In this document: in pieces, positions 1 to 33,244 of the stretch
Layout: each line of letters starts with the position of its first letter
Numbering within the stretch: the stretch's first letter is position 1
IMG/VR virus record: IMGVR_UViG_3300033997_000372
Location: 1 to 33,244 of that record
DNA: 33,244 nucleotides
Origin: a virus
Reading direction: 5' to 3' (one strand)
Notes under the pieces: generated by a model
Told to the model about the DNA's origin: nothing
The model's input: only the letters and a program-made list of their open reading frames with translations
Database searches by the model: none
Program-made: the position numbers and the translations under genes

Positions 1-64
1 CGTTGTTGTTCGTGTTGCCGTCGGTAAAGTTCGTGTTGAAGGCGTTGTTGGACGAGTACTGCGA
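1..64 (-). repeat. DGR template repeat (TR), truncated at left edge
   Basis: Read on the minus strand, this stretch is a near copy of the 3' ends of both target genes, but with many AAC codons (N N N N T D N N N N at the variable sites). Against VR1 (665-728) it differs at 13 positions, 12 of them TR adenines; against VR2 (1274-1337) it differs at 13, all TR adenines. Homology stops sharply after position 64. By comparison with the full variable regions about 35 bases of the TR lie left of the window. Position 1 is the only non-adenine difference, and only against VR1. The 154 bases between TR and avd hold no gene I can support. Location between avd and an expected reverse transcriptase matches the Bordetella phage BPP-1 layout. 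Confidence 0.93.
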
Positions 65-218
65 CATGCCTTGCTATCTACGTCGCCCAGCCGATTGCTC
101 AGCCGAGAAACTGCGCCGGACCTACCAGGCGGCCTGGCGGTATCCGTGATGCGCATGGCGGTGCCCGATGGGCAGCGGCAAGACCAGATTCAGCGCTCAG
201 GCTTGGCGGCCGTAGCCA

Positions 219-575
219 TCACGCAGCGGGCGCGGTTGCGAATTTCCCTTTCCAGGCGTTGGCCTGTTTTCCTATTGACGCGGTGAGCTGCATGGCTGCA
301 GCGTGCTGCTTGAGGCTGATGAAGCGCCGATTGGCCAAGGCGCGAAGCAGGTAGTTCACCATACAGATGCTCTCCAGCAACTGGTTCAGGTGCGGCACCT
401 TGTCCTTCGCCATGTTGGCGCGCCCGATCAGCACCATGATCTGCAGAGCCTCATCACGTAGCTTCGAGCCAATGACCTGTTTCAGGTCTCGCGGGATGTT
501 GCGCACGAGATCAAGGGTAAGGCCGAGCAGTTCTTCGGCCGCTTTGTGGATCTGCAGTTCGGTGTGCATGGCCAT
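219..575 (-). CDS. avd: Avd accessory variability determinant of the DGR
   Basis: A 118-residue, all-helical, basic protein resembling the four-helix-bundle Avd/23S-IVS protein family. Known Avd proteins form a positively charged pentamer that binds the DGR reverse transcriptase and is needed for mutagenic cDNA synthesis. The segments LQIHKAAEELLGLTLDLVRNIP, SKLRDEALQIMVLIGRA, LNQLLESICMVNYLLRALANRR and LKQHAAAMQLTASIGKQANAWKG look like the four helices. The ATG at 575 was chosen because GAGGAGG lies five bases upstream; an in-frame ATG at 605 lacks such a site. It sits 39 bases after the first target gene and 154 bases before the TR, the usual DGR order target-avd-TR-RT. It was identified by family resemblance plus context. 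Confidence 0.88.
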   Translation of the reverse strand: MAMHTELQIHKAAEELLGLTLDLVRNIPRDLKQVIGSKLRDEALQIMVLIGRANMAKDKVPHLNQLLESICMVNYLLRALANRRFISLKQHAAAMQLTASIGKQANAWKGKFATAPAA

Positions 576-614
576 CCTGGCCTCCTCGTGGTCGTTCCTG
601 ACCAAATGAATGGA

Positions 615-1187
615 TTAGCGAATGAATCTGCGGACGGCGCGGACGCGAAACTCGAGGCCCTTGCTGTAGCTGCCCGTGTGGCCGCCGGGAAAGTACGTGA
701 AGAAGGCGCCGTTGGACGAGTACTGCGAGCTGCTCCAGTACCACGTAGCGCTGAACAGCTCCGGCACATTCGCCCAGGCCATCATCAGTTCGGCTTGGGA
801 GGGCAGGTAGAAGTCGGCATGCCCATCGGCCTCGACGGAGGCCGCGTACTCGGCAGCGGAGTGGCTACCTTCTTCGAGCAAGGCCTTGGTGTTGGCCAGG
901 CCATCCCACTTGCTGGTGGCCTTGGACTCGTCGCCGTAGCCACCCCACTTGATGTCCTTGGCGTCTTCCTTGGCCCAGATGAGGTAGTAGTCCGGATGAC
1001 CGTCACGCCCTCGGAACAGGCCGCCGTTGATCCCGCCTTGTCCGGGCCACTCGGCGCCGAGCGGCGGCACATCGGAGGGAGTGGACTGGTCTTGCTGGTC
1101 TTCGAGAAGGGCCATCGCATACGTGGCGAACTGATGGTCGCTGGTGGTGATGGTGGTTCCGTTTGCGTTGATGGTAATGAGGATCAT
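615..1187 (-). CDS. DGR target protein 1, C-type-lectin/DUF1566-like fold
   Basis: A 190-residue protein whose C-terminal half looks like the DUF1566/Lcl_C C-type-lectin-like fold used by many DGR targets: WDGLANTKALLEEGS at about 94-108, FYLPSQAELMMAW at 126-138, WYWSSSQYSSNGAFF at 149-163, and a terminal FRVRAVR at 180-186. Residues 154-186 are encoded by the variable region. The diversified positions visible against the TR are 159, 160, 163, 165, 167, 168, 170, 172, 173 and 174, reading N G F Y P G H G S Y. There is no signal peptide or membrane segment. The N-terminal 60 residues are not recognised. GGAG lies eight bases before the ATG. Its ligand is unknown; in other DGRs such proteins bind variable surface partners. 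Confidence 0.9.
   Translation of the reverse strand: MILITINANGTTITTSDHQFATYAMALLEDQQDQSTPSDVPPLGAEWPGQGGINGGLFRGRDGHPDYYLIWAKEDAKDIKWGGYGDESKATSKWDGLANTKALLEEGSHSAAEYAASVEADGHADFYLPSQAELMMAWANVPELFSATWYWSSSQYSSNGAFFTYFPGGHTGSYSKGLEFRVRAVRRFIR
630..728 (-). repeat. DGR variable region VR1
   Basis: This is the 3' end of target gene 1. Positions 665-728 align without gaps to TR 1-64. Substitutions relative to the TR fall at coding-strand adenines in 12 of 13 cases. The last 25 bases (630-654) are identical to 1239-1263 in target gene 2, are GC rich and encode the EFRVRAVR tail; this is the expected place of the IMH element that starts mutagenic homing. The matching part of the TR is outside the window, so the IMH/IMH* difference cannot be read here. 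Confidence 0.92.
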
Positions 1188-1217
1188 GGCAACTCCAAAA
1201 AGGAATGAAGGAGCGGA

Positions 1218-1700
1218 TTACTGAATGATGGGAATCTTGCGGACGGCGCGGACGCGAAACTCGTTGAACTTGACGTAGTAGTACGTGAAGCCGCCGGTAA
1301 AGAGCGTGAAGAAGGCGCCGTAGGACGAGTACTGCGAACTCGACCAATACCAGTCATCTTCGAAACCATCGATCTCACCGGCCTGCTTGGCGGCGTACAG
1401 GGTGGCCAGCTCCAGGGCGGACGGGATGAACGCGCCCTCCGCGATCTCCAGGACGCGAGCGGCGATGGGGCTGCCAGCCTCGGCCATGGCGGTGGTGTTC
1501 GCAGCGCCGTCGCGGTAGCTGGTGGCGCCGGAGACGTTCTGGCCGTACTTCCCCCACTCGCCGGTGAACTCGTGCTCCTTGCCCATGGCGACATAGGCGT
1601 ACTCCACACCGTTGAGCCAGGTGCGCGAGTAGAAGATGCCGTCAGCCAGGCTCTGGCCAATGGCGGGAAGGTCTGCTGCTTTGATTGCGGTGATGGTCAT
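1218..1700 (-). CDS. DGR target protein 2, C-type-lectin/DUF1566-like fold
   Basis: A 160-residue paralogue of the downstream target protein. It shares the pattern DGAANTTAMAEAGSP (64-78), FIPSALELATLY (91-102), WYWSSSQYSSYGAFF (117-131) and terminal FRVRAVR (148-154). Residues 122-154 are encoded by VR2. Diversified residues at 127, 128, 131, 133, 135, 136, 138, 140, 141 and 142 read Y G F L T G F Y Y Y, so the likely binding face is rich in aromatics. The N-terminal third differs from that of target 1, which suggests a different attachment partner. No signal peptide is visible. AAGGAA precedes the ATG. It is the first gene of the leftward operon, after a leader of about 220 bases, with 30 bases between it and target 1. 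Confidence 0.9.
   Translation of the reverse strand: MTITAIKAADLPAIGQSLADGIFYSRTWLNGVEYAYVAMGKEHEFTGEWGKYGQNVSGATSYRDGAANTTAMAEAGSPIAARVLEIAEGAFIPSALELATLYAAKQAGEIDGFEDDWYWSSSQYSSYGAFFTLFTGGFTYYYVKFNEFRVRAVRKIPIIQ
1239..1337 (-). repeat. DGR variable region VR2
   Basis: Positions 1274-1337 align gap-free to TR 1-64. There are 13 differences, all at coding-strand TR adenines. Six substituted positions carry the same base as in VR1 and the rest differ, so the two regions have distinct mutational histories. The 3' 25 bases (1239-1263) are identical to 630-654 of VR1 and form the candidate IMH. Confidence 0.93.
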
Positions 1701-1802
1701 TGCGGTTTCCTTGTCGGTGGTGGTCTACATCCCAAGCAGCCCTCGCAAGAAGGCTGCTCAGTGATGCTTTCCCGCAAACCTCCGCGCCGGTAACCGGTGG
1801 CG

Positions 1803-1815
1803 GACGCATTGCGTC
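1803..1815. promoter_or_regulatory. perfect 6-1-6 palindrome in the leader, role unknown
   Basis: GACGCA-T-TGCGTC is a perfect palindrome lying in the untranslated leader of the DGR operon. It could be a regulator site or an RNA hairpin. Just downstream in the leader (about 1785-1800) is a second GC-rich symmetric stretch around CCGGTTACCGG. Nothing further can be assigned. Confidence 0.25.
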
Positions 1816-1826
1816 TTGCGGTGTCG

Positions 1827-1884
1827 TCCACAGGGTTCAAACGCCGTCTGGCACCTGTGGATCTCTGCTGGTTGTTAAAGAGCG
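1827..1884 (-). promoter_or_regulatory. boxA-like antitermination site plus stem-loop in the DGR operon leader
   Basis: On the minus strand 1871-1884 reads CGCTCTTTAACAAC, an almost exact match to the ribosomal-operon boxA (TGCTCTTTAACA) and close to lambda boxA. About ten bases downstream is a perfect 8-base inverted repeat, TCCACAGG (1854-1861 on the complement) with CCTGTGGA (1827-1834), loop 19. The arrangement boxA then stem-loop, between a repressor-controlled promoter and the first gene, resembles a nut site. No N-like gene was recognised, so this could act through host Nus factors alone. Confidence 0.6.
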
Positions 1885-1924
1885 GCGACCTTTCGGGCTG
1901 GCCGGCGGTGTTCTGCTGGCGTGA

Positions 1925-1973
1925 GCTAAATTTAGCCCTAGGCTAAATAGTTGGCAATAGCTCACAGCTAAAT
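1925..1973. promoter_or_regulatory. OL-like repressor operator cluster
   Basis: A perfect operator ATTTAGC-N5-GCTAAAT lies at 1930-1948 and a second, AATAGC-N5-GCTAAAT, at 1956-1973. A further half-site GCTAAAT starts at 1925, forming GCTAAATTTAGC with the first operator. The same half-site and 5-base spacing occur between cI and cro at 4200-4266, so these are probably sites for the CI-like repressor (and perhaps Cro). Confidence 0.75.
1929..1957 (-). promoter_or_regulatory. Leftward promoter PL-like, drives the DGR operon
   Basis: On the minus strand there is TTGCCA (1952-1957), a 17-base spacer, and TAAATT (1929-1934). PR at 4239-4267 is built the same way: TTGCTC, 17 bases, TAAATT. In both cases the -10 is part of a GCTAAATT operator half-site. 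The predicted start is near 1922, giving a leader of about 220 bases with the boxA-like site. Sequence-based prediction only. Confidence 0.6.
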
Positions 1974-2065
1974 ATTTTCTCGTGATCGAATTCGACCTTC
2001 GCCCTATTGCCGGACTTAGCATTCTGCTATTACTGTACGAATATCCAGTAGTGAGGAGTAAGCCA

Positions 2066-2395
2066 ATGGCCAAGCAGAAGACCCAGAAGCAAACCGAACG
2101 CCGCGTGATGAGCAGCCGCGAGCGCCTGGGCTTGAGGGTGTCGGAAATGATCAACTCGCCTTCCGCGCAGTTGAACCGGCGCGTGACGATTCACCGCCTG
2201 GATACGGACGAGGATCAGGCGTGGGAGGAGGTGCTGGAGCTGCTCGGCGAAACGGATGGCCTGGAGATGACCTTCAACGACGACGGCACCGTGACGCTGC
2301 AGTGGGCGCAGCAGGAGGAGGGCGACCCGGAGGTCGAGGAGGAGGAGTTGAAGGTGCTGTGGCGGGAGTCGGTGGAGATGCCGGCCCCCTTTTGA
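2066..2395 (+). CDS. Small acidic protein of unknown function next to OL
   Basis: A 109-residue protein, not recognised. It has a basic N-terminal 25 residues (MAKQKTQKQTERRVMSSRERL), a middle segment, and a very acidic C-terminal third (EEGDPEVEEEEL). The ATG at 2066 is preferred over an in-frame ATG at 1982 because GAGGAG lies ten bases before it and the upstream part overlaps the operator/promoter region. A weak promoter (TTGCCG at 2007, possible -10 at 2031) may serve it. It is transcribed away from the DGR operon and toward the converging toxin-antitoxin genes. The charge pattern would suit a nucleic-acid or protein-binding early regulator, but that is only inference. Confidence 0.75.
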   Translation: MAKQKTQKQTERRVMSSRERLGLRVSEMINSPSAQLNRRVTIHRLDTDEDQAWEEVLELLGETDGLEMTFNDDGTVTLQWAQQEEGDPEVEEEELKVLWRESVEMPAPF

Positions 2396-2555
2396 TCATG
2401 GCCGTTCTGGCGCGAGCACGGTCTCGCGCCAGTCCCTGAACTCGTATTTGGGTGGCACTACGCAGCGAAGGGTCAGCGGAGCCAGGCAGGGGCGAATGAC
2501 CTGCAGCTTTTCGACCCGCCCCCTTCAGCAGGTGTTGGAAGGGTAGACCAGAATG

Positions 2556-2581
2556 AAAAAGCCCCGCACTGGGCGGGGCTT
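2556..2581 (-). terminator. Intrinsic terminator of the toxin-antitoxin operon
   Basis: AAGCCCCGC (2559-2567) and GCGGGGCTT (2573-2581) form a 9-base stem with a 5-base loop. Read on the minus strand the stem is followed by a T run (2556-2560). It lies 13 bases beyond the antitoxin stop codon. Confidence 0.85.
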
Positions 2582-2593
2582 GTAGACAAGGCA

Positions 2594-2926
2594 TCAAGCG
2601 GCCTGATGGTCTTCCTGGCTGTGAGTCACGACCTTGGATAGGCCAAGGCCAACAGATGAAAGCACCTTTGTCAGGGTCAGTAGCCCTGGGTTTCCGCCTG
2701 CCGCAAACTGCCTGTAGAGGTTGCCGCGATTTAGACCGGTATCCTGAGATACCTTCTGGAAGCCGCCGCGGGCCTCAATAATTCTTCGGACTGCGTTCAG
2801 GAACACGGCCTCGCCACCCTCTTCATCGATCTCTTCGAGAGCTGCTACGAGATACTCCAGCGCGAAGTCCTCGTCATTGCGCAGCATCTCAAGGACACTG
2901 TCCTCGTGGTTGCTTACGCTTTTCAT
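2594..2926 (-). CDS. Antitoxin, HI1420-like helix-turn-helix protein
   Basis: A 110-residue protein matching the pattern of HI1420-type addiction-module antidotes. The N-terminal half is acidic (FALEYLVAALEEIDEEGGEAVFLNAVRRIIEARGG), followed by a helix-turn-helix (FQKVSQDTGLNRGNLYRQFAAGGNPGLLTLTKVLSSVGL, about 56-94). Such antitoxins neutralise the partner RelE/ParE-fold toxin and repress their own operon. It starts two bases after the toxin stop, so the order is toxin first, as is usual in this family. Base composition is less GC rich than the structural genes, which suggests a separately acquired cassette. Confidence 0.85.
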   Translation of the reverse strand: MKSVSNHEDSVLEMLRNDEDFALEYLVAALEEIDEEGGEAVFLNAVRRIIEARGGFQKVSQDTGLNRGNLYRQFAAGGNPGLLTLTKVLSSVGLGLSKVVTHSQEDHQAA

Positions 2927-2928
2927 CG

Positions 2929-3246
2929 TCAGTCACCCTTTATGGCCCTCCAGATCTGGATGGCCTGCTCTATATCGTTCTGTTGTCGTTGCTTTGTACC
3001 GCCGCCCAGCAAAAGAAGAATCTCGCCGCCGGAAATGACGTAATAGACGCGATAGCCAGGGCCAAAGTGAAATTTCAGCTCGGAAACCCCTTCGCCAACC
3101 GGCTCAGAGTCTCCGAAATTTCCCTGCGCCGCACGCTCCACACGAGTGGTGATTCGCGCCTTTGCCTTGGTATCACGTAGCGAATCAAGCCATGCCTGGT
3201 AAAGGTCAACGCCGTTGTCGGTATGGGCGTGATTCACTTCGTACAT
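2929..3246 (-). CDS. Toxin, HI1419/RelE-ParE-type addiction module protein
   Basis: A 105-residue protein with the HI1419-type signature: FGDSEPVGEGVSELKFHFGPGYRVYYVISGGEILLLLGGGTKQRQQNDIEQAIQIW (about 45-100). This is the RelE/ParE fold; relatives inhibit translation or gyrase, and which applies here cannot be told. It is the first gene of a two-gene operon, followed two bases later by its antitoxin. A GTACA-N7-TGTAC inverted repeat (3241-3257) overlaps the start codon and could be the autoregulatory site. AAAAGG upstream is a weak ribosome site. The pair lies between the small acidic gene and cI, in the immunity region, and may be expressed in the lysogen. Confidence 0.85.
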   Translation of the reverse strand: MYEVNHAHTDNGVDLYQAWLDSLRDTKAKARITTRVERAAQGNFGDSEPVGEGVSELKFHFGPGYRVYYVISGGEILLLLGGGTKQRQQNDIEQAIQIWRAIKGD

Positions 3247-3362
3247 TCAAATTGTACCTTTTAACGGACAGTTGGCTAATTAAAAGATTTCATCGATTTG
3301 TAGAAAAGCTATACACCGTCGATACGCGCTACCGGCTCTGTCAACCGTTGCGCTTGACTCAT

Positions 3363-4181
3363 TCAAGCCTTCTTCGCATTCCAGATCAGCAGCACCCTGG
3401 CATGGATGGTCACGGAGTCCAGGGGCACCTCGCGGTCCTTGTGCTTGGGGTTGTCCGAGATCAGTTCGATCGTGTCCTTGCTCACCATCTGCAGGCGCTT
3501 GATGTACAGGTGGTCGTTCCAGGTGAGGACGTAGATGCCGTCGCCGACGAACTCGTTGATGCCGCGGTCGACGATCAGCGGGTCCTTGTCGTTGATGGTC
3601 CCCTCCATGGACTGCCCCCATCCGGTGATCATGGCCAGGTGGGCAGGGGAGGTGAAGGTGATCCCGTTCTCCTGGAGATAGGACTCCTTGACGATGACGT
3701 TCCGGACCACCTCGGCGTAGTCGGGCGCAACCTGGCCGTGGCCCATGGAAGCGCGGATATCGTACTGAGGGATAAGGATCTCGCCCTTCGTCGCTGGCGC
3801 TGGTGCCTGGATGAAGGTGGAGGCGGGTTGATCCTCGGCGGCGCCCAGCAGGCGCTCCTGGGCTTCCTTCGACAGCGCCTTCCCGGCTTTGGTGGCGAGC
3901 ATGGCGCGAACTAGGTCAGCAGGGGTCTTTCCGCCCGCATGCGGTGCCTCGACTAAACCCTCCGGCCCCGGCTCCCGAAGCTGATCCATCCAGCCCCGCT
4001 CCAGGCCTTCCAAACTCTCGATTCGGCGCGCCACGTCGTCGCCCAGATTCTTCTCAGTGCGATCCGACAGGATCTGGCTCAGGTGAGCTGGCGCCATCTC
4101 CCACTTCAGTGCGCATGCGTTCTTGCGGCGCGTGCCGATGAGGTTGATGAGGTTCTGCTTTCGAATTGCGTAGATGTCCAT
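3363..4181 (-). CDS. cI: CI-like repressor with S24 autoprotease domain
   Basis: A 272-residue repressor. The N-terminal part (about 8-62) is a helix-turn-helix with ALKWEMAPAHLSQILSDRTEKNLGDDVARRIE. A linker with Ala/Pro-rich segment follows (to about 130), then a LexA/S24 peptidase domain (about 135-265). The catalytic pair is probably Ser191 in GWGQSMEGTINDKDPLIVDR and Lys228 in LYIKRL; the likely cleavage region is around ASMGHG (144-149). It should keep the lysogen by binding the ATTTAGC-N5-GCTAAAT operators on both flanks and be cleaved during the RecA/SOS response. It is divergent from the cro-like gene across a 116-base operator region. The 116 bases downstream (3247-3362) hold the toxin control region and no gene. 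Confidence 0.93.
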   Translation of the reverse strand: MDIYAIRKQNLINLIGTRRKNACALKWEMAPAHLSQILSDRTEKNLGDDVARRIESLEGLERGWMDQLREPGPEGLVEAPHAGGKTPADLVRAMLATKAGKALSKEAQERLLGAAEDQPASTFIQAPAPATKGEILIPQYDIRASMGHGQVAPDYAEVVRNVIVKESYLQENGITFTSPAHLAMITGWGQSMEGTINDKDPLIVDRGINEFVGDGIYVLTWNDHLYIKRLQMVSKDTIELISDNPKHKDREVPLDSVTIHARVLLIWNAKKA

Positions 4182-4199
4182 TCGGCGATGTTGCCATCC

Positions 4200-4266
4200 T
4201 TTAGCTCCGTGCTAAATGTGCGCACGGCTAAATTTACCTTGCTCGCGCATTAGCCGTGAGCTAAAT
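4200..4266. promoter_or_regulatory. OR-like operator cluster between cI and cro
   Basis: Three sites of the form half-site, 5 bases, half-site: TTTAGC-N5-GCTAAA (4200-4216), ATGTGC-N5-GCTAAAT (4216-4233, left half degenerate), and ATTAGC-N5-GCTAAAT (4249-4266). Three operators between divergent repressor and Cro genes is the classical lambdoid arrangement. The third lies between and over the -35/-10 of PR. Confidence 0.85.
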
Positions 4267-4267
4267 T
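4239..4267 (+). promoter_or_regulatory. Rightward early promoter PR
   Basis: TTGCTC (4239-4244), 17-base spacer, TAAATT (4262-4267), predicted start near 4274. The spacer contains an operator, so repressor binding would occlude RNA polymerase. It drives the cro-like gene and the replication operon. Confidence 0.65.
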
Positions 4268-4297
4268 TCCTCCTACTTGAAACAGGAGGAATCCTTC

Positions 4298-4534
4298 ATG
4301 AATGACCACCTGCGCGACTGGCTCGCGAAGGCTCCAGCCCAGGTCCGCGAGTCGGTCGCCAAAGAAGCCGGCACCACCGTCGGGCACCTCTGGCAACTCG
4401 CCGGCGGGCACCGCAAGGCTTCGGCGGATCTCGCCGAGCGCCTTCAGGTCGCCTCCAAGGGCGAGATCACCATTGCCGGCCTTCGCCCCGATCTGCTCGA
4501 GCTGGCTCACAAGGTTCTCCAAGGCGTCGCCTGA
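4298..4534 (+). CDS. Cro-like DNA-binding protein
   Basis: A 78-residue protein with a helix-turn-helix-like stretch: QVRESVAKEAGTTVGHLWQLAGGHRKASADLAERLQVAS (about 15-53). It is the first gene rightward of the operators and divergent from the repressor, the position of Cro. The ATG at 4298 follows AGGAGGA by seven bases; an in-frame ATG at 4277 overlaps the ribosome site and is less likely. It would repress cI and early transcription during lytic growth. The assignment rests on size, fold pattern and place. Confidence 0.82.
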   Translation: MNDHLRDWLAKAPAQVRESVAKEAGTTVGHLWQLAGGHRKASADLAERLQVASKGEITIAGLRPDLLELAHKVLQGVA

Positions 4535-4565
4535 GCACGTCATCCACGAATACAGGATGGCGTGC
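4535..4565 (+). other. Stem-loop between cro and cII
   Basis: GCACGTCATCC (4535-4545) pairs with GGATGGCGTGC (4555-4565), an 11-base stem with one G-U pair and a 9-base loop. There is no T run, so it is not a typical intrinsic terminator. It could be a nut-like or RNA-stability element on the PR transcript. No boxA-like sequence was seen beside it. Confidence 0.4.
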
Positions 4566-4606
4566 CACGTAGCGCGCCGCCACGGAAAGAAGAGCGAGGT
4601 TTTACG

Positions 4607-5029
4607 ATGGACAGGTTCCTGCGGTCTTGCCATGACACGGTGAAGGACAACGACGCGAAGCAGCTGGCGGCCCAGATGGGCCTGCCGCATGTAAGCCTGC
4701 TGCAGCGCGCCAACCCGGACAACGACGCCCACCGCCTCACGATCAACCACCTCTACATGATGCTGCTGCACACGCAGGACTTCCGTGCCCTGGCGGCGCT
4801 GGCGGACGAGTTCGGTTTCCGTCTCCAGCCGAAGGAGGAGGCCGAGGCGAAGGCGCTGTCGAGCGCGGTGCTCAGCATGCACGCCGAGGTAGCGGACGTT
4901 ACTCGCGCCGTTGCGGATGCCCTGGCCGACAACCGAGTCACCGAGATGGAAAAGAAAATGATCCACCGGGAGATCACTGGTGCCCGTGAGGCGCTGGATG
5001 TCCTGGAAGCCTCGGTGAAGGTGGCCTGA
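4607..5029 (+). CDS. CII-like phage regulatory protein (CP76 family pattern)
   Basis: A 140-residue protein. The N-terminal segment FLRSCHDTVKDNDAKQLAAQMGLPHVSLLQRANPDNDAHRLTINHLYMMLLHTQDFRALAALADEFGF follows the pattern of Phage_CP76/CII regulators, with a helix-turn-helix at about 18-45. The C-terminal half is helical (AVLSMHAEVADVTRAVADALADNRVTEMEKKMIHREI), probably for oligomerisation. The ATG at 4607 has GAGG upstream. Its stop overlaps the next start (TGATG), so it is cotranscribed with the replication gene. In relatives such proteins activate repressor or integrase promoters and favour lysogeny. Confidence 0.75.
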   Translation: MDRFLRSCHDTVKDNDAKQLAAQMGLPHVSLLQRANPDNDAHRLTINHLYMMLLHTQDFRALAALADEFGFRLQPKEEAEAKALSSAVLSMHAEVADVTRAVADALADNRVTEMEKKMIHREITGAREALDVLEASVKVA

Positions 5030-5907
5030 TGAGCACCGTGATCATGTCGGCCTGCTGGCCGCTCCAGGGAATGACGGCCACCCAGAAAGCCGTGTTGATC
5101 TCGCTGGCTGACAACGCCAACGACGAGGGCGTGTGCTGGCCGTCGGTATCGAACATCTCGCTGCGCACCTGCCTGTCGGAGCGTGCAGTGCAGGGGGCTA
5201 TCAAGTGGCTGTGCAGTGTTGGGGCCCTGGCCACCAGTGACCGCACCGGTCGCTCCACCGTGTACACGGTGACCCCCGAAGCATATGCACCCCCGCAGCA
5301 GCTGCACCCCCGCAGCAAATGCACCCCCGCAGATGGTGCGGGCCCACCCCCGCAGGAGCTGCACCCCACCCCCGCAGGAGCTGCACCCCACCCCCGCAGC
5401 AGCTGCACCCAGAACCGTAATAGAACCAAAAGAGAACCGTCAGAAGAACCGCAATCCTCTTTGCCGACCGTCCCGGCCGGCCAGCGGAAGGGCAAGCGGC
5501 CGACCAAGGCTGAGAGCCAGGAAGCGGAGCTGGCTCGCCAGGAAGCCTGCAGGGCGATCTGGAATGCCTACTCGGCGGCGTACTTCGAGCGATACAACTC
5601 CAAGCCGGTTCGCAACGCCAAGGTCAACGCCCAGGTCGGCGACCTGCTGAAGCGCCTCGGCGCCGAAGAAGCGCCGGCGGTGGCCGCCTACTTCGTCTGG
5701 ATCAACGACTCGTACCTGATGCGCTGCTACCACGAGTTCGGCCAGCTGCTGGCCAAGGCTGAGGCCTACCGCACCGCCTGGGCCACCCAGACACAGGTCA
5801 CCGGGCGAACCGCCCAGCAGGCCGAGAAGACCCAGGCCAACCTGAGCGCCGCCCAGGCCGCCCTGCAGGTCCAGCGCGAGAGGAGGGCAGCCAGTGCTAA
5901 CGCCTGA
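5029..5907 (+). CDS. O-like replication initiator with winged-helix domain
   Basis: A 292-residue protein. The N-terminal 85 residues form a winged-helix domain typical of phage replication initiators (MTATQKAVLISLADNANDEGVCWPSVSNIS, then RAVQGAIKWLCSVGAL). A low-complexity Pro/His/Gly segment (about 87-125) is encoded by tandem iterons. The C-terminal region (about 150-290) is helical and charged, and may contact a helicase loader. As in lambda O, the domain that binds DNA precedes the repeats and the repeats lie inside the gene. It starts at the overlapping ATGA after the CII-like gene and overlaps the following gene by 14 bases. Confidence 0.82.
   Translation: MSTVIMSACWPLQGMTATQKAVLISLADNANDEGVCWPSVSNISLRTCLSERAVQGAIKWLCSVGALATSDRTGRSTVYTVTPEAYAPPQQLHPRSKCTPADGAGPPPQELHPTPAGAAPHPRSSCTQNRNRTKREPSEEPQSSLPTVPAGQRKGKRPTKAESQEAELARQEACRAIWNAYSAAYFERYNSKPVRNAKVNAQVGDLLKRLGAEEAPAVAAYFVWINDSYLMRCYHEFGQLLAKAEAYRTAWATQTQVTGRTAQQAEKTQANLSAAQAALQVQRERRAASANA
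5288..5399 (+). repeat. Six iterons inside the initiator gene, probable replication origin
   Basis: The 11-base unit CACCCCCGCAG occurs exactly six times, starting at 5288, 5305, 5322, 5345, 5367 and 5389, with spacings of 17, 17, 23, 22 and 22 bases; the last three are about two helical turns apart. Downstream (5411-5450) is an A-rich stretch with four AGAACC units, which could be the melting region. The position inside an O-like gene matches lambdoid origins. Confidence 0.78.
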
Positions 5908-6679
5908 CCAGGAAGACCAACTGCTGGTGTCGCTGTTCGCCACCGCTGAGGCCATGGGGCAGGAGCTGACCCAGGCCGCCGGGCTGATGATGATCGACGA
6001 CCTGAAGGGCTACCCGGAGCCGGTGGTGGTCGCGGCGCTGCAGGCCTGCCGCCGTGAGGTGACCGGCAAGCTCACCATCGGCGCGATCCTGCAGCGTGTG
6101 CAGGCCGCAGATGGCCGCCCTGGGCGTGACGAAGCCTGGTCCATCGCCCTAGCCGCCTCCGACGAGTTCGAGTCGGTGATGCTGACCGAGGAGATTCTGG
6201 CAGCGCTGCAGGTGGCCAAGGCCAGCCTGGATATGCGCGACAAGGTGGGCGCTCGGATGTCCTTCCTCAGCGCCTATGACCGCCTGGTGGAGACGGCGCG
6301 CCGAGAGGGCAAGCCGGTCAAGTGGTCGCTCTCCATCGGCTATGACCTGCAGCGTCGGGCTCTGGCGGTCGAGCAGGCGGTGCTCCTTCAGCGCCTTCCC
6401 GCCCCCGTTGGCCAGCAGTTGCTCGCCGACCTCCGTGAACAAGGCGTGCCGGTGAGCCAGGACGGAGCCGCAATTGCCGGGCTCCTCACTGGCCGAACCG
6501 GCAACCCATCCCCCCAGCTCCGTGAGCGCCTGCTGGAGCTGAAGAAGTCCCTGGCAGAGCAGAAGGGCGCCCGCGCCCGCGCCCGAGCTCGCCGCGAGGA
6601 GCTGAACCAGTACGACGAACGCCTGAAGGCCCGGCACGCGGCTCGGATGGCTGAAGCACAAGGAGCCGACCATGGCTGA
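5894..6679 (+). CDS. Putative replication partner, P-like N-terminal pattern
   Basis: A 261-residue protein translated from the end of the initiator gene. Residues 1-95 carry a pattern seen in phage replication accessory proteins: AAGLMMIDDLKGYPEPVVVAALQACRREVTGKLTIGAILQRVQAADGRPGRDEAWSIA. The rest is helical, with a strongly basic ARARARARREELNQYDERLKARHAARM near the C-terminus. No Walker motif is visible, so it is not a DnaC/DnaB-like ATPase. The place right after O suggests a helicase-loading role analogous to lambda P, but this is inference from position and partial resemblance. Confidence 0.6.
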   Translation: MLTPDQEDQLLVSLFATAEAMGQELTQAAGLMMIDDLKGYPEPVVVAALQACRREVTGKLTIGAILQRVQAADGRPGRDEAWSIALAASDEFESVMLTEEILAALQVAKASLDMRDKVGARMSFLSAYDRLVETARREGKPVKWSLSIGYDLQRRALAVEQAVLLQRLPAPVGQQLLADLREQGVPVSQDGAAIAGLLTGRTGNPSPQLRERLLELKKSLAEQKGARARARARREELNQYDERLKARHAARMAEAQGADHG

Positions 6680-6884
6680 CAAACTTCGCTGGCGCCAGAA
6701 GCGCGGCGCCCCTGACTGCTGGGAGACACAGTGCGGCTACACCATCGCGCTGTGCCGGCTGCCGAACAACCGCTACACGATCACCGCCCCGGGTGGCAGC
6801 GCTCCGTTCGCCTACACCAACGAGCGCGATGACATCACTCCGCTGATCCTGGCTCACAAGAAAGCCCAGGCGGTGCCCGCATGA
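6672..6884 (+). CDS. Hypothetical early protein, 70 aa
   Basis: A small basic protein (MADKLRWRQKRGAPDCWETQCGYTIALCRLPNNRYTITAPGG), not recognised. Three cysteines are scattered without a clear zinc motif. It overlaps the genes on both sides by 4-8 bases, and this tight translational coupling is the main evidence that it is real. Upstream AGGAG lies within the end of the preceding gene. Function unknown. Confidence 0.7.
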   Translation: MADKLRWRQKRGAPDCWETQCGYTIALCRLPNNRYTITAPGGSAPFAYTNERDDITPLILAHKKAQAVPA

Positions 6885-7147
6885 GCAACTTCAAAGCTGG
6901 AGACCCGGCAATCACCCTTATAGACCTTGGGCCCATCATGGCAGGCAGCGTAGTGGAGCTGGATTGCCCCATAGCCAAAGGGGACGTCATTGAGCACCCG
7001 AATGGCCGTCTGATCGCCCTGGAGAATGGATGGATCTGCCTTCACCCGCTGGTGCCGGGCCGGGCGGCCTACAAGGAAAGCGCGCTGATGCCTCTGCGTG
7101 GAGACCCAGATCCCGAGAGACAGAAGGCGCTGGAGGTGTCGGCATGA
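6881..7147 (+). CDS. Hypothetical early protein, 88 aa
   Basis: An 88-residue, beta-rich looking protein (FKAGDPAITLIDLGPIMAGSVVELDCPIAKGDVI) with a short C-terminal charged tail (MPLRGDPDPERQKALEV). Not recognised. ATGA overlaps join it to both neighbours. The glycine/hydrophobic pattern could be a small barrel fold, but nothing more is supported. Confidence 0.7.
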   Translation: MSNFKAGDPAITLIDLGPIMAGSVVELDCPIAKGDVIEHPNGRLIALENGWICLHPLVPGRAAYKESALMPLRGDPDPERQKALEVSA

Positions 7148-7503
7148 TGCAGGGAAGGGCAGTAACCGCCGAGCAGAAGCGCTGGCACGACAAGCTGGTG
7201 AGCGAGGTTGGATGCATCGCCTGCCGCAAGGACGGGCTCCTGGGCAACACCCACTGCAGCATCCACCACATCGACGGGCGCACGAAGCGGGGCGCGCACT
7301 GGAACGTGATCCCGTTGTGCGGCCCACACCACCAGACCGGCGGCGAGGGTGTCGCGCTACATCACAACAAAGCGCGATTCGTAGCGCGCTACGGCAGGGA
7401 GGACGACCTCCTCGCCGAGTGCGCCAAGATCCTCGCCACCGAAGGCCATGACATCCCCGCCGGCTTCCTGGCCTGGCTGGATGGCGACGAGGTGATGGCG
7501 TGA
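7144..7503 (+). CDS. Ref-like HNH-type recombination nuclease
   Basis: A 119-residue protein that resembles phage P1 Ref and related RecA-dependent HNH nucleases. CIACRKDG (about 19-26), CSIHHIDGRTKRGAHWNVIPLCGPHHQTGG (about 36-65) and ALHHNKARF hold the Cys and His residues expected for the zinc site and active site. P1 Ref cuts DNA at RecA-coated displacement loops and stimulates recombination. The start is the ATG at 7144, overlapping the upstream stop; a second ATG follows at once. It lies in an early operon with a second putative nuclease (7792-8133). Confidence 0.75.
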   Translation: MMQGRAVTAEQKRWHDKLVSEVGCIACRKDGLLGNTHCSIHHIDGRTKRGAHWNVIPLCGPHHQTGGEGVALHHNKARFVARYGREDDLLAECAKILATEGHDIPAGFLAWLDGDEVMA

Positions 7504-7802
7504 GGCGCGGGCGCGGGATCAGCCCGCTCACTCACAAGCGCCACCCCGACGGCTACACGGTGAACCTCAAGATGCACGACCCTGAGCTGGTGGCGCTGGG
7601 CTGGGTCCGTGTGGAGCAGTACCGGCAAGAGAAGGGCGGCCACGCGGTGATCGCAGAGTTCGGCACCCAGGACGGTTTCCCGTGCTGGATGTACAGGACC
7701 CGGATGGCAGATGGCAGGAGCTTCGGCGTCTTCCCCACCGCGATTGGCGCCGCCAAGTGGATCGGGCGCGAGCTGGCGCGGGAGGTAGTCAATGCTGGCT
7801 AA
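7500..7802 (+). CDS. Hypothetical early protein, 100 aa, GTG start
   Basis: A 100-residue protein beginning with GTG in a GTGA overlap with the preceding stop. The sequence (HPDGYTVNLKMHDPELVALGWVRVEQYRQEKGGHAVIAEFGTQDGFPCWMYRTRM) is not recognised. The coupling to both neighbours and continuous coding character make it likely real. Function unknown. Confidence 0.65.
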   Translation: MRRGRGISPLTHKRHPDGYTVNLKMHDPELVALGWVRVEQYRQEKGGHAVIAEFGTQDGFPCWMYRTRMADGRSFGVFPTAIGAAKWIGRELAREVVNAG

Positions 7803-8133
7803 GCGTCGACTCCAGGCCCTGGGGAGGCTGAAGGCCGGGGCCATGAACAAGACCGAAGCTTCCTACGAGTCGCTGTTGAAGCAGCGCCTTCTGGCTGGGG
7901 AGATCCAGTGGTATCGCTTTGAGGGGGTGAAGCTCCGCCTGGCGAACAACACCTTCTACACCGCCGACTTTTTCGTGATGAACGCCGAGGGCCTGCTCGA
8001 GGTGCACGAGGTAAAGGGCTTCTGGACGGACGATGCCAGGGTCAAGACCAAGGTGGCCGCTGATCAGTACCCGTTCCGATTCCTCGGCGTGCAGAAGGCC
8101 AAGGGCGGCGGCTGGGCGATCGAGGAGTTTTGA
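7792..8133 (+). CDS. DUF1064-family phage protein, nuclease-like
   Basis: A 113-residue protein fitting the DUF1064 pattern: NKTEASYESLLKQRLLAGEIQWYRFEGVKLRLANNTFYTADFFVMNAEGLLEVHEVKGFWTDDARVKTKVAADQYP. The arrangement E...YxxDF...ExHEVKG resembles the PD-(D/E)XK active site (Asp in TADFF, Glu in EVHE, Lys in VKG), so an endonuclease acting on branched or recombination DNA is plausible. It overlaps the preceding gene by 11 bases and is followed directly by the next ATG. A role in phage recombination or end processing is inferred. Confidence 0.75.
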   Translation: MLAKRRLQALGRLKAGAMNKTEASYESLLKQRLLAGEIQWYRFEGVKLRLANNTFYTADFFVMNAEGLLEVHEVKGFWTDDARVKTKVAADQYPFRFLGVQKAKGGGWAIEEF

Positions 8134-8462
8134 TGGCGATGATCCCGAAGCGGCATGGGCCAGACAGGAAAATAGGCGTGATCCCGCTGGGGCGCTGCGA
8201 GATTTGTCAGGGCCAGGGCGTCATCAAGGGGATTTTCTTCGAAGGGGCGTGCGCGGCCTGCAATGGCTCGGGCCTGGTCAACCGGGACACAGGCGAGGCG
8301 CTCAGCTCTGACTCCATGGTGGTGCAGCTACGGCTCAGGCTGAACCGAGCCAACCGCCTACTCGCTCAGTACGAAGGCGAGAAGAAGGGCGGGGCCCACG
8401 AGGACTACACGGGAAGACACAACCCCGCCGGCAAGGGCGGCGGTAACTGGACAGGTGATTGA
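8133..8462 (+). CDS. Zinc-finger protein, DnaJ-like CxxCxGxG motifs
   Basis: A 109-residue protein with two CxxC pairs in a DnaJ-type setting: CEICQGQGVIKG (about 23-34) and CAACNGSGLVNR (about 42-53), which should bind one zinc ion. The C-terminal half is basic and ends with a Gly-rich tail. Such small zinc proteins are common in the early operon just before the late regulator in Pseudomonas phages; the role is unknown. Its start overlaps the preceding stop (TGATG). Confidence 0.7.
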   Translation: MAMIPKRHGPDRKIGVIPLGRCEICQGQGVIKGIFFEGACAACNGSGLVNRDTGEALSSDSMVVQLRLRLNRANRLLAQYEGEKKGGAHEDYTGRHNPAGKGGGNWTGD

Positions 8463-8472
8463 GGGGGTAACC

Positions 8473-9060
8473 ATGGTTTACAAATCCGTTCTGGCGGCCG
8501 TCGTCTCTGCAATGGCATCCGAGGCGCTGGACAACACCAGCAAGCAGTCGTGGCAGAAGCTGATCGACCACATCAATCAGCCTGGCGGGCGAGGGGCGTC
8601 GGTCAGTCCTGAGCTGCGCATGCAAATCGACTGCTGGGTGCATGCCAGGCTGCACAGCGAGCTCCCGTCTCGGCTCTGGTTTGCGCTCGTGGCCAAGTAC
8701 AGCACGCACCACGCGCGTCGGCTGGAGGCCATCGGCCGACTTGATGCGCTGATCGTAACGCCTGCGCCTGGACTGTTCCGCAAGAAGGCTGTAGTGGCCT
8801 GGGCTGTTCCGCCTATGAAGGGCAAGCCGGTCGGGGCTGATGGCCTGAAGCGTTCCACCCAGATCCTGGCCTTGCCGGCCAGCTTCTACGACATGAACAC
8901 CTGGGACCTCGACGCCTCGCCAGAGCGCACCAAGCGCCGCTGGCGTGCAGGCATCTTCAAGGCGCTGGATGAGCTGGTGAACGTGGCGCTGATGGAGGCT
9001 GGAGAGATCCTGGACCGTGAAGGGCTGGTCCCTTCGTTCAATGGGGCGGCAGTGGCTTGA
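8473..9060 (+). CDS. Hypothetical protein in the place of the late regulator Q
   Basis: A 195-residue protein, not recognised with certainty. The ATG at 8473 has GAGGGGG five bases upstream and is preferred to an earlier ATG at 8455. The N-terminal region (VLAAVVSAMASEALDNTSKQSWQKLIDHINQ) and the C-terminal helical part (KRRWRAGIFKALDELVNVALMEAGEILDREGL) look soluble and DNA- or protein-binding. It is the last early gene and is followed by 200 bases with two terminators and then the holins, exactly where lambdoid phages keep Q. A late antiterminator role is therefore likely by position, but no Q signature was seen. Confidence 0.65.
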   Translation: MVYKSVLAAVVSAMASEALDNTSKQSWQKLIDHINQPGGRGASVSPELRMQIDCWVHARLHSELPSRLWFALVAKYSTHHARRLEAIGRLDALIVTPAPGLFRKKAVVAWAVPPMKGKPVGADGLKRSTQILALPASFYDMNTWDLDASPERTKRRWRAGIFKALDELVNVALMEAGEILDREGLVPSFNGAAVA

Positions 9061-9127
9061 CTCGAATGGCCGGATGGCCGAGAGTATTTCCATCCTGTCG
9101 ATCTTACGCGTTGCGAGGACCGACTCC

Positions 9128-9161
9128 GAAAAAGCCCTGGCCATACCGCCGGGGCTTTTTC
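9128..9161 (+). terminator. Intrinsic terminator after the early operon
   Basis: GAAAAAGCCC (9128-9137) pairs with GGGCTTTTTC (9152-9161), with inner pairing of GGC and GCC. The stem ends in a T run. It stands between the Q-position gene and the holins, like lambda tR'. Confidence 0.82.
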
Positions 9162-9224
9162 GTTTCTGGCGCATAGCGCCCCATCTTGCTCTGCGCTGCT
9201 CCCCTCATCAGCAGCAGCGCCCTT

Positions 9225-9245
9225 GCCCCTCCCGGGGCCTTTTAT
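9225..9245 (+). terminator. Second terminator before the holin gene
   Basis: GCCCC (9225-9229), loop TCCC, GGGGC (9234-9238), then CTTTTATT. A short GC stem with a T-rich tail. Together with the terminator at 9128 it would block transcription into the late genes unless relieved. Confidence 0.6.
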
Positions 9246-9262
9246 TCATGGAGTAACCCCGC

Positions 9263-9637
9263 ATGGCAGAGCCGAGCCTCAGCGCCGCCCTTGGCGTGAC
9301 CGCTGCATCGGGAGCGGTAGCAGGCGCGGCAGTCGTGGGGATGGACCTCAATGCAGTCGTGGGGGCCTTCGCTGGCTCGATGTTCTTCGTGGTGTTCGCT
9401 CGCGAGCTCGCAACCTGGGATCGTCTTGGTTACTTCCTCGTGAGCTGGATTGCCGGCTACTACCTGTCCGCTGAACTACTCGGCTACGGCTTCGCTCGAA
9501 CCTCCGGGTGGGCAGCCTTCGTGGGCGCCCTGTTCGTGGTCACGCTGGGCGTAACTGCCCTGGAGTGGCTGAGGGGAGGCCAGATGCCCCAATGGGTGCG
9601 CTTCCTCCTCGATCGATTCGGAGGTCGCAATGGCTGA
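9263..9637 (+). CDS. Putative holin, multi-pass membrane protein
   Basis: A 124-residue protein with about three hydrophobic stretches: ALGVTAASGAVAGAAVVGMDL (about 9-29), NAVVGAFAGSMFFVVFA (30-46) with YFLVSWIAGYYLSAELLGYGF (57-77), and AAFVGALFVVTLGVTALEWL (84-103), and a basic C-terminal tail. This is the pattern of phage holins that permeabilise the inner membrane at lysis. GGAG precedes the ATG by nine bases. It overlaps the second holin-like gene by eight bases. The exact topology is not certain. Confidence 0.75.
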   Translation: MAEPSLSAALGVTAASGAVAGAAVVGMDLNAVVGAFAGSMFFVVFARELATWDRLGYFLVSWIAGYYLSAELLGYGFARTSGWAAFVGALFVVTLGVTALEWLRGGQMPQWVRFLLDRFGGRNG

Positions 9638-9959
9638 GTTATGGACCCTGGTGGCTGTGCTCTCGTGCGCTGTCACCTTCCTGCGCATCATCACCTGGCA
9701 GCCCGAGGGCGAGCGGTTCCGTATCGGCATGGGGCTGTGCGCATACGCGCTGGCAGCGTGCACTGGCTGCTTCGTCCTGACTGCTGTGCTGCAGCTGCTT
9801 TCCGGCGTGCAGGTGGACACGGTTTCGCCCTGGTTGGCCTTGGTGCTGGCCTGGCTTGCGGTGCTGGTGGTGCTGGCTCGCGGCAACGTGGCTCGCATCG
9901 TCCAGCTCAACTGGAACAGTCGCTGGGATGGAATTGACCGAAGGAGGGATAGAGCATAA
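9630..9959 (+). CDS. Putative 3TM holin-family protein
   Basis: A 109-residue protein with three membrane segments: LWTLVAVLSCAVTFLRIITW (about 4-23), IGMGLCAYALAACTGCFVLTAVLQLL (32-57) and PWLALVLAWLAVLVVLA (67-83), and a basic C-terminus (RIVQLNWNSRWDGIDRRRDRA). It resembles the putative 3TM holin family (Phage_holin_3_7 type). Two adjacent membrane proteins suggest a holin with a second holin or antiholin. Both are separated from the endolysin and spanins by the whole structural module. Confidence 0.75.
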   Translation: MAELWTLVAVLSCAVTFLRIITWQPEGERFRIGMGLCAYALAACTGCFVLTAVLQLLSGVQVDTVSPWLALVLAWLAVLVVLARGNVARIVQLNWNSRWDGIDRRRDRA

Positions 9960-9982
9960 GGGTCGGCAGTATGTGCCGACCC
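9960..9982. terminator. Hairpin between convergent genes
   Basis: GGGTCGGCA (9960-9968) and TGCCGACCC (9974-9982) form a perfect 9-base stem with a 5-base loop. It follows the holin stop directly and lies 14 bases past the stop of the minus-strand gene at 9997. There is no good T run on either strand, so termination is possible but not proven. Confidence 0.5.
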
Positions 9983-9996
9983 CATGATGCTGGAGC

Positions 9997-10188
9997 CTAC
10001 AGAGTCTTGAAGTACTCGGTCAGGTTCTTGTGCAGCGTGATGATCGCTTCAGAGACTTTGTTTGCATCGTCCTCGCTGTAAACGTTGAACTCCTTACTCA
10101 CCCCAATTGCTCTTGCCTCTATCAAGGCAAGAATCATTTGGTTGGCGGCTAGAGCCGAATGGGTGCGGGGGTTTACTGCTTCTGTCAT
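9997..10188 (-). CDS. Small minus-strand protein, 63 aa, unknown
   Basis: A 63-residue, helical, mildly acidic protein (MTEAVNPRTHSALAANQMILALIEARAIGVSKEFNVYSEDDANKVSEAIITLHKNLTEYFKTL). AGGAGG lies six bases before the ATG, which strongly supports translation. It is a lone gene facing against the late operon, between the holins and the HNH gene, and is less GC rich than its neighbours; both facts suggest a moron-type gene expressed from its own promoter. Function is not recognised. Confidence 0.72.
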   Translation of the reverse strand: MTEAVNPRTHSALAANQMILALIEARAIGVSKEFNVYSEDDANKVSEAIITLHKNLTEYFKTL

Positions 10189-10260
10189 GAGAACCTCCTA
10201 GTCCTACATGGTTGTTGGTCGATGCAGCTTAGCAGCGCCAATACATCAGTCGAGAACACT

Positions 10261-10674
10261 ATGCCTTCAAGATCCCTCAAGCCATGCGCAACACCTGGCT
10301 GCCGGGAGTTGGTGCGGGGCTCTGCTCATTGTCCTCGCCACCAGGTGCTGGCCGACCAGCGCCGGGCTGAGCACATGAAGAAGGTCCATGCCGCCTACAA
10401 CCAGCGGCGAGACGAGAGCGACAGGTTCTACAAGTCGAAGGCATGGCAAGCATGCCGAGCTCAGTTCAAGCGCGCGCACCCTCTGTGTGAGGAGTGCGAG
10501 CGGCGTGGAAAGGTGGTGGAGATGGACATCGTCGACCACCGAGTGCCCTTCAAGGAAGCGCCTCACCTCGCCCTGGACTGGGCCAACCTGCGATCCCTGT
10601 GCAGGGGATGCCACAACCGCGTCGGACGCCGCGTAGGGCTCACCGGAGGGCAGGGGGGAGGGGAAAAACTCTAA
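10261..10674 (+). CDS. HNH endonuclease of the packaging module
   Basis: A 137-residue protein. N-terminal zinc-type residues (CATPGCRELVRGSAHCPRH, about 8-27), then RFYKSKAWQACRAQFKRAHPLCEECERRGKVVEMDIVDHRVP (about 56-97) and a terminal LRSLCRGCHNR (about 115-125). The DH, N and HN residues form the HNH beta-beta-alpha-metal site. In HK97-type phages the HNH protein beside the terminase is needed for specific cos cleavage with the large subunit. The ATG at 10261 is chosen because similarity begins there; no strong ribosome site is visible. Confidence 0.88.
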   Translation: MPSRSLKPCATPGCRELVRGSAHCPRHQVLADQRRAEHMKKVHAAYNQRRDESDRFYKSKAWQACRAQFKRAHPLCEECERRGKVVEMDIVDHRVPFKEAPHLALDWANLRSLCRGCHNRVGRRVGLTGGQGGGEKL

Positions 10675-10740
10675 CCTCGCCGAATGCCGAACGACGGGGG
10701 GAGCCTTTTTTCCATTTCCACAAAATTCGGATTCCCAGAA
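10640..10740. other. Candidate cos region
   Basis: This segment between the HNH gene and the small terminase gene holds a G-run region (10650-10665, ending GGGGAAAAACTC) and a second G/T-rich stretch (10697-10712). Phages with the HNH-TerS(P27)-TerL arrangement are generally cos phages with the site here. The cut position cannot be read from sequence alone. Confidence 0.45.
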
Positions 10741-11121
10741 ATGGCCAGGCCACGCAAGCCGACGAACGTGCTTGAGCTGACCGGTGCGTTCAAGAAAAAC
10801 CCAGACCGCGCCCGCGAGGATGCGCAGACCGTCGGTGCACTGTCAGCACCGCCGCCTCACCTGAACGGGGGCGCCCTTCACGCATGGAATGAGATTGCGG
10901 GGTGCGCCCCGCTCGATGTGCTGACCGACTCCGACCGCCTTGCGCTGGAGATCGCCGCCCAGCTGCTCAACCAGTTCCGCACCGATCCGGTGGAGTTCCC
11001 GGCGACCAAGCTGGTCCGCCTGGAAGCACTGCTCGGGAAGTTCGGCATGACCCCAGCCGACCGCGCCAAGGTGGCCGGCGGCAGCAAGAAGCCCAAGGGC
11101 AACGAGTTCGAAGAATTCTGA
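10741..11121 (+). CDS. terS: Terminase small subunit, P27 family
   Basis: A 126-residue protein beginning MARPRKPTNVLELTGAFKKNPDR, the hallmark opening of P27-family small terminases. It binds the packaging site and recruits the large subunit. The rest (ALHAWNEIAGCAPLDVLTDSDRLALEIAAQLLNQFR, then LVRLEALLGKFGMTPADRAKV) is helical as in the family, and the length is usual. The ATG at 10741 fits the family start although the ribosome site is poor; an upstream ATG at 10684 would add 19 unrelated residues and enter the candidate cos region. The stop overlaps the terL start. Confidence 0.9.
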   Translation: MARPRKPTNVLELTGAFKKNPDRAREDAQTVGALSAPPPHLNGGALHAWNEIAGCAPLDVLTDSDRLALEIAAQLLNQFRTDPVEFPATKLVRLEALLGKFGMTPADRAKVAGGSKKPKGNEFEEF

Positions 11122-12830
11122 TGACGACCAAGAAGACCTATCCGTTCGTGCGCGCGGCAGAGAAGTACGCGCGCGACGTGGTGGAGGGGAAGATCGTCGC
11201 CTGCAAGATGGTGAAGCTGGCATGCCAGAGACACCTCGACGACCGGAAGCGGAAAGCCTCGCCGTCGTTCCCCTACCTCTTCGACCCTGCCAAGGCCGAG
11301 CGCGTGGCTCGCTTCCTCCAGAAGCTGCCGCACACGAAGGGCAAGTGGGCTGGCCGGAAGATGAAGGTCAAGCTGGAGCCCTGGCAGCTGTTCTCGGTCT
11401 GCATCCCCTTCGGGTGGGTGCACAGGAAGACCAAGTTCCGGCGCTTCCGCGTCATCGTCATCTTCGTCCCGCGCAAGAACGGAAAGAGCATCATCGCCGG
11501 AGGCGTGGGGCTCTACATGTTCTGTGCCGACGACGAGTTCGGCGCCGAGGTCTACTCGGGGGCGACCACGGAGAAGCAGGCTTGGGAGGTCTTCCGGCCC
11601 GCCAAGTTGATGGTCGAGCGCACGAATCCGTTGCGTGAGCACTTCGACATCGACGTTAACGCCTCGAACATGGTCCGCCTCGAGGACGGTTCCCGCTTCG
11701 AACCGGTGATCGGCAAGCCTGGCGACGGCGCCAGCCCGTCCTGTGCCCTGATCGACGAGTACCACGAGCACCACGACAGCTCGCTCTTCGACACCATGGA
11801 GACCGGCATGGGCGCCCGCGATCAGCCGGTGCTGCTGGTCATCACCACGGCCGGCTCAAATATCGGCGGCCCGTGCCATGAGCTGGTGCGCGACGCCGAG
11901 AAGATGCTGGAGAAGGTCCCCGGCGCCGACCAGCCCGATCTGTGGGCGATGCTCTATTCGATAGACAAGGGCGACGACTGGACCGACCCGGCCAACATGA
12001 TCAAGGCGAACCCGAACTACGGGGTTTCCGTTGGCGCCGACTACCTGCAGGCCCGCCTGCGCGCCGCCATGCAGTCGCCCCGGAAGCAATCGGTGTTCCG
12101 CACCAAGCATCTGAACGAGTGGGTCGGGGCCAAGTCGGCCTGGCTCAACATGTTGCGCTGGGGCGAGGCGAAACCCCGCAAGTCGCTTGCGGAACTGGAG
12201 AACAGGCCCTGCTTCATCGGCCTCGACCTGGCGTCGAAGATCGACGTGGTGGCCGCGGTGCTCCTGTTCCCGCCCGTGGTCGATGACCCCGTTTGGCACG
12301 TGCATGGCCGCTACTACCTGCCGGAAGCGCGCGTCATCGAGGCCGATGACGTCAACGCCCAGCGCTACGACGAATGGGACAAGCTGGGATTGCTGACCCT
12401 GACCGACGGCGAGGTAATCGACTTCGAAGTCATCAAGGACGACCTCCGCGAATTCCAAGGGCGCTTCGACGTACAGCAGATCGGCTACGACCCCTGGCAG
12501 GCCACGCAACTCGCCCAGGAGATGGAGCGCGAGAGCATGACCATGGTCGAGGTGGGCGCCACGGTCCGCAACTTCAGCGAGCCGATGAAGGAGCTGGAGA
12601 AGCTGGTTACTCAGCGCCTCATCGCCCACGGCGGCTGTCCGGTGCTGTCCTGGATGGCGTCCAACGTCGTCGCGCAGATCGACGCCAAGGAGAACATCTA
12701 CCCCCGCAAGGAGCGGCCAGAGAACAAGATCGACGGCATCGTCGCCTTGATCATGGCGCTTGGCCGGGCCCTGAGCACGATGGACGAAGCGCCCATCGAT
12801 GACTTCCTCAACCGACCGATGAGCATGTGA
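11121..12830 (+). CDS. terL: Terminase large subunit
   Basis: A 569-residue packaging motor of the Terminase_1/YmfN type. ATPase: Walker A VPRKNGKS (116-123), Walker B CALIDEYHEH (208-217, Asp212/Glu213), coupling motif ITTAG (241-245). Nuclease: GLDLASKIDV with Asp369, and a late acidic residue in ENKIDGIVALIMA. It translocates DNA into the prohead and makes the cos cuts with the HNH partner. The start is the ATG at 11121, overlapping the terS stop. The length is normal for the family and no disruption is seen. Confidence 0.95.
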   Translation: MTTKKTYPFVRAAEKYARDVVEGKIVACKMVKLACQRHLDDRKRKASPSFPYLFDPAKAERVARFLQKLPHTKGKWAGRKMKVKLEPWQLFSVCIPFGWVHRKTKFRRFRVIVIFVPRKNGKSIIAGGVGLYMFCADDEFGAEVYSGATTEKQAWEVFRPAKLMVERTNPLREHFDIDVNASNMVRLEDGSRFEPVIGKPGDGASPSCALIDEYHEHHDSSLFDTMETGMGARDQPVLLVITTAGSNIGGPCHELVRDAEKMLEKVPGADQPDLWAMLYSIDKGDDWTDPANMIKANPNYGVSVGADYLQARLRAAMQSPRKQSVFRTKHLNEWVGAKSAWLNMLRWGEAKPRKSLAELENRPCFIGLDLASKIDVVAAVLLFPPVVDDPVWHVHGRYYLPEARVIEADDVNAQRYDEWDKLGLLTLTDGEVIDFEVIKDDLREFQGRFDVQQIGYDPWQATQLAQEMERESMTMVEVGATVRNFSEPMKELEKLVTQRLIAHGGCPVLSWMASNVVAQIDAKENIYPRKERPENKIDGIVALIMALGRALSTMDEAPIDDFLNRPMSM

Positions 12831-14098
12831 TGGCCGATACCGACTACAGCATTGACCTGCGCACCCGCAGCCCGATCTGGGCGCGGATGGCGGCCTTCTT
12901 CACGGGCGGCCGCCTGGTGACGCCGGAGAAGGGGTCGCAGACCGGCCCCATCTCTGCGAGCGGAGCCGTCGGCGAGTCCATGGTCACCGACGAGCGCATC
13001 ATGCAGATCTCGACGGTGTGGGCTTGCGTCCGCCTTATCAGCACCGTAACCGCCAGCCTGCCGCTGGATGTCTTTGAGACGGTGAACGGGGAGCGCAAGA
13101 AGGTCGGCCTGGATAATCCGCTGGCTCGCCTGCTGCAGTACTCGCCGAATATCTACATGACGGCCCTCGAGTTCCGAGAGGCCATGACCATGCAGTTGGC
13201 TGTCTACGGAAACGCTTATGCGTTGATCGAGCGCAACAGTGTGGGTGGCGTCGTTTCGCTGATTCCGATGCTTTCCGCGAACATGGATGTCCGCCTGGAG
13301 AACAAGCGCGTCGTCTACAAGTACCGGCGCGACAAAGAGTATGCGGAGTTCAGCCAGAGCGAGATCCTCCACCTGAAAGGATTTGGCTTTAACGGCCTGG
13401 TTGGACTTTCGCCGATTGCCTTCGGGGCCAAATCCTCCGGCGTGGCAATCGCAATGGAAGACCAGCAGCGCGACTTCTACGCCAACGGCGCCAAGTCCCC
13501 GCAGATCCTCATGACCAACGGGACCACGCTGGGCCGCGAGCAGCGCGAACAACTGGACGAGAACTTCAAGGAGATCGCCGGCGGCCCGGTTCGTAAGCGC
13601 CTGTGGGTGCTTGAGGCCGGCTTCACCACTCAGGCGATCGGCGTCAGCCCGCAGGACGCCGAGACCATGGCGGCCCGCAAGTTCCAGGTCAGCGAGTTGG
13701 CCCGCTTCTATGGCGTACCTCCGCACCTGGTTGGTGATGTGGACAGGGCTGGCGGCTGGGTAACCGGTCTGGAGCAGCAGAACCTCGGTTTCCTGCAATA
13801 CACCCTCGCGCCTTACACAGGACGTTGGGAGGCCTCGATCTGGCGCTGGCTGGTGCCGCCGAAAGAAATCACCCGCTATCACGCTGAGCACAACTTGGAC
13901 GGGCTGCTGCGCGGAGACTCTGCTGCACGAGCTGCATTTATGGGCGTCATGGTGGACAAGGGGCTCAGAACCATCAACGAACTGCGACGCCTGGACAACC
14001 TGCCGCCACTCCCCGGCGGCGATGTCGCGACGCGACAGTCGCAGAACGTACCGATCACACAACTCGGCAACCCAAGCCCCGCACCCAGCGGGGCTTAG
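12830..14098 (+). CDS. Portal protein, HK97 family
   Basis: A 422-residue portal protein. Recognisable HK97-type segments are ISTVWACVRLISTVTASLPLDVFE (near 60), GNAYALIERN (near 126), SEILHLKGFGFNGLVGLSPIAFG (near 180) and SELARFYGVPPHLVGDVDRAGGW (near 292). It forms the dodecameric ring at the vertex where the terminase docks and DNA enters. The ATG at 12830 overlaps the terL stop (GTGATG). A terminator-like hairpin overlaps its stop codon. Confidence 0.94.
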   Translation: MADTDYSIDLRTRSPIWARMAAFFTGGRLVTPEKGSQTGPISASGAVGESMVTDERIMQISTVWACVRLISTVTASLPLDVFETVNGERKKVGLDNPLARLLQYSPNIYMTALEFREAMTMQLAVYGNAYALIERNSVGGVVSLIPMLSANMDVRLENKRVVYKYRRDKEYAEFSQSEILHLKGFGFNGLVGLSPIAFGAKSSGVAIAMEDQQRDFYANGAKSPQILMTNGTTLGREQREQLDENFKEIAGGPVRKRLWVLEAGFTTQAIGVSPQDAETMAARKFQVSELARFYGVPPHLVGDVDRAGGWVTGLEQQNLGFLQYTLAPYTGRWEASIWRWLVPPKEITRYHAEHNLDGLLRGDSAARAAFMGVMVDKGLRTINELRRLDNLPPLPGGDVATRQSQNVPITQLGNPSPAPSGA

Positions 14099-14105
14099 TT
14101 TTTCT
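14074..14105 (+). terminator. Intrinsic terminator inside the late operon, after portal
   Basis: AAGCCCCGC (14074-14082), 5-base loop, GCGGGGCTT (14088-14096), then AGTTTTTC. The stem lies in the last codons and stop of the portal gene, just before the protease gene. It would cut head gene expression unless antiterminated, or could tune the portal:capsid ratio. Confidence 0.75.
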
Positions 14106-14115
14106 GGAGGCTGTA

Positions 14116-14778
14116 ATGCCCAACATCCACAAGACGCTGGCCTTCGAGCACGCCGAGTTGAAATTCGTCGGCGCTTCCACCGAGGGCGTGTTCGAGGGTT
14201 ACGCCTCGGTCTTCGGCGTGACCGACTCCGACGGCGACATCATCCTGCCTGGGGCCTTCAAGAACGCCCTGGCCAGCCAGACCCGAAAGGTCTCGATGTT
14301 CTTCAACCATCGTTCCTGGGAGATCCCGGTGGGCAAGTGGGACAGCATCGAGGAGGACGCCAAGGGGCTGTTCGTGCGTGGCTCGCTCACCCCTGGTCAC
14401 TCCACGGCAGCTGACATCAAGGCAGCCATGGCGCACGGCACTGTCGACGGTATGTCCGTCGGCTTCGCTGCTGGCCGTGACGACTTCGAGTTGATCAGCA
14501 CCGGGCGCGCGTTCAAGAACGTGCAGCGCCTGAGCGAGATCAGCATCTGCACCCAACCCGCCAACGAGGCAGCGACCGTCGCGTCGCTTAAGAGCCTCGG
14601 CGGCCAAATCACCATCCGCGACGTGGAGCACTGGCTGAGGGACTCGGTTGGCTTCTCCAAGTCCGAGGCGCAGGCGTTGATTGCCTGCATCAAGTCCGCA
14701 GTTCGGAGCGATTCCGAAGGCGGCGACGACATCGCCGCGCTCGTCGCGCGCATCCAAAACTTTGAATTGAGGGCTTGA
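14116..14778 (+). CDS. HK97-type prohead protease, S78 family
   Basis: A 220-residue serine protease that cleaves the capsid delta domain during head maturation. KVSMFFNHRSWEIPVGKW carries the catalytic His65; VDGMSVGFAAG carries Ser114. FEGYASVFGVTDSDGDIILPGAF (27-49) is the usual N-terminal signature. The residues after about 170 (HWLRDSVGFSKSEAQALIACIKS) are the scaffold-like C-terminal part. GGAGG lies about seven bases before the ATG. It sits between portal and capsid genes in the standard order. Confidence 0.94.
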   Translation: MPNIHKTLAFEHAELKFVGASTEGVFEGYASVFGVTDSDGDIILPGAFKNALASQTRKVSMFFNHRSWEIPVGKWDSIEEDAKGLFVRGSLTPGHSTAADIKAAMAHGTVDGMSVGFAAGRDDFELISTGRAFKNVQRLSEISICTQPANEAATVASLKSLGGQITIRDVEHWLRDSVGFSKSEAQALIACIKSAVRSDSEGGDDIAALVARIQNFELRA

Positions 14779-14780
14779 CC

Positions 14781-15941
14781 ATGAGCGAACTTGCTCAAAT
14801 TACCAAGGCGATCGAAGAATCCCAGAGCCGCATGCAGGCTCTGTTCGATGCCCAGAAGAAGGAAATCGAATCCACCGGCGTGATCAGCAAGCAGCTCCAG
14901 GAAGACCTGGTGAAGGTGAACGACGAGCTGAAAACCGCCGGCACCCGCCTGTTCGATCTGGAGCAGAAGCTGACCAAGGGTGCCGACGATCCGGCCGTCA
15001 CCAAGTCGTTCGCCGAACGCACCGCTGAAGACCTGATGAAGGGCTGGGACGGCAAGTCCAGCAAGGTCGACGTCAAGACCTTCCAGAAGGCTATCGGCAG
15101 CGGCAGCACTTCTGCTGGCGCCCTGGTGCAGCCGATGGCCATCCCCGGCATCCTGATGCCCGGCCTTCGCCGCCTGACCATCCGCGACCTGCTCGCCCAG
15201 GGTCGAATCTCCAGCAACTCGCTGGAGTACGTGCGCGAGAACGTGTTCACCAACAGCGCGGCGCCGGTGGCTGAGGGCACTCTGAAGCCCGAGTCGAACC
15301 TGACCTTCACCAAGGAAACCGCGAACGTGAAGACGATCGCGCACTGGGTGCAGGCCAGCCGCCAGATCATGGACGACGCCCCGGCGCTGGAGTCCTACCT
15401 CAACAACCGCCTGCTGTACGGCCTGGCCCTTGCCGAGGAAGCTCAGCTGCTCACCGGCAACGGCACCGGTGACAACCTGCTGGGCCTGAAGCCGGTGGCG
15501 GCTGACTACGACACCGCCCTGAACGCCACTGGTGACACCAAGGCTGACCAGATCGCCCACGCGATCTTCCAGGTTTCCGAGTCCGAGTTCGAGGCCAGCG
15601 GCATCATCCTCAACCCCCGTGACTGGCACGCCATCGCGCTGCTCAAGGACGACCAGGGCCGCTACATCTTCGGCGGCCCGGCTGCCTTTGCGGCCCGCGT
15701 GATGTGGGGCCTGCCGGTTGTGGCCACCAAGGCGCAGCCGCAGGGCCAGTTCACTGTCGGCGCCTTCGATCTGGCTTCCCAGATCTGGGACCGCATGGAC
15801 GCCACCATCGAGGTCAGCCGCGAGGACCGCGACAACTTCGTGAAGAACATGCTGACCGTTCTCTGCGAGGAGCGCCTGGCGCTGGCTCACTACCGCCCGG
15901 CCGCGATCATCGACGGCGCCTTCACCACCCCCACTCCGTAA
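14781..15941 (+). CDS. Major capsid protein, HK97 fold
   Basis: A 386-residue capsid protein. The first 80 residues are helical and charged, the delta/scaffold domain (ITKAIEESQSRMQALFDAQKKEIESTG...). The mature part begins near GSGSTSAGALVQP and holds VAEGTLKPESNLTFTKETANVKTIAHWVQASRQIMDDAP (near 172-210), LLTGNGTGDNLLGL and NPRDWHAIALLKDDQGRYIFGGP, all typical of HK97 gp5 relatives. The ATG at 14781 is three codons into an open frame; the TTG at 14775 is not needed. Confidence 0.95.
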   Translation: MSELAQITKAIEESQSRMQALFDAQKKEIESTGVISKQLQEDLVKVNDELKTAGTRLFDLEQKLTKGADDPAVTKSFAERTAEDLMKGWDGKSSKVDVKTFQKAIGSGSTSAGALVQPMAIPGILMPGLRRLTIRDLLAQGRISSNSLEYVRENVFTNSAAPVAEGTLKPESNLTFTKETANVKTIAHWVQASRQIMDDAPALESYLNNRLLYGLALAEEAQLLTGNGTGDNLLGLKPVAADYDTALNATGDTKADQIAHAIFQVSESEFEASGIILNPRDWHAIALLKDDQGRYIFGGPAAFAARVMWGLPVVATKAQPQGQFTVGAFDLASQIWDRMDATIEVSREDRDNFVKNMLTVLCEERLALAHYRPAAIIDGAFTTPTP

Positions 15942-16002
15942 GGATTGGCGGGACCACCCAACAGCAACGAGGCCGGGGCGGGCAACCGCTCCGGATTGAC
16001 GC

Positions 16003-16176
16003 ATGGCTACGAAAATCAAAGCGCTGAGGCAGTTCTCTCACTATCACCTCGGGACGGTCGATGCCGACGAGGTGCGCAGTGTTCGCGACGACATCGCAGA
16101 AGCCCTGGTGGGCATGGAGTTGGCCGAGGTCGTTGAAGAGCCCAAGGAAGAGAAGAAGCCGAAGGGGTCGAAGTAA
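16003..16176 (+). CDS. Small head-module protein, 57 aa
   Basis: A 57-residue protein (MATKIKALRQFSHYHLGTVDADEVRSVRDD...), ending in a Lys/Glu tail. The KIKALRxFSHYHLG opening is common in small proteins placed between capsid and connector genes in related siphophages, where it may decorate or stabilise the head. The stop touches the next start (TAAATG), supporting translation in line with the operon. It is separated from the capsid gene by 61 bases. Precise function unknown. Confidence 0.8.
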   Translation: MATKIKALRQFSHYHLGTVDADEVRSVRDDIAEALVGMELAEVVEEPKEEKKPKGSK

Positions 16177-16500
16177 ATGGTTGCCCTGGAGCTCGTGAAG
16201 CAACACCTCCGGGTCGAGCACGGCGAGGAGGACGCGTTGATCCAGGGCTACCTCGACGCGGCCAAGGCGCACGTGGAGAAGTATTGCGACCGAGAGATCG
16301 TGGCAGAGCCCACTGATCCCGACGCCCCGCCGATCGACCTGAACACCCAGATGCTGCTGACCAAGGACGTCGAGCAGGCCATCCTGCTGCTGGTGGGCCA
16401 CTGGTACAACAACCGGGAAGCGACTGTGTTGGGTGTCTCGACTGCGGCGCTACCCTTCGGCGTTGAAGCGCTGCTCTGGTCACGGAGATCCTTCCGATGA
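16177..16500 (+). CDS. Head-tail connector, gp6-like
   Basis: A 107-residue protein with the gp6-like connector pattern: VALELVKQHLRVEHGEEDALIQGYLDAAKAHVEKYCDREI at the N-terminus and VEQAILLLVGHWYNNREATV (about 69-88). It forms the ring attached below the portal. Immediately follows the small head gene and overlaps the next gene by 4 bases. Length is usual. Confidence 0.9.
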   Translation: MVALELVKQHLRVEHGEEDALIQGYLDAAKAHVEKYCDREIVAEPTDPDAPPIDLNTQMLLTKDVEQAILLLVGHWYNNREATVLGVSTAALPFGVEALLWSRRSFR

Positions 16501-17051
16501 GAGCCGGCGAGATTCGACATCGCGCCGAGCTCCTTGAGCTTGACGGCGACCTACAAGAGCGCTGCCTGGGCAAGGTGTGGGTGGGGATCATCACCCAGGA
16601 GAACGCCGCGCCTGCTGCTCCTGCGGGGCTTCGCAACCCGATCCGGGTCGACATCCGGGCCAGGTACAACCCGTCGATCATCATCGGCCGCTACCTGCGC
16701 CACGACCAGCGGCTCTTCCACGTGACCAGCGTCCGTGACCCGCTCGGCACCCGCGCCGAACTGCGCGTGACCGCTGACGAGTTGATGGGCGCGCCTGGGC
16801 AGGTGATCCGGCAGCGGCAGGCCCCGAAGTGCTGCCGGGTCTTTCTGGCCTTCGACGTGCCGTACGTCAACCCCGACAGCGATCAAGGCCCCGTGCTACG
16901 CATCTACGCGGAGGTGGCCCTGATCGAGGCCGGCCGTGTTGAGCAGGACGACATTCTGGTCGTCGGCCGCGATCGCTACTGCGTCCTGTGGCTGGCCGCC
17001 GATAGCGACGACGGCGTGGTGCGTGGCCTCTGGCTGGAGAAGGTGTCATGA
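16497..17051 (+). CDS. Head-tail adaptor with a C-terminal extension
   Basis: A 184-residue protein. Residues 1-100 fit the phage head-tail joining family (MRAGEIRHRAELLEL, then VWVGIITQENAA and IIIGRYLRHDQRLFHVTSVRDPLGTRAELRVTADELMG). Residues from about 101 to 184 (QVIRQRQAPKCCRVFLAFDVPYVNPDSDQGPVLRIYAEVALIEAGRVEQDDILVVGRDRYCVLWLAADSDDGVVRG) are an extra domain; typical adaptors are about 110 residues. The extra part looks beta rich and may be a second barrel. It should seal the head-tail interface. Confidence 0.82.
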   Translation: MRAGEIRHRAELLELDGDLQERCLGKVWVGIITQENAAPAAPAGLRNPIRVDIRARYNPSIIIGRYLRHDQRLFHVTSVRDPLGTRAELRVTADELMGAPGQVIRQRQAPKCCRVFLAFDVPYVNPDSDQGPVLRIYAEVALIEAGRVEQDDILVVGRDRYCVLWLAADSDDGVVRGLWLEKVS

Positions 17052-17659
17052 AACTATCCGTCACCCTGGTCGGCGAGGAGATGGCGCGGGCCAGGCTGGC
17101 CGCCATTGGTAAGGCCGTCGAACCGATCATTCGCGGCGCCCTGAACACCACCGCCACCAGGACCCGGCGCGACATCTACCTGAAGCCGATCGCCGCCTTC
17201 ATCGCTGACGCCGAGGTGCGACAGGGGCTGGCCATCAAGCGGGCCAACAGCCGCCGGTTGAACGCCAGAATCATACCGTCCAGCTCCGGCGTGGACGTGA
17301 TCCGCTACAAGTCCTGGGGCTTCGATGCCATTGACGCCACCCGCGCCCGGGTATGGGTGGCGGGGCTGAACGGCAAGAAGGTCGCCGCCGGTTTCGTCAA
17401 CCCGTCCAGCGGCAGTAAGCAGCCGCTCTCCACGCGCAGCAGCAAGGCCAGGAAGATCGGGCCGAAGACCAAAAACCCTCAGATCACCAGCTACGAGTAC
17501 GCCCGCGCGCTGCAGAACGCACAGGCCGTGAGCGTCGCCTACTGGTTCAAGCAACTGACCGACACCGGCTCAATCCGCTGGGTGAACGCCTTCCTGCAGC
17601 AAGAGTTCGAGCGGCGCATCCGACGCGAAATCGACCGCGCCGCCAGAGGATCGAAATGA
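17048..17659 (+). CDS. Minor tail protein Z-like, tail completion
   Basis: A 203-residue basic protein resembling lambda gpZ/minor tail protein Z: ALNTTATRTRRDIYLKPIAAFIADAEVRQGLAIKRANSRRLNARIIPSS (about 32-80) followed by a beta segment and a basic Arg/Lys-rich C-terminus. Such proteins act at the head-proximal end of the tail. Overlaps both neighbours by four bases, in the usual order connector, adaptor, Z, U. Confidence 0.85.
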   Translation: MKLSVTLVGEEMARARLAAIGKAVEPIIRGALNTTATRTRRDIYLKPIAAFIADAEVRQGLAIKRANSRRLNARIIPSSSGVDVIRYKSWGFDAIDATRARVWVAGLNGKKVAAGFVNPSSGSKQPLSTRSSKARKIGPKTKNPQITSYEYARALQNAQAVSVAYWFKQLTDTGSIRWVNAFLQQEFERRIRREIDRAARGSK

Positions 17660-18093
17660 GCAAAGCCAGCGATATCACCAGGCAGGTGAAGGAGCGCCTC
17701 GAGCAGATCTGCCAGTCCCGGGGCTACAGCATGGATGTGAAGGCCGTCTTCACCGGTAGCGACAACGCCAAGGAAAAGCAGGCCACTCCCTACTTGGTGC
17801 TGCGCGTCTTGCAGGACCGGCGCACCAGTACGGCCGGCACTCAGGCGACGCGCCTGCGCACCTACCAGATCGAGGTGGTGTTCAACAGCAGCGCCGAGGA
17901 CAGCCTGCTGGACGATGCCGGCGTCGACATCCTGCGCGCCCTTGGCTTCGGCCAGGACGATTGGGACGAGCGCTTGCCAGGCCTCGTCGATGACGACGAC
18001 TCGATGGAATACACCTACCGCGCCGCCCAGGGCGTGGCCACTCGATCCCTCTTCGTCACCGTGGGCGTGATCTACGCCGAAACCTACAACTGA
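17656..18093 (+). CDS. Tail terminator, gpU-like
   Basis: A 145-residue protein in the place and of the size of the tail terminator. DITRQVKERLEQICQSRGYSMDVKAVFTG, then KQATPYLVLRVLQDRRTS and TRLRTYQIEVVFNSSAEDS match the gpU-like pattern. It forms the hexamer that ends tail tube growth and joins the head. The gene ends 25 bases before the tail tube gene. Confidence 0.8.
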   Translation: MSKASDITRQVKERLEQICQSRGYSMDVKAVFTGSDNAKEKQATPYLVLRVLQDRRTSTAGTQATRLRTYQIEVVFNSSAEDSLLDDAGVDILRALGFGQDDWDERLPGLVDDDDSMEYTYRAAQGVATRSLFVTVGVIYAETYN

Positions 18094-18118
18094 CGGCCAC
18101 TGGCCAGGAGATTGACCC

Positions 18119-18886
18119 ATGCTCAACACCCAACTGTTCCGTGGGCCGTGCTTCGTCGCACCCTACCCGAGCTGGAACCTGCAGGAGCTATTCAAGCTGC
18201 AGAACATGACGGCCGAGCCGACCACCACCGAGATCACCATCCCGGACCCTACCCGTATCGGCCTGCCCACCCTGGACTCCGTGACCGCCACCAGCCAGAT
18301 CGTGCTGAGCGGCGAGGCGGTGTCCTTCAGCGCCGAGGCTGCTGCCATCGTGCTCTATGGCTCCGTCGAGTCCGTGCCCAGCGGCACCGTGACCGACGAG
18401 GCGCACGACGCTCGCATCGACCGCGTGATCAAGCTGGACAAGCTGACGCTGGACGTCACCGAGGTTACCGACGTCGGCGGCACCACCACCTACGCCCGCA
18501 ACATCGACTATTCCGTCGTGCCCGGCGGCGTGCGCATCCTGCCCGGTGGCGAGCTGGCGGCAGACATCGCGGCGGTGAGCGGCACCGACAAGAAGCTGCC
18601 CATCCTGATCAGCTACACCCACCCGACCGTCGACCTGATCAAGCCTTTCGTGGAAGGCCAGAAGTTCTACCGCCTGATGGTCGGCCAGAAGAACGAGGGC
18701 GGCGATGGCAACATCCGCCGCATCCAGTGCTTCTACGCGAAGATCGCGCTGAACGGCGGCATCCCGCTGAACCAGGGCGCCGAGTTCGGAACCGTGCCGA
18801 TCCAGATCACCCTCCTGGCCGACCCCGCCATCTTCGACGCGAACGAAGCGGCGATGTGGCAGTGGGAGGTCGAGCGCAAGGCCTGA
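18119..18886 (+). CDS. Major tail tube protein
   Basis: A 255-residue beta-rich protein lying between the tail terminator and chaperone genes. AEPTTTEITIPDPTRIGLPTLDSV, the TYARNIDYSVVPGGVRILPGGEL segment, and a C-terminal TVPIQITLLADPAIFDANEAAMWQWEVERKA are consistent with phage tail tube subunits. AGGAG lies nine bases upstream. It has no recognisable Ig-like C-terminal domain. The assignment relies on place, size and general fold. Confidence 0.82.
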   Translation: MLNTQLFRGPCFVAPYPSWNLQELFKLQNMTAEPTTTEITIPDPTRIGLPTLDSVTATSQIVLSGEAVSFSAEAAAIVLYGSVESVPSGTVTDEAHDARIDRVIKLDKLTLDVTEVTDVGGTTTYARNIDYSVVPGGVRILPGGELAADIAAVSGTDKKLPILISYTHPTVDLIKPFVEGQKFYRLMVGQKNEGGDGNIRRIQCFYAKIALNGGIPLNQGAEFGTVPIQITLLADPAIFDANEAAMWQWEVERKA

Positions 18887-18894
18887 CCGGTGGC

Positions 18895-18922
18895 GGGAAT
18901 GCATCTCAAGGGGTACATTCCC
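18895..18922. other. Stem-loop upstream of the moron gene
   Basis: GGGAATG (18895-18901) pairs with CATTCCC (18916-18922), a 7-base stem with 14-base loop, just after the tail tube stop. No T run follows on the plus strand, so it may be an RNA processing or regulator site rather than a terminator. Confidence 0.35.
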
Positions 18923-18952
18923 AGCCATCTGCCAACCAAGGAGGGAAGCCCC

Positions 18953-19378
18953 GTGCGTCTCTGGATACTCGCTGCAGCCCTGGCCTGCAGCACCGCGGCC
19001 CAGGCCGCCACCGTCGTGAAGTGCACCGATGCCTCTGGCAAGGTGACGTTTGCGCAGAACGTGTGCCCCGGCGACACCCAGGGCGGCGCGGTCGAAGTCA
19101 AGGCGGCCGCTCGCCCGAGCGGCGAGGGTCCGGCTGTGCAGCTGGCTGACCCGAGCAAGACCTACGTGGCGCCCAAGCCGAAGCCCAAGCCGAAAGCCCC
19201 TGAGCCGGAGATCGTCTACAAGGAGGTGCCGGTGGAAGTGCCGGTGCCGGTGTACATCAAGCCGTGTGTTAAGTATGTGGATGTGAAGAGGCATGTCCGG
19301 GAAACAACCCCTGATGGCAGGGTGTTGGCAGGGGTACAGATTGATAAAGTTCCTGTCCCCTGCGACCCGAAGAAGTAG
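18953..19378 (+). CDS. Secreted DUF4124-like protein, probable moron
   Basis: A 141-residue exported protein. GTG start with AAGGAGGG eight bases upstream. Signal peptide MRLWILAAALACSTAAQA with a likely cut after AQA (residue 18). Next comes VVKCTDASGKVTFAQNVCP (about 21-39), the DUF4124 pattern with two cysteines that may form a disulphide. A Lys-Pro repeat (KPKPKPKAPEPE, about 75-86) could span the periplasm, and two later cysteines flank a C-terminal segment. It lies among tail assembly genes but has no obvious tail role, so it may alter the host envelope, for example in superinfection exclusion. That role is inference. Confidence 0.8.
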   Translation: MRLWILAAALACSTAAQAATVVKCTDASGKVTFAQNVCPGDTQGGAVEVKAAARPSGEGPAVQLADPSKTYVAPKPKPKPKAPEPEIVYKEVPVEVPVPVYIKPCVKYVDVKRHVRETTPDGRVLAGVQIDKVPVPCDPKK

Positions 19379-19382
19379 CGCT

Positions 19383-20228
19383 CTATTGAGCGATTTTCCT
19401 TTTCCAGCCGACACTTCGTGCGCCTGCATCAAGTTCTGCGGCGCGGTGTTTGTTGAGGTGCCCGCAAGACCCCATTGCGTCATGAAGGAAGCTCAAGATC
19501 TCCATGCCAGCACTGCATCCAAGAGCGGAAAGGTGACGGCTAAGCTGTGTCTCGCCCATGATTCGGTAGCTGTGGCTTATCGAGTTGATCAGGCAGTTCA
19601 CATGCTGCCAATCACGCGCATCGTTTTCGGTGATGTTTGCTTGCTTAGGTAACCACTCGCCTTCAATCGAGTAGGCGGCAACGAAGTTTCGCGCAGAGTC
19701 GAGCTGGGCGGCCGGAATGTCCTCGGCAGTCACGACGCTGAATGCTTTGTGAACCTGGGACCAGATGTGGTTCTTTGCGCTTCGGCGCTGCGCCGCATTG
19801 AGGTGTCTTACCTTTCCATCGACAACTGCAGCCAGGCAGTGGAATCCATCAGTGCCGATTGTTTGACCCAGGAGGGTCGCCATGCGGTTCTCAGCATCTT
19901 CATAACGCCCGTGTTTGCGGATCTCAGGAAGTACTTCGTCGCAAACCCAAGTTTCGAAACGCTGAGCTTCTTCTTTTCGGCTTTTTATGATCAGGCGGTA
20001 GAGATTGCCCTCTGTGATGAATGTCAGGGCCTGCCTGCCTCCGCGGGTAAGGGTGTCTCTTATAGAGACACCCTCTGCGCGGCAGTTCTTCTGTATGGCC
20101 TGGCGACTATTCGCATATCCGAGCACTTCGCAAACATCGGATGCGCAGAACCAAGGCTGATCATCGATCACGATCGTGCGAACTTCGCGGGCTTCAAAGC
20201 GGAAGGGAATGACTTGAGCAGTGTGCAT
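19383..20228 (-). CDS. ant: BRO-family antirepressor, Ant-like
   Basis: A 281-residue protein. Residues 1-115 are a Bro-N domain: FRFEAREVRTIVIDDQPWFCASDVCEVLGYANSRQAIQKNCR, then TLTRGGRQALTFITEGNLYRLIIKSRKEEAQRFETWVCDEVLPEIRKHGRY. Residues from about 145 (VRHLNAAQRRSAKNHIWSQVHKAFSVVTAEDIPAAQLDSARNFVAAY) resemble the C-terminal domain of phage P22-type antirepressors. It likely inactivates the CI repressor to promote induction or superinfection lysis. AGGAG lies six bases before the ATG, in a stem that can hide it. Transcribed against the late operon, less GC rich than its neighbours, and preceded by a C4-like leader. Confidence 0.87.
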   Translation of the reverse strand: MHTAQVIPFRFEAREVRTIVIDDQPWFCASDVCEVLGYANSRQAIQKNCRAEGVSIRDTLTRGGRQALTFITEGNLYRLIIKSRKEEAQRFETWVCDEVLPEIRKHGRYEDAENRMATLLGQTIGTDGFHCLAAVVDGKVRHLNAAQRRSAKNHIWSQVHKAFSVVTAEDIPAAQLDSARNFVAAYSIEGEWLPKQANITENDARDWQHVNCLINSISHSYRIMGETQLSRHLSALGCSAGMEILSFLHDAMGSCGHLNKHRAAELDAGARSVGWKRKIAQ

Positions 20229-20231
20229 GAT

Positions 20232-20255
20232 GAACTCCTCTGACTGTTGGAGTTC
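20232..20255 (-). promoter_or_regulatory. Stem that sequesters the ant ribosome site
   Basis: GAACTCC and GGAGTTC (20249-20255 and 20232-20238 on the transcript) form a 7-base stem with a 10-base loop. The second arm contains the GGAG of the ant ribosome site, so the stem would block initiation. The loop and its flank read GUCAGAG, complementary to a loop of the upstream C4-like RNA. Confidence 0.65.
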
Positions 20256-20280
20256 GCCGCCTCATTTCCACATGAGGGAG

Positions 20281-20443
20281 ACGAACCGTGCGCGGGGTGG
20301 AAAACCGGGGTCAGAGAACCCGGCAGGTCTTTCGACCTCCCACGCACGGCCCGCCATTAAGCGGGCACAAAAAAACGCCTTACGGCGCTGTGCGCCTCTG
20401 AACTCTTCGGGTTTCCACGCCCGGCCACCGATTTGGCGGTGAC
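20281..20443 (-). ncRNA. C4-antisense-RNA-like leader of ant
   Basis: The transcript upstream of ant folds into an outer stem (20336-20349 with 20286-20300) enclosing two hairpins: AGGTC/GACCT (20325-20338, loop GAAA on the RNA) and CCGGG/CCCGG (20305-20323). A separate GCCCGC/GCGGGC hairpin lies at 20349-20366, and CGCC-GTAA-GGCG followed by seven T at 20369-20387. The loop CUCUGAC (20310-20316) can pair with GUCAGAG beside the ant ribosome site (20238-20244), and GAGUUC (20400-20405) with GAACUC (20250-20255). P1/P7 C4 RNA is known to repress ant by such pairing after being cut from the same transcript. Exact ends are uncertain. Confidence 0.72.
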
Positions 20444-20449
20444 CGGCGC

Positions 20450-20478
20450 ACAGTAACGCCACAAACATCGATCGTCAA
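20450..20478 (-). promoter_or_regulatory. Promoter of the C4-ant transcript
   Basis: On the minus strand TTGACG (20473-20478), 17-base spacer, TACTGT (20450-20455), predicted start near 20443. It lies upstream of the C4-like RNA and downstream of a plus-strand terminator, so the two transcription units are insulated from each other. Confidence 0.6.
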
Positions 20479-20491
20479 TCTCGACAAACAC

Positions 20492-20513
20492 AACCCGCTT
20501 CGGCGGGTTTTTT
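20492..20513 (+). terminator. Strong intrinsic terminator before the tail chaperone genes
   Basis: AACCCGC (20492-20498), UUCG tetraloop, GCGGGTT (20503-20509) and a T run to 20513. It would stop plus-strand transcription coming through the moron/ant block 12 bases before the next gene starts, so tail genes beyond need antitermination or another promoter. Confidence 0.88.
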
Positions 20514-20525
20514 ATGGGAGCTCGC

Positions 20526-20888
20526 ATGAGCGACATCCAGATCCTCTTTCCCGAGCCGGTACCCGTGATGGTCGGAGGCCGGCAGGTGCTGATCCTCCCG
20601 GTACGCATGCGCCACTTCGAGGCCTTCGGCCAGGCGGCCTCCGACCTGTTCGTCATGCTCGGCAAGTTCACCACCGAGGAGATCTACAGCTACGCCAAGA
20701 AGAGCGGCGGCCTGAAGGTCATCCTGCTGCACTGCACCACCCTCAGCCGCTGGCGCCTCTCGCGGCTGCCGGCCTCCGTCGCCGTCGAGCTGATGATCCA
20801 CGTCGTTATGGCCAACTCCGGTTTTTTCGGACGGGCCCTGGTGAAGGCACAGCAGTTCGTGGCTGGGCAGACGTCGCCCAGCAACTGA
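20526..20888 (+). CDS. Tail assembly chaperone, gpG-like
   Basis: A 120-residue protein in the position of lambda gpG, between tail tube and tape measure. MSDIQILFPEPVPVMVGGRQVLILPVRMRHFEAFGQAASDLF and the helical RLPASVAVELMIHVVMANSGFFGRAL fit tail chaperones that coat the tape measure during tail assembly. The ATG at 20526 has GGGAG upstream; one at 20514 would overlap the terminator T run. Contains a slippery T-TTT-TTC (20822-20828) near its end that yields a longer product. Confidence 0.85.
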   Translation: MSDIQILFPEPVPVMVGGRQVLILPVRMRHFEAFGQAASDLFVMLGKFTTEEIYSYAKKSGGLKVILLHCTTLSRWRLSRLPASVAVELMIHVVMANSGFFGRALVKAQQFVAGQTSPSN

Positions 20889-21067
20889 TCGGCGCCGGCC
20901 ACCCCTGGGCCAGCATCCAGGAATACACCCTCCCGCAAATCGAAGCCTTCTGCACGGCCATCGCCACCGATGACCGCCAGGCCGCGCACCTGGCACTGAT
21001 TGTCGCCCGGGGCGCCCAGGCCGACCGAAAGGGCTTCGAGGCGGTCCTCAAGGAACTCAAGTCATGA
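20526..21067 (+). CDS. Tail assembly chaperone GT fusion via -1 frameshift
   Basis: Translation slipping back one base at T-TTT-TTC (20822-20828) continues in the -1 frame without a stop to TGA at 21065-21067, giving about 180 residues. The extension reads ...GWADVAQQLIGAGHPWASIQEYTLPQIEAFCTAIATDDRQAAHLALIVARGAQADRKGFEAVLKELKS, typical of the T part of GT chaperones. No separate start codon for this frame is evident. The end overlaps the tape measure start by four bases. The shift frequency cannot be judged; in lambda it sets the G:GT ratio. Confidence 0.87.
20822..20828 (+). promoter_or_regulatory. Slippery heptamer for -1 ribosomal frameshift
   Basis: T-TTT-TTC in the zero frame of the G-like gene (codons GGT TTT TTC). 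Both tRNAs can re-pair after slipping one base. The frame entered has no stop for 79 codons and codes the T-like domain. Confidence 0.83.
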
Positions 21068-23118
21068 CCGGCAAGATCACCACCCAGCTTGTCATCGACG
21101 GCAAGAACAACTCGAAGAAGGCGTTCGAAGAGGCCGAGGGCCAGGTCAAGAGCCTGACCAAGGCCGCGAAGGCAGCCGGCGCGGCGTTGGCCGGAGCGAT
21201 TGCGAGCGCCGCGATTGTCGACTACGTGCGCAGCAGCATCGACGCCGTGGACATCACTGGCGAACTGGCCGAGCGCGCCAACATGGCGGCCGGCGAGTTC
21301 GCGGGCCTGCAGTACGCGGCGAAGTTCGCCAGCATCGAGGGCGAGGCCCTATCGGCCACGCTGTCCAAGTTCAATGCCAACATCGTCGCCGCCGCCAACG
21401 GCTCCAAGAAGCAGGCGGCCGCCTTCGACCAACTGGGCGTCGGCCTGCGCAACCAAGACGGCAGCCTGAAGGGAACCAACCAGCTGCTGCTCGAGGTCGC
21501 TGACAGGCTGGCCGCGTTGCCCAACGGCGCCCAGAAGTCGGCGTTGGCGATGGATGTCTTCGGCAAGTCCGGAGCCAAGCTGCTGCCGCTGCTCAACCGC
21601 GGAGCCTCCGGCATCCAGGCGCTGATCGACGAGGCCAAGGAGCTGGGCCTGGTGCTGGACGACCAAGCCTATGCCGACGCCGGCCAGTTCAACGACACGC
21701 TCGATGTGCTGGCCTCTTCCTCCGAGGCGGCGGGGCAACGGGTGGCGGTGAACCTGCTGCCGGCCTTGAACGACGTGGCCGGCTATCTGCTGACGTTCTC
21801 CAAGGACAGCCGCAAGGCCGCCGAGTCGGCCGGGGTGCTGGGTACTGGGCTGAAGTTGCTGACCAGCCTCTGGATCATCCTGGCCGGCGCCCTCAAGCAA
21901 GCCGGCGGGGTTCTGGGCGCGGTGTTCGCCGCTGCCGTGCAGGCGCTCCAAGGCAACTTCGAGGGCGCCGCCAACACCATCAAGGACGGCGTCTCCGACA
22001 TCGGCGAGAACATCGGCCAGACCAAGGGCGAGCTGACCAGCCTCTGGAATGGCGAGTACGGCGAGCAGGCCATGGCCGACCGCGCCCAGGCTGCAGCGGA
22101 CCAGTTCGACGCCGCCGTGTCCGGCATGGGCGAGTCCGCCGGCGAAGCGCAGCAGCACGCCGACGACCTGACTGCGATCCAGAAGCAACTGCTGAACGAC
22201 TCCAAGGCCTACCTGGCCGAGCAGGTGAAGCAGGAGAGCAAGGCCACCGCTGACCTGGAGAAGGCGAAGAAGGCCCAGCTGGATACCGCCAAGCGCTACA
22301 AGGACGCCCTGGCCAAGGTCAACGCTGGACCCGCGGGCGAGGCGAGCTTCGGCCAGGCCAATGCGCTGAAAGTCGCCGCCCGCGACGCGCTGTCGTCCAA
22401 CGACCTCGAGGGCGCCAAGACCAAGGCCCAGGCTGCGCTCGATGTGCTGCAGAAGATCCAGGAGGAGGGCGGCAATACATACGGCTTCGCCGGGATCATC
22501 AAGGAGCTCCAGGCGATCGAGGAGTCGGCGGACCAGATCAAGCTGGACAAGGCCCAGAAGTCCGTCGACGAGGCGAAGGCCTCGGTCAAGGAGCTGAAGG
22601 CCGAGATCGCCGATGTCACCAACGTGAAGGTGACCATCAACCTCCCGGACGAGGAGGTGAACGCGATCATGGAGAAATTCAAGAAGCTGGGCGAGAGCAT
22701 CGGCCAGAGCCTGACCGTCACCCCGAAGATCAACGCCCCGACCACCGCGGGCGGGACATCGGTTCCCATCCAGGCCAACGCCCAAGGCGGCCACATTCGC
22801 GGCCCTGGTACCGGGACCAGCGACAGCATCCTGTCGTGGCTCTCGAATGGGGAGTTCGTCGTCAAGGCCGCGGCCGTGCAGAAGTACGGCGTCGGCATGC
22901 TCTCCGCGCTCAACGGTATGAGCCTCCCGCGCTTCGCCACGGGCGGCCTGGTCGGCACCGCTGCCGCGGTGAGCGGGGGAGGGGTGGGCAGCCTCGGCAC
23001 CGTGATCATCCAGTTCCCTGACGGCACCAGTCACAGGCTGTACGCCGATCAACCAACCATCGAAGGGCTCGGCGCCCGCAACGAAGCCCGCAAGTTCGGC
23101 GATAGAGGGGTCAGCTGA
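21064..23118 (+). CDS. Tape measure protein
   Basis: A 684-residue protein, largely helical, that sets tail length and is ejected with DNA. Features: N-terminal KNNSKKAFEEAEGQVKSLTKAAKAAGAALAGAIASAAIV; a hydrophobic stretch LLTSLWIILAGALKQAGGVLGAVFAAAVQAL (about 263-293) that could be membrane-active; a long coiled region (about 370-540); and a C-terminal GGHIRGPGTGTSDSILSWLSNGEFVVKAAAVQKYG (about 575-609), a hallmark of siphophage tape measures. The length predicts a tail of roughly 100 nm if the usual scaling of about 0.15 nm per residue holds. ATG overlaps the GT stop. Confidence 0.95.
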   Translation: MTGKITTQLVIDGKNNSKKAFEEAEGQVKSLTKAAKAAGAALAGAIASAAIVDYVRSSIDAVDITGELAERANMAAGEFAGLQYAAKFASIEGEALSATLSKFNANIVAAANGSKKQAAAFDQLGVGLRNQDGSLKGTNQLLLEVADRLAALPNGAQKSALAMDVFGKSGAKLLPLLNRGASGIQALIDEAKELGLVLDDQAYADAGQFNDTLDVLASSSEAAGQRVAVNLLPALNDVAGYLLTFSKDSRKAAESAGVLGTGLKLLTSLWIILAGALKQAGGVLGAVFAAAVQALQGNFEGAANTIKDGVSDIGENIGQTKGELTSLWNGEYGEQAMADRAQAAADQFDAAVSGMGESAGEAQQHADDLTAIQKQLLNDSKAYLAEQVKQESKATADLEKAKKAQLDTAKRYKDALAKVNAGPAGEASFGQANALKVAARDALSSNDLEGAKTKAQAALDVLQKIQEEGGNTYGFAGIIKELQAIEESADQIKLDKAQKSVDEAKASVKELKAEIADVTNVKVTINLPDEEVNAIMEKFKKLGESIGQSLTVTPKINAPTTAGGTSVPIQANAQGGHIRGPGTGTSDSILSWLSNGEFVVKAAAVQKYGVGMLSALNGMSLPRFATGGLVGTAAAVSGGGVGSLGTVIIQFPDGTSHRLYADQPTIEGLGARNEARKFGDRGVS

Positions 23119-23627
23119 TGGAAGTGAAACTCGGCGGCCTGGCCATCACTCCGCTCGCCAGCGGCGGCTTCCCGGAGCAGAGCTACCAGTCGGCCGGCGA
23201 CGGCGTCACGGAGGACCGCCGCACCGGCGGCACCCTGGTGAAGATGGTGCACTTCAGAAAGACGGTCATCACCATCAGCGGCGCTGGCCTGATGGGCCTG
23301 GGCTTCGACGGCCTCGACTTCGACCAGCCGCTGGAGCTGCTTTGCACGAAGCCGCGTTACCTGATCCCGCTGACGCTGGAAGGGGTCATCCCGGGGCAGA
23401 TACGGCCAGATGTGGCGCCCTGGGCGCTGGCGCGCGTGGGTAACCGCGAGGTGCCGGCCACGATCACGATGACCGGCAACAACTTCGAGATAACGCCCAA
23501 GGCAGGCGCCACCAGCTACAAGGTCGGCTGGATGCCCCGCTTCATGGTCAGTTGCGAGCCGCCCGAGGAGGCGCTGCGCGCTGGCCAGTTCCCCTACGCC
23601 TGGTCGTTCGACGCCAGGGAGGTCTAA
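23118..23627 (+). CDS. Distal tail or minor tail protein
   Basis: A 169-residue beta-rich protein directly after the tape measure gene, overlapping its stop by one base. VKLGGLAITPLASGGFPEQSYQSAGDGVTEDRRTGGTLVKMVHFRKTVITISGAGLMGLGFDGLDFDQPLELLCTKPR is typical of small distal tail proteins that cap the tube in Pseudomonas siphophages. No enzymatic motif is visible. The assignment rests on place and composition. Confidence 0.7.
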   Translation: MEVKLGGLAITPLASGGFPEQSYQSAGDGVTEDRRTGGTLVKMVHFRKTVITISGAGLMGLGFDGLDFDQPLELLCTKPRYLIPLTLEGVIPGQIRPDVAPWALARVGNREVPATITMTGNNFEITPKAGATSYKVGWMPRFMVSCEPPEEALRAGQFPYAWSFDAREV

Positions 23628-25393
23628 TGCAGATCAACGGAATCACGCTGAACGGGGCGACCCTGAACGGCGGGGCCCAGCTCGTCCCGGGAATTGTCAC
23701 CCGCGAGGTTGAGCCGGCCTTCTCCATCCTGTGGAGCGTGCAGCTACTGCTCAACGGCGTGGACGCGACCGAGTACCTGACCGGCACCATCCGCATCGAG
23801 CGCGAGGAGTTCGCGCGCTGCATCGCCGACTTCAGCCTGCTGCTGGACGCCGGCTCCGTGAATCCCGACAGCTACATCGGCCAGGACGTGGAGATCCACT
23901 TCATCCACCACCAGGCCGACGCGGATGTGCAGGTGCTGCGCTTCCGCGGCAAGGTCGAGCGCCCGCGCTTCAGCCTGCAGACCCGGATACTGGCCTGCGA
24001 GTGCAGCGACCGCCTCAACGAGGTGGTGGAGCCGATGCCGATCGAGCAGATCGACGCCATGGTCGGCGGCTTGTGGTCGCCGGATGTGTTCGAGCCAACC
24101 GAAGGCCGGTCCCGCTGGACCTACGCCAAGGAGCGCCTGAGCACCCTGCCGGTGAGCTTCCAGCGCTCGGTCGAAGGGCAACTGCAGGTCACGCCCTGGG
24201 CCGCCACCAGCACCCCGCACTGGCTGGTCGGCCCCGACACGGCGATCTTCCAGAGCATCGACTACCTGCCGGTGGAGCTGAGCGAGCGAATCAACGTCGT
24301 GGAGATCGAGGCCGACTACCGCTTCATCCGCCTGCGCGAGCGGCACCAGGAGTTCAGCTGGCGTCATCCCGACATCATCGGGGACTCGATCGACAACAGC
24401 TTCTGTGTCTGGCGGCACGACTCAACCGAGTTGCCGAATATCGAGATGGTTCAGGCAGGAAGTGAGGATGCCGGCTACTCGGCAATCCTGACTGGTGCCT
24501 ACTGGCTTCGACTGCCTGAGAGCGGCATCTACTGTGATCCGCCAGCCGGTTGGCGCAACGAGTATCCCGATCTGCTCCTGCGCGCCAGTTGGACCAGCGC
24601 CATCCGCTGGGCCCAGCGCGTGACTGAGCAGTACACGCTGCGCCTTGAGGCGCCTGCTAGCGTCGCCCAGGCCGGCCAGGTCATCAGCCGCGACCGCATC
24701 GCCATGGACACGGAGAGCGACCAGGAGCAGACCTTCCTCAATGCCACCTACACTTCGCCGGAGCCCGGTTCTGTGCAGGACGCACTCGGCGACTACGTGG
24801 TGGACATCCGCAACGAGGAGCGGCGCCAGCTCGGGCTCAGCACCATCCTGGCCATGGGCAAGGTGTCGATCCTCAACGCCCACAGGGGCAACCGGTTCGC
24901 CTTCACGTTGCCAACAGCTGAGGCGGTCGGCATTCGCCTCGAGCACACCGTGCGCATTGAGGACCAGGTGCTGAGCCACCCCATCAGCTGCCAGGCGAAG
25001 GTGGTCAACATCATCGACGAATGGGACCTGAAGACCGGCCGCTGCTACACGAACTTCCAGTTGGCCGTGAGCCAGGGCGGCAGCAGCGAGACGGACCCTC
25101 TTACACCGCCGGCCACGCCGAACAGCACGCCACCAGGCGAGCCGTGGCCTCTGATCGAGTTGCCGACCCAGTTGGGCGGACGCAATGAAAGCCCGATCTA
25201 CGACGAGCACTTGGATGGATTCAGCGGCAACTACGACGAGACAGATCTCGACATCAACCCTGATCTGGAGCTTTTCCCTCGTAAGTTCTGGCTCAACGTG
25301 GTGGAGATCCCTGCCGAGCATATGGACGAATACCCGGTGCAAGCCACCAAGACCTACCGCGTCAGCGTTCCCACTGATCACCTGGAGCTGTAA
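23627..25393 (+). CDS. Tail hub/baseplate protein
   Basis: A 588-residue protein after the distal tail gene. The N-terminal half (SILWSVQLLLNGVDATEYLTGTIRIEREEFARCIADFSLLLDAGSVNPDSYIGQDVEIHFIH) resembles the hub domains of tail-tip proteins (gp27/gpJ-like beta domains), and CECSDRLNEVVEP continues this pattern. The C-terminal 110 residues have Pro-rich, acidic stretches (TDPLTPPATPNSTPPGEPWP). It should form the tail tip and contact the tape measure. GGAGG precedes the ATG at 23627 by seven bases. Confidence 0.75.
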   Translation: MQINGITLNGATLNGGAQLVPGIVTREVEPAFSILWSVQLLLNGVDATEYLTGTIRIEREEFARCIADFSLLLDAGSVNPDSYIGQDVEIHFIHHQADADVQVLRFRGKVERPRFSLQTRILACECSDRLNEVVEPMPIEQIDAMVGGLWSPDVFEPTEGRSRWTYAKERLSTLPVSFQRSVEGQLQVTPWAATSTPHWLVGPDTAIFQSIDYLPVELSERINVVEIEADYRFIRLRERHQEFSWRHPDIIGDSIDNSFCVWRHDSTELPNIEMVQAGSEDAGYSAILTGAYWLRLPESGIYCDPPAGWRNEYPDLLLRASWTSAIRWAQRVTEQYTLRLEAPASVAQAGQVISRDRIAMDTESDQEQTFLNATYTSPEPGSVQDALGDYVVDIRNEERRQLGLSTILAMGKVSILNAHRGNRFAFTLPTAEAVGIRLEHTVRIEDQVLSHPISCQAKVVNIIDEWDLKTGRCYTNFQLAVSQGGSSETDPLTPPATPNSTPPGEPWPLIELPTQLGGRNESPIYDEHLDGFSGNYDETDLDINPDLELFPRKFWLNVVEIPAEHMDEYPVQATKTYRVSVPTDHLEL

Positions 25394-25396
25394 CCC

Positions 25397-25939
25397 ATGA
25401 CCCTTGCAGACGATCGCCGCGCAATCGCGGACGGCATGGCTGCGTCGCGCGCTTCGACTTCCGCGGCATCGCGCGCCGCCACCTCCGAGGCGTCCCGCAA
25501 CTCCTCCCGCCAAGCGATCTCCGCCGGCCGGGCCCAGTCCTCAGAGGCAGCCCGCCGGGCGGTTGGCCGGAGCCTAGAGGAGCAGCGTCGCGGCAAGACC
25601 CTGCCGGATGATCTGAACTCGCTCAAGCCGCCGGAGCGGAAGAGCAAAACCTTGGCAGTCAGGGAGAAGACCGGAGGCCGTCCTGCCACGCGAGGGGCTG
25701 GAACCTGGAACCCGCCTACCCGAGTGGGTGCCGATGGTGGCGGCATCGCCAGCCCGCTGACCGAGCAGACCAAGGTGGTCGAGGGTGTCACGGTCCCGGA
25801 TAGGGACTACTACGGCACTCGCATCCTCACCAGCTCGGACGGGATCTTCACGCTTGAGGTGATGCCCATCAAAACGCTGCGGCTGAAGGATGACGCCGAG
25901 GCCGACGTGGTCATCTTCCTGGCGGAGCCGCCGGCATGA
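25397..25939 (+). CDS. Tail-module protein with Ala/Ser/Arg-rich N-terminus
   Basis: A 180-residue protein, not recognised. Residues 1-65 are a repetitive Ala/Ser/Arg helix (ASRASTSAASRAATSEASRNSSRQAISAGRAQSSEAARRAVGRSLEEQRRG) that may form a trimeric coiled coil. A basic linker follows, then a compact C-terminal part (TVPDRDYYGTRILTSSDGIFTLEVMPIKTLRLKDDAEADVVIFLAEPPA). It starts three bases after the hub gene and overlaps the next gene by four bases. Probably a structural tail-tip component. Confidence 0.72.
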   Translation: MTLADDRRAIADGMAASRASTSAASRAATSEASRNSSRQAISAGRAQSSEAARRAVGRSLEEQRRGKTLPDDLNSLKPPERKSKTLAVREKTGGRPATRGAGTWNPPTRVGADGGGIASPLTEQTKVVEGVTVPDRDYYGTRILTSSDGIFTLEVMPIKTLRLKDDAEADVVIFLAEPPA

Positions 25940-27309
25940 TGAACGTGCAAGGAGTGCTGACCGACAAGGTCAACGTGTGGGGCTGGCCCTGGCACGGTCT
26001 GATCCGTCCGGCGCCCAACCCCAGCCAGGGCGAGATCGTGTTGCCAAACGGCGAGACGCGGGAGCACCCGCTCACCGGTAGCACGAACTACCGCATCCAC
26101 GTCCCTGGCACGCCGCTGACTTGGCGCACGCCGGAGCAGGCGGCCGAGGATGAGGCAGCAGGCCGTGAGTGGTGGAACGAGGCGATCCTGAGCGGCACCG
26201 CTCTCTACGGCCAGGACCTGAGCGGCTGGCTTTACTGCTCGCCGGACGGCACGCGCTGGATCATCAATCTGGATGGCGCCCAGGCCCGGCGCATGGGCGA
26301 GTTCGGAAAGCCCCCGCAAACCAAGGCCATAACGGTGACCTGGCCGGCGGACAACGGCCAGTCGACGCCCAGCCTGGATTTCGGAGAGGGCGAAGCGCCG
26401 GTGTTTCAGTGGCCGGTCCCGATCGACATCAGCAGCGACGGCCGCAAGGCCATCTTGATGCTGTACATGCGTGACGTGGCCTACGGCCCGCTGGAGCGGC
26501 CCATGCCGGTGGGGTTCCTGCTGGTGGAAGTCACCGGCGGCGCCGCTACGCCGTTCGCCGCCAACATCACCGTGCTCTACACCCGGGCCGAGACGCTGGG
26601 AACCTCGGGCTACACCTCCGACCTGGTGGTAGAGCACGACGGCACCGGCAACCCCATCTCGGCGAACGGCACGGAGACGCGGGAGATCATCGACCGGATC
26701 TGGGCGGCCTGGTTCAACGAGTCAGGCTTGCCGATTCCGTGCCTGCTGTACCGGCGCGAGGAGGCCGAGCAGCACATGACCGTCGATGGCGGCACTAAGC
26801 GCTCGAGGTTCCTCTGGCAGCTTAAGGTCGATGAGACCCAGGCCTGCGAGATGGACCTGGCCAGCCTGTTCAACGAGTCGCCGCCGGGCACCATTACGGC
26901 GTCGGGCACGCTCAACGGCGAGAGCATCTACAGCCAGACATTCTCCGGCGAGGAGTCGCCAGTTGACGCGGTAGGGCCGCTGACCCTGCGCGAACGCCTG
27001 ATGCCGCGCGACTCCATCGGCGGCGTCCTGGCCGGGGATAACTCGGACATCGTCGTCTACAGCAACAACCTCGTGGGCCTGTACGTGCGCCTGCAGGAGA
27101 CCGGTTCGGCTCAGCCCGAGCACCGCTACATCGGCGCGGCCTGCCCGACGACGGCGCTCGCGCCGCTGCTGATGAACGAGAACCACCAGGGCGCAATCGT
27201 CACCTTCCCCGACCGCAATCGCCTGTATGGGCCCAGGCCCTACTGCGCCTGGAACCCTGTTACTCACATCGCCTCGGCCTTGTCGGCTGGGATCGTAGGA
27301 TGGATCTGA
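25936..27309 (+). CDS. Large minor tail protein, unknown
   Basis: A 457-residue protein of beta-rich character (LIRPAPNPSQGEIVLPNGETREHPLTGSTNYRIHVPGTPLTWRTPEQAAED; WLYCSPDGTRWIINLDGAQARRMG). It is not recognised as an enzyme. It lies between tail-tip and fibre genes and is most likely a structural component of the tail tip. The paired ATGs at 25936 and 25939 make the start uncertain by one residue. The gene overlaps the next by one base if that begins at 27309. Confidence 0.7.
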   Translation: MMNVQGVLTDKVNVWGWPWHGLIRPAPNPSQGEIVLPNGETREHPLTGSTNYRIHVPGTPLTWRTPEQAAEDEAAGREWWNEAILSGTALYGQDLSGWLYCSPDGTRWIINLDGAQARRMGEFGKPPQTKAITVTWPADNGQSTPSLDFGEGEAPVFQWPVPIDISSDGRKAILMLYMRDVAYGPLERPMPVGFLLVEVTGGAATPFAANITVLYTRAETLGTSGYTSDLVVEHDGTGNPISANGTETREIIDRIWAAWFNESGLPIPCLLYRREEAEQHMTVDGGTKRSRFLWQLKVDETQACEMDLASLFNESPPGTITASGTLNGESIYSQTFSGEESPVDAVGPLTLRERLMPRDSIGGVLAGDNSDIVVYSNNLVGLYVRLQETGSAQPEHRYIGAACPTTALAPLLMNENHQGAIVTFPDRNRLYGPRPYCAWNPVTHIASALSAGIVGWI

Positions 27310-28262
27310 TGGCCAAACCCTTGTTCGTGAACAACTGGACGGCGACTCTGCAGGCCGAGCTGGCCGCCGACGCCACCAGCATGACCGTGGAGACCGACCG
27401 CGCTGCGTTGCTCACCGGCCTGACTGGTGGCGACTACTACATCGCGACCCTGGTGGGCTTCGATGTGGCGGGCCAGGAAAACGCCTGGGAGATCGTGAAG
27501 GTCACCGCCAATGCGTCGGGCGTGCTGACCGTCTCCCGCGCCCAGGAAGGCACCGCTGCCAGGCTCTGGCCGGCCGGAACGGCGGTGAGCATGCGCGCCA
27601 CCGCCGGCCTGTTCGTCCAGTTGCGCGACTCCGGCGGCACCCCAGGCCCAGGTGGCGGCATCGAGGACGTGACCGACGATAGCCGCCAGTATCAGCGCCG
27701 CTTCGAGGAGTGGGTGGCGGTACCGGTGTTCGAGATACCGGAGGACGCCTGGACTGACAACATCCCGGTCAGCTTCACCAACTCGACGCAGTTCCTGACC
27801 GCGAACACCGTCTACCTGGTGCCGTTCGTGCCGCCCCATGACATGACCGTCGATCAGGTGTCGATGATCATCACCACGGCGGCGGCCTCCAGCGTGATCA
27901 CCATGAAGATCTACGAGTCGGATGCAGCAGGATGGCCAGGTGCTGGCTTGTCTGGTGCCTTGGGTAGCGTCTCGGCCGCTGCCACGGGCCAGGCCACTGT
28001 GACCCTGGACGTTCCGGCCGTCTTGGCTGGCGGTCGCCGCTACTGGCTGGCCGCTCACCCGAACGGCTCCCCGTTCGTTCGCGCGGCTTCTGTGGGCACA
28101 CCTGTACTGGGCACCTCCGCTGACGGCAACAGCCGCTACACGCTGCTGCAGCGCTCGATCAGCTGGTCAACCGGCGCACCCGACACCTGGGAATTCCTGC
28201 GCTCCGACCTGGCCGCCGCCAACCCGCCGCTCGTCCGCCTGCACCGCGCCCCCGGCGCCTGA
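27309..28262 (+). CDS. Tail fibre-like protein with possible lectin-type C-terminus
   Basis: A 317-residue protein. The N-terminal 90 residues (KPLFVNNWTATLQAELAADATSMTVETDRAALLTGLTGGDYYIATL) resemble the attachment domain of minor tail fibres. After a GGTPGPGGG linker (about 110-118), the C-terminal 190 residues are beta rich (TANTVYLVPFVPPHDMTVDQVSMIITTAAASSVITMKIYESDAAGWPG) as in carbohydrate-binding jelly-rolls. It may bind a host surface glycan. The ATG at 27309 overlaps the preceding stop; 27300 is an alternative. Confidence 0.72.
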   Translation: MAKPLFVNNWTATLQAELAADATSMTVETDRAALLTGLTGGDYYIATLVGFDVAGQENAWEIVKVTANASGVLTVSRAQEGTAARLWPAGTAVSMRATAGLFVQLRDSGGTPGPGGGIEDVTDDSRQYQRRFEEWVAVPVFEIPEDAWTDNIPVSFTNSTQFLTANTVYLVPFVPPHDMTVDQVSMIITTAAASSVITMKIYESDAAGWPGAGLSGALGSVSAAATGQATVTLDVPAVLAGGRRYWLAAHPNGSPFVRAASVGTPVLGTSADGNSRYTLLQRSISWSTGAPDTWEFLRSDLAAANPPLVRLHRAPGA

Positions 28263-28288
28263 CACCCCTGACACAAGGAGTAGCCAGC

Positions 28289-28873
28289 ATGACGCCGGCC
28301 CGCCTAGACCTGCCCATCATTCCGGGCGCCACGCTACAGCAGCCGCTCCTGCTGATGCAGCCTACCTACACCTACAAGCCGATCACGGCGATACAGCAGA
28401 CGGCCCCGCTGAAGATGACGGTGCCAGGCCACGGCCTGCCCGGGGAATGGATGACCTGGTGCGAGGGAATCCAGCAGGGCCAGGGCCTGAACCTGGACAA
28501 GGCCACCGCCGTGGGTCGCATGACCCGCGTAGTCGACGCCGATACGGTCGAGTTCAACGACATCAACGGGCTGCAGCTGAAGGCCAGCGGAGGCGTGCTG
28601 GTCTTCCAACTGCCGGTGGACCTCACCGGCATAGTCCCCCGAGTCGAGATCCGTGGTGAGGGCGCCGAGCCCATCGTGCTCACGCTGGGCGACGGGCTGA
28701 CCGTAACCGGCCTGGGCCAGCTGCTGATTGTGCTCACGCCCGAGCAGACCGCTGCCATCACCTGGACGCGCGGCGAATGGGACCTTGACCTCACCTACAC
28801 CGATGGGCGCGTGGAGCGCTGGCTGCGCGGCGAGGTGGTCGTCAACAGCGGGGGAGGGTGCTGCCATGGCTGA
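28289..28873 (+). CDS. Hypothetical tail-module protein, 194 aa
   Basis: A 194-residue protein with a beta-rich sequence (PGHGLPGEWMTWCEGIQQGQGLNLDKATAVGRMTRVVDADTVEFNDINGLQLKASGGVLVFQLPVDLTGIVPRVEIRGEG) and a Gly/Cys tail (SGGGCCHG). The phrase 'evidence of ubiquitin-like element type' does not apply; it is not recognised. AAGGAG precedes the ATG. It overlaps the following gene by eight bases and is likely a fibre-associated or tip protein. Confidence 0.68.
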   Translation: MTPARLDLPIIPGATLQQPLLLMQPTYTYKPITAIQQTAPLKMTVPGHGLPGEWMTWCEGIQQGQGLNLDKATAVGRMTRVVDADTVEFNDINGLQLKASGGVLVFQLPVDLTGIVPRVEIRGEGAEPIVLTLGDGLTVTGLGQLLIVLTPEQTAAITWTRGEWDLDLTYTDGRVERWLRGEVVVNSGGGCCHG

Positions 28874-29189
28874 CAACCCCGCCGCGGTGGCCGTGGCGCA
28901 GCCTGTGGTGATCGTCACCGAGCCCAGGCGAGCGCCAGCCGCCGTCGTGGCCACCGGGCCGCAAGGCCCATCCGGCCGTGACGGCGCCCCGGGTGGAACG
29001 ACCTTCCAATGGGATCAGGAAATCGCCCTGGCGGTGTGGACCGTCCCTCACAACCTTCAGCGCTTCCCCAGCGTCACCGTCGTTGACCACCTCGGCAACC
29101 GGGTAGAGCCCGACGTCACCTACATCGACGACAACATCGTTCAGATCATCCACGGGCGGCCCGAGATCGGCCGCGCGTACTTCAACTAG
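28866..29189 (+). CDS. Small protein with collagen-like segment
   Basis: A 107-residue protein. A Pro/Ala/Val-rich N-terminus leads to a short collagen-like Gly-X-Y run, GPQGPSGRDGAPGG (about 36-49). This is followed by a beta-type C-terminal domain (FQWDQEIALAVWTVPHNLQRFPSVTVVDHLGNRVEPDVTYIDDNIVQIIHGRPEIGRAYFN) that resembles C-terminal domains of short phage fibre proteins. It probably trimerises through the collagen run and is a tail-tip or fibre component. GGGGAGGG upstream serves as ribosome site. Confidence 0.75.
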   Translation: MADNPAAVAVAQPVVIVTEPRRAPAAVVATGPQGPSGRDGAPGGTTFQWDQEIALAVWTVPHNLQRFPSVTVVDHLGNRVEPDVTYIDDNIVQIIHGRPEIGRAYFN

Positions 29190-29198
29190 GAGCACCCC

Positions 29199-29921
29199 AT
29201 GAAGCAAACGAACACGCTTGACCTCAACGGCTTCAAGGCCATCAACCTCGCGGACGGGGTGAATCCGCAGGACGCGGTTACCCGCTCCCAACTGGATGCG
29301 GCAATCCAGGGCTTCGCCTGGAAAGCTCCGGTGCGCGCGGCCACCACGGCGAACATCACGCTGTCCGGCACCCAGACAATTGACGGCGTCGCCCTAGTGG
29401 CCGGCGACCGCGTGCTGGTGAAGAACCAGTCGACCGCATCGGGCAACGGCATCTACCTGGCGGCCTCCGGCAGCTGGACCCGTTCTACCGATTTCGATAC
29501 TGCCGCCGAGATGCTGGGCGCCGCTGTTTTCGTGAGCGAAGGCACCACCCAGGGAAACCAGCAGTGGAAGATGACCACCGATGCCCCGATCACGGTAGGC
29601 ACCACCGCCATCGTCTGGGAGCAGGTCGGAGGCGGTTCGAGCTACACCGCAGGCAACGGCATCACCATCACCGGCGGCGTGATCGCTGTCGATACCTCGG
29701 TCGTCGCTCGCAAGGCCTCCGCCACCATCGGCGACGGCACCGCCACCACCATCACCGTCACCCACAACCTCAATACCCAGGACGTGGTCGTCAGCGTGCG
29801 CGAGGCCTCGACCAATGCCGGGGTGATCGCTGACTGGGTGGCCAACGGGCTGAACACGATTCAGCTGACCTTCGGTACGGCTCCCACCTCCGGGCAGTAC
29901 CGCGTGACGGTGACCGGCTGA
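29199..29921 (+). CDS. Tail fibre protein
   Basis: A 240-residue protein. The opening MKQTNTLDLNGFKAINLADGVNPQDAVTRSQLDAAIQGFAWK and the following VRAATTANITLSGTQTIDGVALVAGDRVLVKNQSTASGNGIYLAASGSWTRSTDFDTAAEMLGAAVFVSEGT are strongly typical of phage tail fibres. The C-terminal part (YTAGNGITITGGVIAVDTSVV... TITVTHNLNTQDVVVSVREASTNAGVI) ends in a beta domain also seen in the gene at 28866. No variable-region-like YWSSSQYSS or FRVRAVR sequence is present, so it is not a DGR target by this TR. Confidence 0.85.
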   Translation: MKQTNTLDLNGFKAINLADGVNPQDAVTRSQLDAAIQGFAWKAPVRAATTANITLSGTQTIDGVALVAGDRVLVKNQSTASGNGIYLAASGSWTRSTDFDTAAEMLGAAVFVSEGTTQGNQQWKMTTDAPITVGTTAIVWEQVGGGSSYTAGNGITITGGVIAVDTSVVARKASATIGDGTATTITVTHNLNTQDVVVSVREASTNAGVIADWVANGLNTIQLTFGTAPTSGQYRVTVTG

Positions 29922-30577
29922 TGCGTGCCGTAGGAGCCATAGACCCCGGCCCTATCCTCACGGTGGCATCGGCTGCGACGACGGATATTGGCGCGGCCCG
30001 TGCGAACACGCTCAGCATATCCGGCACCACCGGCATCACCTCCTTCGGGACTGCGCCGGCCGGCACAACGCGCTGGCTGACCTTCCAGGGCGTGCTGACG
30101 ATCACCTACAACGCCACATCGATGATCCTGCCTGGCCTGGCCAACATCACCACGGTCGGCGGTGATACGGCTCTGTTTGTCTCGCTGGGGGGCGGGAGCT
30201 GGCGGTGCATGGACTACATGCGCGTTGCCGCGATGCCGGCACTGACCATTGATAAAGGTCTCGCCACTGCCTGGGTCAACTTCAACGGCGTGACCATGTC
30301 GATCAAAGGTGCGCATAACGTCGCGTCTGTGACGCGAGTGTCGGCCGGGGTCTACACCATTAACTTCGTCAACCCGATGGCGAACGCCAACTATGCAGTC
30401 GGCTACTCGGCCGGCACGGGCAATGGGCGCTGGATGTACCTCTACAACGGGACGTTCAACACGACTGACAGCACGAGCACGAAGACAACGACGTCAGTGC
30501 GGGTGATGTTTGCGGACGGCGGCGGCAGCGCTGTGGACAACGCTGACATCTCGGTAATCATATTCGGGGGCATGTGA
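29921..30577 (+). CDS. Tail fibre tip protein
   Basis: A 218-residue beta-rich protein. The N-terminal half has repeated [39 protein letters not shown], a common head-fibre or tail-fibre module; the C-terminal half ([51 protein letters not shown]) resembles the distal domain of phage fibres that bind the receptor. ATG overlaps the TGA of the preceding fibre gene, so the two may form a composite fibre. The receptor cannot be deduced. Confidence 0.78.
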
Positions 30578-30987
30578 TGAGCCAGGTAATTCTCTTGCCG
30601 GACGGTGCAGTGATGGCGGTTGCGCCCGGTATCAAAATCGAAGCTCTGGCCGCCAAAGTGGGCGGGCGCGTCATTCCGTCATCGGAAATTCCCAGGACCG
30701 AGCAGGAGATCCTCACCGAGCTCACTGGCTGCGTGCAGCGCCACATGGACACCGTGGCGCGGGAGCGACGTTACGACAGCATCCTCAGCCTGTGCACCTA
30801 CGCCACCAGCACCAACCCTCAATTCCAGGCCGAGGGCCAGGCCGGCGTGGAGTGGCGAGACGCTTGCTGGGCTCTGGGCTACCAGCTGGTGGCCGACGTG
30901 AAAGCAGGCGCACCCATTCCCACCGAGGCCGAACTGCTCGCCATGCTTCCGCCGATGAGCTGGCCGCCCCAGGCCGAACCTACCTGA
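30577..30987 (+). CDS. Fibre-associated protein, probable assembly factor
   Basis: A 136-residue protein following the fibre tip gene. The middle ([89 protein letters not shown]) resembles the C-terminal segment found in many phage fibre assembly or DUF4376-like proteins. It is mostly helical, unlike the fibres. The ATG at 30577 overlaps the preceding stop. An intrinsic terminator follows its stop directly. Confidence 0.72.
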
Positions 30988-30988
30988 C

Positions 30989-31016
30989 AGCCCCGCCAAG
31001 CGCGGGGCTTCTTGTT
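30989..31016 (+). terminator. Intrinsic terminator after the fibre genes
   Basis: AGCCCCGC (30989-30996), loop CAAGC, GCGGGGCT (31002-31009), then TCTTGTTT. It separates the fibre cluster from the endolysin/spanin genes, whose first ATG is at 31030. Confidence 0.78.
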
Positions 31017-31029
31017 TCTGGAGAACACC

Positions 31030-31506
31030 ATGGATCTACAACAGGTCCGCCGGGAGATCATCGCCCCGGCGTTTTTGCTGCTGCCTGACCGTATGGCGGG
31101 CAAGAAGGCCGAGGTGATGCTGCTGGCCATCGGGCTGCAGGAGAGCCGCTTCCTTCACCGCCGGCAGATCAACGGCCCCGCCAGGAGTTTCTGGCAGGGA
31201 GAGAAGGGCGGCGGCATGGTCCACGGGGTCCCACGCCATGTGGCCACCATGCGCACTGCGGCGAAGGTGCTCGAGGCGCGCGGTGTTTCCCCGACCGATG
31301 ACGCCATCTACGCCGCGATCGAGACCGACGACATCCTGGCCTGTTGCCTGGCCCGCCTGCTGCTGATCACCGACCCCATGGCCTTGCCGGAGATCGGGGC
31401 GCCGAAGGCTGCATGGGAGATGTATCTGCGCACCTGGCGCCCCGGGAGGCCGCACCCCGATACCTGGCCCGCGCTCTACCAGCAGGCCGTGGAGGCGGTT
31501 CAGTGA
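31030..31506 (+). CDS. Endolysin, lytic transglycosylase-like
   Basis: A 158-residue lysozyme-superfamily protein. LLAIGLQESRFLHRRQINGPARSFWQGEKGGG (about 31-62) fits the catalytic loop of phage endolysins that resemble lytic transglycosylases; the Glu in LQESRF is the likely catalytic acid. It has no signal peptide, so it relies on a holin for release. GGAG lies six bases before the ATG. Located far from the holins (9263-9959) but next to the spanins. Confidence 0.82.
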   Translation: MDLQQVRREIIAPAFLLLPDRMAGKKAEVMLLAIGLQESRFLHRRQINGPARSFWQGEKGGGMVHGVPRHVATMRTAAKVLEARGVSPTDDAIYAAIETDDILACCLARLLLITDPMALPEIGAPKAAWEMYLRTWRPGRPHPDTWPALYQQAVEAVQ

Positions 31507-32015
31507 ACGCCCTGCAGGTTCGCCTGCTGGTGCTCGTGATCGCCGGGGCGATGGCTGCTGCCGCTGGCGCGCTGGTGAACGGCTGGCGCTGGGAGGCGAA
31601 GCTGGCCACTGCCAACCAGGTTCACGCCGACACCCTGGCCGAAATCGACCGCGCCACGGCCAGGCATCTGCAGGCGCAGCTGGAACAGCAGGCGGACCTG
31701 CAGCGCCGCCTGGAACTCACCGAACAACAGCACTACCAGGAGCTGGCACATGCCCAGGAGAACACTGATCGGCTGCGTGCTGATCTCGCTGCTGATCGCC
31801 AGCGGCTGCTCGTCAAGGTCCGAAATCCGGCCAGTTGCGGTGGAGTGCCCACCGCCTCCGGCTCCTCCGGCGTGGATGATGGAGCCCAGTACGCCGAACT
31901 TCACCCAGCGACTGCAGCAGATCTTGCCGCCCTCGCCGGAGATGCAGACCGCTGCGCCGTGAGGCTGAAGGGTCTGCAGGCGTGGGTCATCGAGTTGAGA
32001 ACTGAGGGAAAATAG
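31503..32015 (+). CDS. Rz: Rz-like inner-membrane spanin
   Basis: A 170-residue protein with GTG start overlapping the endolysin stop. One N-terminal membrane segment (VRLLVLVIAGAMAAAAGALVNGW, about 6-28) followed by a long periplasmic helical coiled region (KLATANQVHADTLAEIDRATARHLQAQLEQQADLQRRLELTEQQHYQELAHAQENTDRLRADLAADRQRLLVKV). This is the i-spanin layout: it disrupts the outer membrane with Rz1 at the last step of lysis. Contains the whole Rz1 gene in the +1 frame. Confidence 0.87.
   Translation: MNALQVRLLVLVIAGAMAAAAGALVNGWRWEAKLATANQVHADTLAEIDRATARHLQAQLEQQADLQRRLELTEQQHYQELAHAQENTDRLRADLAADRQRLLVKVRNPASCGGVPTASGSSGVDDGAQYAELHPATAADLAALAGDADRCAVRLKGLQAWVIELRTEGK
31750..31962 (+). 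CDS. Rz1: Rz1-like outer-membrane lipoprotein spanin
   Basis: A 70-residue lipoprotein nested entirely in the Rz gene in another frame. The signal sequence MPRRTLIGCVLISLLIASGCSS has a lipobox LIASGC with Cys at about residue 20. The mature part is short and Pro-rich (CPPPPAPPAWMMEPSTP), as in o-spanins. It should be lipid-anchored to the outer membrane and pair with the C-terminus of Rz. Confidence 0.87.
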   Translation: MPRRTLIGCVLISLLIASGCSSRSEIRPVAVECPPPPAPPAWMMEPSTPNFTQRLQQILPPSPEMQTAAP

Positions 32016-32257
32016 TTGCCCAGAACGGGCGAGGAAGGCTGTCTAATTCTAAGTATCGCTAACCCGATTTATGCGGCCTCTGGGAGGGCTATCTCGGGAT
32101 TTCCAATTAGACAGCTGGTCGCGGAAGCACGGATGAATAAAGGCGCCGAGCTCTCAAATCACCATACTGCTGCATCATCGGCGTGTGGTCGGAGAGCTCG
32201 TTGTTTAGGGCTTCGGCGGGGGCCTGTCTTTTTGACATAGGGGTGTTTGTCTAATAC
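32016..32257. other. Intergenic segment with inverted repeats, possible attachment/arm-site region
   Basis: This 242-base gap separates the spanins from the converging integrase gene. It contains a perfect 11-base inverted repeat, GCTGTCTAATT (32038-32048) and AATTAGACAGC (32105-32115), 56 bases apart; a third half, GTCTAATA, lies at 32249-32256. A second perfect inverted repeat, CGAGCTCTC/GAGAGCTCG, is at 32147-32155 and 32192-32200. These could be integrase or excisionase arm sites. No protein-coding gene with credible translation signals is seen; the short open frame at 32016 has no ribosome site of note. Confidence 0.4.
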
Positions 32258-33238
32258 TCAGCGCACATTGACAGGCATTGTCGGGGCCTGAGCGATCTTC
32301 GGCAACCGCCCGCGCAGATATCGTGCGGTCATTCTCGGGTCGCTATGGCCGCCGAGCGCCTGAGCGTTTTTGCCCTCAGCATCAGCATCCGTCAGGGACT
32401 TTGCGCGGATGTCGTGGATGGTCACGTCAGCCACGCCGGCTTTCTCCCTCGCCCTGGCAAACGCCTCCTTGATTGTGTGGTACGACACTGGCCTTCCGGC
32501 GCGTGCGCAGAACAGCGTGAGCGTGCGCACTTTCCTCGGCAGGGCCTTGGCGCGGGCGATCAACTCCTCGAGGTCCGGGGTCATGGCTACGACCAGTTTG
32601 GCTCCCGTCTTCTGCTGCACGAACGCCACGCCCTCCGGCGAGATGTCCGCCAGGTGGATACTGATCACGTCGCTGATGCGCTGGCCCGTGAGGTATGCCA
32701 TTTCCAGGATGTTGCGCACGTAGGGGCTGCAGGCGGCCAGGATGGCCGAGAACTCGGCATCGGTGATGTACCGGTCGCGCCGCGCCTCCTGATGGCGCCG
32801 GACCCCCACGCAAGGGTTGGAATCGACCTCTCCCCATTCCAGGGCGTAGCTGAACACGATGCGGGCCACGGACAGGATGCGGTTGCACATGTTCGGGGTG
32901 CCGGCAAGATCGACCTTCACCGCGGCGATGTGCTTCGGCATGACCTGTCTTGGCTCGAACTCCGCGAATATGTCCTTCAGCCTCTCCGCTGCGGCTTCAT
33001 ACTGGGCCACCGTGTTGGCGGCCAGGCGCTTGACCTTGAAGTGGTGCGCCAGGGCTCTGTCGATGAGCTCCGGCATGCCGCCCAGAGCCGCCTGCGAGGT
33101 CTTCCGGGCATACTCAAGCAATGACGCCTGGTAGTCCTCGCCCAGGCGCAGCCACTTCCCACCCTTCACCAGGTAGTACGCGCCGTGCTTGTGGTACATG
33201 CAAGCCGGCAGGTGCCGATCCTTCTTCCTTGGACGCAT
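32258..33238 (-). CDS. int: Tyrosine-type phage integrase
   Basis: A 326-residue site-specific recombinase. The N-terminal arm/core-binding region is at about 1-145; the catalytic domain follows with Arg187 (LTGQRISDV), a Lys near 210 (QQKTG), His275-x-x-Arg278 (IHDIRAK), His298 (GGHSDPRM) and Tyr307 (TARYLRG). All five catalytic positions are present, so it should be active. It starts six bases from the window edge and faces the late operon. The attachment site is expected nearby: either beyond 33244 or in the gap at 32016-32257. Confidence 0.93.
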   Translation of the reverse strand: MRPRKKDRHLPACMYHKHGAYYLVKGGKWLRLGEDYQASLLEYARKTSQAALGGMPELIDRALAHHFKVKRLAANTVAQYEAAAERLKDIFAEFEPRQVMPKHIAAVKVDLAGTPNMCNRILSVARIVFSYALEWGEVDSNPCVGVRRHQEARRDRYITDAEFSAILAACSPYVRNILEMAYLTGQRISDVISIHLADISPEGVAFVQQKTGAKLVVAMTPDLEELIARAKALPRKVRTLTLFCARAGRPVSYHTIKEAFARAREKAGVADVTIHDIRAKSLTDADAEGKNAQALGGHSDPRMTARYLRGRLPKIAQAPTMPVNVR

Positions 33239-33244
33239 GTCCCC

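Follow-up and report, generated by a model that had tools for sequence, protein, structure and literature searches.

A diversity-generating retroelement with two small lectin-fold targets in the putative early operon of a temperate Pseudomonas phage

A linear viral contig of 33,244 bases, analysed here over its whole length (the entire record IMGVR_UViG_3300033997_000372, hereafter the window), very probably carries a bona fide diversity-generating retroelement (DGR) of a temperate Pseudomonas phage, apparently organized as an early, putatively CI-controlled cassette with two small lectin-fold targets. In order of transcription, the minus strand at the left end of the window encodes target gene T2, target gene T1, avd, and a template repeat (TR) within which the contig ends. 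The mechanism of such elements is already known; the new part is the setting of this cassette and the pool of target alleles to which it belongs.

The retained part of the TR (positions 1–64, minus strand) aligns without gaps to positions 665–728 and 1274–1337, within the ends of the two target genes. On the coding (minus) strand there are 13 differences to each copy, and 25 of these 26 (12 and 13, respectively) fall at TR adenines, which occupy 22 of the 64 positions; 16 of the 22 are altered in at least one variable repeat (VR). At the 42 other positions, VR1 differs from the TR once and VR2 not at all. These numbers agree exactly with those of the initial annotation, and the DGR proposed there is upheld in every respect that could be tested, from the adenine bias, avd and the targets to an RT-15 RNA and the reverse transcriptase (RT) of relatives. 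The variable repeats span 629..728 (VR1) and 1238..1337 (VR2), both on the minus strand, and each includes a GC-rich 3' end resembling an initiation of mutagenic homing (IMH) site (630–650 and 1239–1259). This 21-nt block is common to VR1, VR2 and the TR of the closest relative (L001, see below), which extends approximately 36 nt beyond the part retained here and is followed by the RT gene. A scan of the whole window found no third VR, the next-best places having at least 16 mismatches at the 42 non-adenine positions. BPP-1 requires a hairpin downstream of its VR (a hairpin/cruciform with a GRNA loop), whereas in the window this element is weak or absent: a 5-bp stem with an AGGAAC loop lies downstream of VR1, none is clear after VR2, and a strong hairpin 3' of either VR was not found.

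The accessory protein Avd is encoded at 219..575 (minus strand; 118 aa), from an ATG that follows GAGGAGG and within a longer open reading frame that reaches 605; relatives share the start MAMHTELQIHK. The protein matches Pfam bAvd (1.3e-14), the PHROG family “Avd protein of DGR” (9e-30) and NCBIfam DivGenRetAVD (1.4e-14, yet with 54 bits, under the cut-off of 80), which confirms the earlier assignment. The spacer between avd and the TR contains a full-length match to the RT-15 RNA (Rfam RF03018; 62..235, minus strand; 156.8 bits, E 7.6e-38).

The comparisons draw on 80 viral and 49 genome loci that encode relatives of avd. The closest relative found is a prophage contig of Pseudomonas alcaligenes MRY13-0052 (L001/L081), with ~88% DNA identity to the window over the 1.7 kb of T2-T1-avd, and with a TR and an intact RT after avd; unlike the window, it has different VRs, a different immunity region and no GCTAAAT sites. 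The same two targets, avd (88–89% identical) and TR occur in the cultured phages Haboob (OR683404) and VB_PaD_phPA-G (PP083311, Detrevirus), where an RT is present and annotated, but the repressors and phage genomes are others and the targets are 57–69% identical. Burkholderia phage Magia and Shewanella phage QDWS belong to the same RT/avd lineage (66% RT identity) and carry the cassette in an early recombination-integration operon. The targets of Magia are small lectin-fold proteins like those of the window, although targets in both phages are shorter and Magia carries an additional lectin-fold gene at a distance of several kb.

Both target genes of the initial annotation are borne out as Lcl_C-type genes with a VR at the 3' end. 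T1 (615..1187, minus strand; 190 aa) is defined by its reading frame, profile matches and alignment to the TR, and T2 (1218..1700, minus strand; 160 aa) by its reading frame, profile matches and an AlphaFold2 model; each has an Lcl_C/C-type-lectin domain with the VR-encoded segment at the C-terminus. Taken singly, the two proteins match Lcl_C weakly, below the Pfam cut-off. The domain was found in 24 of 27 members of the target family (best 9e-10), and the family profile matches the structure of the Lcl C-terminal domain, 8q4e (E 3.9e-8), an entry linked to Lcl (PMC11162425). The T2 model has a pLDDT of 84, with its minimum in the VR loop; it most resembles orf68 of phage D3 (TM 0.81) and DUF1566 phage proteins, and collagen-repeat phage proteins are also among its nearest viral folds. 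No significant match to the predicted fold was found in the PDB.

A gene for a CI-like repressor with a Peptidase S24 domain (3363..4181, minus strand) lies upstream of the DGR operon on the same strand. The heptamer GCTAAAT occurs seven times in the window and at two places only: four half-sites upstream of T2 (1920..1975), overlapping a minus-strand promoter-like site (1957–1929) and forming a putative OL/PL of the DGR operon, and three at the cI/cro promoter (4199..4270), a putative OR. A 12-mer operator pattern has five matches in the window versus 0.32 expected, and the 8-mers common to the two regions are exceeded by just 3 of 19,406 random pairs; because these motifs were chosen after a repeat search had flagged them, more weight belongs to their replication in relatives. 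The two-spot layout recurs in four relatives (L005, L014, L056, L182) and is absent from phages with other repressors. A crude k-mer test gave no signal of general operator sharing between cI and T2 in 48 relatives, most of which have a different immunity type without GCTAAAT; sharing is seen in the GCTAAAT type only. The CI-like gene is on the cassette strand in 64 of the 65 relatives with a detectable CI, and recT, nuclease, methylase and integrase genes surround the cassette of Magia, QDWS and Haboob. Given the cI-side position on the minus strand, the operator layout and the gene context in relatives, we assign the cassette to the left early operon.

Other features of the window include a HI1420-type antitoxin and a Gp49/ParE-like toxin gene between cI and the DGR operon (2594–3246, minus strand), probably a toxin-antitoxin module. 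Rfam matches to C4 antisense RNA, isrK and c4-a1b1 lie at 20274–20456 (minus strand), antisense to the plus-strand late region. The right contig end (33238–33244) falls six bases past the start codon of an integrase gene, which suggests trimming or breakage at a gene boundary.

From the early-operon position it follows that the targets are most likely non-structural, early, cytoplasmic proteins that do not form part of the virion. It is unlikely, in our estimation, that they are receptor-binding virion proteins like Mtd of BPP-1 whose proximity to cI is incidental, even though Lcl_C is the C-terminal domain of an adhesin, DUF1566 and collagen-repeat proteins are among the nearest folds, and tail proteins are the usual targets in virus-dominated DGR clades (Roux et al., 2021; PMC8144416). 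The same study left other viral DGR targets as unknown. A virion role fits poorly with two standalone proteins of 160–190 aa in which no attachment or trimerisation domain was detected, and with an early minus-strand operon that diverges from the late genes. The plus strand carries the head and tail genes at ~11–28 kb, T1 and T2 lie beside cI on the minus strand, and neither target is a tail-fibre gene placed among the structural genes, as in BPP-1-type tropism switching DGRs. The recombination and integration genes around the cassettes of Magia and QDWS point the same way, as does the homologue in phage PA5oct, which lies inside the terminal repeat region amid small unannotated genes and not tail genes.

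The likeness to BPP-1-type DGRs noted at the outset therefore stands for the order of components and fails for the setting, with targets outside the tail genes and a cassette in the early left operon by cI. BPP-1 (mtd-avd-TR-brt) shares with the window the order target-avd-TR-RT, adenine-specific TR/VR differences and a lectin-fold target with a 3' VR, and its brt is recovered by the Haboob RT in a tblastn search (30.7% identity, E 2e-30). However, BPP-1 diversifies one tail-fibre protein and the window encodes two small standalone targets.

Comparison of VRs among related strains, which had been proposed as a check on the DGR, revealed differences almost wholly at VR adenines between loci with the same avd-RT and target bodies. 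For example, L033 and L034 have no differences over 1700 positions of avd-TR-RT or over 250 positions of each target body, and 17/27 and 14/27 of their VR adenines are changed, next to 1 and 0 differences elsewhere in the VRs. Likewise, L165 is identical to Haboob over the target body (0/351) and differs from it in the VR at 17/32 adenines and 1/68 other positions. VR-confined adenine differences between otherwise identical loci indicate that the DGR family is recently active. Across 203 distinct TR/VR pairs from relatives, 2616 of 5837 template adenines (45%) versus 86 of 12433 other bases (0.7%) differ, rates that describe the alignments and are no independent test, as the pairs were partly selected for few non-adenine mismatches.

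Some loci of the family depart from this arrangement. The TRs of L006 (~6538–6627) and L070 (6541–6630) appear to have been overwritten by a VR copy, each being one change from one VR; about half of their adenines are lost, which should disarm the DGR. In PP179333.1 (Cruim01), an extra VR-like copy at 43587–43691 lies ~8 kb past two adjacent VRs and is possibly a remote third target, and additional VRs occur upstream in L037, L040, L063, L082 and L103.

Homologues of T2 were identified in 27 phage records. A search of 20 whole records found an intact RT in three, a remnant of 43 RT residues in one (D14O) and no RT in 16. These 16 are nine Wroclawvirus jumbo phages, which are lytic, along with D3, phi_D3, PMG1, U7, U9, FBPa42 and FBPa19; a search of their genomes gave VR-like copies only and no TR. 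D3 orf68, PMG1 gp68 and PA5oct EST35_0104 thus have the VR-like C-terminus of a DGR target in genomes without RT or TR, unlike the window with its TR. At least 16 further viral contigs show the same orphan pattern within the stretches compared, and in a plasmid collection a T2-like match was found in three P. aeruginosa records only. Compared with the Haboob TR, the orphan VRs keep the adenine signature in states that range from pristine to decayed: FBPa42 differs at 17/32 adenines and 0/68 other positions, L164 at 17 and 0, L156 at 18 and 0, PA5oct at 15 and 1, and 30-2 at 20 and 13.

The orphan pattern is explained, as far as sequence comparison can tell, by intragenic recombination. The T2 bodies form segment-wise mosaics, linkage within T2 declines with distance after a divergent clade is set aside, and in the T2 tree the alleles of orphans, RT-bearing loci and jumbo phages interleave. 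L164 and FBPa42 show no difference in the ~900 bp that precede T2 or the ~1,400 bp that follow it, and the T2 body differs at 8/351 positions in addition to the VR; we read this as recombination because the flanks are identical and T2 is swapped. L156 and Haboob have 800 bp and the whole T2 body in common and the rest of the cassette is missing from L156, an orphan that arose by cassette loss. It is improbable that VR hypervariability in RT-less phages comes instead from a co-resident prophage whose DGR acts in trans. Such trans targeting is possible in principle, as a heterologous gene with IMH and hairpin elements becomes a target when a plasmid supplies RT and Avd (PMC3240598), and it would agree with the VRs of FBPa42, L164, L156 and PA5oct, which match the Haboob TR at every or almost every non-adenine position. 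The mosaic bodies and interleaved alleles speak for recombination, and for L164 and FBPa42 a trans rewriting confined to the VR is ruled out: what was exchanged is a gene segment that includes the T2 body, not a tract of TR length. In D14O (L136), L170, L173 and L176, a T2 body is joined to a T1-type 3' tail (GATTGCTTCGCTAATTC after the VR), a fusion that suggests VR-VR recombination deleting T1.

No RT gene is present in the 33,244 bases of the window, and because the contig ends in the TR the RT of this phage can only be inferred. The initial annotation had called for an RT within ~2 kb to the left. Where a relative keeps a TR and its contig leaves room, the RT nearly always begins about 276–316 nt past the end of avd (~280 nt), and 126 RT frames contain IGNLSSQ followed by YVDD. 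The motif [IVL]GxxxSQ is typical of DGR RTs. The expectation thus holds for the relatives, including the closest one, where the RT is intact. Given a TR that is still present and VRs that are pristine, a DGR-type RT would lie just beyond the left end of the window. RT loss is frequent among relatives (reduced to fragments in L003, L008, L009, L036, L052 and L072, and to 43 residues in D14O) and the contig shows no RT, but it is very unlikely that the window holds a decaying remnant with frozen VRs like D14O or L003, since wherever the RT is lost on a relative's contig with room the TR is gone too, whereas the window retains its TR, its VRs differ from that TR so little outside adenines, and the contig break adjoins sequence that is repeated in the TR, VR1 and VR2 of the nearest relative.

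In the mechanism that we propose for this bona fide DGR, the TR RNA, with the RT-15/avd spacer, would be copied by an adenine-error-prone RT acting together with Avd. The cDNA would replace VR1 and VR2, with which the two neighbouring genes end, and would thereby randomise the ligand face of both small lectin-fold proteins. With T2-T1-avd-TR-[RT] in the left early operon, downstream of operator-like sites that are also found at the cI promoter, the cassette is expected to be shut off in the lysogen and to be expressed upon induction or in early infection. Our best guess is that the targets bind variable host proteins, for anti-defence or superinfection control.

Phage DGRs are understood mainly as tail-fibre tropism switches; here, the targets look early, intracellular and under CI control. 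The lineage is widespread, with more than 100 loci in Pseudomonas and others in Burkholderia, Shewanella and elsewhere. In the literature covered, which misses most subscription journals, we found no paper describing this early-operon DGR lineage or its RT-less homologues. We tentatively suggest, as a possibility that falls somewhat short of even, that the lineage diversifies an early, non-virion, intracellular protein under CI control, and that its alleles form a pool that spreads by recombination (or trans-homing) to RT-less phages, including the lytic jumbo phages PA5oct and Paride. Among phages already in culture, Haboob and phPA-G hold the full cassette, D3, PMG1 and FBPa42 carry an orphan target, and PA5oct and Paride carry one in a lytic jumbo genome; therefore both the role of the targets and the sharing of DGR-made diversity across phages are directly testable.
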